Position numbers and translations under genes: made by a program
Source: Limnochordaceae bacterium
GTDB taxonomy: Bacteria; Bacillota; Limnochordia; Limnochordales; Geochordaceae
Reading direction: 5' to 3'
Assembly (NCBI GenBank): GCA_014896295.1
Contig: JADBKR010000007.1
Span: 1-64,000, forward strand
Length of the DNA stretch: 64,000 nt
The notes under the pieces: generated by a model
What the model saw: the letters and a program-made list of their open reading frames with translations, nothing else
The model's database searches: none
What the model was told of the DNA's origin: nothing
Shown: in pieces, positions 1-64,000 of the stretch
Layout: the number at the start of each line of letters is the position of its first letter
Position numbering within the stretch: the stretch's first letter is position 1

Positions 1-1
1 G

Positions 2-556
2 TTACGTATTGCGTTTCTCCTTCGTTTGTGTCGAAGTCGGGCTGTGCAGCCACATGCGCACCCGGTGCGGCCGCAGGGCGTTTTGCTCCAGGGTCCGCCA
101 GACGCTGCTCCGGCTCATCGGCAAGCCGAGTCTCCGTCGAACGGCGTCGGTGAGGGTGTCGTAGGTCCAGAGGGTCTGGCCTTCGAAGCCGTAGCTTGCG
201 GGGGCGTCGCAGGCCAGGGCGATCACCTCACAGCGCTGCTCCGGGCCAAAGCGGGGCGGGCGTCCCGAGCGGGGCCGGTCGTACAGACCGCGGACGCCGG
301 CTTCGAGGAACCGGTCCCGCCACTTGCACACGCTGCGCCCCGTGACGCCCACGTGGGAGGCGACCTGGGCGACCGAGGAACGGTGATGGAACAGTCCCCA
401 GATGATGGAAGCTCGGAGCCAGAGCCGGTGCTCGACCTTGCGGCCGAACCTCCACTCCCGCAGTGCCTTGCGCTGGTCCGACGTGAGCTCGGGCAGCGGC
501 AGGCTCACCAGGCTTGCGCTCCGCCCTCGCCAGGCTGGCGGCTGGGTCCGGGTCAC
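2..556 (-). CDS. IS630-family transposase, N-terminal reading frame
   Basis: This 184-residue protein carries the DNA-binding half of an IS630/Tc1-type transposase. A helix-turn-helix lies at about residues 55-90 (VAQVASHVGVTGRSVCKWRD), followed by the RPRSGRPPRF linker typical of the family and a second HTH-like segment (TLTDAVRRRLG). The family motif MWLHSP appears just before the stop, and the catalytic DDE domain is missing. After MWLHSP the alternative frame reads PDFDTNEGE, which fits the family better, so the DDE part probably continues in another frame beyond the left edge, as in IS630 elements using ORFA/ORFB frameshifting. Family assignment is firm; whether the element is active cannot be judged from this half. 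Confidence 0.85.
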   Translation of the reverse strand: MTRTQPPAWRGRSASLVSLPLPELTSDQRKALREWRFGRKVEHRLWLRASIIWGLFHHRSSVAQVASHVGVTGRSVCKWRDRFLEAGVRGLYDRPRSGRPPRFGPEQRCEVIALACDAPASYGFEGQTLWTYDTLTDAVRRRLGLPMSRSSVWRTLEQNALRPHRVRMWLHSPTSTQTKEKRNT

Positions 557-815
557 CTTTGACCTCCGCGAACGTCTCAGAATCCCGTCGTGGCGCCAGT
601 TCGCGCCCTTCGGCCGGACTCCTGCTGCCCTGCGAAATTTCTTGCCCGGCTGTGCCGGGTTAGGTTGTCAAGGAGCCGTCATGTCCAAGGAACGAACTTG
701 TGGGACGCACTACTAGCCTCCTGGCAGCGGGCGCTCGGCAGGAGCGCGTGGTCGACCACGAGCTGGTCGAGGCGGTGATGGCCACTGAGTGGCAGGCGCC
801 TCAGGCGGCCGGGAG

Positions 816-1046
816 GTGAGCGCCATACGGCTCTGGCTGCGGGGGCATACGCCCATCACCGTCGAGTGGCACCGCACCCGCCGGGCCGGGGCCCTGGCCC
901 GGATGCGCCTGGTGGACGGCCTTCGGGAGCAGGTGCTAGCCTTTGCCTCCCGCCGCGCCATCTACGAGCTGGCCGTCCGCCTGGTGCTGCTTTGGGCGGA
1001 GGCCCAGGAGGCCGACGGCAGGGTCAACCGTCGGCGGCTACCCTGA
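816..1046 (+). CDS. Small hypothetical protein between IS elements
   Basis: This is a 76-codon frame starting at GTG, which overlaps the TGA of a short preceding frame ending in QAPQAAGR (a GTGA overlap), with GGGAGG just upstream. The product is basic at its N-terminus and Leu/Ala/Glu-rich at its C-terminus (ELAVRLVLLWAEAQEADG), so it is probably helical. No family is recognised. The overlap arrangement favours a real gene or remnant, but the DNA is GC-rich and lies in IS debris, so a chance frame is possible. Nothing gene-like was seen in the preceding 250 bases beyond that short frame. Confidence 0.3.
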   Translation: MSAIRLWLRGHTPITVEWHRTRRAGALARMRLVDGLREQVLAFASRRAIYELAVRLVLLWAEAQEADGRVNRRRLP

Positions 1047-1469
1047 CATCCCACAGGCGTGGCCGCCCGGGACATCCGGCGAGCCACGCCCTTTGCCGCT
1101 CATCGAGCGCGCGACGACAGCGGTCAAATAACGATCAACACAACAGAAGCCTTGCGAAAGCGGGAGAGACAAGGACTGTGTAGGCCAAAACCTCAGAAAA
1201 GTTGACCTTATGACTGGTAAGCGGTTCCATTACTGGGTATCTGGGCTTGCCCAGTTCGGTGGCACAAGCCTAAGGTAAGAGGTGCGGTCGAGTCTTGCGG
1301 CCACAGGAGACGTACGGTGTGAGTGTCAAGCGGGAATAAGTGTTCGGTGTACCTTGACAGGCGAATACCGTCCGTGGCCCCCGGAGGTGCTTTCGCGCGT
1401 CGGGGGCGGTTCATGCAGCGGGGTTGTGGCCGGCGGGAGAACGCTATCGGGGCGGCCGGTGAGCCCCTG
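1047..1469. other. Gene-free spacer beside IS110
   Basis: No convincing coding frame is visible on either strand. The segment is somewhat richer in A+T than its neighbours around 1130-1260. It probably holds the 3' flank and right end of the IS110 element that follows, whose boundary cannot be set because this family usually lacks terminal inverted repeats. Confidence 0.5.
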
Positions 1470-2707
1470 TCAGGCGGAACGAGCCTCCTTTCGGGTCCCG
1501 GTATAGGCCTGTCCCGTGCGCAGCAGAGCATAGACAAGCCGGACCAGCTTCCGCGCGGTGAGCACGATGGCTCGCTTGTGATGGTGCCGGGTGGCTTCCC
1601 GGAACTTGCGCTCGTAGAAGGCCTGGTATTCCGGCGCGTACCTCCGCACGCTGTTGGCCGCCTCGACCAAGTAGTAGCGCAGGTAGGGGTTGCCGGTACG
1701 GCTCAGGGGCTTGTCTTCCCCTTCGAACTCGCCCGAGGCATGCTCCCGCCAGGTGAGGCCGGCGAACTTGGCGAGGGCATCGTCGTCGGGGAAGTTGAGC
1801 ACGTCCCCGATCTCGGCCAGGATGCCGGCCCCAAAGACCGGCCCGATGCCCGGGATGGAGAGCAGCGGGCAGGGGACGCCGAGCATCTCTCGTTCGATGG
1901 CGCGGGAGGTGTGGCGAACCTCCCGCTCCAGGTCCCGGATGATTTGCAGCGTGGAGGCGAGGATGCGGTTGACCGGGTTCTGTAAGCGCTCCGGCAGCCG
2001 GTAGGAGTGGCGGGCGGCGGCCTGCAGGGCTTTGGCCACGTCGTAGGGGTTGTAGAACGGCTCTTGTCCACGAGAAACCGGGCCAGCTCGTCCAGGGACG
2101 CGGCAGCCAGCTCTTCGGCCGACGGGTAAGCGAGGACCAGCTCCCGGCCGGCGGCTCCCAGGGGGTCGGAGATGGGGCAGGCGTGCACCAGGCGGCTGCA
2201 TTTGAGGAAGAGGTAGCCCAGGAAGTAGTTCTTGTGGCGCACGAGCTGCTTGACGAGAAAGTAGCGGTGGCGGGTCAGGCGCTGCAGAGGCAGGTAGCGG
2301 TCGTCGTAAGCGAACGGCCGCGGCAGCCGCCCGATGCGGACCCGGTCGGCCAACACGGAGGCATCGACCCAGTCGGTCTTGGGCAGGTCGGGGTAGGTCT
2401 TCTTGTACGCGTCGATGGTGCGGGCATTGAAGAGGTAGACCTCGGGAGCGAAGGGTTCCAGCTCCGGCGCTTTGGTGAGGTAGAGGGCCAGATGCCAGCC
2501 GTAGAAGCTCGTGGCCTCCAGGCCGAAGCGGACCCGGGGAATCTGGTGGCGCGTGAGCAGCCGGCAGGTCTGAGCCACCAGACTGACGGCGCCGCCGGCG
2601 TCGTTGGGAAAGGCCAGGCGGCCGTGATCGGCCTCGGTGTCGTCGACAAAGCGCGCGCGGTTTTGCTTGAGGGCCACGTCGATCCCGACGCACAGCAGGT
2701 GGGCCAT
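1470..2707 (-). pseudogene. IS110-family transposase with one frameshift
   Basis: This is a DEDD-type IS110 recombinase gene. The N-terminal RuvC-like domain starts MAHLLCVGIDVALKQNRARF, with the first Asp in GIDVA, the Glu in GLEATSF and Asp residues in KTDWVDA. The C-terminal Transposase_20 domain contains LLSIPGIGPVFGAGILAEIG, KFAGLTW and LVEAANSVRRYAPEY. The start at 2707 is set by an AAAGGAGG ribosome site. The reading frame changes near 2057, inside LVDKSR/FYNPYDVAKAL; total length is 3n+2, so one base is missing relative to an intact gene. All catalytic residues remain in one frame or the other, so the copy could have been inactivated recently or the base could be a sequencing error. 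Confidence 0.88.
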
Positions 2708-3180
2708 GGCGCACGACCTCCTTTCGAGGCAAGGTGGCCAAGGTTGGGGGCCCCCGTCGCCCGGAGCGTCAAGCCGCAGCCTTGCCAGCATCAGCCTTGC
2801 TCCCGGGACCCGGGGAGGTTCCGGACTGCTGCTTCCGGCCGGGCCGAGGGAGAGGCAGCGTACGGGTCAGCGGTCTTCCGCTCGGCGTGGGGCGTGCAGT
2901 CTCTCGAAGCGGTCCGTGGCCGCAAGGGGGAGCAGCACCGCCCCAAAACCTGGCTTGCGCCAGGCTTCGACTGGGACGCCCCAAAAACTTGCTCAGTTAT
3001 CCACAGGGCTGTGGACAGAGGGCCGCGCGCCGGGGCGGCAGGGAGCCGGATCGCGGGAGCGATCCGCTCCCTCTACCGGTCGCGGGGGATCTGTCCGGGA
3101 ACAAACATACAAGGGGGCATGACAATGGCGAGTGCGGAGAAGGTCGCCGTCCTGGTGAAACTCTAGAGAATCTAGAGACA
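2708..3180. other. IS110 upstream flank with inverted repeat
   Basis: This non-coding stretch lies on the 5' side of the IS110 transposase, where classical IS110 elements encode their bridge RNA. At 2999-3014 there is an inverted repeat TCCACAG-GG-CTGTGGA; its left arm is part of TTATCCACA, identical to a consensus DnaA box. A 13-codon frame (MASAEKVAVLVKL) ends near 3166 and is followed by two TCTAGAGA copies. No confident gene is seen. The bridge-RNA idea rests on position only. Confidence 0.35.
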
Positions 3181-3191
3181 AGAGGTTTAAC

Positions 3192-3758
3192 GTGATCTAT
3201 CAAATGAGGGGCACCATTAATGGCGTGGAGGTGAACCACCAGGGACAAGGCGTGCTGGACCCCGAGGCAGGTCTTCAGGTTACGGTGAGGCTTTCCTCCA
3301 TTCCGCAAGGCTGGAGCCCAATCGTCTTGCTCTTGATCTCGTTCAGGCCCAGGCCCAGGGAGCAGCCGACAGGTAGCAGATGGAACACCTCTGAATCTAC
3401 GGTTCGACATCGAGGTTGATGAGGAGGTTGACCTGCCTGAATCGCCACAAAGGATCGCACACTACTCGTTTATTATCGAGCCTAATCGGACCTGGTCGAG
3501 TGAAGGTTTCCAGCCAATACAAGCTTGCTGGAGGCGTCCTCGGGCCGAGCATATTACGGATGCACTGTAATACCGTACGTTCTGGACTCGGGAATCACGC
3601 TCAATCGAGTCATAAGCGGCGTTAACCTAATCAACGTTGAACTGAACGGCCTAACGTTCACATATCGTACACGCCAAATCACGAGGCTGGCTCCTTACGA
3701 GCCGTTTCGACCTGTTCCCAGGTTCCGCCTTATGTCAGATGGGCTGGTAGAGGGGTAA
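3192..3758 (+). pseudogene. Broken gene of unknown function
   Basis: Protein-like sequence runs through about 189 codons but changes frame twice. It starts in one frame (MIYQMRGTINGVEV..., GTG start after AAGAGGT), moves to a second between about 3336 and 3360 (reading LNLRFDIEVDEEVDLPES and HYSFIIEPNRTWSSEGFQ), and returns to the first near 3525 (VIPYVLDSGITLNRVISGVN...). The peptide composition (acidic patch, beta-rich alternation) looks genuine, and A+T content is higher than in neighbouring genes, suggesting transferred DNA. No family is recognised. The evidence is compositional only, so one or more pieces may be fortuitous. Confidence 0.4.
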
Positions 3759-3759
3759 G

Positions 3760-4559
3760 TGGTAGGGCCTGGCCGCTACCGACTGACGCGCTAGCGGCCA
3801 GCCTCCGCCTTCCTTTGGTTACTGAGAAAGCGCCGGCGTCCGACTCGCCGACGCCGCTCGAGGTCGACTAGGCCTTGAGCAGAGCTGCGCGACTCCGTTT
3901 CTCAAGCGGTGGCGAGCTCAGGGTCGGGCTTGGGCAGTCAAGCGCGGGCAGCCTGGTGCAGAGTCGGTCAGAAAACAAGAATCAGGTGACAGCGGCCGAG
4001 GCGGTAAGACCGAGGCTTCGCCGGAAGGACGTCTACTCCCACCCCACCGCGCAGCCTACTGTCCGACCACCAGGGTGTGGTCCACCGCAACTCTGCGCGC
4101 TGACAGCTGTGGCACGGCAGCGTGTCGGGGAGGCCGACGACAACCATACTAACTCGGGTCTCCTGACTTGTAATGGGCCAGGGTTTTGCTTCAGCGCCAG
4201 TCGCTCCAGCACTTCGGTCCAGGGCCTCCCTGGCGACGGCGTGGTCTGGATCAGGGTGGAACACGCGCAACTTGTGGGTCACCAGCTCCGCCGGTGTGGG
4301 CAGGTACCCCAGTGCGCTGGCCTTGCTGTGCATCGGACACCGTGGGGCGGTGGTTCGTTCGCCAAGAAGGATTCCCCAGCGCTGCCTGCATCGCCTTGGT
4401 CCGGCTTGCGCCGCCGAGAGTCCTGGACCGCGGTGCAAGCACCGTTCAAGCAAAGTCTTGCGGTAGCTGCTTGACTACAGCTTCGTTAGAAGTCGGTGCG
4501 CGGCTGCGGGGTTAGGCTCTACTCCGGTAACACATCTCCTTGCCAGGAGGCGGGTACCG
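3760..4559. other. 800-base gap without a supported gene
   Basis: Open frames exist on both strands (for example 3968-4453 on the minus strand), but none has a credible start, family motif or natural amino acid composition. The last 20 bases hold the AGGAGG ribosome site of the following MFS gene. No hairpin with a T tract was found. Confidence 0.5.
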
Positions 4560-5866
4560 TTGTCCAGTCTCCGCGGTCAGGTCATTGGGGGGTTGAAGCA
4601 GTGGCGTGATAGGATGGAGCCTAAGCGAAGTGTACTCTTGACTGAGGACGCCTTTCTCAAGCTGTGGACAGCCCAGGCTGTCTCGACGCTTGGTTCTCAG
4701 ATCACCTTCGTTGCTCTCCCCCTTACCGCGGCCGCCGTGCTTGGGGCCTCTCCAGCTCAAATGGGCTTGCTCGGCATCGTGGAATACGTGCCGTTTATAC
4801 TGTTTGGCCTGCTCGCCGGAGCATGGGTCGACCGACTTCCCAGGCGTGCCGTGATGGTCGTGGCCGATCTCGTCCGAGCGGCCATCCTGGTCTCAGTCCC
4901 AGCCGCGGCCCTTGCCGGAAGGCTTACTATGGAGCATCTATACATCGTGGCCTTCGTTGGCAACACCCTTACGGCGTTTTTCGATGCGGCCCTTCAAGCC
5001 TACGTACCATCCGTGGTCAGAAAGGCGCTTCTCATCGAGGCGAACAGTATGTTACAGGTGGTGTATTCCCTCGCCCGAATTGCTGGTCCAGCCCTTGCAG
5101 GCTTGCTCTCATCTTGGTTTGCGGCTCCGCTCGTCATCACGCTTGATGCGGTGTCGTTCTTAATCTCGGCCATTCTCCTCTCGACTATCCGGGCGACCGA
5201 ATCCACGAGCACGTCAAGAACAGGACACCGCAGCATCTGGCATGAGATAGGAGCAGGGCTGTCTTCAGTCTGGAGGAATCCAATGCTGTTGGCCATCGCA
5301 GGAAGCGGAGCTACCTTCAACCTGTTCCATATCGCCATGGGTGCGGTCTTCATCCTCTTCCTGACTCAGTACCTTCACCTGGACCAGGCATCCGTTGGCA
5401 TGATCTTCGCTGTTTCGAATATCGGTTCGCTCGTAGGTGCGGCTCTTGCCGGTCCGGTTCGCCGTCGACTTGAGCTGGGGACGACGCTCATCATAAGCCT
5501 GGTCGGCGCGGCGGTGGGCCGAGTCGTGGTGTCCCTTTCAGACGACCTCCCTTTCATGGCCTTTTGGTGGCTTCTTCTCGGAGTGGTTCCTGACGGGCCT
5601 CATGCTTCCCATTTACAACGTCAGCCAAGTTAGTCTATGGCAGAGTACTACGCCGCCTCACCTGCACGGTCGTGTCAGTGCCACCATGCGCGTCAGCATG
5701 TGGATTACTGTGCCGGTCGGCGCCGCCGTGGGCGGAATCCTGGGTGAGCGTAGTGGGCGTACGCGAAACGATAACGATCACCGCCCTGGGCAGCCTGTTG
5801 GCAAGCCTCTGGCTAGTTCCTTCAGCGATACGAGGCACCGGCGACAAGTCTCGCACTTCCGTTTAG
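4560..5866 (+). pseudogene. MFS exporter with two frameshifts
   Basis: The product is a 12-helix major facilitator of the EntS/MFS_3 drug- or siderophore-exporter type. It contains TAQAVSTLGSQITFVALPLTA in helix 1 and the loop 2-3 motif GAWVDRLPRRAVMVVADLVRA. The start is TTG at 4560, with AGGAGG at 4545-4550. The frame is lost near 5585 (GVVPD versus FLTGLMLPIYNVSQV) and again near 5745 (GGILGE versus GVRETITITALGSLLASLW); the homologous sequence continues to 5866 across all three frames, so the gene is nearly full-length but broken. Its 3' end abuts an IS1634 fragment on the opposite strand, suggesting decay after insertion. The substrate cannot be inferred. Confidence 0.82.
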
Positions 5867-6249
5867 TACTTGCCGACACGAGCGAGTGGAGGCCCACCCG
5901 AGCCAGTGACCTCCTGCTGGAAGGGCGTCGGGGTGGTGACCGTCTCGAAGGGCTCCACCTCAGGCAGGGCGGGGATCCGGACCGTGTGGCGGGCCACCGT
6001 GGCCAGCTCGTCGAGCAGCGTGGCGAAGCTGTGCACCGTCCGCCCCTCCGGCGTCCGGCGGCTCTGGGCCTTGGCCAGCGCCCCGGGCGAGCGCTGAGCG
6101 GGCCCGACGGGGGAGCCGTCTTCATGGGCGCCCGGCTCTTCGTCGTCGAACAAAAACGGGGCCCACGCCTCCCGCAGGTGCCACTCGACGTAGCTGGCCA
6201 GCACGCACAAGAAGATGTGGGCACGCAACCGGTCGTCCCTCAGACAGCC
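5863..6249 (-). pseudogene. IS1634-family transposase, C-terminal fragment
   Basis: About 128 residues match the C-terminus of IS1634 (IS4-like) transposases: RLRAHIFLCVLASYVEWHLR, the LFDDEEP loop, AQRSPGALAKAQSRRTPEGRTVHSF and a final PFQQ segment. The catalytic core is absent. The fragment lies in the same orientation as, and downstream of, an N-terminal IS1634 fragment at 11265-11796, so the two could be the ends of one element separated by about 5 kb of later insertions and deletion; that link is inference. The region to 6556 shows no further gene. Confidence 0.8.
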
Positions 6250-6556
6250 GGAAGAGGACCGGCGCCCTCGAGTTTGGTCGGCGGGCCGACGCGAGCCTGG
6301 CGGATGAGGTTGCTGAGCCCGGGCGAAGAGCGCTACCAGGGCCTGGATGCCAGCCCCCACCTCAGAGGTCAGAGCGCATGACCACGTCGACCGCTACCGC
6401 GATAGTGGCCGACCCAGGCGAGATGATCTTCTGCAGCAGCACCGAACGGCATGCCACCCCCGGCGTAGCTGTCCTGGTGCTGGGCCTACCAAGGCCCATG
6501 TAGTCCGGACGAGATGCCGGCTCGCTTCGTGGACGGCGTCAGGAAGCCTGACCGGA

Positions 6557-6808
6557 TCAGACCGTGCGGTCGAACTCCCCGCGAACCACTCTTGAGACGT
6601 CGATGAGCTGGGTCAGCTGCCGATAGAGCATGACAATCCGCTCGTCTCCGTCCACCCGGGCCATCACTTCGTCATGATGGACTCGGTCGCGAACGATGCC
6701 GATGCGCACGAGGATGGCCTCGTCGTGGGCGGGCGACAGGGCGTCTTGAAAAGCAATGCACCCATATTTCGGGGCCAGGTCGGCCGGTATCCAGGTGATA
6801 TCGTCGGG
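6557..6808 (-). CDS. Uncharacterised frame directly after the Nudix stop
   Basis: This 83-residue frame follows the Nudix gene without a shift: the codons after its TGA read PDDITWIPADLAPKYG, then ILVRIGIVRDRVHHDEVMAR and LTQLIDVSRVVRGEF before a TGA at 6557. The sequence looks protein-like. It could be a separate gene starting at an internal GTG, a C-terminal domain lost to the stop codon, or the remains of another gene. No family is recognised, and no good ribosome site was found. Confidence 0.35.
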   Translation of the reverse strand, partial: PDDITWIPADLAPKYGCIAFQDALSPAHDEAILVRIGIVRDRVHHDEVMARVDGDERIVMLYRQLTQLIDVSRVVRGEFDRTV

Positions 6809-7297
6809 TCAGGCGGACGGTCCGGTCACCCGGCGGAGAAGGTGCTGTTGGACCAGCCGCCGGGCGGGCCAGTTGGATGGGATGCGCTCAAGTTCCGGCG
6901 GTGCCAGCTCCACCTCGTCGGCGTCACTGCCTGGGAGCATTGGACCCGGCATGAGCTTGACCCGGAAACAAAGCAGCAACTGGTCCATCCAGCTCAGGCT
7001 GCCCAGGTAGACGGGATCGCTTGCCCGCATGCCTGCCTCTTCCCGAACCTCACGGAGACATGCGTGCTCGGCGGTCTCTCCGGTCTCCACGAACCCCGCC
7101 ACCAGGGCCCAGGTGCCATTCGGCCAGGTGCGCCTTCGGGTGTAAAGGATACGTCCGTCCCCGGATACCGCCAGAACCAGAACGACCGGTGCCGGGCTGC
7201 CCAGCCAGACCCAGCCGCAGTCCGGGCAGCGGCGCCGTTCCCGCCCGTCTTCGATGAAGGGCTCAAGTCGGCTTCCGCACTTCCCACAGTAGCGCAT
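6809..7297 (-). CDS. Nudix hydrolase with zinc ribbon
   Basis: This 162-residue protein resembles the NADH-pyrophosphatase branch of Nudix hydrolases, which cleave nucleoside diphosphate derivatives such as NADH into two nucleotides. An N-terminal zinc ribbon (CGKCG...CPDCG) covers residues 4-30. The complete Nudix box, GFVETGETAEHACLREVREE followed by AG, lies at about residues 68-90, with all metal-binding Glu residues present. The start at 7297 has AAGGAGGT at the right distance; a longer frame upstream lacks one. The protein is shorter than E. coli NudC (257 aa) and lacks its N-terminal domain. The gene is intact, isolated among IS elements, and followed in frame by an unexplained 83-codon extension. 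Confidence 0.85.
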   Translation of the reverse strand: MRYCGKCGSRLEPFIEDGRERRRCPDCGWVWLGSPAPVVLVLAVSGDGRILYTRRRTWPNGTWALVAGFVETGETAEHACLREVREEAGMRASDPVYLGSLSWMDQLLLCFRVKLMPGPMLPGSDADEVELAPPELERIPSNWPARRLVQQHLLRRVTGPSA

Positions 7298-7413
7298 CGC
7301 AACCTCCTTCGCTTCTTCTGCTCGGTTGCTGCCTGGCGTCTCGGCCGTCCGATGGCAGGCCACCGGCCGGGGCTCCTGGTCTACCGCCATTCTACGCCTG
7401 CTGCCGGCTCGGG

Positions 7414-7464
7414 TGTCCGTGGCCACGTTAAGAATCGGCATAAGTGGCCACCCATGTTGAGCTG
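7414..7464. repeat. IS21-like terminal repeat remnant
   Basis: GTGGCCAC occurs at 7419-7426 and again at 7444-7451, 25 bases apart, with the spacer reading GTTAAGAATCGGCATAA. The pattern, starting TGT at 7414, resembles the tandem end repeats bound by IstA in IS21-family elements. No istAB gene is attached; an IS110 element begins immediately to the right. It is probably the severed end of an older IS21 copy. The assignment rests on motif recall. Confidence 0.45.
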
Positions 7465-8619
7465 TCAAGCGGCGGCGCCGAGCGATCCACCCCGACGGCC
7501 CGTTGCCCCTTGCGCAGGCGGCGTGTCCAGCTCCACCCGGAGGCGCTGGATCAGCTCCTCAAGGGGCGCGGCCTGCTCAGCCTGGCGATCCAGTTCCCGC
7601 AGCTTGCGGGCATACGACGGCGAGGGCTGGTCGGCCCGGTAGACCTCACCCCGCCGCCACATGGCCCAGGCCACCACCAGTAGCTTGCGAGCCGTGGCCA
7701 CCGCCGCCTTCGCAGGGCTTTGGCTGGCCTGCATCCGGCGGTAAAACTGCCCCAGCGGGCCTCGGTCAAACCGACCGATGCTCCACGCCGCCTCCACCAA
7801 GTGCCAGCGCAACAGCGGGGGACCCTGCTTGCTGATGCGCCCGATGCGGTGGGTCTGACCCGACTGGTAGACCGCCGGATCCAGGCCGGCGTAGCGGGCC
7901 ACCGCCTTCCCGTTGCCGAATCGCTGGGGATCGCCCACGAAGGCGTAAATGGCGGCCGCCGAGATCAGCCCCAGCCCCGGGATGGACGCCAGCTGGCGAA
8001 CCGCGCCGACGCCCCGCACCCGCTTGAGAATCTGGCGCTCGACCTCGGCCACCTGGACGTCCAGCGCCATGACCATCGCGGCGCTGCTGACCAGCACCAG
8101 CCGGTCCGCTTCCGACAGGTCCGCCCGCAGCCACTTTTCCAAGGCCCGCTCAGTGATGGCAGCGAAGCGGTCCAGCGTAAGGCCGTTGCGGAGCAGCGCC
8201 GCCTTCAACGCGTTTTTGAACATCGTCCTCCGGCGGACCAGATTGTAGCGATGCTTGATCAACACCCGCAGCTCTCGGATGGGCGCCGGCGGGACCCAGA
8301 CCTCGGGGATCAGCCCCAACGCCAGCTGCTCGGCCATGGTCTTCGCATCCAGCCGGTCCGTCTTCACCCCCAGCCGGCGCCGGGCCGAGGGATTGACCAG
8401 CAGGACCTTCCCGGCGTGAGGCGAAACGAGGTCATAGCACCGGTAGGCGTTGCCGGTCACCTCGAGCGCCACGTGGGCGCTGCCATCCAGCGTGGCACAA
8501 AACTTCGTCCACCCCTCGGGGGTGTTGGGGAACCGGAAGGTCCTGCCGGTGCCCTTTTCTTGCAGCTCGTAGCCGTAGACGTAAGCCTTGTGGACATCGA
8601 GCCCGATGAAGCGGTGCAT
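7465..8619 (-). CDS. IS110-family transposase, intact
   Basis: This 384-residue DEDD recombinase is uninterrupted from ATG at 8619 (preceded by AGGGGAGG) to TGA at 7465. The RuvC-like domain shows GLDVHKAYVYGYELQ, LEVTGNAY and KTDRLDAKTMAEQLA, giving the four acidic residues. The Transposase_20 domain shows LASIPGLGLISAAAIYAFVG, RYAGLDPAVYQSG and WHLVEAAWSIGRF, including the conserved C-terminal serine region. Members of this family excise and insert circular DNA guided by a bridge RNA encoded in a non-coding end; the 200 bases to the right (8620-8828) are the candidate. It differs clearly from the IS110 genes at 1470 and 14069, so these are separate lineages and not duplicates. Confidence 0.93.
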   Translation of the reverse strand: MHRFIGLDVHKAYVYGYELQEKGTGRTFRFPNTPEGWTKFCATLDGSAHVALEVTGNAYRCYDLVSPHAGKVLLVNPSARRRLGVKTDRLDAKTMAEQLALGLIPEVWVPPAPIRELRVLIKHRYNLVRRRTMFKNALKAALLRNGLTLDRFAAITERALEKWLRADLSEADRLVLVSSAAMVMALDVQVAEVERQILKRVRGVGAVRQLASIPGLGLISAAAIYAFVGDPQRFGNGKAVARYAGLDPAVYQSGQTHRIGRISKQGPPLLRWHLVEAAWSIGRFDRGPLGQFYRRMQASQSPAKAAVATARKLLVVAWAMWRRGEVYRADQPSPSYARKLRELDRQAEQAAPLEELIQRLRVELDTPPAQGATGRRGGSLGAAA

Positions 8620-8953
8620 CCTCCCCTCCCCTTCCTGAAGTTGGCGAGCGCAGCGGGCATAGATAGGGCTGTCCGAGCATGCCTCCACCCATCCGGGTTG
8701 TCCAGGCGCAGCCTGGTCCCACGCGGGCGGTTCGCAGGAGGGGGCCGGCCATACACGAAAACGGGCTCCAGGCCCATGCCATTTACCGGCTCACCCTCCC
8801 CCTGCGCTCGCACCGCCCCCGCCCAGCTTGTGGGCGAAAACCTTATGCGACACCGTGGCGCTTACCTTCTCGAGGGTCCTCCAAGGCGCCGCCGCTTCGA
8901 CTGGCTCAAGCATACCGGCACGAAAAAGCCGCACATCCGGCCAGGTAGGGGAA

Positions 8954-9590
8954 ATGCCCGCTCCCCCGTATCGGCTCCGCTGGGGCACCACCCGGACGGA
9001 TCCGGCGAAGGAGCGAGCAAACCTGGTTGGACAGGAGTTGGTGATCCAGTTGCGGCACTTGCGTGACGAAGGGTTCAAGAAGGTTCAGGTGGCCGAACGC
9101 CTCGGCATCCACCGGGACAGCGTGGCCAAGTACTGGCAGGGTCCCGCGCTCCCCGCGGAGCCTCCCCGCTACCGCCAGCGGGCCCGCAAGATCGACCGCT
9201 ACGCCGAGTATATCACGGCACGGCTGGCCCGTTGGCCCGAGCTGACGGCGGAACGGCTCTACCAAGAGATCCGCCAGCAGGGCTACACGGGTTCCCGCCG
9301 CAGCGTGCGCCGGTTCGTGGCTGCGATCCGGCCGCACCCAGTCCGGGAGTACAAGCCCATCGAGACTTTGCCCGGCGAGCAGGCCCAGGTGGACTGGGGC
9401 CACTTCGGAACCCTCGTGGTCGAGGGGGCTCGGGTGCGGCTGTACGCCTTCATCCTGACGCTGGCGTGGTCGCGGGTGATCGACGTGGAGTTCATCACGT
9501 CGCTCTCCATGGCCACGCTGGCGGGGTGTTTGCACCGGGCCTTCCAGTACATCGGCGGGGTGCCTCGCACCCTTCTCTTCAATTGTGTTG
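8954..9590 (+). pseudogene. istA: IS21 istA, N-terminal half
   Basis: This is the N-terminal half of an IstA transposase: an HTH (LRDEGFKKVQVAERLGIHRD) followed by the beginning of the DDE domain with VDWGHFG (first Asp) and IGGVPRTLLF, the strand leading to the second Asp. Homology stops near 9588, exactly where the conserved Asp-Asn should follow. A TGT-starting end at 8829 may be the element's left terminus. The remainder of istA and istB are missing. It meets a different, oppositely oriented istA half at 9590-9608. Confidence 0.8.
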
Positions 9591-9604
9591 CCCGGAACAT
9601 AATC

Positions 9605-10240
9605 GCAGACCACCATCTCCGGCGCCCCGCCGAAGAACTCGAAGGCGTCCACGTGCCCGCCGATCCAGCTGGGCAGATCCTGCGCCCAGGTGGGTTTGGC
9701 AAAGGTGTAGTGGCTGGCGGCCAGCACCGCGACGAACAGATAGGCCGGCCGGACCTGCCCCGTCTGCGGGTCGACCACGGGGATCGTCTCCCCCGCAAAG
9801 TCGACGAACATCTTCTCCCCGCCGCGGTAGACCTGGCGCAACGAGACGTCCAGGGTCTTGGCCCACCGGCGGTAGAGCTCGCAGAAGCGGCTGTACTGGT
9901 ACCCGTCGGGGTGCGCCTGCTTGTACTCCAACCACAGAAGCCGCAGCGTCACCCCTTTACGGGAGCGCAGCTCTCGGTAAAGATGGTCCATGTCCGGCAT
10001 GGGATGCCGGGTCTGCGCCGGGGCGGTCGGGCCGTAGAGGGCAGCTTCCAGAGCGGCGTCGTCCATCTCCTCGGGAAGCGGCCACGAAAGCCCGGCCGCC
10101 TCGGCCCTGCGCAGCACCTCGGCCACGGTGCTGTGGGAAAGGCCGCAGCTTCGCCCGATCGCCCGCACGCCCAGCTTTGCCACGTGGTGGAGTCGCAGAA
10201 TCTCCCGGATCTTGCGCACGGATACCCTCCGCTGAGCCAT
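9605..10240 (-). pseudogene. istA: Second IS21 istA, N-terminal half, opposite strand
   Basis: This frame starts at ATG 10240 with GAGGAGG upstream and encodes an IstA of another subtype: HTH (HHVAKLGVRAIGRSCGLSHS), MFVDFAGETIPVVDP with the first catalytic Asp, and FFGGAPEMVVCD with the second. Immediately after that Asp the family sequence (NLRSGV) is replaced by unrelated codons. The other half of istA and istB are lost. The paired six-copy repeat array at 10396-10533 lies on its upstream side, where the left end of IS21 belongs. Confidence 0.82.
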
Positions 10241-10395
10241 CAGGGTGGCCAGACCTCCTCCTGTTTGGGTGCTGGCCCCCACGCTTCGGCCCCGAGCGGC
10301 CTTATCCCTGATGGCCGTTTGGTATCCAGCGCCGCCCGTCCTGACGGGGATTACGGGGCATGGCGACCACCGATTCCGAGGTATCGGTCAAAGTG

Positions 10396-10533
10396 GTCGG
10401 CATGGATCGTAACCGGTGGTCGGCTTGCTCCGGAGTCGCTGGTCGGCATGAATTGTACCCGGTGGTCGGCATGAATCGTACGGGGTGGTCGACATGGCTC
10501 GTATTCGGTGGTCGGTTTGGGTCGTACTCCGCA
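10396..10533. repeat. Six tandem 23-bp repeats at an IS21 end
   Basis: Six contiguous 23-base units begin at 10396, 10419, 10442, 10465, 10488 and 10511. Each follows the pattern GTCGGCATG, a variable centre close to AATCGTACC, then GGTG. Units 1, 3 and 4 are the most alike; units 2 and 6 are degenerate. On the minus strand the outer end reads TGTGCGG at 10535, matching the TGT terminus of IS21 elements. IS21 ends normally carry two or three such IstA-binding repeats, so six is a long array. An IS110 coding fragment begins at 10536. Confidence 0.8.
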
Positions 10534-10535
10534 CA

Positions 10536-11163
10536 ACGGGCCCAGGCCATCCTCGAGGCCACGGAGCCGGTGCGGAGGCTTCCCAAGACCCCGGCCCTGC
10601 TCCTGCGGGCGGAGCTCATCCGCCAGCTGTGCGAGGAGCTTCTGACCTCTCACGAGCGCACGTTGCGCCTCAAGCGCCTGCTGGAAAACGACCTGCTGCC
10701 CCGTACGGGACAGCACCTGCAGACGCTTCGCGGCGTGGACACGGTGCTCGCGACCACGGTCCTGGGCGAGACCGGCGACATCCACCGCTTTCGCTCGCGT
10801 CACGCCTTCGCCAAATACAACGGCACGGCTCCAGCGCCCCACAGTAGCGGTGGTAAGGAGCGCCACACCGCCCGCAAAAGCTGCAACCACCGCCTCAAGC
10901 GGGCCATGTGGCTGATGGCCTTTGCGGCCGTTCGCCATGATCCGCTGGCCCAGGCCTACTACCAGCGGTGCCGGCAGCGGGGGCTCCGTCCCATCGAAGC
11001 CATCAAGCGGGTGGCGCGGCGGATGTCCGACATCGTGTACGCGATGCTCGCGGGAACGCAGACCCTACGATCCCGCCCGGGTCCAGGCGTCCATCGCAGC
11101 CCGCCTACAAAAGCAAGCGCCGGGAACGGGTGGCACGTCCCTCAATGGGAGGGACTTTCATAG
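10536..11163 (+). pseudogene. IS110-family transposase, C-terminal fragment
   Basis: This fragment contains the linker helices and Transposase_20 domain of an IS110 enzyme: LLRAELIRQLCEELL, LRGVDTVLATTVLGETGD, FAKYNGTAPAPHSSGGK and LKRAMWLMAFAAVRHDP. The N-terminal RuvC-like domain is missing; its place is taken by the IS21 end. Near 11065 the frame that fits the family (TYDPARVQASIAARLQ) differs from the one read before, so there is also a frame lesion. The frame nominally extends left through the repeat array, but those codons are not transposase. Confidence 0.78.
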
Positions 11164-11264
11164 CCTTGGCCGTCCCGGCACCGTTACCGTACCCAATCTG
11201 CGGAGCTATGCGCAAGTCTCCGACCAGGGCAGAGGTTTTCCACAACCGGGACCTTGACAGAGAG

Positions 11265-11796
11265 CGCCATAAAGCACCATGGCGTGGGGCGTGAGGTGCC
11301 GGCGGGCGAGCTTCGCCTCGATGATCGGCTGGCGGGAGAGCAGCGTGTCCATGGCCGCGTAGACGTCGTCCACGTCCTCGCCGCCGTGGGGCAGTCGCAG
11401 CACCTCCGGCAGGGTGGTGGTCGTCCACCACAAGGTCCCGCCCAGCTTCGACGCCGGCCGCAGGATCCGCATGGCCACCACCGCCAACGCCACGCGGACC
11501 CACTCGGCGGGCCGGGAGGCGAGGATCTGGTCCATCTCCAGCTTGCGCAGCATGCCCACCACCGCGGCCACCGCGCCGTGCTGGCGGGAGCGGCGGATCG
11601 TCACCGTGTCGCGCACCGGCGCCACCGGCTCGCCCCGCAAGGACCGGCGGACGAGCTCGAGGGTCGCCTCGGGCAGGTGGGAGAGGTTGGCCAGGGTGCG
11701 ATGCTTCACCTTCCCGCCCTCCCGGTAGGTCTGGCGCAGGAGGTGGTAGGTGTAGACCTTGTCGCCCTGGCGGCGGCGGATCGTCTCGATGTGCAT
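11265..11796 (-). pseudogene. IS1634-family transposase, N-terminal fragment
   Basis: The N-terminus of an IS1634/IS4-like transposase starts MHIETIRRRQGDKVYTYHLL and continues through HRTLANLSHLPE, RMLRPASKLG-type sequence (here RILRPASKLGGTL) and DDVYAAMDTLL to LYG near 11268, where homology stops just before the first catalytic Asp. It has the same orientation as the C-terminal piece at 5863-6249. The roughly 200 residues between the two pieces are absent from the window. Confidence 0.8.
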
Positions 11797-12017
11797 GGCA
11801 GTGGCTACATGTCGCACGGCCCCATGATACCATCTCTAGGTGACTGCTTGGTTTCCTGTTGAATCGGCCCTTTGCTCAGGGCTTTGAAAGGCCGGGCATG
11901 GCTCTAACAAGTTCCAGCTTGACCCAATCGCAGGTTCCAGCCGGCGCACCGGGCCCCTCGGGTCGTCTTTCCGAGGCCCATTTGCCCTTATCGCTTCCAT
12001 TTGTTCCAGCTTTTTAC

Positions 12018-13574
12018 TCACGCAGGGCACACCTCTCCCCGGGGTGGCCCGGCGGCCATCACTTCCTTGATGTTGTGGTTGATGGCGGCCAGCAGGACCT
12101 GGAAGCGCGCCTTGATGCGACCCCAGTAACGCGCCTTGCGGGCGCCGTGGGTCTTGAGCAGCCGTACGATGCGCTCGATGCGGGCCCGCAGCCGGTAGCG
12201 CTCCCGAAAGGCTGGAGTGCGCTGGTTGGGCCCGGGCTTGGCGCAGCTGCACCTCGTAGGGGTGTACCGTGACCTGACGCGCCGCTGTCGGCGTGCAGCG
12301 GGCCTTGAGAGGACAAACCCCGCAGGCCTCGGCCGGAAAGCTCACCACAAACGCCCGGTGAGCGGCCAGCCGGCCCGGGTCGAAGCGGACCGTCTGCTCT
12401 GCGGGGCAGGTGAGCGTGCCGGCGTCGGCGTCGAGGGCGAAGGCCTCCTTCGAGAAGTACCCCTCCCGGTTGGGTGCCGGGGGCGCCTTGGCCACCATAA
12501 CGGTCCCCTTTTAGCGCCTGGCGCCGGGCGCGCGCCACGTCAAAGTACGCCTGATCGCCCAATACCTCAGCGGGTCGGTGGCCGTGGCGCGCCTGGTCAT
12601 CCAGCATCGCCCCCAGCCTCGCGTCATCGGGCGCATTGGCGGGCGTCACCTCGACGGCGGTGACGAGCCGGTGGCCCTCGCCGCCCGTCATCAGATGGGC
12701 TTTGTAGCCGTCCGCCCGGTTGGGGGCCGTCTTGTGGCCGTGGCGCATCTCAGGGTCGACCACCGAGATGACCCGGTCCTTGGCCACCCCCTGCTTGAGG
12801 TGCACCCTCCCGTCCGGATCCCGCTCGATGTCCTGGGTGGCCACCCGCTCCAGCAGGTCCACCATGGCCTTTAAGTCCTCGGGCAGTTTCGGAAGCGCCC
12901 GCGCCGCCGCCACCAGGGCCAGCGCGTCGTTGACCAGCTCCTGGAGAAGCTGTCGGCGGGCCTCCGGGTCGTCCCACTCGATCTTGGGCTTGCCGGGCTG
13001 GTGGTAATCGGTCCGCTTCAGCACCGCCGCAAGCCGAGCGTCCAGTTCGTGCATCCGGGCCACCGCCAAGGACCCGCACGACGGCTTTGCGGATCAGGGT
13101 GTAGGTGTCCTGCACGGCCGCCCCGCCGTGGATCAGAAAGGAGTCGACGATCTGGGAGCGCTCCGGCGAAAAAAGCCCCGCCACTTTGGCCGAGGCCAGC
13201 GTCCGCTCCAGCATGGCCGCCGCGATGCCATGTTGCAGAAAGCGCCGGCGGTGGTCGCACAGCGTCGCCGCATCGATGCCCTCAAAGTCCCGCCCCGCCA
13301 AAATCGCCAGCTTCACCCGGTCGTCGAAGCGGGATTCCTGCTCCATCTCCCGGTCCGATTAGCCCTTCTCCATCTGGATCAGAAGCGCCAGAAACGTATG
13401 AACAGGACTCACCGAGGGCCGTCCCGTGCGGGCGTCGAACAGGGGAGCAAACATCGATTCGTCCAGGTGCTTTTCGGCCCAGTCGTGCAGCCGCCACCAG
13501 TAGGAGTTTCGGGGGATGCGCTGTCGCCAGGTGATGTCGTCGAAGGTGGTCTGCCGGTTTCGGAAACCCAGCAC
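12018..13574 (-). pseudogene. IS1182-family transposase, multiply broken
   Basis: A full-length IS1182/DDE_Tnp_1-type transposase can be followed from GTG 13574 (LGFRNRQTTFDDITWRQRIP) to TGA 12018, with FDARTGRPSVSPVHTFLALL, DSFLIHGGAAVQDTYTLIRK, HKTAPNRADGYKAHLM, EVLGDQAYFD and a Cys-rich segment (CGVCPLKARC) before ARYWGRIKARFQVLLAAIN. At least four lesions break it: an in-frame TAA at 13359-13361 (after LLIQMEKG), and frame changes near 13070, 12515 and 12235. This degree of decay, unlike the single shifts elsewhere, indicates a truly dead copy. Confidence 0.87.
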
Positions 13575-13758
13575 GGCCGCCCACTCCCTGCCCGGAAGTG
13601 GTTTCCAGTCGCATCGTACCACGGAAATAGGCGTGGACGCAAGGTTTACGAAGCAAGGCAAAGCCGGAGTGACAACCTTCACCCAGGTCGTCGCTCATTG
13701 TCTGAGAGAATCTGCAGGAGCCACTCATCGGGTTTCCACTTTTCAAACCCCATTATCT

Positions 13759-13776
13759 CATACCCCATGGGGTATG
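13759..13776. promoter_or_regulatory. Perfect 18-bp palindrome, CsoR-operator-like
   Basis: CATACCCCATGGGGTATG is a perfect inverted repeat. Its TACCCC/GGGGTA arms resemble operators of the copper-sensing CsoR family. No csoR, copZ or copA gene is visible nearby; the flanks (13575-14068) hold only a possible 45-codon frame at 13797-13935 with no recognised family. It may be a relict operator left when adjoining genes were lost, or a chance palindrome. Confidence 0.35.
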
Positions 13777-14068
13777 GTTTCCGAGCAGTCACCTGATATG
13801 AACGAGGCCGTCAACCCCCATCGTGATCCGCCGGGGTGGAGCCGGGCCGGGGATGTCGTCGACGGTTGGCACTCTGATATCCGCGGGTTGGCTACCGCAT
13901 TTTACGCCATCCGTCCGGGAGCTGCCTCGAACTAGAGACGCACGTGCGGCGCAAACGCCGTGTGCATAGAAGTCTCGAGGATTCCCCCACCGGTCCCCGG
14001 TTGGTTCCGGCTCACCCGGTCGGCTGGATCCCGGTTGAGCCTCGTGGTTGTCTCCTTCAGCCCTCCTG

Positions 14069-15190
14069 TCAGGCTGCTACCCGAGTCTGCTGTGCCTCGA
14101 CGTGGCATGCAACGGCCCAGGCAAACCCCAAAAGCTCCCGGGCCACCGCGGTCGCCGCCACCGTCGAGGGCTTGCCCCGGCCGAGCAGGCGCCAGTACTT
14201 CCGGTGCAGCCGTTGTTGCGCCTTGAGGGAGATGCGCAAGACTTCGGGGTCGACCCCTTGTTGCCGGCTCCGCAAGGGAGCCTTCACGGCGGGGCGGTGG
14301 CGATACGCCCAGGCCGCTTCCCCCAGCACGAACCGAACATGGGCGTTGCCGGTCTTGGTGATCCCGCCCCGCCGGGTCTGAGCCCCGCTGGAGTGCTCGC
14401 GGGGCACCAGCCCCGCGTAGGCCATCAACTGGGCCGGGCTGCGAAAACGGGAGAACTCCCCGATCTCAGCTGCCAGCGTCACCGCCGTCACCTCCCCGAC
14501 CCCTTTGAGGGCCTGCAACGCCTGGATGACCGGCGCCTGGCGGCTTTCAGTGGCCAGCGCATGGATCTCCGCCTCCAGCCGATCCACCCGGGCCTGCTGA
14601 GCCCGCACGGCCTCCACGTACTCCTGATAAGCCACCTGGGTGGCCCGGTGGGGGAAGCTCAGCGTATCGAGCCAGCGCAGGAACATCCGGGACCACCGGG
14701 TCGTGCCCTTGGGCGCGGCCACGCCGTGACGCAGCAGGAAGCTGGTGAGCTCCTGGCGGGCGCGCCTGAGGTCCCGCTTGGCGCTTTCCCGGGCCCGCAC
14801 CAGGTCTCGCAGCGCCTCGTCGTCCTCGCCGGGCACCCAGACCGGCGTCAGCTCGCCGGCTCGCAGCAACTGCGCCAGGCGCAGGGCGTCGCGCCGGTCG
14901 GTCTTCACCTGGTCGCCGGGCCGCACGGGCGTCAGCGACGGCGCCACCACGATGCATCGCACCCCCAGCCGGCTCAAGAGCCGGTACAGCCCGTAGCCGG
15001 TGGGCCCCGCTTCGTAGCACGCCAAAAGCTGCTCCGGCTTGCCCAGCCGCCTCACCAGCTTGCGCACGGCCTCGGGCGTGTTCGCCACGCTGCCCAGGTA
15101 CCGGGGCGGGGCGGTCCCCCGCTCCGCCACGGCCACCGCGATGGTCTCCTTCGAGACGTCCAAGCTTACGAACTTCGTGATATGATCCAC
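14069..15190 (-). CDS. IS110-family transposase (IS1111-like), intact
   Basis: This 373-residue IS110 recombinase is uninterrupted from GTG 15190, preceded by AAGGAGG. The RuvC-like domain has VSLDVSKETIAVAVAERG, YEAGPTGYGLYRLL and KTDRRDALRLAQLLRAGEL; the C-terminal domain has LQALKGVGEVTAVTLAAEIG, YAGLVPREHSSG and the RRGGITKTGNAHVRFVLGEA motif characteristic of the IS1111-like branch. In that branch the bridge RNA lies on the 3' side of the gene, here left of 14069. Codon use and GC match the host, so it may be long resident. Confidence 0.93.
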   Translation of the reverse strand: MDHITKFVSLDVSKETIAVAVAERGTAPPRYLGSVANTPEAVRKLVRRLGKPEQLLACYEAGPTGYGLYRLLSRLGVRCIVVAPSLTPVRPGDQVKTDRRDALRLAQLLRAGELTPVWVPGEDDEALRDLVRARESAKRDLRRARQELTSFLLRHGVAAPKGTTRWSRMFLRWLDTLSFPHRATQVAYQEYVEAVRAQQARVDRLEAEIHALATESRQAPVIQALQALKGVGEVTAVTLAAEIGEFSRFRSPAQLMAYAGLVPREHSSGAQTRRGGITKTGNAHVRFVLGEAAWAYRHRPAVKAPLRSRQQGVDPEVLRISLKAQQRLHRKYWRLLGRGKPSTVAATAVARELLGFAWAVACHVEAQQTRVAA

Positions 15191-15760
15191 TCGCCGGCCT
15201 CCTTCACGCTGTAGCTCTGCGTCCCTCTGGGGACGTAACCTACGTTCGTCGTGAACGGGGGCCGGCCTCGTTCATCCTAAACTAGGGAGTGGTGGCAAGT
15301 CCCTCTGCCGATACTCTTGGCTACATTTGTCAGCCATTCAATCGCCTTGAATGCCCACCGCTACGCCAGCTTAGCGTCCTGCCGGGTTGGGAACTTCCGT
15401 TTCAAGCGCTGAGGTGGTCGGCGGCCAGCCTGCTGCGGGCCGAGAAGGCCCTTCGGCCCTTGGCGGTCGCGTTGCAGCAGCACGTCCGGGGTCAGCCCGC
15501 CTCGCAGGCGGCCTGAGGCGACCGGGAATCGCAGCGGACCCAGGTATCATCCCCGCCGCTGCCGGCGGGGGAAGGCAGGCATGGCCGCAGCAAGGCGGCA
15601 CGGAGGACCCATGCGCGGGATTTCCCCGCCGGGGCGTTACGAATTCGCGGGGCTCGGGGTGGCGAAACTTCTGGCGTCCTCCGTGGAGGCCATCGAGTTG
15701 CGACCGCCGCGACGCGGGAAGCGTCCGTGCACAGGCGACGCCGGTGATTTCACCCCGCGT
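15191..15760. other. 570-base spacer with transposase-like scrap
   Basis: No intact gene is visible. A plus-strand frame ending at 15516 contains WSAASLLRAEKALRPLAVAL, which faintly recalls the C-terminal tail of some transposases, but the match is too short to name. The rest appears to be the flank of the IS110 element and the lost 3' end of the nitrilase-family pseudogene. Confidence 0.4.
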
Positions 15761-15814
15761 TCGTCTTGACAAACGAACCCGCGTTCGAAACAGTGAACCC
15801 AGGAGCCGCCGGCC

Positions 15815-16539
15815 TCAAATTCCACGACTCGCGGGACAACCTCTGCTCCCTCCCGCTCGCCCCCGTCGGCCAGCATCAGCCCGAAAGGGTCGAAGGCGGC
15901 GCTGCGCCCGCAGAACCTGCCGCCCACCTGGTTGGCGCCCAGGGTGTAAAAGGTGTCTTCGATGACCCTGGCCCGCCGGAGCGTCAGCCAGTGCTCCTCC
16001 TTGGCCAGCCCTGCATACGACGCGGCCGGCATCACCACAGCCAGGGCTCCCCGCCTGGCCAGATCCTGGGAGACCTCCACGAACCGCAGGTCGTAGCGCA
16101 TGGCGATTCCCACCGCCAGGCCGCCCACCTCCCACACGGGCGGCCGCGCCTGGCCGGGCAGCATCTGGTGCGACTCCCGGACGCCCAGAGCGTCGCAAAG
16201 ATGCAGCTAACGATAAGCCGCCACCATCCTGCCGTGCGGCCCGACGACAACCGTGGTATTGTAGGGGCGCTGAGGATCGGGCGACTGCTCCCAGACCCCG
16301 CACACGACCGACACCCCGTACTCCCGGGCCACGCCCTGCAGTGCCTGCACGAAGAGTCCGTCCAGGGGTTCGGCGAAGACTCAGAGTGGCTGGTCCGACG
16401 AAGGCATCCCCATTAACATCTCCGGCAAGACTATCAGCTCGCCGCCCACGGCCGCGGCGCTGCGGACCCACCGCACCGCGTCCTCCAGGTTGTGCCCCCT
16501 GTCGACGGCAGAGCTGCGCTGCACCTGGGCCGCCTTCAT
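15815..16539 (-). pseudogene. Dead nitrilase-family (carbon-nitrogen hydrolase) gene
   Basis: One continuous frame from ATG 16539 matches the nitrilase superfamily: IVLPEM carries the catalytic Glu, then AAYR-stop-LHLCDA, then GIAMRYDLRF. Two codons have become stops: TGA at 16381-16383, where Trp would fit, and TAG at 16207-16209 in place of the catalytic Lys of the Y-R-K-x-H-L motif. The nucleophilic Cys of the CYDLRF motif is Arg (CGC at 16096-16098). No frameshift is needed, so these are substitutions and not indel errors. The C-terminus fades after about 15815. It lies downstream of the sugar operon in the same direction and was probably once part of it. Confidence 0.88.
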
Positions 16540-16641
16540 GCACCACGCCTCCGTTACAGCCTCGGGCGCCGCATCTCGTACGCCTGCCCCGAGTTCAAGT
16601 CTGCCAGGGCCGCGATGGTCCCGGAACGAGGTGGGTTGACC

Positions 16642-17730
16642 TCATCCAGACATCCTTCCCGAGGGGTCCGCTTCGTGGAGAGTCGGGTCGAGCACAACCT
16701 TGATCGCCCTACTGCCCTCCCGTCGTCTCAGCAGCATTTCAAAGGCCTCTTGAATCTGCTGCAAGGGCAGTATGTGAGTCACGATCCGCCGATATCGCTC
16801 AGGAGCATCCGCCATCAGCTGCAGGGCGAGCTCAAACTCCCCTCTCTCCCGATGGTAGCCGAAACTGTTCGACCCGATAACCCGGATTTCGTTCCAAACC
16901 AGCTCGTAACCCGGAATCGTCTGATCCCCGCTGAAGATACCTACCGCCACGAGGGTTCCCCGCTTCCTCAAGTGCCGAAGGGCCGACCTCAGCGTCTGGT
17001 GACTGCCCCCGACGGACTCGAAGGCGTAATCGAACTTCCAGTCGGCGCCGTCACCCTCACCGCCCTCTTCCCAGCGCGGATCCTCCCGTACGTTCACTAC
17101 CCGCTCAGCTCCAAGAGATTTTGCCACTTCCAGGTTGTGCGGCAGGGTGCCCACCACCCACACGCGGCGTACACCGTGCGACAGCAGCGCGTTCAGAAGG
17201 CACAGGCCGACCGGCCCATCACCCACGATAACCGCATCTCCCCAGGGCCTGACTTGGGCTAGGTTGACGGCATGGACGGCTACAGCCAAAGCGTCCAGCA
17301 ATGCAGCTGAAGCGAAATCCACCGTCTCAGGCAGAGGATAGATGTTGTCAATAGGCGCAGCGGTGTACTCCGCGAACCCTCCCGGGTACACTACCCCAAT
17401 GTGGGCCAGTTCCTCGCACAGGTAGAACCTCCCCGTTCGGCAGTAGCCGCACCGACCGCAAGATATCATTGGATTGAGAGAGACTCGGTCACCTATCTGG
17501 AACCGGCGCGTCTTGCCGTTGATCTCCGTTACCACCCCCGCGATCTCGTGCCCCAGGACCCGTCCGAACGGGTTACGCAGGCCCGGATGCGCCCCTTCGT
17601 ACAGGTGGATATCCGAACCACAAATACCAGCTGCATGTACTCGAATCCGCACCCAGCCGTCCGGCAGCTCCGGTACCGGGACCTCCTTGACGACGAATTG
17701 ACGACGTCCTTCCAAGACCGCGGCACGCAT
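16642..17730 (-). CDS. Zinc-dependent alcohol/polyol dehydrogenase
   Basis: This 362-residue medium-chain dehydrogenase belongs to the sorbitol/threonine dehydrogenase group, oxidising a secondary alcohol or polyol with NAD(P). The catalytic zinc site shows CGSDIHLYEG and GHEIAGVV; the structural zinc cluster is CGRCGYCRTGRFYLC; the Rossmann fold is VIVGDGPVGLCLLNALL. It starts at 17730 with TAGGAGGT; an upstream extension lacks a ribosome site. It is the last intact gene of the DeoR-controlled operon, 335 bases after the permease gene, so it likely oxidises the imported sugar alcohol or a derivative. The exact substrate is unknown. Confidence 0.9.
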   Translation of the reverse strand: MRAAVLEGRRQFVVKEVPVPELPDGWVRIRVHAAGICGSDIHLYEGAHPGLRNPFGRVLGHEIAGVVTEINGKTRRFQIGDRVSLNPMISCGRCGYCRTGRFYLCEELAHIGVVYPGGFAEYTAAPIDNIYPLPETVDFASAALLDALAVAVHAVNLAQVRPWGDAVIVGDGPVGLCLLNALLSHGVRRVWVVGTLPHNLEVAKSLGAERVVNVREDPRWEEGGEGDGADWKFDYAFESVGGSHQTLRSALRHLRKRGTLVAVGIFSGDQTIPGYELVWNEIRVIGSNSFGYHRERGEFELALQLMADAPERYRRIVTHILPLQQIQEAFEMLLRRREGSRAIKVVLDPTLHEADPSGRMSG

Positions 17731-18065
17731 GGACGTTGACCTCCTAACCCAGCACGTGCTCCCCATTCCAATGGCGTAAGAGTCTGGCCGCCGATCGGTT
17801 ATTGCTCGATGGCCGGATCCGGGCCGGCCGACCCCGATGCTGTTCACCCCGAGCAGGAGGAGGCACTCAGGTCCATCGTCCGCTCCGCCTGCCTGCCGAG
17901 GGCCCCCCTGAGCGGGTTCTCGGCCGGGGGGAACTGCTCAGGGTTGGCCAGCTACAGGCCTGCCGGCCATCGCGCTACCTTTGTGACCCACTGCCGCACA
18001 TTGATCCCCACATACTCGCCGTGCCTCTCCCTGAGCCCCCTTGCTGCCTGAACGAGCTCGATGCC
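17731..18065. other. Intergenic stretch inside the operon
   Basis: There is no proper gene. Directly after the permease stop, in the same minus-strand frame, 36 codons read GIELVQAARGLRERHGEYVG and continue to a TAG. The composition is protein-like but there is no start codon, so this may be the trace of a deleted gene. The ribosome site of the dehydrogenase is at the left end. Confidence 0.4.
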
Positions 18066-19025
18066 TTAGCTTTTCAGGGCTCCGAAGGTCAGACCGCGTA
18101 CAATGTAGCGCTGCACGAGGAAGGCCAGCAGCAACTCAGGGCCGATGGTGACGACAACGGCAGCCGCCATCTGACCCCACAGCACCTGTTCATACGACAT
18201 AAATCCCAGCAGTCCAACGGTAACCGTCTGCGTTTGGCGTTCGCCCAATATCAGGGAGAACACGAAGCTATTCCAGGCAAAGATGAAGCCCAGAACGACG
18301 GTCGCCGCAAGGCCTGGGCGGATCAGCGGCAGTGCGACTCGCCACAATGCCCCGAGCCACGAGCACCCGTCAACCATTGCGGCCTCTTCGAGCTCCCGTG
18401 GGACATCCTGGAAATAGCCCCGCAGAATCCAAATCATAAAGGGAAGCGTCACCAACTGATATACTAGAATGAGCCCCACGTATGTGTTGTACAGCCCGAT
18501 TCGCTGGTAGATGACGTAGAGGGGGAGAATGACCACCAACTCCGGCGCGAACCGGAAGCTAAGGAACGTGAAGGCGAGGTTCTCCTTCTGGCGCATGGAA
18601 AACCGAGCCAGACCGTAGGCCGTTGGTAGCGCAAGCCCAGCCGACAGCAGTACCGCTCCTGTCGCCACGATCAGGCTGTTCCGGAAATACGCTGGAAAGT
18701 CAGGGCGGGCCAAGGCATAACCGATGGACTCCTTTTGCCCGATAAACAAGGCCTTGTAATTGTCCCACACCGGTCGGAAAATTAGTTTCGGCGGGCTTGC
18801 GATTACGTCAACCGGGCTCTTGATGGACGTTAGAAAAATCCATACAAGCGGTCCTAGCACAAACGCAAGGAAAAGGAGATACGACAGTCCGAGCAACAGT
18901 CGCCTCACGTGGCTTCCCCAAGCAGTCTTACCCTTGCTGTTCGTCGGCACCCAAGCCCGCCGCGCCCGGGCGTCCGACTTGTTCTCCGGACTCTGTGTAC
19001 GGACCACACCCGTCGCCTCCGACAC
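18066..19025 (-). CDS. Sugar ABC transporter permease, MalG type
   Basis: This inner-membrane permease of a carbohydrate-uptake (CUT1) ABC transporter has 319 residues. The first membrane segment is at about 45-68, and the ATPase-contacting EAA loop reads ELEEAAMVDGCSWLGALWRV with the conserved downstream Pro (LPLIRPG). The start is GTG 19025, with AGGGGGAG upstream, 12 bases after the partner permease ends. The N-terminal cytoplasmic tail of about 40 residues is longer than usual. No ATPase gene is present in the operon, so a shared MsmK/UgpC-type ATPase encoded elsewhere is expected, as is common for such systems. Confidence 0.93.
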   Translation of the reverse strand: MSEATGVVRTQSPENKSDARARRAWVPTNSKGKTAWGSHVRRLLLGLSYLLFLAFVLGPLVWIFLTSIKSPVDVIASPPKLIFRPVWDNYKALFIGQKESIGYALARPDFPAYFRNSLIVATGAVLLSAGLALPTAYGLARFSMRQKENLAFTFLSFRFAPELVVILPLYVIYQRIGLYNTYVGLILVYQLVTLPFMIWILRGYFQDVPRELEEAAMVDGCSWLGALWRVALPLIRPGLAATVVLGFIFAWNSFVFSLILGERQTQTVTVGLLGFMSYEQVLWGQMAAAVVVTIGPELLLAFLVQRYIVRGLTFGALKS

Positions 19026-19037
19026 ACCTTACTCCCC

Positions 19038-19949
19038 CTAGCTCGTAGCCGATTGAGCCCACCAGCGGCTCAAGAGCAGGCTGAATCCGTACACGAGAAT
19101 AAACAACACCAGGCTAAGAGCCAGGGCACGCCCCATATTCAGGCTCTTGTATGCCTCTTCATACGCCCGAATGTGAAGAACCATCGTGGCGTTGATAGGT
19201 CCTCCTCGGGTTGTTGCAAATATGATGTCAAAGGCTTTGATGGAATCCATCAATCGAAACAGCGCGGCAAGAATGATGAGGGGCCTGAGCAGGGGTAATG
19301 TCAGATAACGAAACGTCTCACCCGGTGAGGCGCCATCTACCAGCGCCGCCTCGTAGGGTTCACGAGGCAGGGCCTGGAGCCCTGCTAACAAGATCAAAGC
19401 AACAAAGGGCGTGAAGATCCAAGCGTCAATCAGGACCAGTGAGAGTAACGCGGTGCTCGGCGACGCCAGCCACCGCTGGGCCGGAGCCCCTGCGCTGACC
19501 AGAAGGTAGTTCAGGATCCCCCCGGCGGGTTCCATCATTACTTTCCACATCAGACCGGCTATAACCGGGGGAACCATTAGAGGAGCGACTGCGAGGGTGC
19601 GCAAATACCGCACCCCTGGCACGTCCCGGTTGAGGAGCAAAGCACACGCCATGCCCAGGACGATCTCAACGCTGGTTGTAGCGGTTGCGTACAGCAAGGT
19701 GATGCGCAGCGAATGCCAGAAGCCCGGGTCGCTCAAGATGGCTGCGTAATTTCCGAGTCCAATGAACGGCGTCGTGCGCTCGATGAGTCGGTACCGGGTT
19801 AAGCTGTAATAGACGCCCAAGAAGAAGGGATACAATATTCCACCCAGCATCAGAAGCGCCGGGACGAAAATGAGGTTGCCATAACGCGTACGCCGACGCT
19901 CGGCCCGACTCACTTTAGCCATCTGTGTCGACAAGAGAGGATTCGTCAC
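19038..19949 (-). CDS. Sugar ABC transporter permease, MalF type
   Basis: This 303-residue permease pairs with the MalG-type protein just downstream. It begins after a short basic N-terminus (RAERRRTRYGNLIF) with a membrane helix containing PALLMLGGILYPFFLG. The EAA loop reads PYEAALVDGASPGETFRYLT, followed by LPLLRP. Six membrane segments can be traced, and the C-terminal SLLLSRWW is typical. The start is GTG 19949 with AGAGGGGA upstream. It lies 90 bases after the binding-protein gene in the same operon. Confidence 0.93.
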   Translation of the reverse strand: MTNPLLSTQMAKVSRAERRRTRYGNLIFVPALLMLGGILYPFFLGVYYSLTRYRLIERTTPFIGLGNYAAILSDPGFWHSLRITLLYATATTSVEIVLGMACALLLNRDVPGVRYLRTLAVAPLMVPPVIAGLMWKVMMEPAGGILNYLLVSAGAPAQRWLASPSTALLSLVLIDAWIFTPFVALILLAGLQALPREPYEAALVDGASPGETFRYLTLPLLRPLIILAALFRLMDSIKAFDIIFATTRGGPINATMVLHIRAYEEAYKSLNMGRALALSLVLFILVYGFSLLLSRWWAQSATS

Positions 19950-20039
19950 GGCGCCACCCGTCCCCTCTTTCCACGGAGGGGCGGCGGGCGTCCCGCCGCC
20001 CCAAAACAGCCACCACGCCGACCTGCCTAGCCCAAGACC

Positions 20040-21395
20040 TTACTTGAACGCCTGCTGATTAATACGGGTCATGTCCTGTGCGGCGGCATCGAGGGCTTCC
20101 TTGGCCGGCCGCCCGTAGTAGATCTCGTGGAGGGCATCAAGCCAGCGCAGATGTTCGGCAACCAGCTCGGTGTTGGGTCGGTAGACCAACCGGGCATATC
20201 GCTCTAGCATTTGGGAGGCCACGCGGCGCCAGTTGCCGTTGTCCCACTTCTCGGTCATAGCGACGACATCGGGATCCATGAACACAGACCGACGTACAGC
20301 ATTGAGGTTGCCCCGCAAAGCGGAAGCCTTAAGTCGCTCCTTGCTGGTGGCCCACTGGATGAAATACCATGCCGCTCCCTTGTTACGGGACTTTGCGTTC
20401 ATGGCGAGGGCCCAGGTCCAGATGTTGGAGATGCGGCCCGCGGGCCCCACTGGCGGCAAAGCATATCCGACCTTACCAGCGACTGCAGAGGTGTTCGGAT
20501 TCTCGTAGGTATAGGCGAAGAAGTCACAGTCCAGGATCATCGAGAACTTCCCGGCCGCAAATCCCTGCATAGCATCGTACCAGGTCATGTTGGGCCAACC
20601 GGGGGACCCCGCGTCCCGCGCCAGGCGGGTCCAGAATTCCGCCGCCTTGACGCCGGCCTCACTGTTCACCAGGGAGCGCAGGTTCGGGTCGGACTCAACT
20701 CCGCCGAAGGACTTGAACGTGTAAATCCAGCCCATCTGGGTGGAACTAATGTCGCGGTTACCCCGCTGGGCGATTCCATAGATCTGCTGCCCGTCGATGA
20801 CCCCGGTTAGTGCCTTGGCGGCCGAGTACAGCTCGTCGAGTGTCTCGGGCACCTTGATGCCTTTCTTCTCAAACAGGTCCTTCCGGTACGCCAAGATAGT
20901 CGTCTCCACCATGACCGGGATCGCCCACTGGGTTCCCTGGCCGACTCCAGTGCCGATCTGCTTGTTCCACGCGTTGGCACCCAGAATCGCGGGGTAGAAG
21001 TCATCAACATCGTAGCTCGGGCTGGTCAACGAAGGGTTATTCAGGTAAGGGTTCAGCGGCTCCAGCCACCCAGCTGTCGCCTGCTGCCATTCCACGCTGG
21101 GGCCCGTCATGAAGACGTCGTACGTTCCAGCACCCGTTGACAAGTCGATGGTCAGCTTTTCCCAGTATTCGGCCTCGGGTAATACGATGAACGAAATCGA
21201 GATGCCCGTCTTTTCGGTGAACTGACGGATCAGCGGGATGAGCGCCTCGGTAAACGGATGCTTTACCAGAGCCACGGCGATTGTCTGACCTGAGAACTGC
21301 TTCCAGTTGATGTCAGCCGCCGCAGCGACGGAAGTCGACAGCAGTAGAAGGGTAAGCCCCAAGGCAACCAGGGTCCGAGCCCACCCGGAGTGCAC
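20040..21395 (-). CDS. Sugar ABC transporter solute-binding protein
   Basis: This extracellular solute-binding protein of family 1 has 451 residues. Its Sec signal peptide (residues 1-27, TLVALGLTLLLLSTSVAAAA) has no lipobox Cys, so anchoring is not by lipidation at that site. The mature part shows features typical of CUT1 sugar receptors, including IPLIRQFTEKTGISISF, YDVFMTGPSVEWQQA and the hinge-region pattern ATSKERLKA. The GTG start at 21395 follows AAAGGAG. It delivers an unidentified sugar to the two permeases encoded downstream. The 255 bases upstream, after the M42 gene, contain TTGACA but no convincing -10 partner. Confidence 0.92.
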   Translation of the reverse strand: MHSGWARTLVALGLTLLLLSTSVAAAADINWKQFSGQTIAVALVKHPFTEALIPLIRQFTEKTGISISFIVLPEAEYWEKLTIDLSTGAGTYDVFMTGPSVEWQQATAGWLEPLNPYLNNPSLTSPSYDVDDFYPAILGANAWNKQIGTGVGQGTQWAIPVMVETTILAYRKDLFEKKGIKVPETLDELYSAAKALTGVIDGQQIYGIAQRGNRDISSTQMGWIYTFKSFGGVESDPNLRSLVNSEAGVKAAEFWTRLARDAGSPGWPNMTWYDAMQGFAAGKFSMILDCDFFAYTYENPNTSAVAGKVGYALPPVGPAGRISNIWTWALAMNAKSRNKGAAWYFIQWATSKERLKASALRGNLNAVRRSVFMDPDVVAMTEKWDNGNWRRVASQMLERYARLVYRPNTELVAEHLRWLDALHEIYYGRPAKEALDAAAQDMTRINQQAFK

Positions 21396-21650
21396 AGCGA
21401 TCGCTCCTTTCCGTGGTGACCAATCTCGTTATGCTGCTTGTCCTCTAAGGTCCCGCTCCTACGTCTCAGCCCTTCTCAGCAACGTACCCACGACCAACCC
21501 CCTTCAGGCAGGTGTGAAACTAGCTGACACACGACTGCAGACATGCTGCCGGCAGTTCGGGGTTCCTCTGCCATCACTTCCTCGCAGATAGCAACGGGCC
21601 TTTCCCTCCTGGCGAAACGGTCTGTCAAGTCGCCGACCGACATTCACCCC

Positions 21651-22814
21651 CTATCCTCGTGATAGGTCGATTCCGGAGGAGAGCTGCCTCACGAACGCTG
21701 CCAGCATGCGCGCGGTGTGGTTGATATCCTGCAGCGAGCAAACTTCGACCGGGGAGTGGGTGTACCGGCACGGTACCCCTACCTCGATCGATGGGATGCC
21801 GCCACCCTCCAACTGTACATAGGCGGCCTCCGTAAGCCCTCCAAAGAAACTGCCAAACTGGGAAGGTACGGCAGCAGCTTCCGCCGCGTCCATCAGGGCG
21901 TACGCAAGTTTCCGGTTCGGAAGCACCCCGTTCAGTGTTCCCCGACCGTGGAAGCTGTACAGATTAATGGTAGGGCCCCGATTTAGGGAAACGTCGGTAA
22001 CCTGGCGCAGATCGGGCGTGTCGCAGGCGACCGCGATGTCCACACTGATCGCTATGTCCGGCCTAAGTTCTCGCACGATCGGCAGGACGCCCCTCAAATT
22101 GAACTCCTCCTGCACCGACCCGACAAGGTAGACCCCGGCACTGCCCGCTCCATCCTGCCCGCCGACTAGAATTCGCGCGAGCTCGACCAGCACGGCACAA
22201 CCCACTCGGTTGTCCATTGCCTTACCCTGAACAAGCCAGCCTCGCCTCTGGAAAGAGGGAGCGTACACCCCAAGCGTACCCACGTGCAGGCCCATCTCTT
22301 GGGCCTCCCGAATCGTGGCTGCGCCCACGTCCACGTAGAGGTCCTCAAGGGGCACCACACGATACTTCTCGTCGGCAGGCGTTACGTGATGCGACTTTGT
22401 ACCAATCACACCCGGCACCAAGCCATGCCGCCCGAGGAAAACAACACGTTGTCCAGCCAGGCTTTTTTCCGGAATACCGCCGAGCCGATGAAGTCTCAGG
22501 AAGCCGTCCGGTTCGATCTTGCGGACCACAAATCCGACCTCGTCCATATGGGCAAACACAAGCACCCTCGGGGAGCCCGGTTTAGCCTCCCGCACGCGGA
22601 CCGCCACGTTACCCATGACATCCACGTGCGGCTCTAGGCCGAGTTTGGAAAACTCTTGGGACAAGAGCCGAATCATCTCTTCCTCTTGGCCGGCCGGGGC
22701 CGAGGCCTCCGAGAACGTGCGCAGCAAATCGGCCAGTTGGGGCCAGGCTGCCTCACTCCCGTCTCCAGGCCCGGGTGACAATCCTTCCGGGGTTGCTGAC
22801 CGCCCCGTCCTCAT
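21651..22814 (-). CDS. M42-family metallo-aminopeptidase / FrvX-SgcX-like protein
   Basis: This 387-residue protein belongs to peptidase family M42, dinuclear-metal aminopeptidases once annotated as endoglucanases. Metal ligands are recognisable in VFAHMDEVG (His, then Asp nearby), KAMDNRVG (Asp), VQEEFNLRG (catalytic and bridging Glu), SVDIAVACD (Asp) and CRYTHSP (His). A tail of about 20 residues precedes the usual start (LLRTFSEASAPAGQE). ATG 22814 follows AAAGGGGC. M42 genes named frvX and sgcX occur in sugar operons of enteric bacteria, and here too it sits between a sugar kinase and a sugar transporter, so its role may not be peptide degradation. That is inference. Confidence 0.9.
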   Translation of the reverse strand: MRTGRSATPEGLSPGPGDGSEAAWPQLADLLRTFSEASAPAGQEEEMIRLLSQEFSKLGLEPHVDVMGNVAVRVREAKPGSPRVLVFAHMDEVGFVVRKIEPDGFLRLHRLGGIPEKSLAGQRVVFLGRHGLVPGVIGTKSHHVTPADEKYRVVPLEDLYVDVGAATIREAQEMGLHVGTLGVYAPSFQRRGWLVQGKAMDNRVGCAVLVELARILVGGQDGAGSAGVYLVGSVQEEFNLRGVLPIVRELRPDIAISVDIAVACDTPDLRQVTDVSLNRGPTINLYSFHGRGTLNGVLPNRKLAYALMDAAEAAAVPSQFGSFFGGLTEAAYVQLEGGGIPSIEVGVPCRYTHSPVEVCSLQDINHTARMLAAFVRQLSSGIDLSRG

Positions 22815-22846
22815 GCTTAATGCCCCTTTCCGCGTCTCCTACCCGC

Positions 22847-24397
22847 TCACAGGGGAGAGCCCTCGTCCGCTAACGCGACAAGTTCATATACGATGCGGCG
22901 CGTCGTCGGATAGAGCTCTCGGTAACAGGCATAGAGGCGATCGTAGATCGCCCGGCGTTCTGGGTCCGGTTCAATCAGGCGTGGCTGTTTGAGCCACCTC
23001 GTGCGAAGTTCGACCAGAGATTTTACGACACCGGTTCCAAGGGCAGCCAGAAACGCATCCCCGTAGGCAGCTCCTACAGTGACAAGCGGCACTTCTTGAC
23101 GCATCCCTGTCACGTCGCTCACGATTTGCACCCACAAGGGATTCTTGGTGCCGCCTCCCACGGCTACCAAGCGACGGACGCCAGCCCCCGCTTTCATGAA
23201 CGCATCAAGATGGTGGCGAACACCGTAGGCAGTACCCTCAAGTATGGCTCGGAAGAGCTCACCTCGGCCATGGGAGAGCGTAAGCCCCGCGACGATACCC
23301 CTGGCTCGGGGATCCTGGATCGGCGTTCGCTCACCGCTGAAATATGGAAGCACCAGCAGCCCCCTGGAGCCGGGCGGTACTGTGGCCGCCTCGTCAGCCA
23401 GAGCCTGATAGGCGCTGCGACCTGTTGGCGACTCCGCCTGCACCAGCTCACGGGCAAAGTTATCCCGGAACCACCGCGTCAGAGCCCCAGAGGTCGCCAT
23501 GCCGCCTGCAAGGACAAATGTCCGAGGGAAGCAGAAAACAGCAGACCACAGATCGGCTGAAATCGTCAATTCGGCGGTGACCAGTATGAAGAAGAAGGTC
23601 GAACCATACATCACCATGAGGTCGCCTGGCTCGGTGACCCCCACGCTAACGGCCTCCGCCGCGGCGTCGCAGGTACCCGCGATGACAGGGGTACCCGCGC
23701 GCAGGCCGGTTTGTTGCGCCGCCTCCCGTGTGACGCCGCCTATCACCTCGGCAGGCCAACGAAGCTCCGGAAGGCGATCGACGTCAATGATCCCCTTAGC
23801 GAAGTCCTGTGACCAAGTCAGTGCGTGAATATCGAAGAGGGGCGTGAAGGCGGTCGCCGTGTAGTAATCGATGACGTGTTGACCAGTCATTCTGTAAGCC
23901 AGGTAGCTACTCGCTGTGTGTACTTTGAACGTGCGCTCAAAGAGATCCGGTTCGTTCTCACGAAACCAGAGGATCTTGGGGCCAACGGCCTGCGTTGAAA
24001 GAGCGTTGCCGCAGCGCTTCAGAATGGTATCGGCTCCCAAGCGCTCGTTGAGGCGGCTGATCTGGGGCTCGGTGCGCGTGTCAATGCCGTAAAGAATCGC
24101 TTTGCGCAGTGGGCGCCCATCCTCCCCTATGGGAAGCATGTCTGCCCCCAGGGCTGACAGCCCCACGGCACTGACACGCTCAAGGCCGCCGGGCACGAGG
24201 GCATTGAGCCGGCGGCACAGGACGCAAACATCATGCCACCAAACGGCATCCGCATCATGCTCGGCCCAGCCGGGGCGCGGTACGTCCAAGGTGTGGGGCG
24301 TAGCAGCCTGCGCCACAATGTCTCCGGCGACATTCACAACCACGCCCTTTGACTCGTACGTCCCTACGTCGATTCCCAAGAAGAGGTCCCCTGCCAC
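22847..24397 (-). CDS. FGGY-family carbohydrate kinase
   Basis: This full-length 516-residue kinase of the FGGY family (xylulokinase/ribulokinase/glycerol kinase) phosphorylates a sugar or polyol with ATP. The N-terminal phosphate-1 motif is FLGIDVGTYESKGVVV; the substrate loop includes GWAEHDADAVWWHD; the C-terminal adenosine and FGGY-signature regions contain GTCDAAAEAVSVGV, LPYFSGERTPI and VAVGGGTKNPLWVQI. The start is GTG 24397. The position between a BtpA-like gene and the transporter suggests it phosphorylates the imported substrate or the product of the dehydrogenase. Sequence alone does not identify the sugar. Confidence 0.92.
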   Translation of the reverse strand: MAGDLFLGIDVGTYESKGVVVNVAGDIVAQAATPHTLDVPRPGWAEHDADAVWWHDVCVLCRRLNALVPGGLERVSAVGLSALGADMLPIGEDGRPLRKAILYGIDTRTEPQISRLNERLGADTILKRCGNALSTQAVGPKILWFRENEPDLFERTFKVHTASSYLAYRMTGQHVIDYYTATAFTPLFDIHALTWSQDFAKGIIDVDRLPELRWPAEVIGGVTREAAQQTGLRAGTPVIAGTCDAAAEAVSVGVTEPGDLMVMYGSTFFFILVTAELTISADLWSAVFCFPRTFVLAGGMATSGALTRWFRDNFARELVQAESPTGRSAYQALADEAATVPPGSRGLLVLPYFSGERTPIQDPRARGIVAGLTLSHGRGELFRAILEGTAYGVRHHLDAFMKAGAGVRRLVAVGGGTKNPLWVQIVSDVTGMRQEVPLVTVGAAYGDAFLAALGTGVVKSLVELRTRWLKQPRLIEPDPERRAIYDRLYACYRELYPTTRRIVYELVALADEGSPL

Positions 24398-24495
24398 CTG
24401 AACACACCTGCCCCCTGATGGCTGCGTGAGGCCAAAACGACAATGGCGGTCGCGGTACCAGGACTTCAGGCGTCCGGGTCCCCTGTGGCATCAAT

Positions 24496-24813
24496 TCAAC
24501 GGGCATCGTTTTGTTGAATGGAAGGACGTAGTACCCTCCCATCCCGTCCCAGGATAATGAGGGTTGGCACCATACCGCTGACGCCTACCGCGGCCACATC
24601 CCGCGGCTTCCGCCCCGCCTTGTCCAGGCAAGTCGGAATCACAGTCCGGAGATTATCCCACCATGCTTGGGGATCTTCCTCGGCCAGGCCGGGACGCGGC
24701 GAAAGCAAGGTGGATGGGGCCGCCGCATCCGCAAGAATCCGGCCGTCGGTACCAATTACGACGGCCTTCGTGGCCGTCGTTCCAATATCAATCCCGACAA
24801 GCAGGTCGCTCAT
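24496..24813 (-). pseudogene. Second FGGY kinase, N-terminal remnant
   Basis: A 105-residue N-terminus of another FGGY kinase: LLVGIDIGTTATKAVVIGTD, GLAEEDPQAWWDNL, and VGVSGMVPTLIILGRDGRVL ending SIQQNDAR, then TGA. In intact kinases about 380 residues follow. The end lies only about 100 bases from the next kinase gene, so a deletion likely removed the rest. It differs from the adjacent full-length kinase, so two distinct sugar kinases once sat side by side. Confidence 0.85.
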
Positions 24814-24877
24814 TCGGCCCCCCAACCTTGTCTGTTGCGACCCTAACCCCTGGAGGTGAGCGATCCAGAAGCTCTTC

Positions 24878-25690
24878 TTACCTTCCCCGGACGGTTCGCA
24901 CTGCTTTCATGAACTCGGACACCCTGCGCGGGTCGACCCGGTTCCATGTGTACCCGTCTACCTTCAAGCTCGTACCCACAATGACGCCGTCCGCGACTTC
25001 AAGGATGGCCGCCACATTCTCTGCCCGGACACCCGTATTAACCATCACAGGAATCCTCTCGCCGACAGCCTCCTTGACCCGCTTCACGATCGTGACCTCC
25101 ACCTCAGCCCCGGCGCGAGGGCCCGACACCAAGAGTACATCCGGAATGGATGACGTAGCCACGCTAAGGGCCACCTGTTCCGCAGTTCGCGTGCCCAACG
25201 GGGAAGCATACTCCGGCGTGATGTTAAACATCAGCATAACGCCGTCGCCGCTGATATACCGGCGGTAACGCAACACGTCAGGCGCGTCCGGCACCCACAA
25301 CCCCATGTCACTATCGTATGCCCCGGTCAAGACCTCACGGACGAACGCTCCGCCGTTGGCCACTGCAATGGCCAGGGCAGCCTTCGGATCCCACAGGTAA
25401 TCCACCCCAAACGGGACCGGAAGCGGTAACAGCTGGCCGATGACGGAGCTCATCGCAGCGACGCCTTCCAGAGAGGCCTTTAGCGTGTACGGCCGGTCTC
25501 CTTCGTTGCAGAACATGATCGCATCCACACCGCCGTCGACCAGCGCCTTTACATCTGCCTCAACCCGCTGGCGAATCCCGCGCATTCCTTCTTCTGCGTC
25601 GTACTGCGGAGTGCCAGGCAGCGGCGGAAAGTGCGCCATCGCGATGACCGGTTTCTCCGTCCCAAAGACACGTTCCAGCTTTGCCGCCAC
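24878..25690 (-). CDS. BtpA/SgcQ-family TIM-barrel protein
   Basis: This 270-residue protein belongs to the BtpA family, TIM-barrel proteins whose members include cyanobacterial BtpA and the sugar-operon protein SgcQ. Visible family marks are KPVIAMAHFPPLPG near the start, DGGVDAIMFCNEGDRPY, LPFGVDYLWD-like sequence (here PFGVDYLWDPKAALAIA), LLVSGPRAGAEV and the C-terminal barrel end DGVIVGTSLK. The start is GTG 25690 with GAGGTGAT, 11 bases after the regulator gene, so the two are probably translated from one transcript. The biochemical activity is unknown; in sugar operons an aldolase- or isomerase-like step is often supposed. Confidence 0.88.
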   Translation of the reverse strand: MAAKLERVFGTEKPVIAMAHFPPLPGTPQYDAEEGMRGIRQRVEADVKALVDGGVDAIMFCNEGDRPYTLKASLEGVAAMSSVIGQLLPLPVPFGVDYLWDPKAALAIAVANGGAFVREVLTGAYDSDMGLWVPDAPDVLRYRRYISGDGVMLMFNITPEYASPLGTRTAEQVALSVATSSIPDVLLVSGPRAGAEVEVTIVKRVKEAVGERIPVMVNTGVRAENVAAILEVADGVIVGTSLKVDGYTWNRVDPRRVSEFMKAVRTVRGR

Positions 25691-25701
25691 ATCTCATCAC
25701 C

Positions 25702-26571
25702 TCAGCCGTCGTATTGACGTGACGCTGCCGAGTGCTGCCCCACGGCAGGCGTCCCACCCTCGTCCGAAGCTACCTCGTCCGTTACCGGCTCCTCTTGCCC
25801 AACCTCCACGATGGTGAGGCGAACCCCTATCTCTGTTAGGGTGCTACGAAGCTGGCTGGGCAGCCCTGAGTCGGTTATGACCTCTTCAAAGGCATCGAGA
25901 CCGGCGACCCAGGCAAGCGCAGTCTTCATGAACTTGCTGTGATCGGCGAGCAGGTACCGGTGGCGGGATGCCTGGATCATGAGTTGTTTGATGCGTACCT
26001 CCTCCGTGGTGGCGTTCATCACACCGTGCTGAGCGTGCACGGCGTCGGCCGCCATGAAGGCCTTGTTTACGGCAAGGCGGGTCAGCATCTCCTCGGCATA
26101 GGGACCCCAGGTGGCAAAAATCCCGGGACGCACAGGTCCGCCCAAAACGATCACTTGGTGCGCCGTGGTGCGGCTCAGTTCCGTCGCGATGAGCAAGTCG
26201 GTCGTGACAATGGTGAGATTACGGTACTTCTGCAGGTGCGGGACCATGTGATAAGTGGTGGACCCGGAGTCGACGATAATCGTCTCGTCGTCCTCCACCA
26301 GCCGAGCGGCTGCCTCGGCGATGCGTCGCTTCTCTTCGTAGCGCACCCGGCGTTTGGCCTCATAGGGCGGGTCAAGGGCGGTGCCCGCCTGCCTTACTGA
26401 CACTGCGCCGCCGTGGCTGCGCACGATAAGGCCTTCTTCGGCAAGTTTGTCGAGGTCGCGGCGAATCGTAACGACCGAAACGTCGAGGAGGCGCGCCAAC
26501 TCGGCAACCTCCATGGCACCCCGCTGGTTAACCAGCTCTACGATCCGGTACTGGCGCTCGGTCGGAAGCAT
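25702..26571 (-). CDS. DeoR-family transcriptional repressor
   Basis: This 289-residue regulator of the DeoR/GlpR family has a winged helix at residues 6-60 (YRIVELVNQRGAMEVAELAR, then VSVVTIRRDLDKLAEEGLIV) and a phosphosugar-sensing domain with DSGSTTYHMVP, NLTIVTTDLLIA, VIVLGGPVRPG and LLADHSKF. Such proteins repress a sugar operon until a phosphorylated intermediate binds. ATG 26571 is preferred over an upstream start that would place nine residues before the conserved MLPTERQ. The last 25 residues are an acidic extension. It is the first gene of the catabolic operon and sits behind a strong promoter at 26640-26668, so autoregulation is likely. Confidence 0.93.
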   Translation of the reverse strand: MLPTERQYRIVELVNQRGAMEVAELARLLDVSVVTIRRDLDKLAEEGLIVRSHGGAVSVRQAGTALDPPYEAKRRVRYEEKRRIAEAAARLVEDDETIIVDSGSTTYHMVPHLQKYRNLTIVTTDLLIATELSRTTAHQVIVLGGPVRPGIFATWGPYAEEMLTRLAVNKAFMAADAVHAQHGVMNATTEEVRIKQLMIQASRHRYLLADHSKFMKTALAWVAGLDAFEEVITDSGLPSQLRSTLTEIGVRLTIVEVGQEEPVTDEVASDEGGTPAVGQHSAASRQYDG

Positions 26572-26639
26572 GTCCGCCCCCCAGAAGGCCTCGAGCACGG
26601 GCGCAAAGAGTCTCCACCCGCTCGGCTCTGCTCGTTCTC

Positions 26640-26668
26640 AGTATACCGGTTCGCTCACATTCTGTCAA
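26640..26668 (-). promoter_or_regulatory. Sigma-A promoter of the DeoR operon
   Basis: On the minus strand TTGACA (26663-26668) is separated by 17 bases from TATACT (26640-26645): a consensus -35 box and a near-consensus -10 box at ideal spacing. Transcription should start near 26633, leaving about 60 untranslated bases before the DeoR-family start. Upstream on the same strand TTCG recurs in CTCTTCGTTGTAGTTCGTC, a possible operator. Confidence 0.85.
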
Positions 26669-26956
26669 TAGACGAACTACAACGAAGAGCGATATTGTAC
26701 TTACGAGAACGGGTCTCCCATCGACGGCCGCTGGACATGGAGGACTCCGGGAACGACGTCGAGCGGCTGCCGTCCGAGGCCGAGACGGCAGGAGCAGGGC
26801 CTGACACTGGGAGAGCTTGCCCGGGAGGCGGGGTTGCCGGTGTGGGCCGCGGTACGGTGTGAGAAGGGGTTCGGGTAGACCGGCAGATCAGGCCGCGGGT
26901 AGTCGGGGCCCTGCTACAGTGGTCGGTCGACAAGCGCGGAGGAAGGCCTTCCCGAA

Positions 26957-27199
26957 GTGCCCCCGGTGCTTGCCGTCGAGGTGCACGACCGCTCCGAGCC
27001 GGATCTGAGCCGGAAGGTCCAGCAGTACCTGGCCGCCGGGGTGCAGGTCGTATGGGTCGTCGACCTCGAGGCCCGAAGCCTGACTCGCCATGCACCAGGG
27101 CAACCCCCGCGCACCTGGGGGAGTCCTGAAGCGGTCATCGAGGAGCCGGTCCTCCCGGGGTTTGGCTGCCGGCTGCAAGACCTCCTGGGAGCGAGGTAG
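26957..27199 (+). pseudogene. Uma2-family nuclease-fold protein, C-terminal piece
   Basis: Eighty residues match the second half of Uma2 (DUF820) proteins, which have a PD-(D/E)XK nuclease fold: VLAVEVHDRSEPDLSRKV, QYLAAGVQVVWVVDLEARSL and the ending VLPGFGCRLQDLLG. The Glu of the EV motif and the downstream Lys are present, but the N-terminal half with the first acidic residue is missing. About 90 bases upstream another frame reads QEQGLTLGELAREAGLPVWA, an HTH-like scrap ending in TAG, so the segment 26737-26956 appears to be a patchwork of decayed small genes. It could still be expressed from the GTG at 26957. Confidence 0.6.
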
Positions 27200-27399
27200 G
27201 GACGACGGCAGGGGACCATGAGCTCGCCCCGGTCGGCCCTGCTGGGGTTGCGGCCCGTCACGACCTCTCTGCTGGCGGCCACCCCTTGCCGGGCGGCTGC
27301 TCTGGGAGTGTCCTCCACCGCGTCCACCTCCCGGCACAGGCAGGGAGGGGCGACGGAGCGGCGGAAGACCGTCGACGTCTTCCGCCGCGCGGTGCTCCG

Positions 27400-27831
27400 T
27401 TACGGCTTCGGCAAAACCAGCAGCGTGCCGCTCTGGTGGACGCTCAAAGGATGAAGCTGGCAGTAGATGGGGTACGCGCCGGCCCGCACCCGCTGGATGC
27501 GCGCCGTCCGGGTCTCCCCCGGCTTCAGTACCTCCTTGATCCCGTAAGCGTCAATGGCGAACCCTTCGTCAATGGGACTCTCGTTGACGATGGTGAACTC
27601 GACGCCGTCGCCCTCGTAGGCGATGGCGTCGGCAGGCAGATTGGTGACGGCGATGGTAGGCACGTCGGCGACGGTCGCCTTCGTCAACTTCATCGTCACC
27701 GTGTAACTTCGGACGGGCGGCGACGCCGCCTCTCCCCCGCTGCCGTAACGCACCAGCCCCACCACGCTCACGGCGACGAGGGCCGCCAAGCCCACTCCCA
27801 GACCTGCCAGCCGGATTGGACGCTTGTTCAC
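27400..27831 (-). CDS. Membrane-anchored cupredoxin-like protein
   Basis: This 143-residue protein has an N-terminal membrane anchor (residues 8-27, LAGLGVGLAALVAVSVVGLV) and a cupredoxin beta-sandwich. Near the C-terminus PIYCQLHPLSVHQSGTLLVL supplies the Cys and His ligands of a type-1 or CuA-like copper site, in a pattern found in nitrous-oxide-reductase-like and cytochrome-oxidase-II-like domains. It would sit on the outer face of the membrane as an electron carrier or copper protein. GTG 27831 follows GAGGAGGAGG. It is 100 bases downstream of the MarR-type regulator, same strand, so the two may be co-transcribed. No oxidase gene is adjacent. Confidence 0.82.
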   Translation of the reverse strand: MNKRPIRLAGLGVGLAALVAVSVVGLVRYGSGGEAASPPVRSYTVTMKLTKATVADVPTIAVTNLPADAIAYEGDGVEFTIVNESPIDEGFAIDAYGIKEVLKPGETRTARIQRVRAGAYPIYCQLHPLSVHQSGTLLVLPKP

Positions 27832-27931
27832 CTCAACGCCTCCTCCTCGAATCCCGCCTTCGGCGAAAGCCCGTCGACGGGCCCGGCACGTGTGTCCTAA
27901 AGCCGGACGGTCAACAGCCCCCAACCCTGCC

Positions 27932-28600
27932 TCAAGTCTCGGCCGCCCTCTCCCACCTCCCCGCCCACGCCTCCCACGCGGCCTCCTGCCGCTCATCAGG
28001 TGCGGGCTCGTAATCCGGACATTCCAAACGAAGCCGCCCGTCGCCGAAGGCCGCATCGACGTAATGGCAGTGATGGGGGCGCTCCGGATCCGGGTGGGCG
28101 AACGGGCGGAAGTACGTGCAGCTCACGCACATGCGGGCGACGGAGATCTTGCCCTGGAGCTGCAGGGTGCGGATGAGGCGTACCAGCACCCTCAGCAGGG
28201 CCACCTGATCCGCCGGTGGCAGGCTATCCACGGCCACCGCCAGGAAGTCGGCCCACCCCGCACTGGCCTGCGCGATCCGGCTTCCGGCACCGGTGAGCGC
28301 CAACTGAAACGAACGGCGGTCGTCGCCCGACTGCCGGCGGCGCACCAGCCCCTTCGCCTCCAGGGTCCTGAGCGCCTCGCTCACCGTGGCGGGGCTCAGC
28401 GCCAGCGCCTTCGCGAGCTCTCCGGGAGTCGGACACTGCCCGGGGGCCTGAAGGAGCAGCCAACTGAGCACCTGCCCCTGGGTGGGCGTGAGGCCGCCGC
28501 CCCTGGCCTCCTTCCACGCTTCGTGCCGCAACGCCAGGCTGAGCTTGACCAGCCCCGCCGCCACCTGGGCAGCCACCGAGTCCGCGTGCTGCGCCGCCAT
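27932..28600 (-). CDS. MarR-family regulator with Cys/His-rich tail
   Basis: This 222-residue protein has a MarR winged helix (residues about 35-110: TPTQGQVLSWLLL, GELAKALALSPATVSEAL, GLVRRRQSGDDRRSFQLAL) followed by a C-terminal segment with CVSC, HHCHYVDAAFG and ECPDYEP, four Cys plus several His that could bind a metal or Fe-S cluster. MarR proteins are usually about 140-150 residues, so the tail is an added sensor-like domain. ATG 28600 has GAGGGAA upstream. An inverted repeat covering its own -10 box (28617-28645) suggests autorepression. The downstream cupredoxin makes copper or redox sensing plausible, but this is inference. Confidence 0.85.
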   Translation of the reverse strand: MAAQHADSVAAQVAAGLVKLSLALRHEAWKEARGGGLTPTQGQVLSWLLLQAPGQCPTPGELAKALALSPATVSEALRTLEAKGLVRRRQSGDDRRSFQLALTGAGSRIAQASAGWADFLAVAVDSLPPADQVALLRVLVRLIRTLQLQGKISVARMCVSCTYFRPFAHPDPERPHHCHYVDAAFGDGRLRLECPDYEPAPDERQEAAWEAWAGRWERAAET

Positions 28601-28616
28601 GCCGTTCCCTCGCAGA

Positions 28617-28664
28617 GCATATGTTTCGGACTCCAAAATATATGCCGCCGGTCACTCCTGTCAA
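28617..28664 (-). promoter_or_regulatory. MarR gene promoter with overlapping operator
   Basis: On the minus strand TTGACA (28659-28664) stands 16 bases from TATATT (28637-28642). An imperfect inverted repeat from 28617 to 28645, with GCATAT at both outer ends and AT-rich inner arms, spans the -10 box and the probable start site. This is the usual layout for a self-repressing MarR-family gene. Confidence 0.78.
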
Positions 28665-28678
28665 GCTGGTGCGGCGTC

Positions 28679-29002
28679 ATGGCGTTGCTGGCGGACGTGG
28701 ACGTCCGACCGGACTACGAGGTGGCGGCTGTCATCCGCGCCGTGGTGGCGCTGTTGACCTGGGTCCACGAGCCCATCCGCCGGGAAGGACGCTGGATCAG
28801 CGACCCATTTGCCGGATCCGGATCCACCGATGGATGTCGTAGCCGCGGGCGGGGCGCTCTCGCAAAGCAGGCACCAGGCGAGAGCTCCATTGCTGCCGGG
28901 CTACCCGACGCCGGCGCTCACGTGGCCGTGGTGCGCAACTCGTCGGTGACGACCTTGCTTCCGGCGCCTTGGCGGGTTTCGGGCCCACGGCCCGCGTCGT
29001 AG
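28679..29002 (+). CDS. Possible small hypothetical protein
   Basis: This is a 107-codon frame starting at ATG, with the first 40 residues hydrophobic and plausible (LADVDVRPDYEVAAVIRAVV). The second half is low-complexity and Gly/Ala/Ser/Arg-rich, as expected of a chance frame in GC-rich DNA. There is no clear ribosome site and no recognised family. It is the only candidate in the 400 bases between the MarR promoter and the tRNA pair. Confidence 0.2.
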   Translation: MALLADVDVRPDYEVAAVIRAVVALLTWVHEPIRREGRWISDPFAGSGSTDGCRSRGRGALAKQAPGESSIAAGLPDAGAHVAVVRNSSVTTLLPAPWRVSGPRPAS

Positions 29003-29048
29003 CAGGAGGCATCCAGCTCGGTCGGAACAAACCCGGGCCGCGAGTGGT

Positions 29049-29120
29049 GCGCCCGGCAGGATTCGAACCTGCGGCCTTGTGCTTAGAAGGCACCTGCTCT
29101 ATCCCCTGAGCTACGGGCGC
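29049..29120 (-). tRNA. tRNA-Arg (TCT)
   Basis: A 72-base cloverleaf on the minus strand with a 7-bp acceptor stem (GCGCCCG/CGGGCGC), D arm GCTC...GAGC, anticodon loop CTTCTAA giving TCT, and T arm GCAGG-TTCGAAT-CCTGC. CCA is not encoded. It decodes the AGA/AGG arginine codons, rare in this GC-rich genome. Confidence 0.95.
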
Positions 29121-29131
29121 CCCGGAGTGGA

Positions 29132-29201
29132 GCGGGTGAGGGGAATCGAACCCCCGTACCTGGCTTGGAAGGCCAGTGCTCTACCATTGAGCTACACCCG
29201 C
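29132..29201 (-). tRNA. tRNA-Gly (TCC)
   Basis: A 70-base cloverleaf on the minus strand: acceptor GCGGGTG/CACCCGC, D arm GCTC...GAGC, anticodon stem CTGGC/GCCAG with loop CTTCCAA (anticodon TCC), T arm GGGGG-TTCGATT-CCCCT. It lies 11 bases upstream of tRNA-Arg on the same strand, so the two are surely one transcript. Confidence 0.95.
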
Positions 29202-29370
29202 CTGCCGGCCGAGAGGCCGCTCGGCTGCCGTGCTCGACAGCCTTGCAGCCGAGCACCATGATACGGTGCCCGGCCGATGGTGTCAATCGAACGCCCGGCA
29301 GCCGCCATCGGCCTCGCCCGCGCTCGCCCTGGCCCGAGCGGCGCCCGTCAGCTCCTCTCGGAGGCCCGCC

Positions 29371-30102
29371 TCAGAAGCTCCCCAGCAGCAGCCCCAGCCG
29401 CAGCGTCGGGCCGTTGAGGACGGCCGGGGTCTGATCGACGGTCTGGCCGTCGGCCCTGGCCCACTTGGCGTTCCAGAAGTCGGTGGCCAGCCGGTAGCCC
29501 GCCCGCAGCTCGAGCCCCACCCGCGGGGTGAAGTAGACCTGCACGGCGGCCTGCGGCTCGAGCGTCAGCATGAACCGGGTATAGCGAGACCCGCCCGCGA
29601 CGCCCAGTTGCGCGGAAGCATTGGCCCCATACGTCTCCAGCGCCACCTGGGCAAGCCCCACGTTGCCGCCACCCGTCAGCCGCACGGTCTGGTTGCCGGC
29701 GAGGGTCCAGTGTGCCCCGAGATACCCGTCGTCGATGGTGAGCCGGCTGAAGCCCTTCCCCTCTTCCCTGCTCTCGAACCGGGAGTGCGCGCCGCCGCCC
29801 CGGATCTGCAGGGAGTCCGCCCCGGCGACGAAGCCCCAAGCGAGCGTCAACCCATCCTGCTGGAACTGGGGGAGCCCTTTTCCTGCCAAAGCCGAGTTGA
29901 TCTCGTCGAGGTTGAACCGCTGGTAACCGGCCTCACCGTAAACCCCGGCCACCCCTCCTTCGGCGGGCAGGACGTCGCTCATCCCGGAGGGCATCTCCTC
30001 GCCCGGGGGCGTCTCCCACGTCTCGTCCGACTGCGCCCGGGCTACGAGCGCCGCGCCCGCCACCAGCGACAGCCCGGCGGCCAGCGCCACGACGTGCCTC
30101 AT
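29371..30102 (-). CDS. Secreted beta-barrel-like protein ending in Phe
   Basis: This 243-residue protein has a clear signal peptide (residues 1-23, HVVALAAGLSLVAGAALVARAQ) and a mature part of alternating polar and hydrophobic strands rich in Gly and aromatics (LTLAWGFVAGADSLQIRGGG, LELRAGYRLATDFWNAKW), ending LRLGLLLGSF. A C-terminal Phe after alternating hydrophobics is the insertion signal of outer-membrane beta-barrels. This suggests an outer membrane and hence a diderm relative of Bacillota. No specific family is recognised. An alternative GTG at 30138, with AGGAAAGGTGAG just before it, would add 12 residues. Confidence 0.65.
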   Translation of the reverse strand: MRHVVALAAGLSLVAGAALVARAQSDETWETPPGEEMPSGMSDVLPAEGGVAGVYGEAGYQRFNLDEINSALAGKGLPQFQQDGLTLAWGFVAGADSLQIRGGGAHSRFESREEGKGFSRLTIDDGYLGAHWTLAGNQTVRLTGGGNVGLAQVALETYGANASAQLGVAGGSRYTRFMLTLEPQAAVQVYFTPRVGLELRAGYRLATDFWNAKWARADGQTVDQTPAVLNGPTLRLGLLLGSF

Positions 30103-30217
30103 CCCACGGCATTGCACACCGAACCCCACCGTTGCCACCTCACCTTTCCTGCACCCGGCTCGAGGCCGGACTAAAATGGATCCGGCGCGTGGGGCGCGCC
30201 TGCTCTGACTCCGAGAA

Positions 30218-31486
30218 GTGAGTGGCTCCTGGGAGGCCGGCGGTTCACCGGCCGGTACGAGAGGGGTGCGGGCTTTGGGCAGCGTGGTCTTGCCGTCGCT
30301 CATCGATCGTTCGCAATGGGAGTCTGGTACTTCGTTCCAGTCGTTCGTCGAAGCGTCGCCCTCGGCCTCGGCCCGCCGGATGCGCCGGTACTACGAGCAG
30401 GCGCCGGACATCCCCGAGGCGGTACGGGAGCGGGCGAGAGCGTTCGCCGCCTCGGGAGGGCGGCTGTACGCGTTGGCCGAAGCGTGGTGCCCGGACTGCA
30501 TGGCCACCGTGCCCGTGCTGGCCCGCCTGGCGGAGGCCGGCGGCGTGCCGCTCCGGCTGTTTCGCCGTGACGAACGGCCCGACTTGCGGGAGCGCCATTT
30601 GACCGCCGGCCGCCCCAAGATCCCGCTGGCCGTGGCGGTGCGCGAGGCCCCGGAAGGATCGTGGCAGGAAGTGGGCCGGTTCGTGGAACGGCCGGCCAGG
30701 GCCAACGCGCTCATCGCCGAGGCGTCCCGGGCAGGCAGGGACGCCGGCCGCGAACTGCTCCAGGCGTACGCCGACGGGTCGCTGCGGGACGCCATGGTCG
30801 CCGAGCTGGACGCCATGATCGGGGGCGGGATCGAAGAGGCCCGGGTCACGGGCAGCCGGGGCACGCCGCTGCCCGTCTACCTCCACCTGCCGTACCAGGT
30901 GACGCCGGCGGCCGTGGTCGTCGCCATGCACGGGGCCAACCACGACGCATCCCACCCGTTGAGCTTCCACCTGTGCCAGCGCCTGGCACAGCGGGGCCTG
31001 GCGGCCGTACGCTTCGATTTCGGCTACCGGGTGCGGGGCGAGACGACGCCCACGCTCCATCCGGAGGGGGAGGATCTGGCCGCGGTGCTGGACTGGGTCG
31101 GCACCCGGCTGGGTCTGCCGCCCGAACGGACCGTGCTCGCCGGCAAGTCGCTCGGCGCCCGGGTCTCGGTCATGGCGGCCTCCCGGCGGCCGTTTGCCGG
31201 CGTGGTGCTGTTCGGCTTTCCGTTGCACATGCCGGACGGCAGCTTCCCGGCGGCCGAGGATACCTTCGACCGCATCGAGACGCCGATGCTCTGGTTTTCC
31301 GGCACGCAGGATCCCCTGGCCGACCCGGCGCAGGTGGAGCGACACGCTGCTCGGGTGCGGGCGCCCCTCACGCTCCGGCGGCTGGAGGGTGCCGACCACT
31401 CCCTCGCCTCCCACCTGCACGAGGTGCTCGACGAAGCTGCCCGGTGGATCCTGGACCGTTGTGTCCCGGCCCGGTTCGCCGCGTGA
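30218..31486 (+). CDS. Thioredoxin-like / alpha-beta hydrolase fusion
   Basis: This 422-residue two-domain protein begins with a thioredoxin-fold domain (residues about 25-185) carrying WCPDC in LYALAEAWCPDCMATVPVLA, preceded by a helix typical of stand-alone thioredoxin_9-type proteins. From about 215 an alpha/beta hydrolase follows: AAVVVAMHGANHDAS, RFDFGYRVRGE, VLAGKSLGARVSVMA (nucleophile elbow G-K-S-L-G), the Asp region FSGTQDPLADP and the His in GADHSLASH. The whole resembles KANL3/Tex30-type hydrolases fused to a disulfide-active domain. The start is uncertain; GTG 30218 or a downstream GTG/TTG (30266-30275) would suit. It converges on the next gene with a 3-base gap. Confidence 0.82.
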   Translation: MSGSWEAGGSPAGTRGVRALGSVVLPSLIDRSQWESGTSFQSFVEASPSASARRMRRYYEQAPDIPEAVRERARAFAASGGRLYALAEAWCPDCMATVPVLARLAEAGGVPLRLFRRDERPDLRERHLTAGRPKIPLAVAVREAPEGSWQEVGRFVERPARANALIAEASRAGRDAGRELLQAYADGSLRDAMVAELDAMIGGGIEEARVTGSRGTPLPVYLHLPYQVTPAAVVVAMHGANHDASHPLSFHLCQRLAQRGLAAVRFDFGYRVRGETTPTLHPEGEDLAAVLDWVGTRLGLPPERTVLAGKSLGARVSVMAASRRPFAGVVLFGFPLHMPDGSFPAAEDTFDRIETPMLWFSGTQDPLADPAQVERHAARVRAPLTLRRLEGADHSLASHLHEVLDEAARWILDRCVPARFAA

Positions 31487-31489
31487 CGG

Positions 31490-32659
31490 TCAGGGCGCTC
31501 CGGCCTGTTCGGGCGCGCCGGTGTGAGCCTGGGAAGGCGCCCCCGGCGGGGCGGCTGGCGGGAGGGTCACGTAGACTTCGAGGGGCCGGACGGGCACCCC
31601 GTCGCTCCACGTGCCCATGAACCGCTGCTCCGGCGTGTCCCCCAGGGCCACGGCCCGGCAACGCCCGTCGAACGCGGCGTCGAGCAGGGCATCCAGGAGT
31701 TTCCAGAACCCGAAGTAGTCCAGCGCGTCGGGCGGCCCCACGCTTCGGGTGACGTCGACCCGGCCCGTGACAAGACCCAGCAGGCGTAACGCGACGGACT
31801 GCATCCAGGCAGGCACCACGGTGATCTCCGGGGCCTCGGGCGCGCCTTGCGGCACCAAGGCGGCGGGGGCATAGTGATCGGCCACCAGGGCAGGCCGACC
31901 GTGCCGGTCGCTGTGGACGATCACGTAGTTCTTGTTGCCGGCCGCGACCTGAGCGCGTGCAAACAGCGTACGGGCCGTCCGCTCTCCCACCGTCCGGTCG
32001 GCGTCCCCGGCGACCACGAGCAAGAGCGTGCCGGGGTCGATCCCGGCGTAATCCTCCATGATGCTGGGCTGCTTGCGGGCAAACCAGATGGCGGTCTCGG
32101 GCGGATCGCCCGGCTCGACCACCATGACGGCCTTCGGGAGAGGCAGCTGACCGTAGCGTGCGCGGACGGCCAGGTTGGCCGCCAGGACGCCGCCCAGGGA
32201 GTGGCCCACCACGGCGAAGCGCCGGGTATCGGGCCGCACGTGGTGGCCGGAAGAGAGCTGGCCCAGGGCCTGCCGCACCGCTGCCACGGCATGGTCGGTC
32301 ATGGACCGCGGAGGCGTCGTCAACGTGGCCTGGTAGCGCGGGAAGACCACGATGTTTCCCTTGCGCACCAGGTGCTCGATCCAGGCACCGTATGGATCCG
32401 GGAGCATCGCTCCCCACCCGTGCAGGAAGACGACGACGGGCGCCTGCGCCGGCGCCGGATCGGCCGGTTCGAAGATCCAGTACGCGCGGTCTGCCACCCC
32501 GCCCCGGCTCATGACCACCCGGGCGTGCGAGTAGTCCCGGCCCCCGGGACCACTGGCCGGCTGTTGGGGAGGAGCCGGCGGGGCGGCCAGCGCCAGGGCC
32601 TGCGCGAGCCCGATGGCCAGGGTGGCAGCGGCCATGGCCCACCGATGCAGCGGCCGCAT
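31490..32659 (-). CDS. Secreted alpha/beta hydrolase
   Basis: This 389-residue protein has a signal peptide (residues 1-26) and a Pro-rich linker (APPAPPQQPASGPGG). The hydrolase core has VVVFLHGWGA (oxyanion hole), FAVVGHSLGGVLAANLA with the nucleophilic Ser, LLVVAGDADRTVG with a candidate Asp, and a His in IVHSDRHGRP. The substrate is unknown; the fold is shared by esterases, lipases and dienelactone hydrolases. The last 30 residues are Pro/Ala-rich. It stands alone on the minus strand, tail-to-tail with the thioredoxin-hydrolase fusion. Confidence 0.85.
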   Translation of the reverse strand: MRPLHRWAMAAATLAIGLAQALALAAPPAPPQQPASGPGGRDYSHARVVMSRGGVADRAYWIFEPADPAPAQAPVVVFLHGWGAMLPDPYGAWIEHLVRKGNIVVFPRYQATLTTPPRSMTDHAVAAVRQALGQLSSGHHVRPDTRRFAVVGHSLGGVLAANLAVRARYGQLPLPKAVMVVEPGDPPETAIWFARKQPSIMEDYAGIDPGTLLLVVAGDADRTVGERTARTLFARAQVAAGNKNYVIVHSDRHGRPALVADHYAPAALVPQGAPEAPEITVVPAWMQSVALRLLGLVTGRVDVTRSVGPPDALDYFGFWKLLDALLDAAFDGRCRAVALGDTPEQRFMGTWSDGVPVRPLEVYVTLPPAAPPGAPSQAHTGAPEQAGAP

Positions 32660-32915
32660 GGGTGGTCGGCGTTCACCTTCCCTGCCATCTTTATGGCCAT
32701 AGCATCGGGCCTTCGCGCTTCCCCTATGTTACCTTCGGATGGCGAAACCGCGAAGCGTTCATGCCCTCGAGCTTCCCGGCACCCCTCCGTTCTCCCCGTC
32801 TGCTCCCGTCCGCCCGTCGTTTGACCCGGTCGCGCCCGACGGCGTAAAATGGGGATGGCATCGTATGCAGTGACACCCACAACTGGATAGTGCGCCCGCA
32901 CACGTGCGGCCACCT

Positions 32916-33056
32916 GATCGCCGAATCCGCCGGGTCCGGAGCTCGGTCCGGCGGAGCGGGGGACCCAAGGTCGGGGCGAATTCGACCGCAAGGTCGATAG
33001 GGCAACCTCGGCTGCCCGAGCCCGTCAGCTAACCTCGCAGGCGTGGCAGAGGGGCG
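32916..33056 (+). ncRNA. c-di-AMP riboswitch (ydaO/yuaA type)
   Basis: The segment follows the ydaO/yuaA consensus in order: GATCGCCGAATCC at 32916, GCGGGGGACCCAA near 32968-32980, GGGGCGAATTCG near 32984, ATAGGGCAACC near 32998, and the diagnostic CCCGTCAGCTAACCTCGCAGG at 33020-33041 followed by GAGGGG. Intervening self-complementary arms (CCGCC...GGCGG; CGACCGCAAGGTCG) supply the stems. This class binds cyclic di-AMP and usually switches genes for osmolyte or potassium transport and wall turnover off. An intrinsic terminator lies 25 bases downstream, so it likely controls the peptide-type ABC operon starting at 33222. Recognition is from memory of the consensus. Confidence 0.92.
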
Positions 33057-33080
33057 TGCCCACGGGGCTCGTTGCCAGCG

Positions 33081-33107
33081 CCCCGGGGTCCGTGACCCGG
33101 GGTTTTT
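33081..33107 (+). terminator. Riboswitch expression-platform terminator
   Basis: A 7-bp GC stem (CCCCGGG with CCCGGGG) is followed directly by TTTTT at 33103-33107. It lies between the c-di-AMP aptamer and the start codon at 33222, so transcription termination inside the leader is the probable mode of control. Confidence 0.85.
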
Positions 33108-33221
33108 CGTACGCTTCGCCGGGTAGCTGCCCCAGCCGCACCCGTACCTCGCGCCGGCTCCGCAAAGCCGAGCACGTCCGCGGGCAGCACGCGACGCAAT
33201 CCATGGAAAGAGGGGACGGCC

Positions 33222-34796
33222 ATGTCTCGACGCCCGCAGTCCCAGTGGCGGCAGATGCTGGCGTGGTCCGCGCTCCTGACGAGCCTGCTGGTAGGCCTGT
33301 CGAGCGGCGTTTCCACCGGTGCGCTCGCCCAGGACAAGGTGCTCCGGCTCGTGCTCGACGGAGCCAAGAACCGGGAGGCCGAACTCCAGGCCGTCGCAGG
33401 ATACCTGCGGCAGATCGGGGTGGACGCCCAGGTCCGGGTGTGGGAGTACCAAACGCTGATCGCCGAGGCGCAAAAAGGCACCCGAGACGCCTATGCTACC
33501 GACTGGGGAAGCGCCACGTTCTCGCCGTTCGATCTGGCGATTCCCAAGCTGCGCACGAAAGATCGCGGTAACTTCTCGTTTTACTCCAATCCGGAAGTCG
33601 ACCGGCTCTTCGACACGGCATCGACCACCGTCGACGAGGCCAAGGCCCGGGACGCATACGTGAAGGCGCAGCGCATCCTGTACGAGGATGCGCCCTGGAT
33701 CTTCGGATACTACCTCGACACCATCGAGGCGGCGTCGGCCCGGGTGAGCAACTGGCGCCCCTCGGTCGACAACCGCATCAATCTCCACGACGTGGAGCTC
33801 CAGGGCGGCGCCACCCTCGTCGTGGCCTTGCGCGCCGACCGCATCCAGAGCTTCGACCCGGCCGATCACCGGGATCGGGACACCGAGACGGTACTGCGCA
33901 ACATGTTCGACGGGCTGGTGACCCGCACCCCCGACGGCGAGGTCGTCCCGGAAATCGCCGAGTCGTGGCAACAGCCCAATGCCACGACGTACGTATTCAA
34001 ATTGCGCGCAGGCGTCCGCTTCCACAACGGCGACCCGTTGACCGCCGACGACGTGGTCTTTACGTTCGAGCGCATCCTCTCCCCAAAGGGGCTCGACGGC
34101 CGCCCGTCGCCCAGGCTCGGGTTGCTGGGCCCCCTGTCCAAAGTCGAGAAAGTGGACGACTACACCGTCAAGATGACGTTGAAAAACCCGTCCCCCGTCT
34201 TCCTGCAACTGCTCGTCCACACGCAGATCGTGCCGCACAAGTACATGCAGCAGGTGGGCCTCGCCGGGTTCGTCCGGCATCCCGTGGGCGCGGGGCCGTT
34301 CAAGTTCGTGCGCGGCCGCCTCGACGGGGACATCGTGCTGGAGCGATTCGACGGCTACTACGGCGGTTCGCCCAAACTCCCTCCGGTCGGGCCGGCCAAG
34401 ATCCGCCGGGTCGTCTTTCGCATGATGCCCGAACCGGGCAGCCGCATCGCCGCCCTGCTGGCCGGGGAGGCGCACATCATCCAGGAGGTGCCGCCCGACG
34501 CGGTCGACCGGCTCGAAGGGGCACGGGGCGTGCAGGTCAAGGTGGCGCCCGGCACGCGGCTTTACCAGATCGAGCTCAACAACGACCGCTTGAAGGATCC
34601 CCGGGTTCGCCAGGCGCTCAACTACGCCGTCAACTGGGATGAAATCCTCAAAGAACTTTACCGGGGGTACGCGCACCGCGTCGCGACGGCCATGCTGCCG
34701 AGCGGTTCCGGCTACGACGAACGGCTGAAGCCCTACCCCTACGACCCCGACAAGGCGCGCCAGCTCCTGCAGGAGGCGGGCTATGCCGTCCGGTGA
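33222..34796 (+). CDS. Circularly permuted family-5 solute-binding protein
   Basis: This 524-residue secreted protein has family-5 (oligopeptide/dipeptide/nickel) binding-protein domains in inverted order. After a signal peptide (residues 1-37) comes the segment that normally ends such proteins: AELQAVAGYLRQIGVDAQV, NFSFYSNPEVDRLFDTAS and KAQRILYEDAPWIFGYY (residues 40-193). Then comes the normal N-terminal part: TLVVALRADRIQSFDPADHR, EIAESWQQPNATTYVFKL, GVRFHNGDPLTADDVVFTFE, and finally YDPDKARQLLQEAGY, where ordinary proteins cross into the C-terminal part but this one stops. No frame break is involved. ATG 33222 follows AAGAGGGG; the end overlaps the permease frame. The first gene after the c-di-AMP riboswitch, it should deliver peptides or a similar solute to DppB/DppC-type permeases. 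Confidence 0.92.
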   Translation: MSRRPQSQWRQMLAWSALLTSLLVGLSSGVSTGALAQDKVLRLVLDGAKNREAELQAVAGYLRQIGVDAQVRVWEYQTLIAEAQKGTRDAYATDWGSATFSPFDLAIPKLRTKDRGNFSFYSNPEVDRLFDTASTTVDEAKARDAYVKAQRILYEDAPWIFGYYLDTIEAASARVSNWRPSVDNRINLHDVELQGGATLVVALRADRIQSFDPADHRDRDTETVLRNMFDGLVTRTPDGEVVPEIAESWQQPNATTYVFKLRAGVRFHNGDPLTADDVVFTFERILSPKGLDGRPSPRLGLLGPLSKVEKVDDYTVKMTLKNPSPVFLQLLVHTQIVPHKYMQQVGLAGFVRHPVGAGPFKFVRGRLDGDIVLERFDGYYGGSPKLPPVGPAKIRRVVFRMMPEPGSRIAALLAGEAHIIQEVPPDAVDRLEGARGVQVKVAPGTRLYQIELNNDRLKDPRVRQALNYAVNWDEILKELYRGYAHRVATAMLPSGSGYDERLKPYPYDPDKARQLLQEAGYAVR

Positions 34797-34827
34797 GGGC
34801 GACGGCACCCCCGAAGGGGGAGTACGG

Positions 34828-35841
34828 GTGAAAGGCGTGCGCGTCGTGCGCCGGCTGGTATCGGCGGTGCCGCTGGCAGTCGGCGTCGTGTTGCTGACGT
34901 TCTTGCTGTTGCGGCTGCTGCCGGGGGACCCGGTGGACGTCATGATGGGCCAGGCCGGCAACGTCAGCCAACAGGAAATCCAGGCGCTTCGGGCCCAGCT
35001 CGACCTCGACCGCCCGCTGGGGCAACAGGCGGTGCGCTTCGCCGGCAGGCTGCTGCACGGGGACCTGGGGCGCTCCATCCGCAACTCCCAGCCGGTGACC
35101 GAGCTCATCGGGCAGGCGCTGCCGGCGACCCTGGAGCTGGCGGTGGCGGCGGGGGTGTTTGCCGTGCTCGTCGCGGTGCCGGTGGGGGTGATCGCTGCCC
35201 TGCGCCACCGCAGCGCCCTGGATCATGCAACCATGAGCGCGGCGTTCGTCGGGATCTCCATGCCCGCCTTCTGGCTGGGGCTCGTGCTCATCCTGGTCTT
35301 CGGGGTCGCGCTGGGATGGCTGCCCACTTCGGGCCGGCTCGACCCCGGCATGGACGTCCCCGCCGTCACGGGGTGGATGACCATCGACGCGCTGCTCGCG
35401 CGGGACTGGGAAGCGTTTCGCTCCGCAGTGCTGCATCTGATCCTGCCGGCCGTGACCCTGGGAGCGGAGCTGGCGGCCATCCTCTCCCGGGTCGTGCGAT
35501 CGAGCATGCTCGAGGTGCTGCGCGCCGACTATGTCCGGGTAGCCCGGGCGAAGGGGGTGGACGAGTGGCACGTGGTGGTCCGGCATGCCCTGCGCAATGC
35601 CCTGGTGCCGGCCGTGACCGTCCTGGGGCTGCAGATGGGGGTACTGCTGGGTGGCAACATGATCGTCGAGACGGTCTTCAGCTGGCCCGGCCTTGGAAGG
35701 CTGGTGGTGGGGGCCATCTTCGCGCGCGACTACCCGGTCGTCCAGGGAGCGGTCATGCTCTACGCGCTGACCTTCCTGGCCGCCAATCTGCTGGTCGACC
35801 TCGCCTACGCGCTGCTCAACCCGCGCATGGCCTCGGCCTGA
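34828..35841 (+). CDS. Peptide-type ABC permease, DppB-like
   Basis: This roughly 337-residue permease of the DppB/OppB group starts with VRRLVSAVPLAVGVVLLTFL and the LRLLPGDPVD motif that follows helix 1 in this family. The conserved cytoplasmic loop is YVRVARAKGVDEWHVVVRHA (EAA-type), and the end is YALLNPRMA. GTG 34828 with AGGGGGAG upstream is preferred; a longer frame from ATG 34783 overlaps the binding-protein stop by 14 bases and would add 15 polar residues. It forms the transmembrane pore with the next gene product. The ATPase partners (DppD/DppF) are not encoded here. Confidence 0.93.
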   Translation: MKGVRVVRRLVSAVPLAVGVVLLTFLLLRLLPGDPVDVMMGQAGNVSQQEIQALRAQLDLDRPLGQQAVRFAGRLLHGDLGRSIRNSQPVTELIGQALPATLELAVAAGVFAVLVAVPVGVIAALRHRSALDHATMSAAFVGISMPAFWLGLVLILVFGVALGWLPTSGRLDPGMDVPAVTGWMTIDALLARDWEAFRSAVLHLILPAVTLGAELAAILSRVVRSSMLEVLRADYVRVARAKGVDEWHVVVRHALRNALVPAVTVLGLQMGVLLGGNMIVETVFSWPGLGRLVVGAIFARDYPVVQGAVMLYALTFLAANLLVDLAYALLNPRMASA

Positions 35842-35846
35842 CGGCC

Positions 35847-36794
35847 GTGGCAGAGGCCGCTCATGTGGTCGAGGCCGCCGCCGTGGCCGAGGAGGAGGTG
35901 CTGGAGGGGTACGAGGGCGCCGGGCCGCTCGGGCCGAGCGCGGCGCGCGACCTGCTGCGCCGCTGGCGTCACCATCCCATGGCGCTCGCGGGCGCCATCG
36001 GGTTGCTCCTGTTCGCCGGGATGGCCATCCTGGCGCCGGGCATCGCGCCGTACAGGCCGGATGCGTTCAGCCTGGGAGAGCGCCTTTCGCCCCCCTGGCC
36101 CATGCCCGGGTGGGCACCGGGACACTGGCTCGGGACCGACGAGCTCGGGCGCGACATCGTGTCGCGGCTTTTCTACGGCGCCAGACTGTCGCTGGCGGTC
36201 GGGGCTGCGGCCGTGGTCATCTCGGGACTCGTGGGCACCGCACTGGGGACCGCCGCAGGATACTTCGGAGGGCGGCTCGACCAGGTGGTGTCCCGTTTCG
36301 CCGATCTGTTGATGGCCTTTCCGTACCTGCTGTTCGCCATCCTCGTGATGGGGATCCTGGGGCCGGGTCTGGTCAATCTCGTGCTGGCGCTGTCGTTCAA
36401 AGCATGGGTGGAGTTTTTCCGGCTCGCTCGCGGCGAGACGATGGCCCACAAAGGCCGCGACTACGTCGAGGCGGCCAGGGCGATCGGCCGATCGAGCGCC
36501 GGGATCCTGTGGAAAGAGATCCTGCCCAACGTGGCGCCCACGCTTCTCGTCGTCGCCACTTCGAGGATGGGGTACATGGTGCTCATGGAGGCCTCGCTGA
36601 GCTTCCTGGGGCTGGGGGCTCCCTCGGACGTCCCCGCGTGGGGTAGTATGGTGGCGGCAGGCCGGGACCACCTGGTCGACGCCTGGTGGGTGTCGACGAT
36701 ACCGGGCCTGGCGATCCTGCTCCTGGTCATGAGCATCAACGGATGCGGCGAGGGGCTAAGGGACATCCTCGACCCCCATCTGCGGGGACGATAG
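35847..36794 (+). CDS. Peptide-type ABC permease, DppC-like
   Basis: This 315-residue permease of the DppC/OppC group has an N-terminal cytoplasmic tail, a first helix (LAGAIGLLLFAGMAILAPGI), the family motif HWLGTDELGRDIVSRLFYGA, and the EAA loop GRDYVEAARAIGRSSAGILW followed by ILPNVAP. The GTG start at 35847 lies 5 bases after the DppB-type stop. The C-terminus (GEGLRDILDPHLRGR) is typical and complete. The lack of ATPase genes after it is unusual for a peptide transporter operon; an alpha/beta hydrolase gene follows. Confidence 0.93.
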   Translation: MAEAAHVVEAAAVAEEEVLEGYEGAGPLGPSAARDLLRRWRHHPMALAGAIGLLLFAGMAILAPGIAPYRPDAFSLGERLSPPWPMPGWAPGHWLGTDELGRDIVSRLFYGARLSLAVGAAAVVISGLVGTALGTAAGYFGGRLDQVVSRFADLLMAFPYLLFAILVMGILGPGLVNLVLALSFKAWVEFFRLARGETMAHKGRDYVEAARAIGRSSAGILWKEILPNVAPTLLVVATSRMGYMVLMEASLSFLGLGAPSDVPAWGSMVAAGRDHLVDAWWVSTIPGLAILLLVMSINGCGEGLRDILDPHLRGR

Positions 36795-36813
36795 ACGGGA
36801 GCCGGGCGACCCC

Positions 36814-37680
36814 ATGTACGAGAAGACCGGGCATTTCACGGGGCAGGACGGGCTTCGGTTGTTCTACCGCTCGTGGACGGCGGCGGAGGCGGAGACGGCC
36901 GTGCCCGTCGTGGTGGTGCACGGGGCCTTCGAGCATGGGGGGCGCTACCGCCACGTAGGGCAATGGCTCAGCGAGCGGGGCTACGACGTCTTCGTGCCCG
37001 ACCTGCGGGGGCACGGGCTCTCCGAAGGGCGCCGCATGTGGGTCGAGCGCTTTTCGGAGTACTTGACCGATCTGGACCGGTTCCTCGACCAGCTGGCGCG
37101 CCCGGACGAGCGGGTCTTGCTGGTCGGCCACAGCATGGGCGGTCTCATCGCGCTCCACTACGCCCTTTCGAGGCCTCGCCGCCTGTCGGCGCTGGTGCTC
37201 TCGGCGCCGTGGATCCGGCTGCGACTGCGCCTCAACCCCCTGGAGCGGGCCCTGGCCCCCGTGATGGCCTCCATCCTGCCGAGGCTCGAGCGTCCCTCGG
37301 GCATCGATCCGGGGGCGCTCAGCCGCGACCCGGCCGTGGGCCGGGCCTACGAGGCGGATCCCCTGGTGACGAAGCGGGCGACGGTGCGATGGTTCGTGGA
37401 GTGCTCCCGGGCAGCGGCGGCCATCGAGTCGGCGGGCACGGTGCCTCTGGAAATGCCCGTGATGGTGCTGCAGGGTGCGGCCGACCCCATCGTGGATCCT
37501 GCCACCTGCCGAAGCGTGTTCGAGCGGATCGAGCAGCCCCGCAAAGTCTTGAAATGGTATCCGGGCGTCTACCACGAGATCTTCAACGACCCCGACCACG
37601 AGCAGGTGCTCCAGGACGTCGTCGAGTGGGCAGCTTCCGAGACGATGGCGGCTCCCGGCGAGCAGAGCCCCGCTCGTTGA
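36814..37680 (+). CDS. Alpha/beta hydrolase, monoacylglycerol-lipase-like
   Basis: This 288-residue cytosolic hydrolase resembles monoacylglycerol lipases/lysophospholipases (Hydrolase_4). It has VVVVHGAFEHGGRYRHVGQW (oxyanion motif HG), DLRGHGLSEGRRMWV, the nucleophile elbow LLVGHSMGGLIALHYA, VLQGAADPIVDP with the Asp, and PGVYHEIFND with the His. All catalytic residues are present. It starts 19 bases after dppC and shares the operon, so it may process an imported ester or peptide; the link is contextual. Confidence 0.9.
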   Translation: MYEKTGHFTGQDGLRLFYRSWTAAEAETAVPVVVVHGAFEHGGRYRHVGQWLSERGYDVFVPDLRGHGLSEGRRMWVERFSEYLTDLDRFLDQLARPDERVLLVGHSMGGLIALHYALSRPRRLSALVLSAPWIRLRLRLNPLERALAPVMASILPRLERPSGIDPGALSRDPAVGRAYEADPLVTKRATVRWFVECSRAAAAIESAGTVPLEMPVMVLQGAADPIVDPATCRSVFERIEQPRKVLKWYPGVYHEIFNDPDHEQVLQDVVEWAASETMAAPGEQSPAR

Positions 37681-37969
37681 ACGGGTGGCGGCACGGCGAG
37701 CGAATCGCAGGCTTGTGCTGAGACCGTTTGCGCAGTAATGTAATGGGCGGGAGCCCTGCATCACCGCATTCATCTGGTTTCAACCGCATCGACCCTCTTA
37801 TCTCCCACCTCCCTTGAAGCCAGGGTTCCCCCTTGCTCCTTCCGGCATGGCCCGGGTCGGAGGGGAGGTGGGATGGCACCGGCCCTCCGTCGAGCCAACC
37901 GCGTAAGCCTGCTTCGAAGTCGCGTCCGAAGTTCAGAGCATCGAGGCGTTCTGGAGAGGAGCGAGCGCG

Positions 37970-39724
37970 GTGACTACGTGGCTCCTGGTGATCGGCGTTG
38001 CGGTCTACGTCGTCTCCTACCTCACCTACGGCCGGGGACTCGAACGCTCCGTAGTGCGGGCCGATGACAGCCGCCCCACTCCCGCCCACGCCATGTACGA
38101 CGGCGTCGACTACGCTCCCGGGCATCCGCTGGCCATCTTCGGCCACCACTTCGCCTCCATCGCGGGCGCCGGGCCCATCGTCGGGCCGGCCATCGCCGTG
38201 GTTTGGGGATGGATGCCGGCCCTGCTGTGGATCTGGTTTGGCAACGTCGTCATTGGCGCCGTCCATGACTACCTCTCGGTGATGGCCTCCGTGCGCAGCG
38301 AGGGTAAATCGGTGCAGTGGATTGCCGGCAAGGTGATGAAGCCGCGCACCTCGTGGACCATGATGGTGTTCATCTACGTGACGCTCATCCTGGTCGTGGC
38401 CGCCTTCATCAGCATCGCTGCCACCAACTTCGTGGCCAACCCCGAGGTGCCCACCTCCAGCCTGCTCTTCATCGTCGCGGCCGTCGTCTTCGGCATGCTG
38501 TACTACCGGTACAAGATGAACTTTACCGTCGCCACCCTGCTCGGGCTCCTGTTGACTGCGCTGGCCATGTGGGTCGGCTACGTCTGGCCCTGGCACGCCA
38601 GCTTCCATACGTGGATCGTCGTGCTGGGCCTGTACGCGCTGGCGGCCGCCAGCCTGCCCGTCTGGCTCTTGCTCCAGCCTCGGGACTATCTCAACGCGTA
38701 CATCCTCTTCGTGGGGCTGGGGCTCGGTGTCGTGGCACTCCTCTTCACCTTCCGAGGCATTCAGCTACCGGCGTTCACGATGTGGAGCGCTCCGGCGGTA
38801 GGCGGCGTGCCGTCGCCCTTCTGGCCGGCCATTCCGCTCGTGATCGCGTGCGGTTCGCTCTCCGGCTTTCACTCGCTGGTCGCCTCGGGCACGACCTCCA
38901 AGCAGATCGACAAGGAGAGCCACGGCCTGCCGATCGGCTATGGCGGGATGCTGACCGAGGGCTTGCTCGCCACGCTGGTCGTCGTCACGATGGGCGCCTT
39001 TGCGATGCCCGTGCTGTCCACCGTCGCGGACAAGCTCGCTCAGGCGGGCATCTCGCTCGATCAGCTCAAAGCGGACCGGATCTACTTCGGCAACAACCTG
39101 CTCAAGGCGGCGGCCCCGGTGGGCGGCGCGTTGGGGCTGTTCAACCGGAGCTACGGCGAGCTGCTGTACCAGATCTTCGGGCTCGCCCCTCGCCTCGGGG
39201 CCCTGTTTGCCGGGCTCTGGGTGACCGCGTTCGTGATGACGACCATGGACACCGCCACGCGCCTCGCCCGGTTCACGTGGCAGGAGCTGGTCGAGCCCCT
39301 CAAGGAGTCGTCGCCGGGCTTCCATCGGATCATCGCCAACCGGTGGGTCGGCGGCGCCATCGTCGTCATCCTGGCCGGTTGGCTCGCGTGGGACGGCGCT
39401 TACAACACCGTCTGGCCCGCTTTTGCAGGCGCCAACCAGATGGTCGCGGCCGTCGCGCTGCTTACGTCGGCGATGTGGGCCGTCAAGGTGCAGCGGGCTT
39501 CGGGCGGTTATCGCTGGGCTACGGTGGCAGCCGGGGTGTTCTTGTGGATCACGGTGTTCGCCGGGGTGATATGGTACATCTGGGCCGTGCCCGCCTCGCC
39601 CGTGATCAAGGGCATCTTCGTCCTGATGGCGGCGCTTTCGCTGCTGCTGTTGGCCGACTTCTCCATCTCGTACCGGGAGAGCCGGGTCGAGCTGGCCAGG
39701 GTGCCCGTGGGAGGCGGCCGGTGA
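37970..39724 (+). CDS. cstA: CstA-family transporter
   Basis: This 584-residue integral membrane protein of the carbon starvation CstA family imports pyruvate or peptides in characterised bacteria. Family-specific sequence includes YGRGLERSVVRADDSRPTPA, GHHFASIAGAGPIVGPAIAV, YDGVDYAPGHPLAIFGHH, SVMASVRSEGKSVQWIAGK, HSLVASGTTSKQID and TTMDTATRLARFTWQEL. About 14 to 16 membrane segments can be traced. GTG 37970 follows GAGAGGAG. It heads a four-gene run with a small protein, an ArsA-type ATPase and a membrane protein, spaced by 1-5 bases or overlapping. The 290 bases upstream show no recognised element. Confidence 0.93.
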   Translation: MTTWLLVIGVAVYVVSYLTYGRGLERSVVRADDSRPTPAHAMYDGVDYAPGHPLAIFGHHFASIAGAGPIVGPAIAVVWGWMPALLWIWFGNVVIGAVHDYLSVMASVRSEGKSVQWIAGKVMKPRTSWTMMVFIYVTLILVVAAFISIAATNFVANPEVPTSSLLFIVAAVVFGMLYYRYKMNFTVATLLGLLLTALAMWVGYVWPWHASFHTWIVVLGLYALAAASLPVWLLLQPRDYLNAYILFVGLGLGVVALLFTFRGIQLPAFTMWSAPAVGGVPSPFWPAIPLVIACGSLSGFHSLVASGTTSKQIDKESHGLPIGYGGMLTEGLLATLVVVTMGAFAMPVLSTVADKLAQAGISLDQLKADRIYFGNNLLKAAAPVGGALGLFNRSYGELLYQIFGLAPRLGALFAGLWVTAFVMTTMDTATRLARFTWQELVEPLKESSPGFHRIIANRWVGGAIVVILAGWLAWDGAYNTVWPAFAGANQMVAAVALLTSAMWAVKVQRASGGYRWATVAAGVFLWITVFAGVIWYIWAVPASPVIKGIFVLMAALSLLLLADFSISYRESRVELARVPVGGGR

Positions 39725-39725
39725 G

Positions 39726-39992
39726 ATGAAAGGCCCGCTGCGGCTGGTTGCCCGTCTGTTCGCCGACTGGATGCGCCAGCGCGCGGTGGGCTACATCCAG
39801 GCGGAGCGGCGGGAGCTCGAAAACGTCTTCGCCCTGCTGGTGCTGGGCTCGTTCGTGGGGCTCCCGTCGCCGCCCACTCCGCTGGCGCTACGCCTCCTGC
39901 CCGAGATGGGCCGCGAACTCGCCGTCATGAAGGCGCGGGCACAGGAGATGGACGACGTCTATGCGGAGATTGCAGCGCTCTTCGACCTCTGA
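39726..39992 (+). CDS. Small conserved-looking protein beside cstA
   Basis: This 88-residue protein has an amphipathic N-terminal helix (VARLFADWMRQRAVGYIQAE) and a central segment ELENVFALLVLGSFVGLPSP followed by LRLLPEMGRELAVM. It starts one base after the cstA stop and overlaps the ATPase start by 32 bases, so it is tightly coupled. It resembles, as far as memory allows, small cstA-associated proteins of the cory-CC-star type, but lacks their terminal Cys-Cys and contains no cysteine at all. A role as an adapter between CstA and the ATPase is speculation. Confidence 0.75.
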   Translation: MKGPLRLVARLFADWMRQRAVGYIQAERRELENVFALLVLGSFVGLPSPPTPLALRLLPEMGRELAVMKARAQEMDDVYAEIAALFDL

Positions 39993-41016
39993 CGGCCCGC
40001 CGCGCGTGGCTCCCTCGTCGAGCGCCCTGGCGTCGGTCCTCGGCCGCGCCGGCCATTCCTCGGGGGGCGGCTACGCCGGGCCGACGCTCTTGCTCACCCT
40101 CGGTAAGGGGGGTACGGGCAAGACCACGGTAGCGGGCGCTCTGGCGGTGCACCTCGCACGGCAGGGACTCCGGGTGGTGGCCGCCTCCATCGACCCGGCT
40201 CATAACCTCGGAGACGTGCTGGGAGCGCCCCTCGGCCCCGAACCGGCCCCCGTTGCCTCCGTGCCGGGCCTGGAGGCGCTCGAGGTCGACACGGACCGCG
40301 CCCTGGACCGCTATCTCGAAAAGCTCTCCGCCGAGGTGCAGCACGCCTACCGATACCTGCAGGTGCTCAACCTCGACGGCTATCTCGACACGCTGCGCTA
40401 CTCTCCGGGAGTCGAGGAGCACTCGGTGCTGGAGGAGATGGGGCGGCTGCTGGAAAGCGCCCGGGCCCGGGAGGCCGACGTCCTCATCGTGGATACCCCG
40501 CCCACGGGGCTCACGCTGCGGGTGCTGGCACTCCCCGGGCTCTCGGTACGGTGGGCGGAGCAGCTGCAAAAGGTGCGAAGGGCCCTGCTCGACCGGCGCC
40601 GCGCCGTCGAGCACGTGCTGGGGCCTCAAAGCGCCCGCCTCGGCGAACGAGAGGTCGTCCTGGTCTCCGACGAGACGCGCGACCCCATCAGCCAGATCCT
40701 GCAACGGTACCGGGAAGCCATGCAGCATCTTCAGGCGGCGCTACAGGACCCCGAAAGGTGCGGGGTGTTGATGGTGAAAAACCCCGATCCCTTGTCCACG
40801 GTCGAGACGGCTCGAGCTCTGGAGCAGCTTGGGGCCTTCGGCATCCCCGTCGCCCTGGTGGTGGTCAACAAGGCTCCCCGCGGCGGCGAGCCCGGCCAGG
40901 CCGGCGGCGCTGCTCCTGCCCCGGTGTTTCCTTACCCCACCCGGTACGTGCCGTTGTTCTCCCCCGAGCCCATCGGGGTCGAGGCGCTGCGGCGCGTGGC
41001 CGGCTACGTGGTGTAG
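39961..41016 (+). CDS. ArsA/Get3-type ATPase
   Basis: This protein of up to 351 residues is a deviant-Walker P-loop ATPase of the ArsA/Get3 family. The P-loop is TLGKGGTGKTTVAGALAVHL, switch I is ASIDPAHNLGDVLG, and Walker B/switch II is LIVDTPPTGLTLRVLALPGL. There is one ATPase half, as in Get3, and no arsenite-binding Cys triad is evident. ATG 39961 overlaps the preceding gene; GTG 40006 is an alternative that would remove 15 low-complexity residues. Its place in a cstA operon, not an arsenic operon, suggests a role in membrane-protein handling or transporter regulation. Confidence 0.9.
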   Translation: MRRLQRSSTSDGPPRVAPSSSALASVLGRAGHSSGGGYAGPTLLLTLGKGGTGKTTVAGALAVHLARQGLRVVAASIDPAHNLGDVLGAPLGPEPAPVASVPGLEALEVDTDRALDRYLEKLSAEVQHAYRYLQVLNLDGYLDTLRYSPGVEEHSVLEEMGRLLESARAREADVLIVDTPPTGLTLRVLALPGLSVRWAEQLQKVRRALLDRRRAVEHVLGPQSARLGEREVVLVSDETRDPISQILQRYREAMQHLQAALQDPERCGVLMVKNPDPLSTVETARALEQLGAFGIPVALVVVNKAPRGGEPGQAGGAAPAPVFPYPTRYVPLFSPEPIGVEALRRVAGYVV

Positions 41017-41020
41017 CGTC

Positions 41021-41653
41021 ATGAACGCCTGGCAGGCTCCGTGGATGGCGTGGCTCGTCTTGTTGGGCGGGGCGGCGTACCTGCAGTACCTGTGGGGGCG
41101 GAGGGCCAACTGGCGCATCATCCGCAACACTGCGGCCGAGTGCGAGCGGGCCCTCCGCCCCAAGGATCAGCGCTACACGTGGATCGGCGGCCTCATCGGC
41201 TATCGCGCCGACTACGTGGTGCGCCGGGGCGACCTCAACCGGGTGGAGGCGACCCTGACCGCCCTGCCCCGCCACAGCCTGCTCTACTTCCCCGTCTCGT
41301 GGGCGTGGCGCCGCTATGACGCCCTTTACCTGCTGTGGCGCCCCAACATGCCGCTGCGCAGCCGCGCCCACGCCTATCTGGTCGCCCCCGGCGTCCTCGC
41401 TCCCCGCATCCGCGATGTGGCCGCACTCCACGAAGCCTGGGTCACGGGCGGAGGGCATCGTTACCGCCTGCTGTACTCGGGCGAACAAAGCCGCCGCCTG
41501 CTCACCCGCCTCGTGGAGGCGGGGGCGTCCCCGCTCTTGCGTCACGTGAGCATCAATCCCGAAGAGGGCGCCGTCTACTGCCGGGTCGTCGCGCGACCCG
41601 GCCAGGTCGCCCCGCTGGTGGAGCGCCTGGCCGGGGTCTTGCAGGAGCTTTGA
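41021..41653 (+). CDS. Membrane-anchored protein of unknown function
   Basis: This 210-residue protein has one N-terminal membrane segment (MAWLVLLGGAAYLQYLW) followed by a basic soluble domain with KDQRYTWIGGLIGYRADYVV, TLTALPRHSLLYFPVSWAWR and LLRHVSINPEEGAVYCRVVA. ATG 41021 lies 4 bases after the ATPase stop, completing the cstA run. No family is recognised. Tight linkage implies that it works with the ATPase or CstA at the membrane. Confidence 0.75.
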   Translation: MNAWQAPWMAWLVLLGGAAYLQYLWGRRANWRIIRNTAAECERALRPKDQRYTWIGGLIGYRADYVVRRGDLNRVEATLTALPRHSLLYFPVSWAWRRYDALYLLWRPNMPLRSRAHAYLVAPGVLAPRIRDVAALHEAWVTGGGHRYRLLYSGEQSRRLLTRLVEAGASPLLRHVSINPEEGAVYCRVVARPGQVAPLVERLAGVLQEL

Positions 41654-41708
41654 ACGAGCAGGAGCTCTCAGTGGACGCCCGCTCCGCCTCGCAACGAGCC
41701 CGCGGCCT

Positions 41709-42692
41709 TCAGAGCAGCGACGTGCCCGGCGGCACCACCCGGTCTACCTGCTCCTTTTCCTCGCCGCTCAGCTGGATCTCGGCGGCCCGCAGGTTGTCCT
41801 CCAGTTGATCGAGCGTGCGGGGGCCGATGATGGGCGCCGTCACGGCCGGGTGCGCCATCACCCAGGCCAGGGCAAACTGGCTGATGGTGACCCCCCGCTG
41901 CTTCGCCAGCTTTTCGATCTCCTCCACCGCATCGTACCGGCGCTCCGCCTTCTCGTCGTCGAGGCCCATCCACTTGCGCCGGTTGGGGTCGGACGCCCGG
42001 GCATCCTCAGGGATGGGAGCGCCTCGCCGGTACCGGCCCGCCAGCCATCCCCCGGCCAGCGGGCTCCAGGGAATCACCCCGATGCCGTGGGCCTGGCAGG
42101 CAGGCAGCAACTCGGTCTCGACTCGCCTATCGAAGATGCTGTAAGGAGGCTGCTCGCTCACGATCCGCTCGAAGCCCATGCGGTCACTGATCCAGAGCAT
42201 TTGCACGAGCTGCCACGCCGGGAAGGTAGACGTGCCGATGTACCGCACCTTTCCCTGGCGCACCAAGTCGTCCAGGGCGCTCAAGGTCTCGTCCATCGGG
42301 GTATCCGGGTCCGGCCGGTGAAGTTGGTAGAGGTCGATCCACTCCGTCTGCAACCGGCGCAGGCTCGCCTCGACCTGCTGCATGATGTGCCGGCGGCTCG
42401 TGCCCCGGTCGTTGGGACCGCTGCCCATCTCGCCGAAAACTTTGGTCGCGAGCACCACCTGATCGCGCCGGCCTTTGAGCGCCTTTCCCACGATGGTCTC
42501 CGAACCGCCCCGGTTGCCGTATACGTTGGCCGTGTCGAGGAAGTTGACCCCCGCATCCAGCGCCCGGTGGATGATCCGGATGGACTCGTCCTCATCCGTG
42601 CGCCACCCGAAGTTCATGCACCCCAGGCAAAGCCGCGAGACCTTGACGCCTGCCCGTCCGAGCCGCACGTACTCCAACGTTGCTTCCCCCAT
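41709..42692 (-). CDS. Aldo/keto reductase
   Basis: This 327-residue NADPH-dependent aldo/keto reductase of the YajO/potassium-channel-beta-like group contains the catalytic tetrad in NFLDTANVYGNRGGSETIVG (Asp, Tyr), VVLATKVFG (Lys) and YQLHRPDPDTP (His). The cofactor-binding C-terminal region is APIIGPRTLDQLEDNLRAAE. The length is normal and the frame intact. It stands alone between the cstA run and a divergent methyltransferase. The natural carbonyl substrate cannot be inferred. Confidence 0.95.
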   Translation of the reverse strand: MGEATLEYVRLGRAGVKVSRLCLGCMNFGWRTDEDESIRIIHRALDAGVNFLDTANVYGNRGGSETIVGKALKGRRDQVVLATKVFGEMGSGPNDRGTSRRHIMQQVEASLRRLQTEWIDLYQLHRPDPDTPMDETLSALDDLVRQGKVRYIGTSTFPAWQLVQMLWISDRMGFERIVSEQPPYSIFDRRVETELLPACQAHGIGVIPWSPLAGGWLAGRYRRGAPIPEDARASDPNRRKWMGLDDEKAERRYDAVEEIEKLAKQRGVTISQFALAWVMAHPAVTAPIIGPRTLDQLEDNLRAAEIQLSGEEKEQVDRVVPPGTSLL

Positions 42693-42766
42693 CCCTGGCT
42701 TGTCCCGTCCCCCATACTACTTCCGCCGGCGCGCTACAATGTGGCACCGGCACGAGCCGAAGAGAG

Positions 42767-43408
42767 GTGGTCGATCCGACCTTGGGTGCCAGCCATCCAG
42801 CCTTTGCGTGGTTCATGCACCACGTCTTCGCCCGTCTGCAGCCTGCCTTCTTGTGGCAGCTGCGCCGCGAGCTGACCGGCCGGGCCCAAGGACGGGTGCT
42901 CGAGGTAGGGGCGGGCGACGGCGTCAACCTCGCGCTCTATGACCCCGCCCGCGTGGACCACGTCTTCGCCCTCGAACCCGACCCTGCGATGCGCCGCTAC
43001 CTGCTCCGGGCCGCCGTGCGCGCCCCCGTGCCCGTGGCCGTCCTGGGCGGCGATGCCGAGCACCTGCCCCTGGCAGACGGCGCCGTCGACTCCCTGGTGT
43101 ACAGCCTGGTGCTTTGCACCGCCCGCCAGCCGGCCGCCGCCATGGCCGAGGCCCGGCGGGTGCTCCGGCCGGGCGGGAGATTGCTGCTGCTCGAGCACGT
43201 GGTTTCCGAGCACCCCCGGTGGAGAAGGGTGCAGCAGGCCGTCAACCCGGTCTGGTCGGCCGTGGGCGGCGGCTGCCATCTCGATCGGGACACCCTGGCC
43301 ACCGTGCGCCATCAGGGCTTTTCCCTGCGCCTCTTGCGGGCGCTGCCGGGAGCGCTGACGCCCCTCGTGCTGGCGGAGGCGACCCGCTCCGCCCCCTTCA
43401 CACGGTAG
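42767..43408 (+). CDS. Class I SAM-dependent methyltransferase
   Basis: This roughly 213-residue methyltransferase of the UbiE/Methyltransf_11 type has motif I at VLEVGAGDGVNLALYD, the acidic end of strand 2 at VFALEPDPAMRRYL, AEHLPLADGAVDSLVYSLVL and the post-motif VLRPGGRLLLLEHVVSEHPR. The N-terminal HPAFAWFMHHVFARL is typical of phosphatidylethanolamine- or small-molecule-methylating relatives. GTG 42767 sits within AGAGAGGTGG; TTG 42782, which has that sequence at good spacing, may be the true start. Its end overlaps the convergent sdhB stop by 11 bases. Confidence 0.88.
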   Translation: MVDPTLGASHPAFAWFMHHVFARLQPAFLWQLRRELTGRAQGRVLEVGAGDGVNLALYDPARVDHVFALEPDPAMRRYLLRAAVRAPVPVAVLGGDAEHLPLADGAVDSLVYSLVLCTARQPAAAMAEARRVLRPGGRLLLLEHVVSEHPRWRRVQQAVNPVWSAVGGGCHLDRDTLATVRHQGFSLRLLRALPGALTPLVLAEATRSAPFTR

Positions 43409-44309
43409 GCGGCGGCGCCTGGAGCCTCGGCTTGCCATCAGGCGTCTTGTCCGAAGGCGGCGGGAGAGGCCCCATCACGGGCGCCGGCGTCCGGTCCGGC
43501 CCGCCCCGCACCACCGTTCGCTTGAGGAGCTGGATGCCCAACGCCGGGTCGACCCCCTTAGGGCACGCCTCGCTGCAGGCCCCGGCCAGGTGGCACTCGT
43601 ACACGCCGTGCACCGTGTCGAGGATGGGCAGCCGCTCGTCCCAGCCTCCATCCCGCGAATCCGCGGTATACCGGTAGGCCTGCGCCAGCGCCTGCGGGCC
43701 CAGGAAGTGCGGGTCGGTCGCCACGGTCGGGCAGGCCGCCACGCACAGGCTGCACTTGAGGCAGTAGGCGAACTGGAGGTACGCCTCCATCTCCTCGGGG
43801 GTCTGGCGGAACTCCCGGGTCGGAGCCTCCATCTCCGCCCTATCCTCCCGGATGAGGTACGGCTTGACCGCCCGGTGCTTCTCAAAGGTCGGCGTCAGGT
43901 CCGGCACCAGGTCTTTGATGACGTCGTGGTTGGGCAGGGGCGCCACCTCGATGGTGTCGCCGAGCTCCACCACCTGAGTCTGGCAGGCGAGACGGGGCTT
44001 GCCGTTGATGAACATCCCGCACGACCCGCAGACGCCCATGCGGCACGAGCTCCGGAAGGCCAGCGAACCATCCTGGTGCTCCTTGACGGAGAAGAGCGCA
44101 TCCAGCACCGTCATGCCCGGCACCGTGGGCACCTGATACGTCTGCCAGTGCAGCTCCGTATCGCGGTACGGGTCGAACCGGGCCACCCTCAGCGTGACGG
44201 AGCCGGCCGCCTTCGGGGTCCCTTTGCCCGCCGCGGGCGTAGACGGAGCCTCCTGCTCCACGGTGGCCGCGCGCTCCGGCGCAGCAGCGCTTCCCGATGC
44301 TCTGCTCAT
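43398..44309 (-). CDS. sdhB: Succinate dehydrogenase iron-sulfur subunit
   Basis: This 303-residue SdhB carries electrons from SdhA to quinone through three clusters. The 2Fe-2S ligands are in CRMGVCGSCGMFINGKPRLAC, and the 4Fe-4S and 3Fe-4S ligands in CLKCSLCVAACP and CHLAGACSEACPKGVDP. ATG 44309 follows GAGGG; an Ala/Pro-rich N-terminal extension of about 35 residues and a Pro-rich C-terminal tail make it longer than the usual 240-260 residues. It is the last gene of an operon in the order sdhA-sdhC-sdhD-sdhB. Confidence 0.95.
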   Translation of the reverse strand: MSRASGSAAAPERAATVEQEAPSTPAAGKGTPKAAGSVTLRVARFDPYRDTELHWQTYQVPTVPGMTVLDALFSVKEHQDGSLAFRSSCRMGVCGSCGMFINGKPRLACQTQVVELGDTIEVAPLPNHDVIKDLVPDLTPTFEKHRAVKPYLIREDRAEMEAPTREFRQTPEEMEAYLQFAYCLKCSLCVAACPTVATDPHFLGPQALAQAYRYTADSRDGGWDERLPILDTVHGVYECHLAGACSEACPKGVDPALGIQLLKRTVVRGGPDRTPAPVMGPLPPPSDKTPDGKPRLQAPPPTV

Positions 44310-44314
44310 CGCCC

Positions 44315-44716
44315 TCAAAACGCCCCTCCCATGCGGGCGGCCGCAACAGCCGTGTACACCCCGTAGACCAGGACGACCAGGCCGAAGAGGAGTACGACCG
44401 TGTCGATCACCCGGGCCGCTCGCGCCGAATGCCAGACCTCCTGCAGGATCCGCCGGGTCCCGTAGAGCCCGTGGTACAGTGCGAAGACCAGGAGCAAGAC
44501 GTACCAGACGGTCCAGATGGTGCTCTTGGCCCGCTGGGCGACCGAGGCGAAGCCGCGCACGTTCTCCCCCGCCCAGCCAAGGCTCGCCAGGATGCCCTCG
44601 TAGTGCATGAGCCCCATGTGGGCCGACAACAGCACGATGAGCACCGCTCCGGACAGCAAATGCAGGGCCCACAGCCGCGACTCTCGCAAACCGCTTCGCC
44701 CCCCACGTGCTAGCAC
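44315..44716 (-). CDS. sdhD: Succinate dehydrogenase membrane anchor, SdhD-like
   Basis: This 133-residue protein has three membrane helices: LWALHLLSGAVLIVLLSAHM, STIWTVWYVLLLVFALYHGL and VIDTVVLLFGLVVLVYGVYT. His residues in helices 1 and 2 can act as haem ligands with SdhC. GTG 44716 starts within the end of sdhC (stop TAG at 44718-44720), separated by only 1 base, indicating translational coupling. It is assigned by position between sdhC and sdhB and by topology; sequence conservation in this subunit is low. Confidence 0.88.
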   Translation of the reverse strand: MLARGGRSGLRESRLWALHLLSGAVLIVLLSAHMGLMHYEGILASLGWAGENVRGFASVAQRAKSTIWTVWYVLLLVFALYHGLYGTRRILQEVWHSARAARVIDTVVLLFGLVVLVYGVYTAVAAARMGGAF

Positions 44717-44717
44717 G

Positions 44718-45206
44718 CTAGCCCACCACGATTTCCCAGAGCCCCACGGCGATGAGCACGCCGGCCAGGATCATGAGGATCGAGGTCAGCGGCCGCTGCC
44801 GGTGGAGCGCCACAGGGTACGGATAGACCGGTGTCGCCGGCCGCCCGAGGCTGTACCCGAGATGGCCCAAGAGCAACCGGATGCCGTTGAGCGCGTGGAA
44901 AAGAAAGGCGGCCAGCACCAAAAACTCCCCGAACCGGAACACGGGGGTGGACAGCGCCGCCATGGTCCTTTCCCACACCTCGGGGCCCTTGAGCCGCTGG
45001 CCCGTTACCCAGACGTGGAGCGGGAGATAGAGCATCAGCCCCAGCCCCGCGATGCGGTGCAGCGTGTACAGGTAGCGTTCCAGGGGATAACGCCCGGCGT
45101 AGACCCAGCCCTTCACCCCCAGCCGGCGCGACAGGCGCCTGGGCGTGGGCCTTACGCTGGCGGTCGCTTCTTGCGCCAAAGCGAGTTCACCCTCTCCAAT
45201 CCCCAC
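44718..45206 (-). CDS. sdhC: Succinate dehydrogenase cytochrome b subunit
   Basis: This 162-residue SdhC has a soluble N-terminus and three membrane helices. YLYTLHRIAGLGLMLYLPLH carries the conserved His and small residues of the haem/quinone pocket, and FLFHALNGIRLLLGHLGYSL the second His pair. GTG 45206 is the farthest start; an internal TTG about 33 bases downstream, preceded by GGAGAGGG, would also serve. It lies 21 bases after sdhA and anchors SdhA/SdhB with SdhD. Confidence 0.92.
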   Translation of the reverse strand: MGIGEGELALAQEATASVRPTPRRLSRRLGVKGWVYAGRYPLERYLYTLHRIAGLGLMLYLPLHVWVTGQRLKGPEVWERTMAALSTPVFRFGEFLVLAAFLFHALNGIRLLLGHLGYSLGRPATPVYPYPVALHRQRPLTSILMILAGVLIAVGLWEIVVG

Positions 45207-45227
45207 GGCCGGGAGGGACGTTCCCGG

Positions 45228-46982
45228 TCAGTACTTGCGTTCGACCGGCTTCCAGGTGGTGATGGTCACCGGCAGGTATTCCAGGCGGGGCCCGTCGTCG
45301 CTGCGGTAGGCGAGCGTATGGGCCAGGAAGCGCTCGTCGTCCCGTTTCGGATAGTCCCGTCGGGCGTGCGCCCCCCTCGACTCCCGCCGCTCCAGGGCCC
45401 CCAGCACGATGACCTCCGCCAGGTCCAGCATGTTTTGGAGCTCCAGGGCCGAGACCAGGTCGGTGTTGTAGACCCAGCCCTTGTCGTCCAGCTTGATGGA
45501 GCCCATCCGGGCCTTCAGGGCGCGCACCTCGTCCAGCGCCTCCCGCAGGCTCTTCTCCTCCCGGAAGACGCCGACCTTCTCGTCCATGAGCCGGCGCAAC
45601 CGGCTCCGGATGTCGTACAGGTTTTCGGTGCCCCGCTGGCGCAGCAGCGCCTCCAGCCGACCCAGCTCCTCTTCGGCCTCCTTGACGGGGGCGTCGGGAA
45701 TGGTGCGCTGGTGCATGGCGTGCTCCGCCGCCTTGCTCCCCGTGATGGAGCCCCATACCAGGCACTCCGCCGTGGAGTTGGTGCCCAGCCGGTTGGCGCC
45801 GTGCAGCGACACGGCCGCGGCCTCCCCGGCGGCCCAGATCCCCTCCACCGGCGTCTTGCCGTCGATGTCCGTGTGGATACCGCCCATCGAGTAGTGGGCC
45901 GCCGGCCGCACGGGCAACGGCTTTTCGATGGGATCGATGCCGTTGAACTTGATGGCGACCTCACGGATGAGCGGCAGCCGCTCCAGGATCCGCTCCCGCC
46001 CCAGGTGCGTGAGGTCGAGCTCCACGTAGCCGAGCCCGCTCGGATGCTCGAACCCTCGCCCGTTCTCGATCTCCGTCATTTCAGCCCTGGCCACGATGTC
46101 GCGGGGGCCGAGCTCCATCATTTTGGGCGCGTAGTCCTCCATGAACCGGCGCCCTTCCCGATTGCGCAAGTAGCCCCCTTCGCCCCGGGCCGCCTCCGTG
46201 ATGAGGATGCCCGACGGCACCAGCCCCGTCGGGTGGAATTGCACGAACTCCATGTCCTTGAGCGGCATGCCGGCCCGGTAGGCCATCGCCATGCCGTCGC
46301 CCGTCACCGTGTACGAGTAGGTCGTGAACCCGTAGATGCGGCAAAACCCTCCGGTCGCGATGATGAGGGCCTTGGCCCGGAAGAGGGCGAACTCCCCGGT
46401 GGTGAGATCCCACGCGGTGAGGCCTGCGAAGGTACCGTCTTTCACCAAAATCCGCGTGGCCATCCACTCGTCGTAGCGCTTGAAGCCCCCGAAGCGCTGG
46501 ATGGTGTCGTAGAGCGTTTGCATCTCGAAAAAGCCGGTCTTGTCGGCGGCAAAGGTCGCCCGGGGGAAGCTGTGGCCTCCAAAGGGCCGCTGGTTGATCC
46601 GCCCGTCAGGTCGCCGGGACCAGGGAATGCCCCAGTGCTCGAGGCGCAGAATCTCCTTGGGCATCGCCTCGACGAAGCGAAAGACCACGTCCTGATCGGC
46701 CAGGAAGTCGCTCCCCTTGACGGTGTCCCAGGCGTGCAGCTCCAGGCTGTCCCCTTCGTCCGTCCGCAAGACGGCCGCGGTGCCCCCTTCGGCGCAAACC
46801 GAGTGGGCCCGCATGAGCTGGGTCTTGGAGACGATACCGAGGTCGATCCGCCCGCCCGAGACGTGGAGCACCTCGAGAGCCGCCCGCAAGCCGGCCAGGC
46901 CGCTTCCCAGGATCAAGACGTCGTGCGTGTACGTTTGCAAGCAGTAGCCCCCCAAACCAGGACGTTGGCGCAGGCAGCCCAC
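45228..46982 (-). CDS. sdhA: Succinate dehydrogenase flavoprotein subunit
   Basis: SdhA oxidises succinate to fumarate in the TCA cycle. The FAD site is ILGSGLAGLRAALEV, with the flavin-linking His in RAHSVCAEGGTAAV; substrate residues occur in QFHPTGLVPSGILITEAARG, and the capping Arg/His region in RPAAHYSMGGIHTDIDG. The C-terminal domain ends ITTWKPVERKY. The frame opens at GTG 46982, but homologues start at the residues corresponding to TTG 46940 (LQTYTHDVLILG), which follows GGGGGG at good spacing; that start, giving 570 residues, is likelier. First gene of the sdh operon. Confidence 0.95.
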   Translation of the reverse strand: MGCLRQRPGLGGYCLQTYTHDVLILGSGLAGLRAALEVLHVSGGRIDLGIVSKTQLMRAHSVCAEGGTAAVLRTDEGDSLELHAWDTVKGSDFLADQDVVFRFVEAMPKEILRLEHWGIPWSRRPDGRINQRPFGGHSFPRATFAADKTGFFEMQTLYDTIQRFGGFKRYDEWMATRILVKDGTFAGLTAWDLTTGEFALFRAKALIIATGGFCRIYGFTTYSYTVTGDGMAMAYRAGMPLKDMEFVQFHPTGLVPSGILITEAARGEGGYLRNREGRRFMEDYAPKMMELGPRDIVARAEMTEIENGRGFEHPSGLGYVELDLTHLGRERILERLPLIREVAIKFNGIDPIEKPLPVRPAAHYSMGGIHTDIDGKTPVEGIWAAGEAAAVSLHGANRLGTNSTAECLVWGSITGSKAAEHAMHQRTIPDAPVKEAEEELGRLEALLRQRGTENLYDIRSRLRRLMDEKVGVFREEKSLREALDEVRALKARMGSIKLDDKGWVYNTDLVSALELQNMLDLAEVIVLGALERRESRGAHARRDYPKRDDERFLAHTLAYRSDDGPRLEYLPVTITTWKPVERKY

Positions 46983-47082
46983 CTCAGCCCACGATAATAC
47001 GTGCCAGCTTTGGTTGCAAAGGTACGGACGTCCCTGTGTCGCTACGACCTGTACCTTGCTTTCCCTTTTCCTACCCTCTTTC

Positions 47083-47232
47083 CTACCCTCGGGGCACCAG
47101 GGGGATCACGTAGCGGGCCAGGAAGTACAGGATGGCGACCACGATGATGACGATACCGGCCCACTTGATGGCCGCCTGCCCGACGGCCGCCCCGTCCCCC
47201 GGCGGTTGGCGTACCCCGCGCTCGTCGTCCAT
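47083..47232 (-). CDS. 49-residue single-helix membrane protein
   Basis: This short frame encodes MDDERGVRQPPGDGAAVGQA, then AIKWAGIVIIVVAILYFLAR and a final YVIPLVPRG. A charged cytosolic head precedes one membrane helix. ATG 47232 is preceded by AGAGGAGTGA. The orderly topology and ribosome site argue for a real gene despite its size. It lies 100 bases upstream of sdhA on the same strand and could be co-transcribed with sdh. The function is unknown. Confidence 0.7.
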   Translation of the reverse strand: MDDERGVRQPPGDGAAVGQAAIKWAGIVIIVVAILYFLARYVIPLVPRG

Positions 47233-47381
47233 CGTTTTCGTGACTCACTCCTCTGCTGGCGGCGTAAGCACCCCCCCTGCCCCTCGCCGGTTTAGTCTGG
47301 CTCGCCGGGGCCCCTTTCCAAACCCGCTGCCCGCCACGCGGTTGACGGCCCGCCGCCCCTCGCTTACCATGGGAGCGGCAG

Positions 47382-47458
47382 CGGGGCGTGGCGCAGCTTG
47401 GCAGCGCGACTGCTTTGGGAGCAGTAGGTCCCGGGTTCGAGTCCCGGCGCCCCGACCA
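47382..47458 (+). tRNA. tRNA-Pro (TGG)
   Basis: A 77-base gene with CCA encoded: acceptor CGGGGCG/CGCCCCG, D arm GCGC...GCGC, anticodon stem ACTGC/GCAGT with loop TTTGGGA (anticodon TGG), T arm CCGGG-TTCGAGT-CCCGG, then A and CCA at 47456-47458. It stands alone between the small membrane protein gene and the xylulokinase gene. Confidence 0.96.
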
Positions 47459-47533
47459 CCGGCCAGGCGTTCCCCGGGTTTCCTGCCCTTGCCAGACCCC
47501 TTTTCGACGTCGCGCCCCAGGCTCCCCTACAGT

Positions 47534-49027
47534 TTAGCGTCGCATCCGGCCCAGATGGGCGTACACCTGCTCGAGTGCCCGGTAAGCCTCTCGATAGACC
47601 TCGTAGACCTGCTGATAATGCGAGACGGCACCCGCCTCCGGCGACACGGGACTTCCCGTGGCCACGCAGGCCCGCTGCGCCTCCTCGACCGAGGCAAAGA
47701 GCCCCACGCCGGCCCCTGCCAAGAGCGCGGCTCCCAGGGCCGACGAATCGGCGAAGGCGAGCGGCACCACCCGCCGCCCCAGGACATCGGCCAGGATCTG
47801 CAGCCACAAGCGGCTTCGCGCTCCGCCGCCCCCGGCCCGGATCTCCACGACCCCGGCCGTTGCCAAAGCCGCCGTCTCCAGGCTCTCCCGCAGGCCCAGA
47901 GCCACGCCTTCCAGCACCGCCCGGGCCACCGCGGCCCGGCCATGCTCCATGCCCATTCCGACCAGGGCGGCGCGGGCTACGGCGTCGAAGTGGGGCGTGC
48001 CCGTGCCGGCCAGATACGGCAGGAAGAGAAGGCCTCGGGCGCCGGGCGGCTCGGCAGCGGCCAGCTGGTCGAGCTCGCCGTACGAGCGCCCGTCGAGCAG
48101 TTGCTTGAGCCAGCGCAGGCTCAGGCCGGCCGACAGCAGCGCTCCCATCGCCAGGTAGCGCCCCGGCAGCACGTGCGCGAAATAGTAGGCCCGCCCCAGG
48201 GCCCGGGGCTCGGGGCGCTCCACGTCCAGCAGCACCTGCCCCGCCGTGCCGAGCAGCACCGCCGCCGTGGCCGGCCCCGCCAGCCCGGCCCCGAGCGCGC
48301 CCATGGGCATGTCTGCTCCTCCGGTGATGACCGGTGTCCCGGGCCGCAGCCCTAACGCCTCGGCCGCCTCGTGGGTGAGCGCGCCCGCCACCTCGCCGGA
48401 CCCGCGCACCGGCGGAAACCGGCCGGGATCCAGCCCCAGGGCCTGGATGACGTCCTCCATCCACCGCCCCTGGTGCAGGTCGAACAGGAGCGTGCCCGAG
48501 GCGTCGCTCGGGTCCGTCGCCGCCTCCCCGGTCATCCGCAGCCGCACGGCGTCCTTGGGCAGCAGCACCCGCCGCACCCGCCGCCACGTCTCGGGTTCGT
48601 GCCGCGCCAGCCACAGGAGCTTGGGCGCGCTGAACGACGCCATGATCGGGTTGGAGGCCCGGCGCTCGATCTCGGGGAAGCGGCGCCGGAGCTCCGCGGT
48701 CTCCTCCACCGCCCGGGAGTCGGCCCAGAGGACCGCCGGGCGGACGGGCTGTCCATGGCCGTCGAGCAGGACGATGCCGTGCATCTGCCCCGACAGGCCC
48801 ACCACCGCCACGTCCGATGGCCCCAGGCCGCTTTCGGCCAGCGCCCGCCGTACGGCCCGGCAGGCCGCATCCCACCATACCTGGGGCCACTGCTCCGCCC
48901 AGCCTGTCGCGGGCGTGTCGATGGCGTACTCCTCGGCGGCGCGTCCCCGCACGGCGCCGCCCGCCTCCACCAGCACCACCTTGACGCCCTGCGTGCCGGC
49001 ATCGACGCCCAGCGCGACCGCCGCCAC
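47534..49027 (-). CDS. xylB: Xylulokinase-like FGGY kinase
   Basis: This 497-residue FGGY kinase closely follows the xylulokinase pattern: VALGVDAGTQGVKVVLVEAG, GWAEQWPQVWWDA, VVGLSGQMHGIVLLDGHGQP, LWADSRAVEE, ASFSAPKLLWLARHEPE (xylulokinase-type), PVITGGADMPMGALGAG and FLPYLAGTGTPHFD. It should phosphorylate D-xylulose or a close pentulose with ATP. GTG 49027 is 2 bases after the permease stop, so expression is coupled to the transporter genes. It is the last gene of the GntR-controlled operon. A second FGGY kinase is encoded at 22847. Confidence 0.92.
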   Translation of the reverse strand: MAAVALGVDAGTQGVKVVLVEAGGAVRGRAAEEYAIDTPATGWAEQWPQVWWDAACRAVRRALAESGLGPSDVAVVGLSGQMHGIVLLDGHGQPVRPAVLWADSRAVEETAELRRRFPEIERRASNPIMASFSAPKLLWLARHEPETWRRVRRVLLPKDAVRLRMTGEAATDPSDASGTLLFDLHQGRWMEDVIQALGLDPGRFPPVRGSGEVAGALTHEAAEALGLRPGTPVITGGADMPMGALGAGLAGPATAAVLLGTAGQVLLDVERPEPRALGRAYYFAHVLPGRYLAMGALLSAGLSLRWLKQLLDGRSYGELDQLAAAEPPGARGLLFLPYLAGTGTPHFDAVARAALVGMGMEHGRAAVARAVLEGVALGLRESLETAALATAGVVEIRAGGGGARSRLWLQILADVLGRRVVPLAFADSSALGAALLAGAGVGLFASVEEAQRACVATGSPVSPEAGAVSHYQQVYEVYREAYRALEQVYAHLGRMRR

Positions 49028-49029
49028 CG

Positions 49030-49868
49030 CTACTTGATCGCCCCTTCCATGAGCCCCTCGACGAAGGCCCGGCCGACCGCGGCGAACAGCACCAACACCG
49101 GTAACGTCATGACCACCGCCCCGGCCGACAGCATTCCCCAATCCACCTGGTACTGCCCGATGATCCCGGCCAGCCCCACCGGCAGGGTGTAGCGTACGTT
49201 GTCCACGATCAACACCGAGGCGAACATGTACTCCGTCCACGAGCTCAAGAACGCGTAGATGGCCACTGCTCCGATGCCGGGCCGCGCCACGGGCAGCACG
49301 ATGCGCACCAGGCTCTCGAGCCGCCCCGCCCCCTCGATGGCCGCCGCCTCTTCGAGCTCGCCGGGCACCCGGGAGAAGAAGGCCTGCAACAGCCACGTCG
49401 CGAACGGCGAGGCAAAGGTTACGTTGACCATGACGAGGCTGAACAGGGTGTCCAACAGGCGCAATGTCGCCAGCAGCCGGTACAGGGGCACGAGGAGCAG
49501 GATCCCGGGGAAGATGTACGTGAGCAGCACCAGGCGGCGAACGGACTCCCGCCCGGGAAACCGCAGGCTGTGGAGGGCGTATGCGGCTGGGACGCTGATG
49601 GCGAGCGTGATGGCCATGGTGAGGATGGCCACATAGAGGCTGTTGAAGAGGTACCGGGGATAGTCGGTGTAACCGAAGAGCGTTTGGTAGTGCTGGAGCG
49701 TAAACGACCGGGGGAACAGGGTCGGCGGTACCCGGATGATCTCCGGCGGACCTTGACCGACGAGATGAAGACCCAGTAAAAGGGCGCCACGATCCCGACC
49801 ATGAGCAACACGGGCAAGACGTAAGCGCTCCACCGGCTTGCCCGCCGTTCGCTCCGATTGTCCGCCAC
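49030..49868 (-). pseudogene. Sugar ABC permease, MalG type, frameshifted
   Basis: A CUT1 permease split over two frames. From ATG 49868 the protein reads SAYVLPVLLMVGIVAPFYWV and FISSVKV, then near 49750 the family sequence continues in another frame as PEIIRVPPTLFPRSFTLQHY through the EAA loop ELEEAAAIEGAGRLESLVRI to EGLMEGAIK. Total length is 3n+2, consistent with one missing base. Everything else is intact and it occupies its proper operon place, so a sequencing error or very recent mutation is likely; functional status is uncertain. Confidence 0.88.
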
Positions 49869-49890
49869 CCTGCTCTCTCCCCCCGCCGCC

Positions 49891-50871
49891 TCACTCGTAG
49901 CTCGACGGGACGAAGCGCAAGTAGGCCATCCCGAAGGCCAGCAGCAGCAGCGCCATCAATACGGAGGCGGCCGCCGCCTCCCCGAAGGAAAACCGGGTGA
50001 AGGCCGCCTGGTAAATGTAAATGGGCAGCGTCGTGGTGCCGTCCGAGGGGCCTCCTTTGGTGAACAACCAGATGACGTCGAAGACGTTGAGCGACCAGAG
50101 GGTCCCGACCAACCCTACGACGAACAGCACCGGCTGCAGCATCGGAAGCACGACCCGCACGAGCGCCTGGGCGCGGTTGGCCCCGTCCACGGAGGCGGCC
50201 TCGATGACCTCCCTGGGGATGGTCTGCAGGCCCGCCAGGATCACGACGGCCAGGAACGGGAACCAGCGCCACGCGTTGATGGCCATGGTGGTGGCCATGG
50301 CGGCCCAGGGAGCACCGAAGAAACTCACGGGCTCGCGGACGAGGTGGAGCCCCTGGAGCACGTAGTTGACCACGCCCACCGAGCCGGCCAGCATCCATCG
50401 CCAGATGATCACGACCACGACGGTTGGTACGATCCACGACAGGATGGACCACGTGCGGAAAAAGGCGATGCCCGGAATGCGCCGGTGCAGCACCAGTGCT
50501 GTGGCCAGGGCGGCCACTGTCTGGAGCAAAGCGTTGCCGATCGCCCATACCCCGCTACGGCCAACCGCGGCCCAGAAGGAGGGCGAGGCAAGCGTGCGTG
50601 CGTAGTTGCGAAGGCCCACCCACTCCCCTCCGGTCCCCGCGATGCCCACGTCGAGCAAGCTCGTGACAGCGGCATCCACCAGCGGGTAGACGATGGTCAG
50701 GCCGATCCACGCGAGCAACGGCGCAAGCAACAGATACGCCAGCGCCGCCTCCGCCCGTCGCCTGCTTCCCACGGATCGGCGCGGTAGCGGCGCCAGCGCG
50801 GGGACGGCCACCCCGGCGGGCGCCTGCCCGGCTCCGGAATCAAGCCGTCCCCGCGTACCCTTACCCCTCAC
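49891..50871 (-). CDS. Sugar ABC permease, MalF type
   Basis: This 326-residue permease is the partner of the MalG-type protein. GTG 50871 overlaps the binding-protein TGA (GTGA), so the two are coupled. After a Pro/Arg-rich N-terminus of about 45 residues, helix 1 contains LAYLLLAPLLAWIGLTIVYP. The EAA loop reads REVIEAASVDGANRAQALVR followed by LPMLQP, and FDVIWLFTKGGPSDGTTTLP is the family's periplasmic motif. It is complete to SSYE. Confidence 0.93.
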   Translation of the reverse strand: MRGKGTRGRLDSGAGQAPAGVAVPALAPLPRRSVGSRRRAEAALAYLLLAPLLAWIGLTIVYPLVDAAVTSLLDVGIAGTGGEWVGLRNYARTLASPSFWAAVGRSGVWAIGNALLQTVAALATALVLHRRIPGIAFFRTWSILSWIVPTVVVVIIWRWMLAGSVGVVNYVLQGLHLVREPVSFFGAPWAAMATTMAINAWRWFPFLAVVILAGLQTIPREVIEAASVDGANRAQALVRVVLPMLQPVLFVVGLVGTLWSLNVFDVIWLFTKGGPSDGTTTLPIYIYQAAFTRFSFGEAAAASVLMALLLLAFGMAYLRFVPSSYE

Positions 50872-52187
50872 CGGGCCAGCGACTCCATCTGTTGCTGGCC
50901 CCAGCGGACGGCCTCCTGCGGTGACCATCGGTCCACGATCATCTTCTGGACGGTCTGAGCCAGCACGTTTTGTGCGGAGATCGGCCCGATGGCCGGGAAG
51001 ACCCGTCCCTTGGTGAAGCCGAAGAGCGCTCCGTAGCGGCTTTGCTCCACCATCGCCTGCACCTGCGGCCGGTACTTCACGACCAGCGGATCCTGCCAGA
51101 AGCTCGTGGCCTGGCTCCCATCCTCCGTCACCGGCAAGAACAGCCCGGGCTCCATGTTGAGGAACCGCCCGTACACCTCCGGCTGCAGCAGGAAGCGGAT
51201 GAACGCCGCCGCGGCCTCCTGCTTGGCCCGGTCCCGGGTCAGCACCATGACGCCGTTGGAGTAGAAGATGCTACCCCGTTGCCCGTCCGCCGGCCACGGG
51301 ATGGGAAGCACCCCCAGGTCGGACGGCGCCCGGCCTGACTGTTTGTCGAACGTAAGGATCGTGGTGAACTGGAACACCATGGCCGCCTGGGCGCTCGCGA
51401 AGGCCGCCTCGGCCTCGCCCCAGGTCCAGCCCGTGCCGTCCTTTGGGGAGTACTGCCACAGGTCCCGGTACAGGGTGAATGCCCGCACCGTGCGCGGGTT
51501 GTCGAAGATGAGCTTGCCCGACGGGTCGAAGATGTCCTCGGCTTTCGCCGTGATCATGAGGTCGTAGATGGTTTGGTCCGTATACAGGTGTTTGTTGGCC
51601 GGGAGCCCGATGCCGTAACGGCCCGCGGTGGTCAGCTTCTGGGCCGATGCCACGAGTTCATCCCAGGTGCGCGGCGGCGTCACTCCCGCCTTGTCCAGCA
51701 CGTCCTTGCGGTACCACAGGTTGTGGATCATGCCGTACAGCGGCACTGCCCACGTGTGGCGATCGTACTGGTACGGCTCGAGCGCGGAAGGCAAGAACCG
51801 GTGGGCCTTGTCGAGCTCGTCGACGAGGGAGTCCAGAGGCTGCACCACGCCGGTCGCCTTGACCACGGTGGTAAAGTCGGGAATCGTGAAAATGAGATCG
51901 GGCTGGTTACCTGCCCGGATGGCCGATAGGATCTTGGGGTAGACGTCGGCCCAGTTTTGCACCTCCTGGCGGATGCGGATTGTGGGATGCTCCTTGTTGA
52001 ACTGGTCCAGGAGCTCTTGGACCCGTTGCACCCGGTACGGCGGCTGCTCCTGGTGCCACAGCCGCAGCTCTACCACCTGCGCGCCGGCCACGGCCGGCAG
52101 CGCCGTTGCCACCACGAGGCCCACGACCATGCCCCAACGTACCGCGGCCTTGAACCCATGCGTTCGACGCAAAGCCACGCCCTTCAC
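50868..52187 (-). CDS. Sugar ABC solute-binding protein
   Basis: This 439-residue extracellular solute-binding protein of family 1 has a signal peptide (residues 1-36, cleaved near AGAQ), then VVELRLWHQEQPPYRVQRVQ and FNKEHPTIRIRQEVQNWADV, typical of CUT1 receptors. YDRHTWAVPLYGMIHNLWYR and RGSIFYSNGVMVLTRDR are characteristic of glycerol-phosphate/xylose-type members. There is no lipobox Cys. GTG 52187 overlaps the regulator TGA by 4 bases. With the downstream xylulokinase it probably imports a pentose or pentose-containing oligosaccharide. Confidence 0.92.
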   Translation of the reverse strand: MKGVALRRTHGFKAAVRWGMVVGLVVATALPAVAGAQVVELRLWHQEQPPYRVQRVQELLDQFNKEHPTIRIRQEVQNWADVYPKILSAIRAGNQPDLIFTIPDFTTVVKATGVVQPLDSLVDELDKAHRFLPSALEPYQYDRHTWAVPLYGMIHNLWYRKDVLDKAGVTPPRTWDELVASAQKLTTAGRYGIGLPANKHLYTDQTIYDLMITAKAEDIFDPSGKLIFDNPRTVRAFTLYRDLWQYSPKDGTGWTWGEAEAAFASAQAAMVFQFTTILTFDKQSGRAPSDLGVLPIPWPADGQRGSIFYSNGVMVLTRDRAKQEAAAAFIRFLLQPEVYGRFLNMEPGLFLPVTEDGSQATSFWQDPLVVKYRPQVQAMVEQSRYGALFGFTKGRVFPAIGPISAQNVLAQTVQKMIVDRWSPQEAVRWGQQQMESLAR

Positions 52188-52915
52188 CCTCCCTTTCCGG
52201 TCCCTTCAGCCGGAAGCACGACCTGGAACGTGTACCGATCGGCGCGGTAAGTGGAGACCACGTACTCCACCGGGCTCCCGTCCTGTGCGAACGTCGTGCG
52301 CTCGGTCACGAGCACGGCCGAACCCGGCCGGATGAGCAACAGCGACGCCTCCTCCGGGGTGGCGTCCCGCGCGCTGATCGACTGCTCGGCCCAGGCCAGC
52401 TGCACCCGGTGCTCCCGCAGCAGCGCGTACAGCGAGCGGTCGGTCATGTCGAGATCCGCCAGCCATCCGAACCGCTCCGCCGAAAGGTGGGCCGTCTCGA
52501 TGCACATGGGCTCCCCGCCGGCCAGGCGCAAGCGCTCCAACCGGAGCACCGGCCCTGCCGGCGCCAGGCGCAGCCGCTCGGCCACCATGGCCGGAGCGGG
52601 TACCCGGTGAAATCCCAGCACCCGGGCGCCCGGCTCGAGCCCCCTGGCCCGCATGTCTTCGGTGAAGCTGGTAAGAGATCGCAGGTGTTGGGGGAGGCGG
52701 GCTCCTGCCACAAAGGTCCCCTTGCCCGGCACGCGGTAGAGCACGTTGTCGCGGATCATGCCCTCGAGGGCGGCCCGCACCGTCATGCGGCTGATGGAAA
52801 GCCGCCGGGCCAGCTCGCGCTCGGACGGCACCCGGGCGTGATGGCCGAGGTGGCGGCGCTCGATCTCCTCCTCGACCCAGCGCCGCACCTGCAGGTACAG
52901 GGGTACGGGAGCCAT
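52184..52915 (-). CDS. GntR-family (HutC/UTRA) regulator
   Basis: This 243-residue repressor has a winged helix (residues 1-70: PLYLQVRRWVEEEIERR, PSERELARRLSISRMTVRAA, PGKGTFVAG) and a UTRA ligand-binding domain (LRSLTSFTEDMRARGLEPGA, CIETAHLSAERFG, LLLIRPGSAVLVTERTTFAQ). ATG 52915 gives the canonical length; a longer upstream frame is unlikely. It is the first gene of an operon whose next members overlap by GTGA junctions, so the repressor is translated together with the transporter it presumably controls. UTRA domains bind small effectors such as sugar phosphates. Confidence 0.94.
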   Translation of the reverse strand: MAPVPLYLQVRRWVEEEIERRHLGHHARVPSERELARRLSISRMTVRAALEGMIRDNVLYRVPGKGTFVAGARLPQHLRSLTSFTEDMRARGLEPGARVLGFHRVPAPAMVAERLRLAPAGPVLRLERLRLAGGEPMCIETAHLSAERFGWLADLDMTDRSLYALLREHRVQLAWAEQSISARDATPEEASLLLIRPGSAVLVTERTTFAQDGSPVEYVVSTYRADRYTFQVVLPAEGTGKGG

Positions 52916-53180
52916 GCGGTCGACGCCGGCGCGGCGGGCCGTATGCGTGCGCGGGGGGTCTTTCTTCGATGCCGCCAAGGGCTCCACCCTCCCCCGTTCG
53001 AGAGCGCACCTGACCGCATGCGAAGGGGTACGGTGTGTGCCGGTCCGGTCCGGTTCTTCCCGCCACGCTCTTTTCGACGGCGAGGGACCGGCCCCCTGTC
53101 GCGCGAGCCCGTCCCGAGCCGGGCCAAACGGGAACCGGGTCCCGTCAACGTCCCGTCCCGCCCGCCTACTCTGATCCCGA

Positions 53181-53212
53181 ACCCCGGTCCTTGCTGGCGG
53201 CCGGGGTCTTTT
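53181..53212 (+). terminator. Hairpin in the SOD leader
   Basis: ACCCCGG pairs with CCGGGGT across a 13-base loop and is followed by CTTTTCC at 53208-53214. It sits immediately before the SOD ribosome site (GGGAGGTG). The short T tract makes it a weak terminator; it could be an attenuator or mRNA-stability element. The rest of the 310 bases between the divergent GntR and SOD genes holds no other recognised site. Confidence 0.45.
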
Positions 53213-53229
53213 CCGGGAGGTGTCCACCC

Positions 53230-54042
53230 GTGAGCGAAAAGGACCAGACCGGCCAGTACCTCGTCGCCCGTGAAGCGGGCTCGGTCAAGACCGTGGTCCA
53301 GGAGGTGGCCCCTCCCCCCAAACCGGCCGCACCCATCGCGCCAGCCCCTCCCGGCCCGCTACAGCTCCCTCGGGCTCCCACGCTCTCCGGCGAGGTCCCG
53401 ATCGGCGGGCACCGGCTGCCTCCCCTGCCCTACCCGTACGACGCGCTGGAGCCCCATATCAGCGCCCGGATCATGCAGCTCCATCACGACGTCCACCACC
53501 GGACCTACGTCGAAGAGCTCAACCGGGCCGAGCTCGCTCTCCAGCAGGCCCGCCGCCAGGGCAACTTCCAGCAGATCCGGTGGTGGGAGCAGGCACTCGC
53601 CTTCCACGGCTCGGGCCATTTCCTGCACAGCCTCTTCTGGCTCAACATGGCCCCCTTCGGAGGGGGCGTGCCGGCCGACCCTGCGCTGCGGGCCGCCATC
53701 GATGTCTCCTTCGGGAGCTTCGCGGCCTTCCAGGCCCAGTTCTCTGCCGCGGCCAACCAGGTCGAGGGCAACGGGTGGGCCCTGCTGGTCTGGTCGCCCG
53801 CCGCCGGCCGCCTGGAGATCCTGCAGGCGCAGAACCATCCATGGTGGTCCCAGTGGGGCGTGCTCCCCCTGCTCGTCCTGGACGTGTGGGAACACGCCTA
53901 CTACCTTCAGTACGAAAACCGGCGCGCCCGTTACGTGGAGATGTGGTGGCACGTCGTCAACTGGGCGGACGTGGCGGCGCGCCTCGCCATGGTGCGCAAC
54001 GTCGCCCTGCCTCCCCGAACCGGGTATCCTCCCGTCTCGTGA
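53230..54042 (+). CDS. sod: Fe/Mn superoxide dismutase with N-terminal extension
   Basis: This 270-residue superoxide dismutase converts superoxide to hydrogen peroxide. Metal ligands are seen in MQLHHDVHHRTYVEELN (His), FHGSGHFLHSLFWLNMAP (His) and VLDVWEHAYYLQYEN (Asp and His). The catalytic domain starts at about residue 72 (LPPLPYPYDALEPHISARIM); the preceding 70 residues are Pro/Ala-rich and lack a signal peptide, unlike most SODs of about 200 residues. GTG 53230 follows GGGAGGTG. Similar extended SODs are known from spore-forming Bacilli. Whether iron or manganese is used is not decided by sequence here. Confidence 0.92.
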   Translation: MSEKDQTGQYLVAREAGSVKTVVQEVAPPPKPAAPIAPAPPGPLQLPRAPTLSGEVPIGGHRLPPLPYPYDALEPHISARIMQLHHDVHHRTYVEELNRAELALQQARRQGNFQQIRWWEQALAFHGSGHFLHSLFWLNMAPFGGGVPADPALRAAIDVSFGSFAAFQAQFSAAANQVEGNGWALLVWSPAAGRLEILQAQNHPWWSQWGVLPLLVLDVWEHAYYLQYENRRARYVEMWWHVVNWADVAARLAMVRNVALPPRTGYPPVS

Positions 54043-54197
54043 CGCACCCCGTCCGTTTGAAAGCGTATACAGTCCAACAAAACGGCGCCGGCCGCCCGCC
54101 GCGTGAGCAGGAGCCGGCCTCGTCGGCGGCGTATGCAGCGAGGGAACGAAGGCGGGGTCCGATCGCGGATCCCATCCCATGGTAAGAGGTGACCGGC

Positions 54198-55370
54198 ATG
54201 CCAAGGCGGACGGTGGGAGTATTGACGGGCGGGGGCGACGTCCCCGGTCTCAACCCCTGCATCAAGGCCGTGGTGCTGGGTGCATTGGAAAACGAGTACA
54301 GGGTTTTCGGGATCCGGCGCGGCTGGGCGGGGTTGCTTTATTACGACCTGGACGAGCCGTCCACCCACGACTATTACATCCGGGAGCTCCACCGCACCGA
54401 CGTGCGCACCATCGACCGCACGGGCGGCACGGTGCTGCACACGTCGCGTACCAACCCCCAGAAGGTGGACCCGGCCTCGGCGCCCGATTTCCTCAAGGCC
54501 TCCTCCTGGGGCAAGGCGCTGGACGAAAAGGGCACCAAGGATTACACCGACTACGTGCTCAAGGTGATCGAGCACCTGGGGATCGACGTCCTGGTGGCCA
54601 TCGGCGGCGACGACACCTTGAGCTACGCCGTGCGGCTGCACAAGGAGGGCGTGCCGGTGGTCGGCATCCCGAAGACGATGGACAACGACGTCTTCGGCAC
54701 CGACTACTGCATCGGGTTTTCCACGGCCGTGACCCGCAGCGTGGAGTTCATCACCAACATGCGCACGTCGGTCGGCTCTCACGAGCGCATCGGCGTCGTT
54801 GAACTGTTCGGGCGCAACTCCGGCGAGACGAGCCTGATCAGCGCCTACCTGGCCTACGTGGATCGGGCCATCATTTCAGAAGTGCCATTCAACATCAATA
54901 AACTCTGCGACTTCCTGATGCAGGACAAGCGCAACAACCCTTCCAACTATGCCATCATGACCATCTCGGAGGGCGCCGTCATGGAGGGCGGCGAGGTCAT
55001 CGAGAGCGGCGAGCCCGACGCGTACGGGCACCGCAAGCTGGGCGGCATCGGCCTCATCGTGTCGGAGGAGATCAAGCGGATCACCGGCCAAAACACCATG
55101 TACCAGCAGCTCGCGTACTTGATGCGCTCGGGCGCGCCCGACTCCCTCGACCGCATGGTGGCCATGTCGTACGGCAACCTGGCCGTCCAGCTCATCGTCA
55201 AGGGCGATACGGGCAAGATGGTGGCGTTGCAGGGCGGCAAGTACACGACCGTGCCCATCGACACCATCACGACCGGCAAGAAGCGGGTCGACGTCGAAAA
55301 CCTCTACGACCCCGAAAACTACCGGCCCAGGGTTCGCGACTTCATCGGCATGCCCATGTTCTTGTACTGA
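54198..55370 (+). CDS. pfp: 6-phosphofructokinase, pyrophosphate type
   Basis: This 390-residue protein phosphorylates fructose 6-phosphate. It contains [20 protein letters not shown] near the start, the catalytic [20 protein letters not shown] and [19 protein letters not shown]. The diagnostic residue is Asp in AIGGDDTL, where ATP-dependent enzymes have GGDGS, and Lys in PKTMDND; both mark pyrophosphate-dependent enzymes. ATG 54198 follows AGAGGTGA. A PPi-linked enzyme would make glycolysis reversible and save ATP. It is a single gene, convergent with the PhoX-like gene across a strong hairpin. PPi use is inferred from these residues. Confidence 0.92.
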
Positions 55371-55382
55371 GCCTGGCAGGCC

Positions 55383-55406
55383 GGCCGGGCGGGTCGCCGC
55401 CCGGCC
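55383..55406. terminator. Perfect GC hairpin between convergent genes
   Basis: GGCCGGGCGG, loop GTCG, then CCGCCCGGCC: a perfect 10-bp stem with a four-base loop, lying 13 bases after the PFK stop and 17 bases from the stop of the convergent PhoX-like gene. There is no T tract, so it may act as a Rho-independent-like barrier or 3' mRNA protector for both transcripts. Confidence 0.5.
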
Positions 55407-55422
55407 GCTGCCCTGGCATCGA

Positions 55423-56637
55423 CTAGAGCCCCCGGATCGCCACCACCGAGGCCTTCCACGGCGCGTCGGGGTGCTGGACGCTGAAGAAGAGCGTCTTGCC
55501 GTCCGGCGTGAACGACGGCCCGGTCCCCTCGGAGCCGTTGGGCAGCTGGGCGAAACGCCGCAGGCTGCCGTCCTTGGTCGAGGCCACCCAGACGGCGTTG
55601 TTGCCATAGCGGGCGTTGATGAAGTCGTCGTACTTGTCCTCGAAGATCCAGAGGTTGCCCTGCGGGTCGAACTGCAGGTTGTCCGGGTTGAACATGCCCG
55701 TCTCGGGCCCGCCCTGGATGAACGTCTCCATTTGCAGCGTCTGCGGGTCGATGCGCACGACCTTGCCGTAGTTGTCCGGTGCCGGCTTGCGGTCGTCGCC
55801 GGTGATGGCGAGATACAGTTTGCCGTCGGCCGGGTTGTACTCGATGTCCTCGGGCCGGTCGAATCCGGTGGCTCCGTGCCGGAGCGCCCAGGTCCGCACG
55901 TCGTTGAGCACCGCCCGGTCCTTGGGCACCTCTATCCAGCGGCGGTTGGCCGCGTCCAGCACGTACAGCGTGCCGCTCGACAGATCCCCGGGCTTGTCCG
56001 CCACGAACTTGGCCAGGATCCCGTTGCGATAGTCGTCGGTCAGGTAGACCGTGGTCCGATCCGCCATGACCAGCGCCGTCTCGTGGGAGAAGCGGCCCAT
56101 CGCGTAATGCTTGGTGACCCGAAGCGTCGCCGGGTCCACTTCCACCACCCAGCCGTAGCGGTTGACGTCCTTGACCATGCCGGCGGGGATCTCGTCGGCC
56201 GTGCGGGGTTCGTACTCCTCCGCCGAGAGGATCGTACCCCACGGCGTCAACGATCCCGCGCAGTTGTTCCAGGTGCCGCCCACCGAAGCGAAGTCGACGC
56301 CGACCGCCTCCAGTACTTTCCACCGTTCACCCTCGCGAGCCACGGTGAGCCGCGTGCCACCGCCGGGCCGCAGTTCGTGATTGACGTAGAGCCAGCCGAG
56401 ATCGGAGCCGTCCAGCGGGAGGTAGACCGTCAGATCGTTGTTGCGCAGGAACGTGCCGTTGCGGATTTGCTCGCCTTCGGAGATCAGGATCTGGTACTCG
56501 AAGCCCTTGGGAAGCACCAGCTGCGGACCCGCGGCAGGCTGCACCGGAGTGAAGCTGAGGGCCATCGCCGGGGCTGCAGCCGCTGCCATCCACGCCGCCA
56601 CGCCTGCTCCCGCCACGTGACGCCATAATCGTCGCAT
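55423..56637 (-). CDS. PhoX-like secreted phosphatase-family protein
   Basis: This 404-residue protein has a signal peptide (residues 1-26) and a beta-propeller-like PhoX/DUF839 domain: LPKGFEYQILISEGEQIRNG, GSDLGWLYVNHELRPGGGTR, GGTWNNCAGSLTPWGTILSA with EEYEP, VMADRTTVYLTDDYRNGILA, RPEDIEYNPADGKLYLAITG and DKYDDFINARYG. Acidic residues matching the calcium/iron ligands of PhoX alkaline phosphatase (EE in SAEEYEP, the H-E of NHE) are present. The Arg pair in the signal (MRRLWRH) is compatible with Sec more than Tat. It probably hydrolyses phosphate esters outside the cell, but some family members have no proven activity. Confidence 0.87.
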   Translation of the reverse strand: MRRLWRHVAGAGVAAWMAAAAAPAMALSFTPVQPAAGPQLVLPKGFEYQILISEGEQIRNGTFLRNNDLTVYLPLDGSDLGWLYVNHELRPGGGTRLTVAREGERWKVLEAVGVDFASVGGTWNNCAGSLTPWGTILSAEEYEPRTADEIPAGMVKDVNRYGWVVEVDPATLRVTKHYAMGRFSHETALVMADRTTVYLTDDYRNGILAKFVADKPGDLSSGTLYVLDAANRRWIEVPKDRAVLNDVRTWALRHGATGFDRPEDIEYNPADGKLYLAITGDDRKPAPDNYGKVVRIDPQTLQMETFIQGGPETGMFNPDNLQFDPQGNLWIFEDKYDDFINARYGNNAVWVASTKDGSLRRFAQLPNGSEGTGPSFTPDGKTLFFSVQHPDAPWKASVVAIRGL

Positions 56638-56751
56638 CCTGCGACCAAACCCCCTCGTGCGTGAGTGTGCCGTCCGGAAGGACGAGCCCAGCGTGCCAAA
56701 GCGGTGTATCGGAATAGTGATCGTTACGTGACAAGGGGATTGAGGCGGAGG

Positions 56752-57453
56752 TCACCCTTCGAAGGGCGGGGGCAGCGGCTCGGGGCTCTCGGGGGCGACG
56801 ATCAGGCGCACCAACAGCGGCTCCGCCGCCCGCCAGGCACGAGCGCGGTGGCTGACCTGGTTTTTCTCTTCCCGGCTCAGTTCGGCGAACGTCTTGCCGA
56901 GGCCGGGTACGACGAAGAGCGGGTCGTAGCCGAATCCCCGGTCTCCGCGGGGCGCGAGTGCAATCTGCCCCTCCAGCGCCGCCTCTCGCACCCAGACCCG
57001 CCCGGGCGTCGATGGACCGGCGGGCGGCTCGGCCACGGCGACGGCGCACCGAAACCGGGCCGTGCGGCGCGACACGGGCACACCCCGGAGCCGCTCGAGC
57101 AGGAGCCGGATGCGGTCGGCGTCCGTGGCGTCAGGTCCCGCCCAGCGGGCGGCCCGCGGCCCGGGCGCGCCTCCCAGCGCGTCCACTTCGAGGCCCGTGT
57201 CGTCGGCGACGGCCACGAGCCCGAAGGCGGCCGCCGCCGCACGGGCCTTGGCGGCCGCGTTGACCTTGAGGTCGAGGCTCTCCTCCGGCACCTCGGGCAT
57301 GGGCCGGCCGTGGGACGCCAGCTCTCCGGGCAGGACGATCTCCACGAGGCGGTCGAGCATCCCGCTTTCGGCCAGCGCCCGGTACTCCTCCAGCTTGCCC
57401 CGGTTGGTGGAGGCCAGCACCAGGCGAGGCCTCCGAGGGGCCGCGGCGGTCAT
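56752..57453 (-). CDS. rdgB: dITP/XTP pyrophosphatase
   Basis: This 233-residue member of the HAM1/RdgB family removes non-canonical purine triphosphates such as dITP and XTP. It contains [60 protein letters not shown] and [20 protein letters not shown], ending with [11 protein letters not shown] 57453 overlaps the RNase PH TGA (ATGA). It is the last gene of the conserved amidase-gerM-murI-murD-rph-rdgB run. It is slightly longer than usual because of Pro/Arg-rich insertions. Confidence 0.95.
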
Positions 57454-58310
57454 TCGTCGGTCGGGGGGCGAGCAGGCAGCCCCATCTCCCGGCGCTTGTC
57501 GATCGCGGCGACCAGCTCAGGGGAGAGGGTGTCGCGCTGGAGCTGGACGAGCCGCCGGATGCCGCCCGCGGCGAGCTCGAGCAGGCGCCCCGCCCCGGCT
57601 ACGTCGAAGGGCGAGTGTTCGGCGGTGCCCTGGACCTCCACCAGCTGGCCCCGGCCGGTCATGACCACGTTCATGTCGACGTCGGCGACCGAATCCTCGG
57701 CGTACTCCAGGTCGAGCCTGGCCTCTCCACCGACGATGCCGACGCTCACCGCGGCCAGGAAGTCGGCCAGCGGGATGGCCGCCCACCCCTCTCGGGCGGC
57801 AAGCCACCACAAGGCGTCGGCCAGGGCCACGAAGCCGCCGGTGATGGCGGCCGTGCGCGTGCCGCCGTCCGCCTGCAGCACGTCGCAGTCGACCCAGACG
57901 GTGCGCTCTCCGAGGGCGGACAGGTCCACGACGGCCCGCAGGCTGCGCCCGATGAGGCGCTGGATCTCGACAGACCGGCCGGCCTGGCGGCCGCGGCTGA
58001 TGTCGCGGGGGGTGCGTTCTCGGGTGGAGCGGGGGAGCATGGCGTACTCCGCCGTCACCCATCCGCTGCCCGTGCCCCGCAAGAAGAGGGGGACCTTCTC
58101 CTCGACGCTGGCCGTGCACAGCACCCGCGTGTCGCCGACGGAGATGAGCGCCGAACCCTCCGCCCATTTCATGACCTGGCGCTCGATGCGCACCGGCCGC
58201 ATGGCGTCCGGGGCGCGCCCTACCCGTTCGGGCGCGGCCGGGCGGGCGGCCGGTCCGGCAAGGGTGCCGGCGTCGTGGGAAGAAGGGCCGGGCGTACTGC
58301 TCGGGCGCAT
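57450..58310 (-). CDS. rph: Ribonuclease PH
   Basis: This 286-residue protein trims the 3' ends of tRNA precursors by phosphorolysis. It shows [80 protein letters not shown] and [18 protein letters not shown]. The canonical start corresponds to about residue 31 ([15 protein letters not shown]); ATG 58310 shares a base with the murD stop (TGATG), so the 30-residue Ser/Pro/Ala-rich extension is probably translated. In Bacillus the same gerM-rph-rdgB order occurs. Confidence 0.95.
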
Positions 58311-59747
58311 CAGGTGTTGCTCGCCTCCTGCTCGTCGCGGGCCATGGCGCGCACGAGCTCCCGGAAGCGCGCGCCGCGCTCCTCGAAGTCCCGGAACATG
58401 TCGTAGCTGGCGCAGGCCGGCGAGAGCAAGACCACGTCGCCCGGGAGCGCCGCCTCGCGGGCGGCGTGGACCGCCTCCGGGAAGCTCTTCACCCGCTGGT
58501 AGCTCGGCCGAACCTGCAGCTCCTCTCCCGCCCGGAGCAAGGCGCGCTCGATGACCGGAGCGGTGTCGCCCAGCAGCACGATGTGCCGGCACCGCCGCAG
58601 GGCGACCCGTGCGAAGTCGTCGAACGGCAGGTGCTTGTCGTAGCCGCCGGCGATGAGCACGATGGGCTGCTCGAACGCCGTCAGCCCGGCCACCGCCCGG
58701 GCCGGGGTGGTGGCGATGGAGTCGTTGACGTACAGCACCCCGTCGAGGCGTGCGACCTCCTCGAGCCGGTGCGGCACCCCCGTGAAGCTCCGCACGACCT
58801 CCCGGATCGCCTCGGGCGCCACCCCCATCCGAAGCGCCACGAGGCAGGCGGCCAGGACGTTTTGCACGTTGTGCTCGCCCCGTAGCCGCAGGTCGCTTCG
58901 CCGGCAGCACTCCACCGTCTCGCCCGAGGCGCCGTCGAGCCGGGCGAGCAGCCGCTCGCCTTCCACCCAGGCGCCGGGCAGCCGCCGCTCGGAGCCGAAC
59001 CACAGCACCTGGGCCGGGGTCTGAACCGCCAGGCCCGAGACGACCGGATCGGCTGCGTTGAGCACGGCGAAGTCTCTCGGGGCTTGGAAGGCCACGATCC
59101 GGCTCTTTGCCGCGATGTACGCCTCCATCGTGAGGTGCACGTCCAGGTGGTTGGGGGTGATGTTGGTGACGACCGCGCCGTGGGGGCTGACCTCCGTGGT
59201 CTCGAGCTGGAAGCTGGAGAGCTCGAGGACGACCAGCGCGTCGCGGCTCGATGCGCTCCAGGCGATCGATCAGCGGCTCGCCGATGTTGCCGCCCACGAA
59301 GACGGGGCGACCCGTCGCCTGCAGCATGCGGCCGGTGAGCGTCGTCGTGGTGGTCTTGCCGCTCGAGCCCGTGATGCCGATCACCGGCGCCCGGCAAAGG
59401 CGCATGAAGAGGTCGGTCTGCCCCGTGATGCGCACGCCGGACGCCCGGGCCGCCTGGATGGCCGGCAGGTGCTTGGGGATCCCCGGGGTCAGGAAGGCGA
59501 CCGCTGCCTCTTGCAGGGCGTCCAGATAGTGCGGCCCCAGCGCGAGCTCCACGCCGAGCCGCTGCAGCTCCTCGCCCCGCCTGCCGAGCTGGGCGAGGTC
59601 CTTGCGGTCCGCAGCCACCACCCTGGCACCCCTCGCCACCAGGTAGCGCACCAGGGGCAGGTTTTCCACGCCGAGGCCCACCACGGCCACGCGCACACCC
59701 TGCCAGGTCGCCGGGTATGTCGCCTGCACTTCCACCGGTACCGCCAT
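58310..59747 (-). pseudogene. murD: UDP-MurNAc-Ala glutamate ligase, apparent frameshift
   Basis: MurD adds D-glutamate to UDP-MurNAc-L-Ala in peptidoglycan synthesis. ATG 59747 begins [31 protein letters not shown], the ATP loop [20 protein letters not shown] and [19 protein letters not shown] follow. Near 59240 the frame changes; the next frame reads [60 protein letters not shown] and [17 protein letters not shown]. Length is 3n+1, so one extra base (a C in CGACGCGC) explains it. The gene is normally essential and otherwise perfect, so an assembly or sequencing error is more likely than real inactivation. Confidence 0.92.
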
Positions 59748-59758
59748 GACCGCCCGTG

Positions 59759-60673
59759 TTACCACCTTACCACCTGGACGCCGCCCCATTCACGGCCGCA
59801 CGCCTCGTGACCCGCGCCGACCAGGCGCTGGAAGAGCTCGGCGAAACGCTCGGGAGACCCGCTCGTGAAAAACCGGTCGACCCCGCACGGGCCGCTCGAG
59901 CCTTTGGTACACGGTTCGTCCTCGTGCGCCGAAAGCCTGCGGCCGCGGTCCTCGGGACGCCGGGTCACGAAAGCCGCCGCCACCCGGGCCGCCTCCTCGG
60001 CCACGGCGAGCCCCGGGTCGAGCAGGGCGGGGGTCTCACCGGAGCGCCCCAGCCGGCCCATCACCCGCCGGATGACCGGCTCGAGGAACGGGTAATGGGT
60101 GCATCCCAGCACCAGCCCGTCCACACCGGGAGGCTCGAGCAGGGGCGCCACGTGGCGCGCCACCGCCTCGTCCACCCCCGGGCCGTCCAAGCGCCCCGCC
60201 TCCACCAGCGGTACCCACTCCGGGCAGGCCTCCTGCACCACGTCCACGGCCGGGGCCTGCCCGGCGATCGCCCGGGGATACGCGCCGCTCGCCACCGTGG
60301 TGGCGGTCGCCAGCACCGCGACGCTCCCGCCCCGGGGCCAGCGCTCGGCGACGGCCCGGGCGGCCGGCTCCAGCATGCCGACGACCGGCCCGCCGAAAGC
60401 CCGCGCGACCTCGGGAAGCGCCACCGACGAAGAGGTGTTACAGGCCACGACGAGCACCTGGGCGCCCTCTCCCCGCAGGAACGTGGCGATTTGCACCCCG
60501 AACGCCACGATCTCCTCCGGGGGCCGCCCGCCGTAAGGTGCCCGCCCCGAGTCGGCCACGTACAGCACCGTCTCCCGGGGCAGCAGGCGCCACAGGTGCC
60601 GCAGCACGCTGAGGCCCCCCACCCCGGAGTCGTACATCCCGATCAAAGTCGCCGCGCCTACCCTTACCGGCAA
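59759..60673 (-). CDS. murI: Glutamate racemase
   Basis: This enzyme interconverts L- and D-glutamate, supplying the D-Glu used by MurD, whose gene starts 11 bases downstream. It has [20 protein letters not shown] (catalytic Asp region), [29 protein letters not shown] (first catalytic Cys) and [18 protein letters not shown] (second Cys). The listed start is TTG 60673; TTG at 60643 or ATG at 60634, giving the usual short N-terminus, are possible. The C-terminal 50 residues (from RRPEDRGR) are an unusual extension. Confidence 0.93.
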
Positions 60674-60682
60674 TTACCCAAC

Positions 60683-61289
60683 CTATGAATCCGGCAGCAC
60701 ACGGGTGACTCGCCCGAGGGCGGCACCCCTGGTGTCGGGCGGGCGCACCAGCGACAGGTCCGGGGTCAGGGGCTGCGACAGGTCGACGTGGCCGGCCAGC
60801 GTCTCGACCGGCTTACCCTCCACCAGGATCCGCACCTGCCTGACCCCGGGAAAGTCGGCCAGCGTATGGACGATACCGTACACGGTCATGAGCTCGCCGC
60901 TCGAGCCGCCCCAGTGGCGCTCTACGATTTCCCGGGAAAAGTCTGCCACCGCCAGCCCGTTGTCTACGCGCACCAGCAGGGGCCGGGCTCCGGGAGGGAT
61001 GACCGGCGCCAGGCCACCCGAACGAGGTCCACCGGCAAGCAGGCGGAGCCGGTCCACGGGCCTGTCTCTGCCATGCCGGGACGTAGCGTACCTCCGGCAC
61101 GAGCCGCAGAGCTTGCTCGTCCGCGAAATACAGCACCACCCGGTGCGCGAGGCCGGTGCTGACCAGCGCCTGGGGCCACCACCTGGCGGCGGCCCACCAC
61201 GCCCCGGCCACGACGATCACCCCCGCCAGAGCGGCGGCAGCCCATCGCCCAAGGCGCACGGCGACGCCACCTCTTCTCGATCTTCCCAT
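60683..61289 (-). pseudogene. gerM: GerMN-domain lipoprotein-like protein, apparent frameshift
   Basis: A single-pass protein with a GerMN domain, as in sporulation protein GerM. ATG 61289 shares its A with the amidase stop (TGATG). It encodes a membrane anchor (AAAALAGVIVVAGAWWAAAR), then VLYFADEQALRLVPEVRYVP; near 61070 the frame changes, and the second half reads LLVRVDNGLAVADFSREIVE, YGIVHTLADFPGVRQVRILV, EGKPVETLAGHVDLSQPL. Length is 3n+1; removing one C from the CCC run restores the frame. In Bacillus GerM helps join the forespore and mother-cell channel. It supports a spore-forming ancestry. Confidence 0.87.
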
Positions 61290-63878
61290 CAATGGGCCTG
61301 CCGGCCCTCGGCAGCCAGCATCTGGGCATTTACCTTCCCTACGGTATCATGACCAGTCTGGCTCAGAAAACTCACGATGGCGGAAAAGATGGCATCGGCG
61401 GCCTGCTGGCGAAAGCCGGGATCCATCAGCCGGCGCTCCTCCTGGGCGTTGTCCACGAACGCCACCTCCACGAGAGCCGCCGGCATGGGCGCGAGCCGCA
61501 GCACCCGCAGATCGCCCCGCATCTCCAGGCCCCTGCCTGCCTGGTGGAGCTTGTCCAGCAGCGCGTCGTACAACAACTCCGCCAGCCGCTGGCTGGCCGG
61601 GTGGTTGGGCGAGTAAAACACCTCGGTGCCCGACCCGAGCGTGGACGTCGAGGCGTTGTGGTGGATGCTGACGAACACCTCCGCCTTCAACTTCTTCGCC
61701 AATTCGACCCGGTCGTCCAGCCCGACGAACGTGTCGTCCCGCCGGGTCAGGGCCACCTCCACCCCCACCGACTCGAGCAGCTTGCCGACCCGCCTCCCGA
61801 TGTCGAGGTTGTACACCTTCTCCGGCGTGCCGCTCGCCCCGATGGCGCCGGGGTCGAACCCTCCGTGCCCGGGATCGATGGCCACCACCCGTCCCTGCAG
61901 GGGCTGGTTGCCCAGCGCGATGATGGCGGTCTCCCGCTCGTCCGCGCTGAACACCTGGAAGCCGACGGGCCGCTCCAGCTCGACTACCACCCGGGCGCTG
62001 CGCGGCAAGAACTGCCCGACCCGCACCGCCCGGGCCAGGCTGCCGTCCTTCGGGACCTGGATGGCGCCCGTCCCCGTCCGCAGCGAAGGATCGACGACCG
62101 CCCCGGGGATGTCCAGCACCAGCCGATCCGGCCGCCTCAGGTAAAACGCCCTGGGCTCCACCGGGCCCGTCGCATGCACCGTCACGCTGGCGCCGCCTGA
62201 GCCCAGCGGCCGGACGGCGATCTGGGTGATCCGGCTGTACACGTCGAGCACCAGGTCGACCGTGGGAGGAGCCCCACCGGGGCCGCCGGGCTCGGCCGAG
62301 CCCGGAGCTGTCTCACCGCCAGCGGGAAGCGGCACCGCCGCCTGGCTTGCCAGCAGTTGCCGGGTGAGGTCGAGCGAGGTGATCACCCGGGGCTGGACGG
62401 GCTGTGCCAGCTCCATGACGACCCGCACCACGTCGGGCTGGTACTGGCTGACCCGGTACCGGCGCACCGGCCCCTGGCTCACCTCCCACTCGCCGGCCGG
62501 GGCGACCAGGGTGGCCTTCTGCAGGTCGACCGCAAGGCGCAGCGGATCGCTCAGCACGCTCGTCTTCACGGGAGCGAGGCCGGACATCTCGAGCCACACC
62601 TGGCCCCGGCCGGCCGCGTCCCGCAGCCAGTGCACGCCGGTCACCGCGTAGTGGAGGGTGACGGAGACGTGCCCGTCCTCCGGATCCTTCTCCAACTCGA
62701 ACCCTACGGCCGCCGTCAGGTCCACCGCCACCCGCACGACGCCGGGAGACGGCTGTCCCAGCCGGACCCCCTTCACCAAGGCGCCGCTGGCAGGGTACTC
62801 GCTCGTGGGAGCGGTCAGCCGGGCGTTGGCGATGTCCAGCACGAGGCGCGGCGGATCCCGCAGCACGGTCGGAGCGGACTCGAGCTTGACCGGCCCGTGG
62901 CTCAGCACCTCGACGCGGGCCCGGCCGCCGTCGCGGCGCACCAGCACCCCCGTCACCTCGCCCGGCTCAGCCGGCGCGCCCTCCGAAGCCGCGTCGCCGG
63001 GCCGCCGCATCTGGGAGGGCTCCTCCGTATCGGGAGCGCTCGGCGTTGCAGTGGCCGCGGCCACCGCCGCCCCCGCTCGCGTGGGCGGCTGGGGGCCTGC
63101 CGTCCCGGGAGCCGCGGCCTTGACGGCCTTCCCGCTCGGAGTCGCCAGGGCAACGGCCGCCTTCACCCGATCCTCCGTAGCCCCCGGCAAGGGAGGCGGT
63201 GCCGGCGGCGGAGGGGGCTCGTAGCGCCCCGGCGAAGGCGCCGGGGATCCCTTGGCCGCGGGAGGAGCGGTAGCCGGGGCCGGCACGGGCTTTGCCGGAG
63301 CCGGCACGGGCTTTGCCGGAGCCGGTGTCGCCTGCTTCTTCGCGGCGCCGCTCGCGCCCGCACCGCCCGCCGCGACGCGCGGCCGGTGCTGTCTCGAGGT
63401 CCACCCGGCCCGTCTTGCCGTCCCAACGCACGGTGATACCGAGAGCCTGCGCGACGGCCCGGATGGGCACCATCAGCTGCCCGTCCACCAGCTCGGGGGG
63501 CTGGGGCATGAGCACCCGCTTGCCCCCGGCGGCGAGCCATGCCTGTCCGACCGTGGCGCGCGCCTGATGCCCGTCGCGGGCCAGGGTGGCGGTCTTCGTG
63601 CGGGCGTCCCACCGGAGCGTAGCCCCGGCTTGCTCCAGCACGCGAGCCGGCAGCATCAAGGTCCCGTTGACCATGTAGGCGCCCTGGTCGCCCGGTACCG
63701 GGCGGCCGTCGACCCAGACCAGCGCCCAGGCCCCCGCGCCGCTCCCCGACCCCGCTCCCAGCACGGGCTCGCGGCTGGCGGCGAGCACCAGGGCGGCCAC
63801 CCCCCACGCGAGGAGCCGGGCCACCCGGCGCAAGGCATGGCGCGTCTTGCCGGCGCAACTGGTAAGGCTTCCTTGCAT
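61289..63878 (-). pseudogene. N-acetylmuramoyl-L-alanine amidase, apparent frameshift
   Basis: A large secreted cell-wall amidase of about 860 residues. ATG 63878 with CAGGAG upstream starts a signal sequence; a copper-amine-oxidase-N1-like wall-associated domain follows (YMVNGTLMLPARVLEQAGAT, MVPIRAVAQALGITVRWDGK). Near 63380 the frame changes (one extra C; length 3n+1) into a Pro/Ala/Lys linker. Then come three AMIN-like domains (PRLVLDIANARL; LRLAVDLQKATL; RLVLDIPGAVVD) and the Amidase_3 catalytic domain with VAIDPGHGGFDPGAIGASGT (His, then Glu in GTPEK), VSIHHNAS and ALVEVAFVDN. First gene of the wall/spore cluster. The indel falls in a very GC-rich linker and may be an error. Confidence 0.9.
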
Positions 63879-63904
63879 CTCCAACTCCTGACAGAGCCGC
63901 CGGA

Positions 63905-63948
63905 CAAAAAAACCGGCGAACCGGTGCCTCCCGCACCGGTACGGCCGG
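63905..63948 (-). terminator. Intrinsic terminator upstream of the amidase
   Basis: On the minus strand an 8-bp stem (ACCGGTGC/GCACCGGT, five-base loop) is extended by CCGGC/GCCGG and followed by seven T at 63905-63912. It lies just upstream of the amidase start and points the same way, so it should end the transcript of a minus-strand gene beyond the right edge, or act in the leader of the amidase operon. Confidence 0.85.
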
Positions 63949-64000
63949 GCCTTCGGATCCTCTGCCGGCATCCTGCGGCATGTCGCCGACAGACGAGGAA

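Follow-up and report, generated by a model that had tools for sequence, protein, structure and literature searches.

A circularly permuted cluster C solute-binding protein in a Limnochordaceae genome and the recurrence of permuted order in family 5

Circular permutation is usually seen as a rare, deep event or as an engineering trick. The open frame at 33222-34796 of the window, by which we mean the whole 64,000-nucleotide stretch of Limnochordaceae DNA analysed here, raises the question of whether a natural permutant of a family-5 (cluster C) solute-binding protein (SBP) is encoded there, whether it functions and how its two segments are related. Our results confirm that the gene encodes a circularly permuted cluster C SBP, with the canonical C-terminal third followed by the N-terminal two thirds. 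The reading that it is a functional permuted receptor serving a Dpp/Opp-like ABC importer is given a probability of about 0.93.

Segment order and predicted fold

The initial annotation described one clean frame in which the C-terminal segment of ordinary relatives comes first and the N-terminal segment second. A 524-residue open frame was indeed found, with a plausible Shine-Dalgarno sequence (AGAGGGG) directly 5' of its ATG, and the residue boundaries proved right on mapping to Pfam, NCBIfam and the PDB (Table 1). The whole protein matches Pfam SBP_bac_5 (PF00496) with 284.2 bits and an E-value of 2.1e-84, above the gathering cut-off of 32.4. Residues 240-522 correspond to profile positions 1-279, while the N-terminal part of the permuted protein, taken alone, corresponds to positions 293-362 (2e-05; 24.3 bits, short of the curated cut-off of 32.4). 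The two segments thus map to the start and the end of the model without overlap, as the annotation had proposed checking, and cover both parts of the profile in reversed order. Consistent with this, the NCBIfam models Opp4A, GsiB, OppA and DppA give the same order, and in the PDB match query residues 197-521 correspond to 44-359 of 5u4o and residues 47-194 to 371-521, the very end of that chain. The canonical SBP_bac_5 order is therefore absent, and the protein is classed as a permuted variant rather than a canonical member of the family because its C-terminal part precedes its N-terminal part.

Table 1. Coordinates of the operon features in the window, and permuted groups of family-5 SBPs with their cut sites
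Feature	Coordinates	Strand	Remarks
Permuted family-5 solute-binding protein, 524 aa (P0001)	33222..34796	+	Single open frame
Signal peptide, residues 1-36	33222..33329	+	Sec type I-like, GALA/QDK, without lipobox cysteine; cleavage site judged by eye
Canonical C-terminal segment, residues 39-195	33336..33806	+	Comes first; PF00496 profile 293-362 and fold end
Canonical N-terminal segment, residues 196-524	33807..34796	+	Comes second, no linker
DppB-type permease	34828..35841	+	GTG start with AAGGGGGAG upstream, more plausible than ATG at 34783
DppC/OppC-type permease (OppC_N and BPD_transp_1)	35877..36794	+	Start provisional
Group A: group of the 33222-34796 gene			Cut near profile 279-293
Group B: group of the second permuted SBP (L009, L098, L129)	G000:C2:108781-110466 (second permuted SBP)		Cut near profile 279-293
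Group C: L128, L161-L166, L198, L199			Cut near profile 279-293
Group D: L179, L194-L196, L200, L205, L206	L179:925-2655; L205:1384-3114 and 3947-5650		Cut near profile 146
Group E: L197, single, at contig edge			Cut near profile 279-293

The junction between the segments reads NLHDVELQ/GGATLVVAL, with a gap of at most one residue in the alignment of 30 family members. The protein ends three residues past EAGY, a point from which the ends of its relatives differ by no more than a few residues; in some of these relatives a lipobox replaces the Sec type I-like signal.

The structure prediction suggested in the initial annotation gave a confident single fold. The AlphaFold2 model, whose input alignment combined permuted relatives with the separated halves of normal-order relatives (pLDDT 91.6, pTM 0.86, no residue below 50), predicts one compact fold with the usual Venus-flytrap shape. 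In VIA-align, model residues ∼157-488 superpose on the first ∼320-345 residues of canonical chains (Z 27.4 and 1.9 Å over 316 for 1uqw; 1.8 Å over 319 for Escherichia coli DppA, 8z1z_F), and the first ∼156 residues are left unmatched, as would be expected of an aligner bound to sequence order that meets a permutant. The structural matches listed for the model are proteins of family-5 type, and Pfam gives SBP_bac_5 only. The claim that both termini of this fold belong to the same lobe stands for the original termini, which we take to share one lobe in DppA and OppA; the new termini, placed by reference to the same fold, would presumably lie in the other (C-) lobe.

Distribution, operon and selection

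The same order was found in relatives, as had been proposed, with single-contig genomes included. When a match was counted only if the query spanned the junction in the permuted order, it was seen in 25 of the 398 genomes sampled from the phylum. A permuted copy with 94% identity comes from a genome of the same species assembled as a single contig (G256), and the order recurs in the single-contig genomes G001, G079, G125 and G408. An independent collection adds Moorella mulderi, a MAG labelled Thermaerobacter marianensis and other Bacillota MAGs, together with one Deinococci and one Armatimonadota MAG, the spread beyond the phylum being based on one scan of genome contigs. Relatives match the permuted SBP as single uninterrupted alignments at 54-94% identity, and the permuted order is fixed in a clade spread across many Bacillota and reaching a few further phyla. 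An assembly error that misjoined or collapsed two tandem receptor genes, for which the presence of tandem family-5 genes in relatives might speak, is refuted by the independent single-contig genomes and keeps practically no probability, given that order and junction are identical in many independently assembled genomes down to 54-60% identity. The permutation reading of the initial annotation is thus supported by the profile mapping, the confident predicted fold and the relatives alike.

The DppB of the window is orthologous to the DppB located after both permuted and normal-order relatives. The order SBP-DppB-DppC is common to both kinds of relative, with DppB and DppC mostly 50-78% identical to those of the window, and since these downstream relatives are shared, permuted and unpermuted orthologs take the same place in the operon. 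The 'proper operon' of the initial annotation therefore holds for SBP-DppB-DppC but not for the ATPase genes, none of which adjoins the operon in the source genome. DppD/DppF-like pairs are found elsewhere in that genome (C6:87849-91990 and C5:413050-415058), and these distant pairs could serve the window permeases in trans. Two such pairs stand together, away from the window operon (G000:C6:87849-91990 against 34828-36794 of the window). The Moorella operon, by sequence, is complete (SBP-DppB-DppC-DppD-DppF). Further downstream in the window, after the operon and a serine-hydrolase gene, lies a gene for a CstA-family (carbon starvation) transporter (37970-39724), and CstA likewise follows the orthologous operon in G001.

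In DppA, the dipeptide is held by Arg383 and Asp436 (precursor numbering), which also contact the scoop loop of DppB (PMC12136057). The positions aligned to these residues are N and A in the permuted SBP, in a loop where the alignment is uncertain, and the normal-order sisters likewise lack R383 and D436. A DppA-like mode of dipeptide binding is unsupported because these residues are absent from the permuted SBP and its sisters alike.

The absence of these anchoring residues and of adjacent ATPase genes would fit a non-functional, rearranged remnant. However, the dN/dS values obtained with three relatives (C part 0.10-0.14, N part 0.16-0.24) rule out a pseudogene; the operon is conserved, the Moorella ortholog sits in a full DppBCDF operon and the anchoring residues are missing from the normal-order sisters as well. 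The remnant reading is accordingly very improbable, and the gene is under purifying selection.

Parentage of the segments and probable recurrence of permutation

Segment order alone cannot separate a permutation from a hybrid in which one receptor supplied the C-terminal half and a different receptor the N-terminal half, which the initial annotation had offered as an alternative. Two trees, one built from the 160 columns of the C part and the other from the 345 columns of the N part, contradict such a hybrid. The permuted clade is monophyletic in both (SH-aLRT at the drawn branch: N part 98, C part 96) and is placed inside the same 42-row clade, with support of 98 (C part) and 100 (N part). 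The closest normal-order proteins are identical for both segments (L094/L095; identity to L095 59.5% for the N part and 52.2% for the C part), and in the C-part tree L094-L097 form the direct sister of the permuted clade. Because the permuted clade has the same normal-order neighbours in both trees, a two-receptor chimera is rejected as highly improbable. Two tandem copies of one receptor that were very close to each other may still have fused in this way, which is the permutation route itself.

The source genome encodes a second permuted SBP (Table 1), which shares 26% identity with the first along its length and lies upstream of a gene that, judged by sequence, encodes an OppB-like permease and of genes for DppD/DppF-like ATPases. 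Its closest normal-order relatives (L189, L193, L102) differ from those of the first, and it is therefore assigned to a separate group B. By HMM layout, 55 of the fetched family-5 ORFs were labelled permuted and 127 normal; L195, L196, L200 and L206, among those labelled normal, were found on inspection to belong to group D, with the layout N(196-331)-C-N(3-198). Two group D SBPs stand in tandem in L205. Elsewhere in the source genome, a family-5 SBP extends across two overlapping frames (G000:C8:675358-676759; L008, L011, L020), either a frameshifted gene or a sequencing error.

Both cut sites listed in Table 1, one for groups A, B, C and E and the other for group D, are borne out by Pfam. 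Each multi-member permuted group forms one clade in a 127-row tree, in which normal-order proteins surround each of groups A, B and E. AU tests, run on quick trees and with groups named only after the layouts had been seen, reject A+B (p = 8e-6 and 9e-45 on the two segments) and, on a 57-row tree, A+E and B+E (3.6e-55 and 4.4e-7) as well as A+C and B+C (1.2e-58 and 2.9e-71). There is thus strong support for about three to five separate origins of permutation in family-5 SBPs, given as a range rather than an exact count because of the quick trees and the post hoc naming of groups. A cut site common to four of the five groups would be expected if permutation had happened once, long ago, and had passed to all permuted lineages, canonical order being restored several times since. 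This reading is improbable, since every pairwise grouping tested (A+B, A+C, A+E, B+C, B+E) was rejected, groups A, B and E each lie within normal-order proteins and group D is cut at a different site; reversion to canonical order is unlikely, although trees alone are no strict proof against it.

A tentative and rather doubtful extension of the case for separate origins holds that permutation recurs in cluster C SBPs (at least four events, two cut sites and two permuted receptors in the source genome) and is kept because flytrap dynamics or permease docking change once the chain ends, together with the export signal or lipid anchor, have moved to the opposite lobe.

Proposed origin, function and known systems

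It is plausible that the permuted order arose by duplication and trimming. An ancestral SBP gene would have been duplicated in tandem, after which the first copy would have been trimmed on its 5' side and the second on its 3' side, and the shuffled protein would have taken the place of the normal SBP in the same operon. Such a route is suited to this family because tandem SBP genes occur in relatives; tandem-fusion intermediates, with C-terminal parts flanking an N-terminal part, were not found among the fetched family-5 ORFs. In the present protein the old termini are fused without a linker and the new termini lie in the loop past the conserved EAGY helix. The export signal, a lipid anchor in some relatives, would now be joined to the C-lobe rather than to the N-lobe. 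The protein most likely acts as the receptor of a Dpp/Opp-like importer, and we propose that it adopts the usual flytrap of two lobes, holds its solute in the cleft and docks onto DppBC.

Permuted and unpermuted orthologs that are 50-60% identical, hold the same operon position and are accompanied by orthologous permeases constitute natural matched pairs. Such pairs allow tests of what chain order and the position of the anchor do to folding, to ligand binding and to docking on the ABC importer. Automatic annotation ('SBP family 5') and order-dependent aligners conceal rearrangements of this kind.

The canonical cluster C proteins (SBP_bac_5; DppA, OppA, AppA, GsiB, NikA) share with the permuted SBP their sequence family, predicted fold and DppB/DppC operon, and differ from it in segment order and in the export signal being carried here on the C-lobe; relative to DppA, R383 and D436 are also not conserved in its subfamily. 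In the literature searched, whose coverage left many subscription journals outside, no report of circular permutation in peptide/nickel cluster C was found. The nearest precedent is TpMglB-2 (Tp0684), a natural permutant of cluster B for which glucose binding and conformational change have been shown experimentally (PMC4990184). TpMglB-2 and its relatives are, like the protein described here, naturally permuted binding proteins of ABC importers; they differ in fold cluster and substrate, one family has been reported, and the permuted part of TpMglB-2 is 13% identical to its canonical counterpart, compared with about 52% here. The circular-permutation family of glycine betaine-binding proteins, molybdate-binding proteins and CysB recovered with CPSARST (PMC2395249) is likewise a natural permutation within the periplasmic binding protein superfamily, but reflects a deep relation (<24% identity) drawn from structure comparison and lies outside cluster C. 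Permutation of binding proteins is thus known for cluster B and for betaine- and molybdate-binding proteins, and for cluster C, with no counterpart in the literature searched, its recurrence and the two cut sites are the surprising part.
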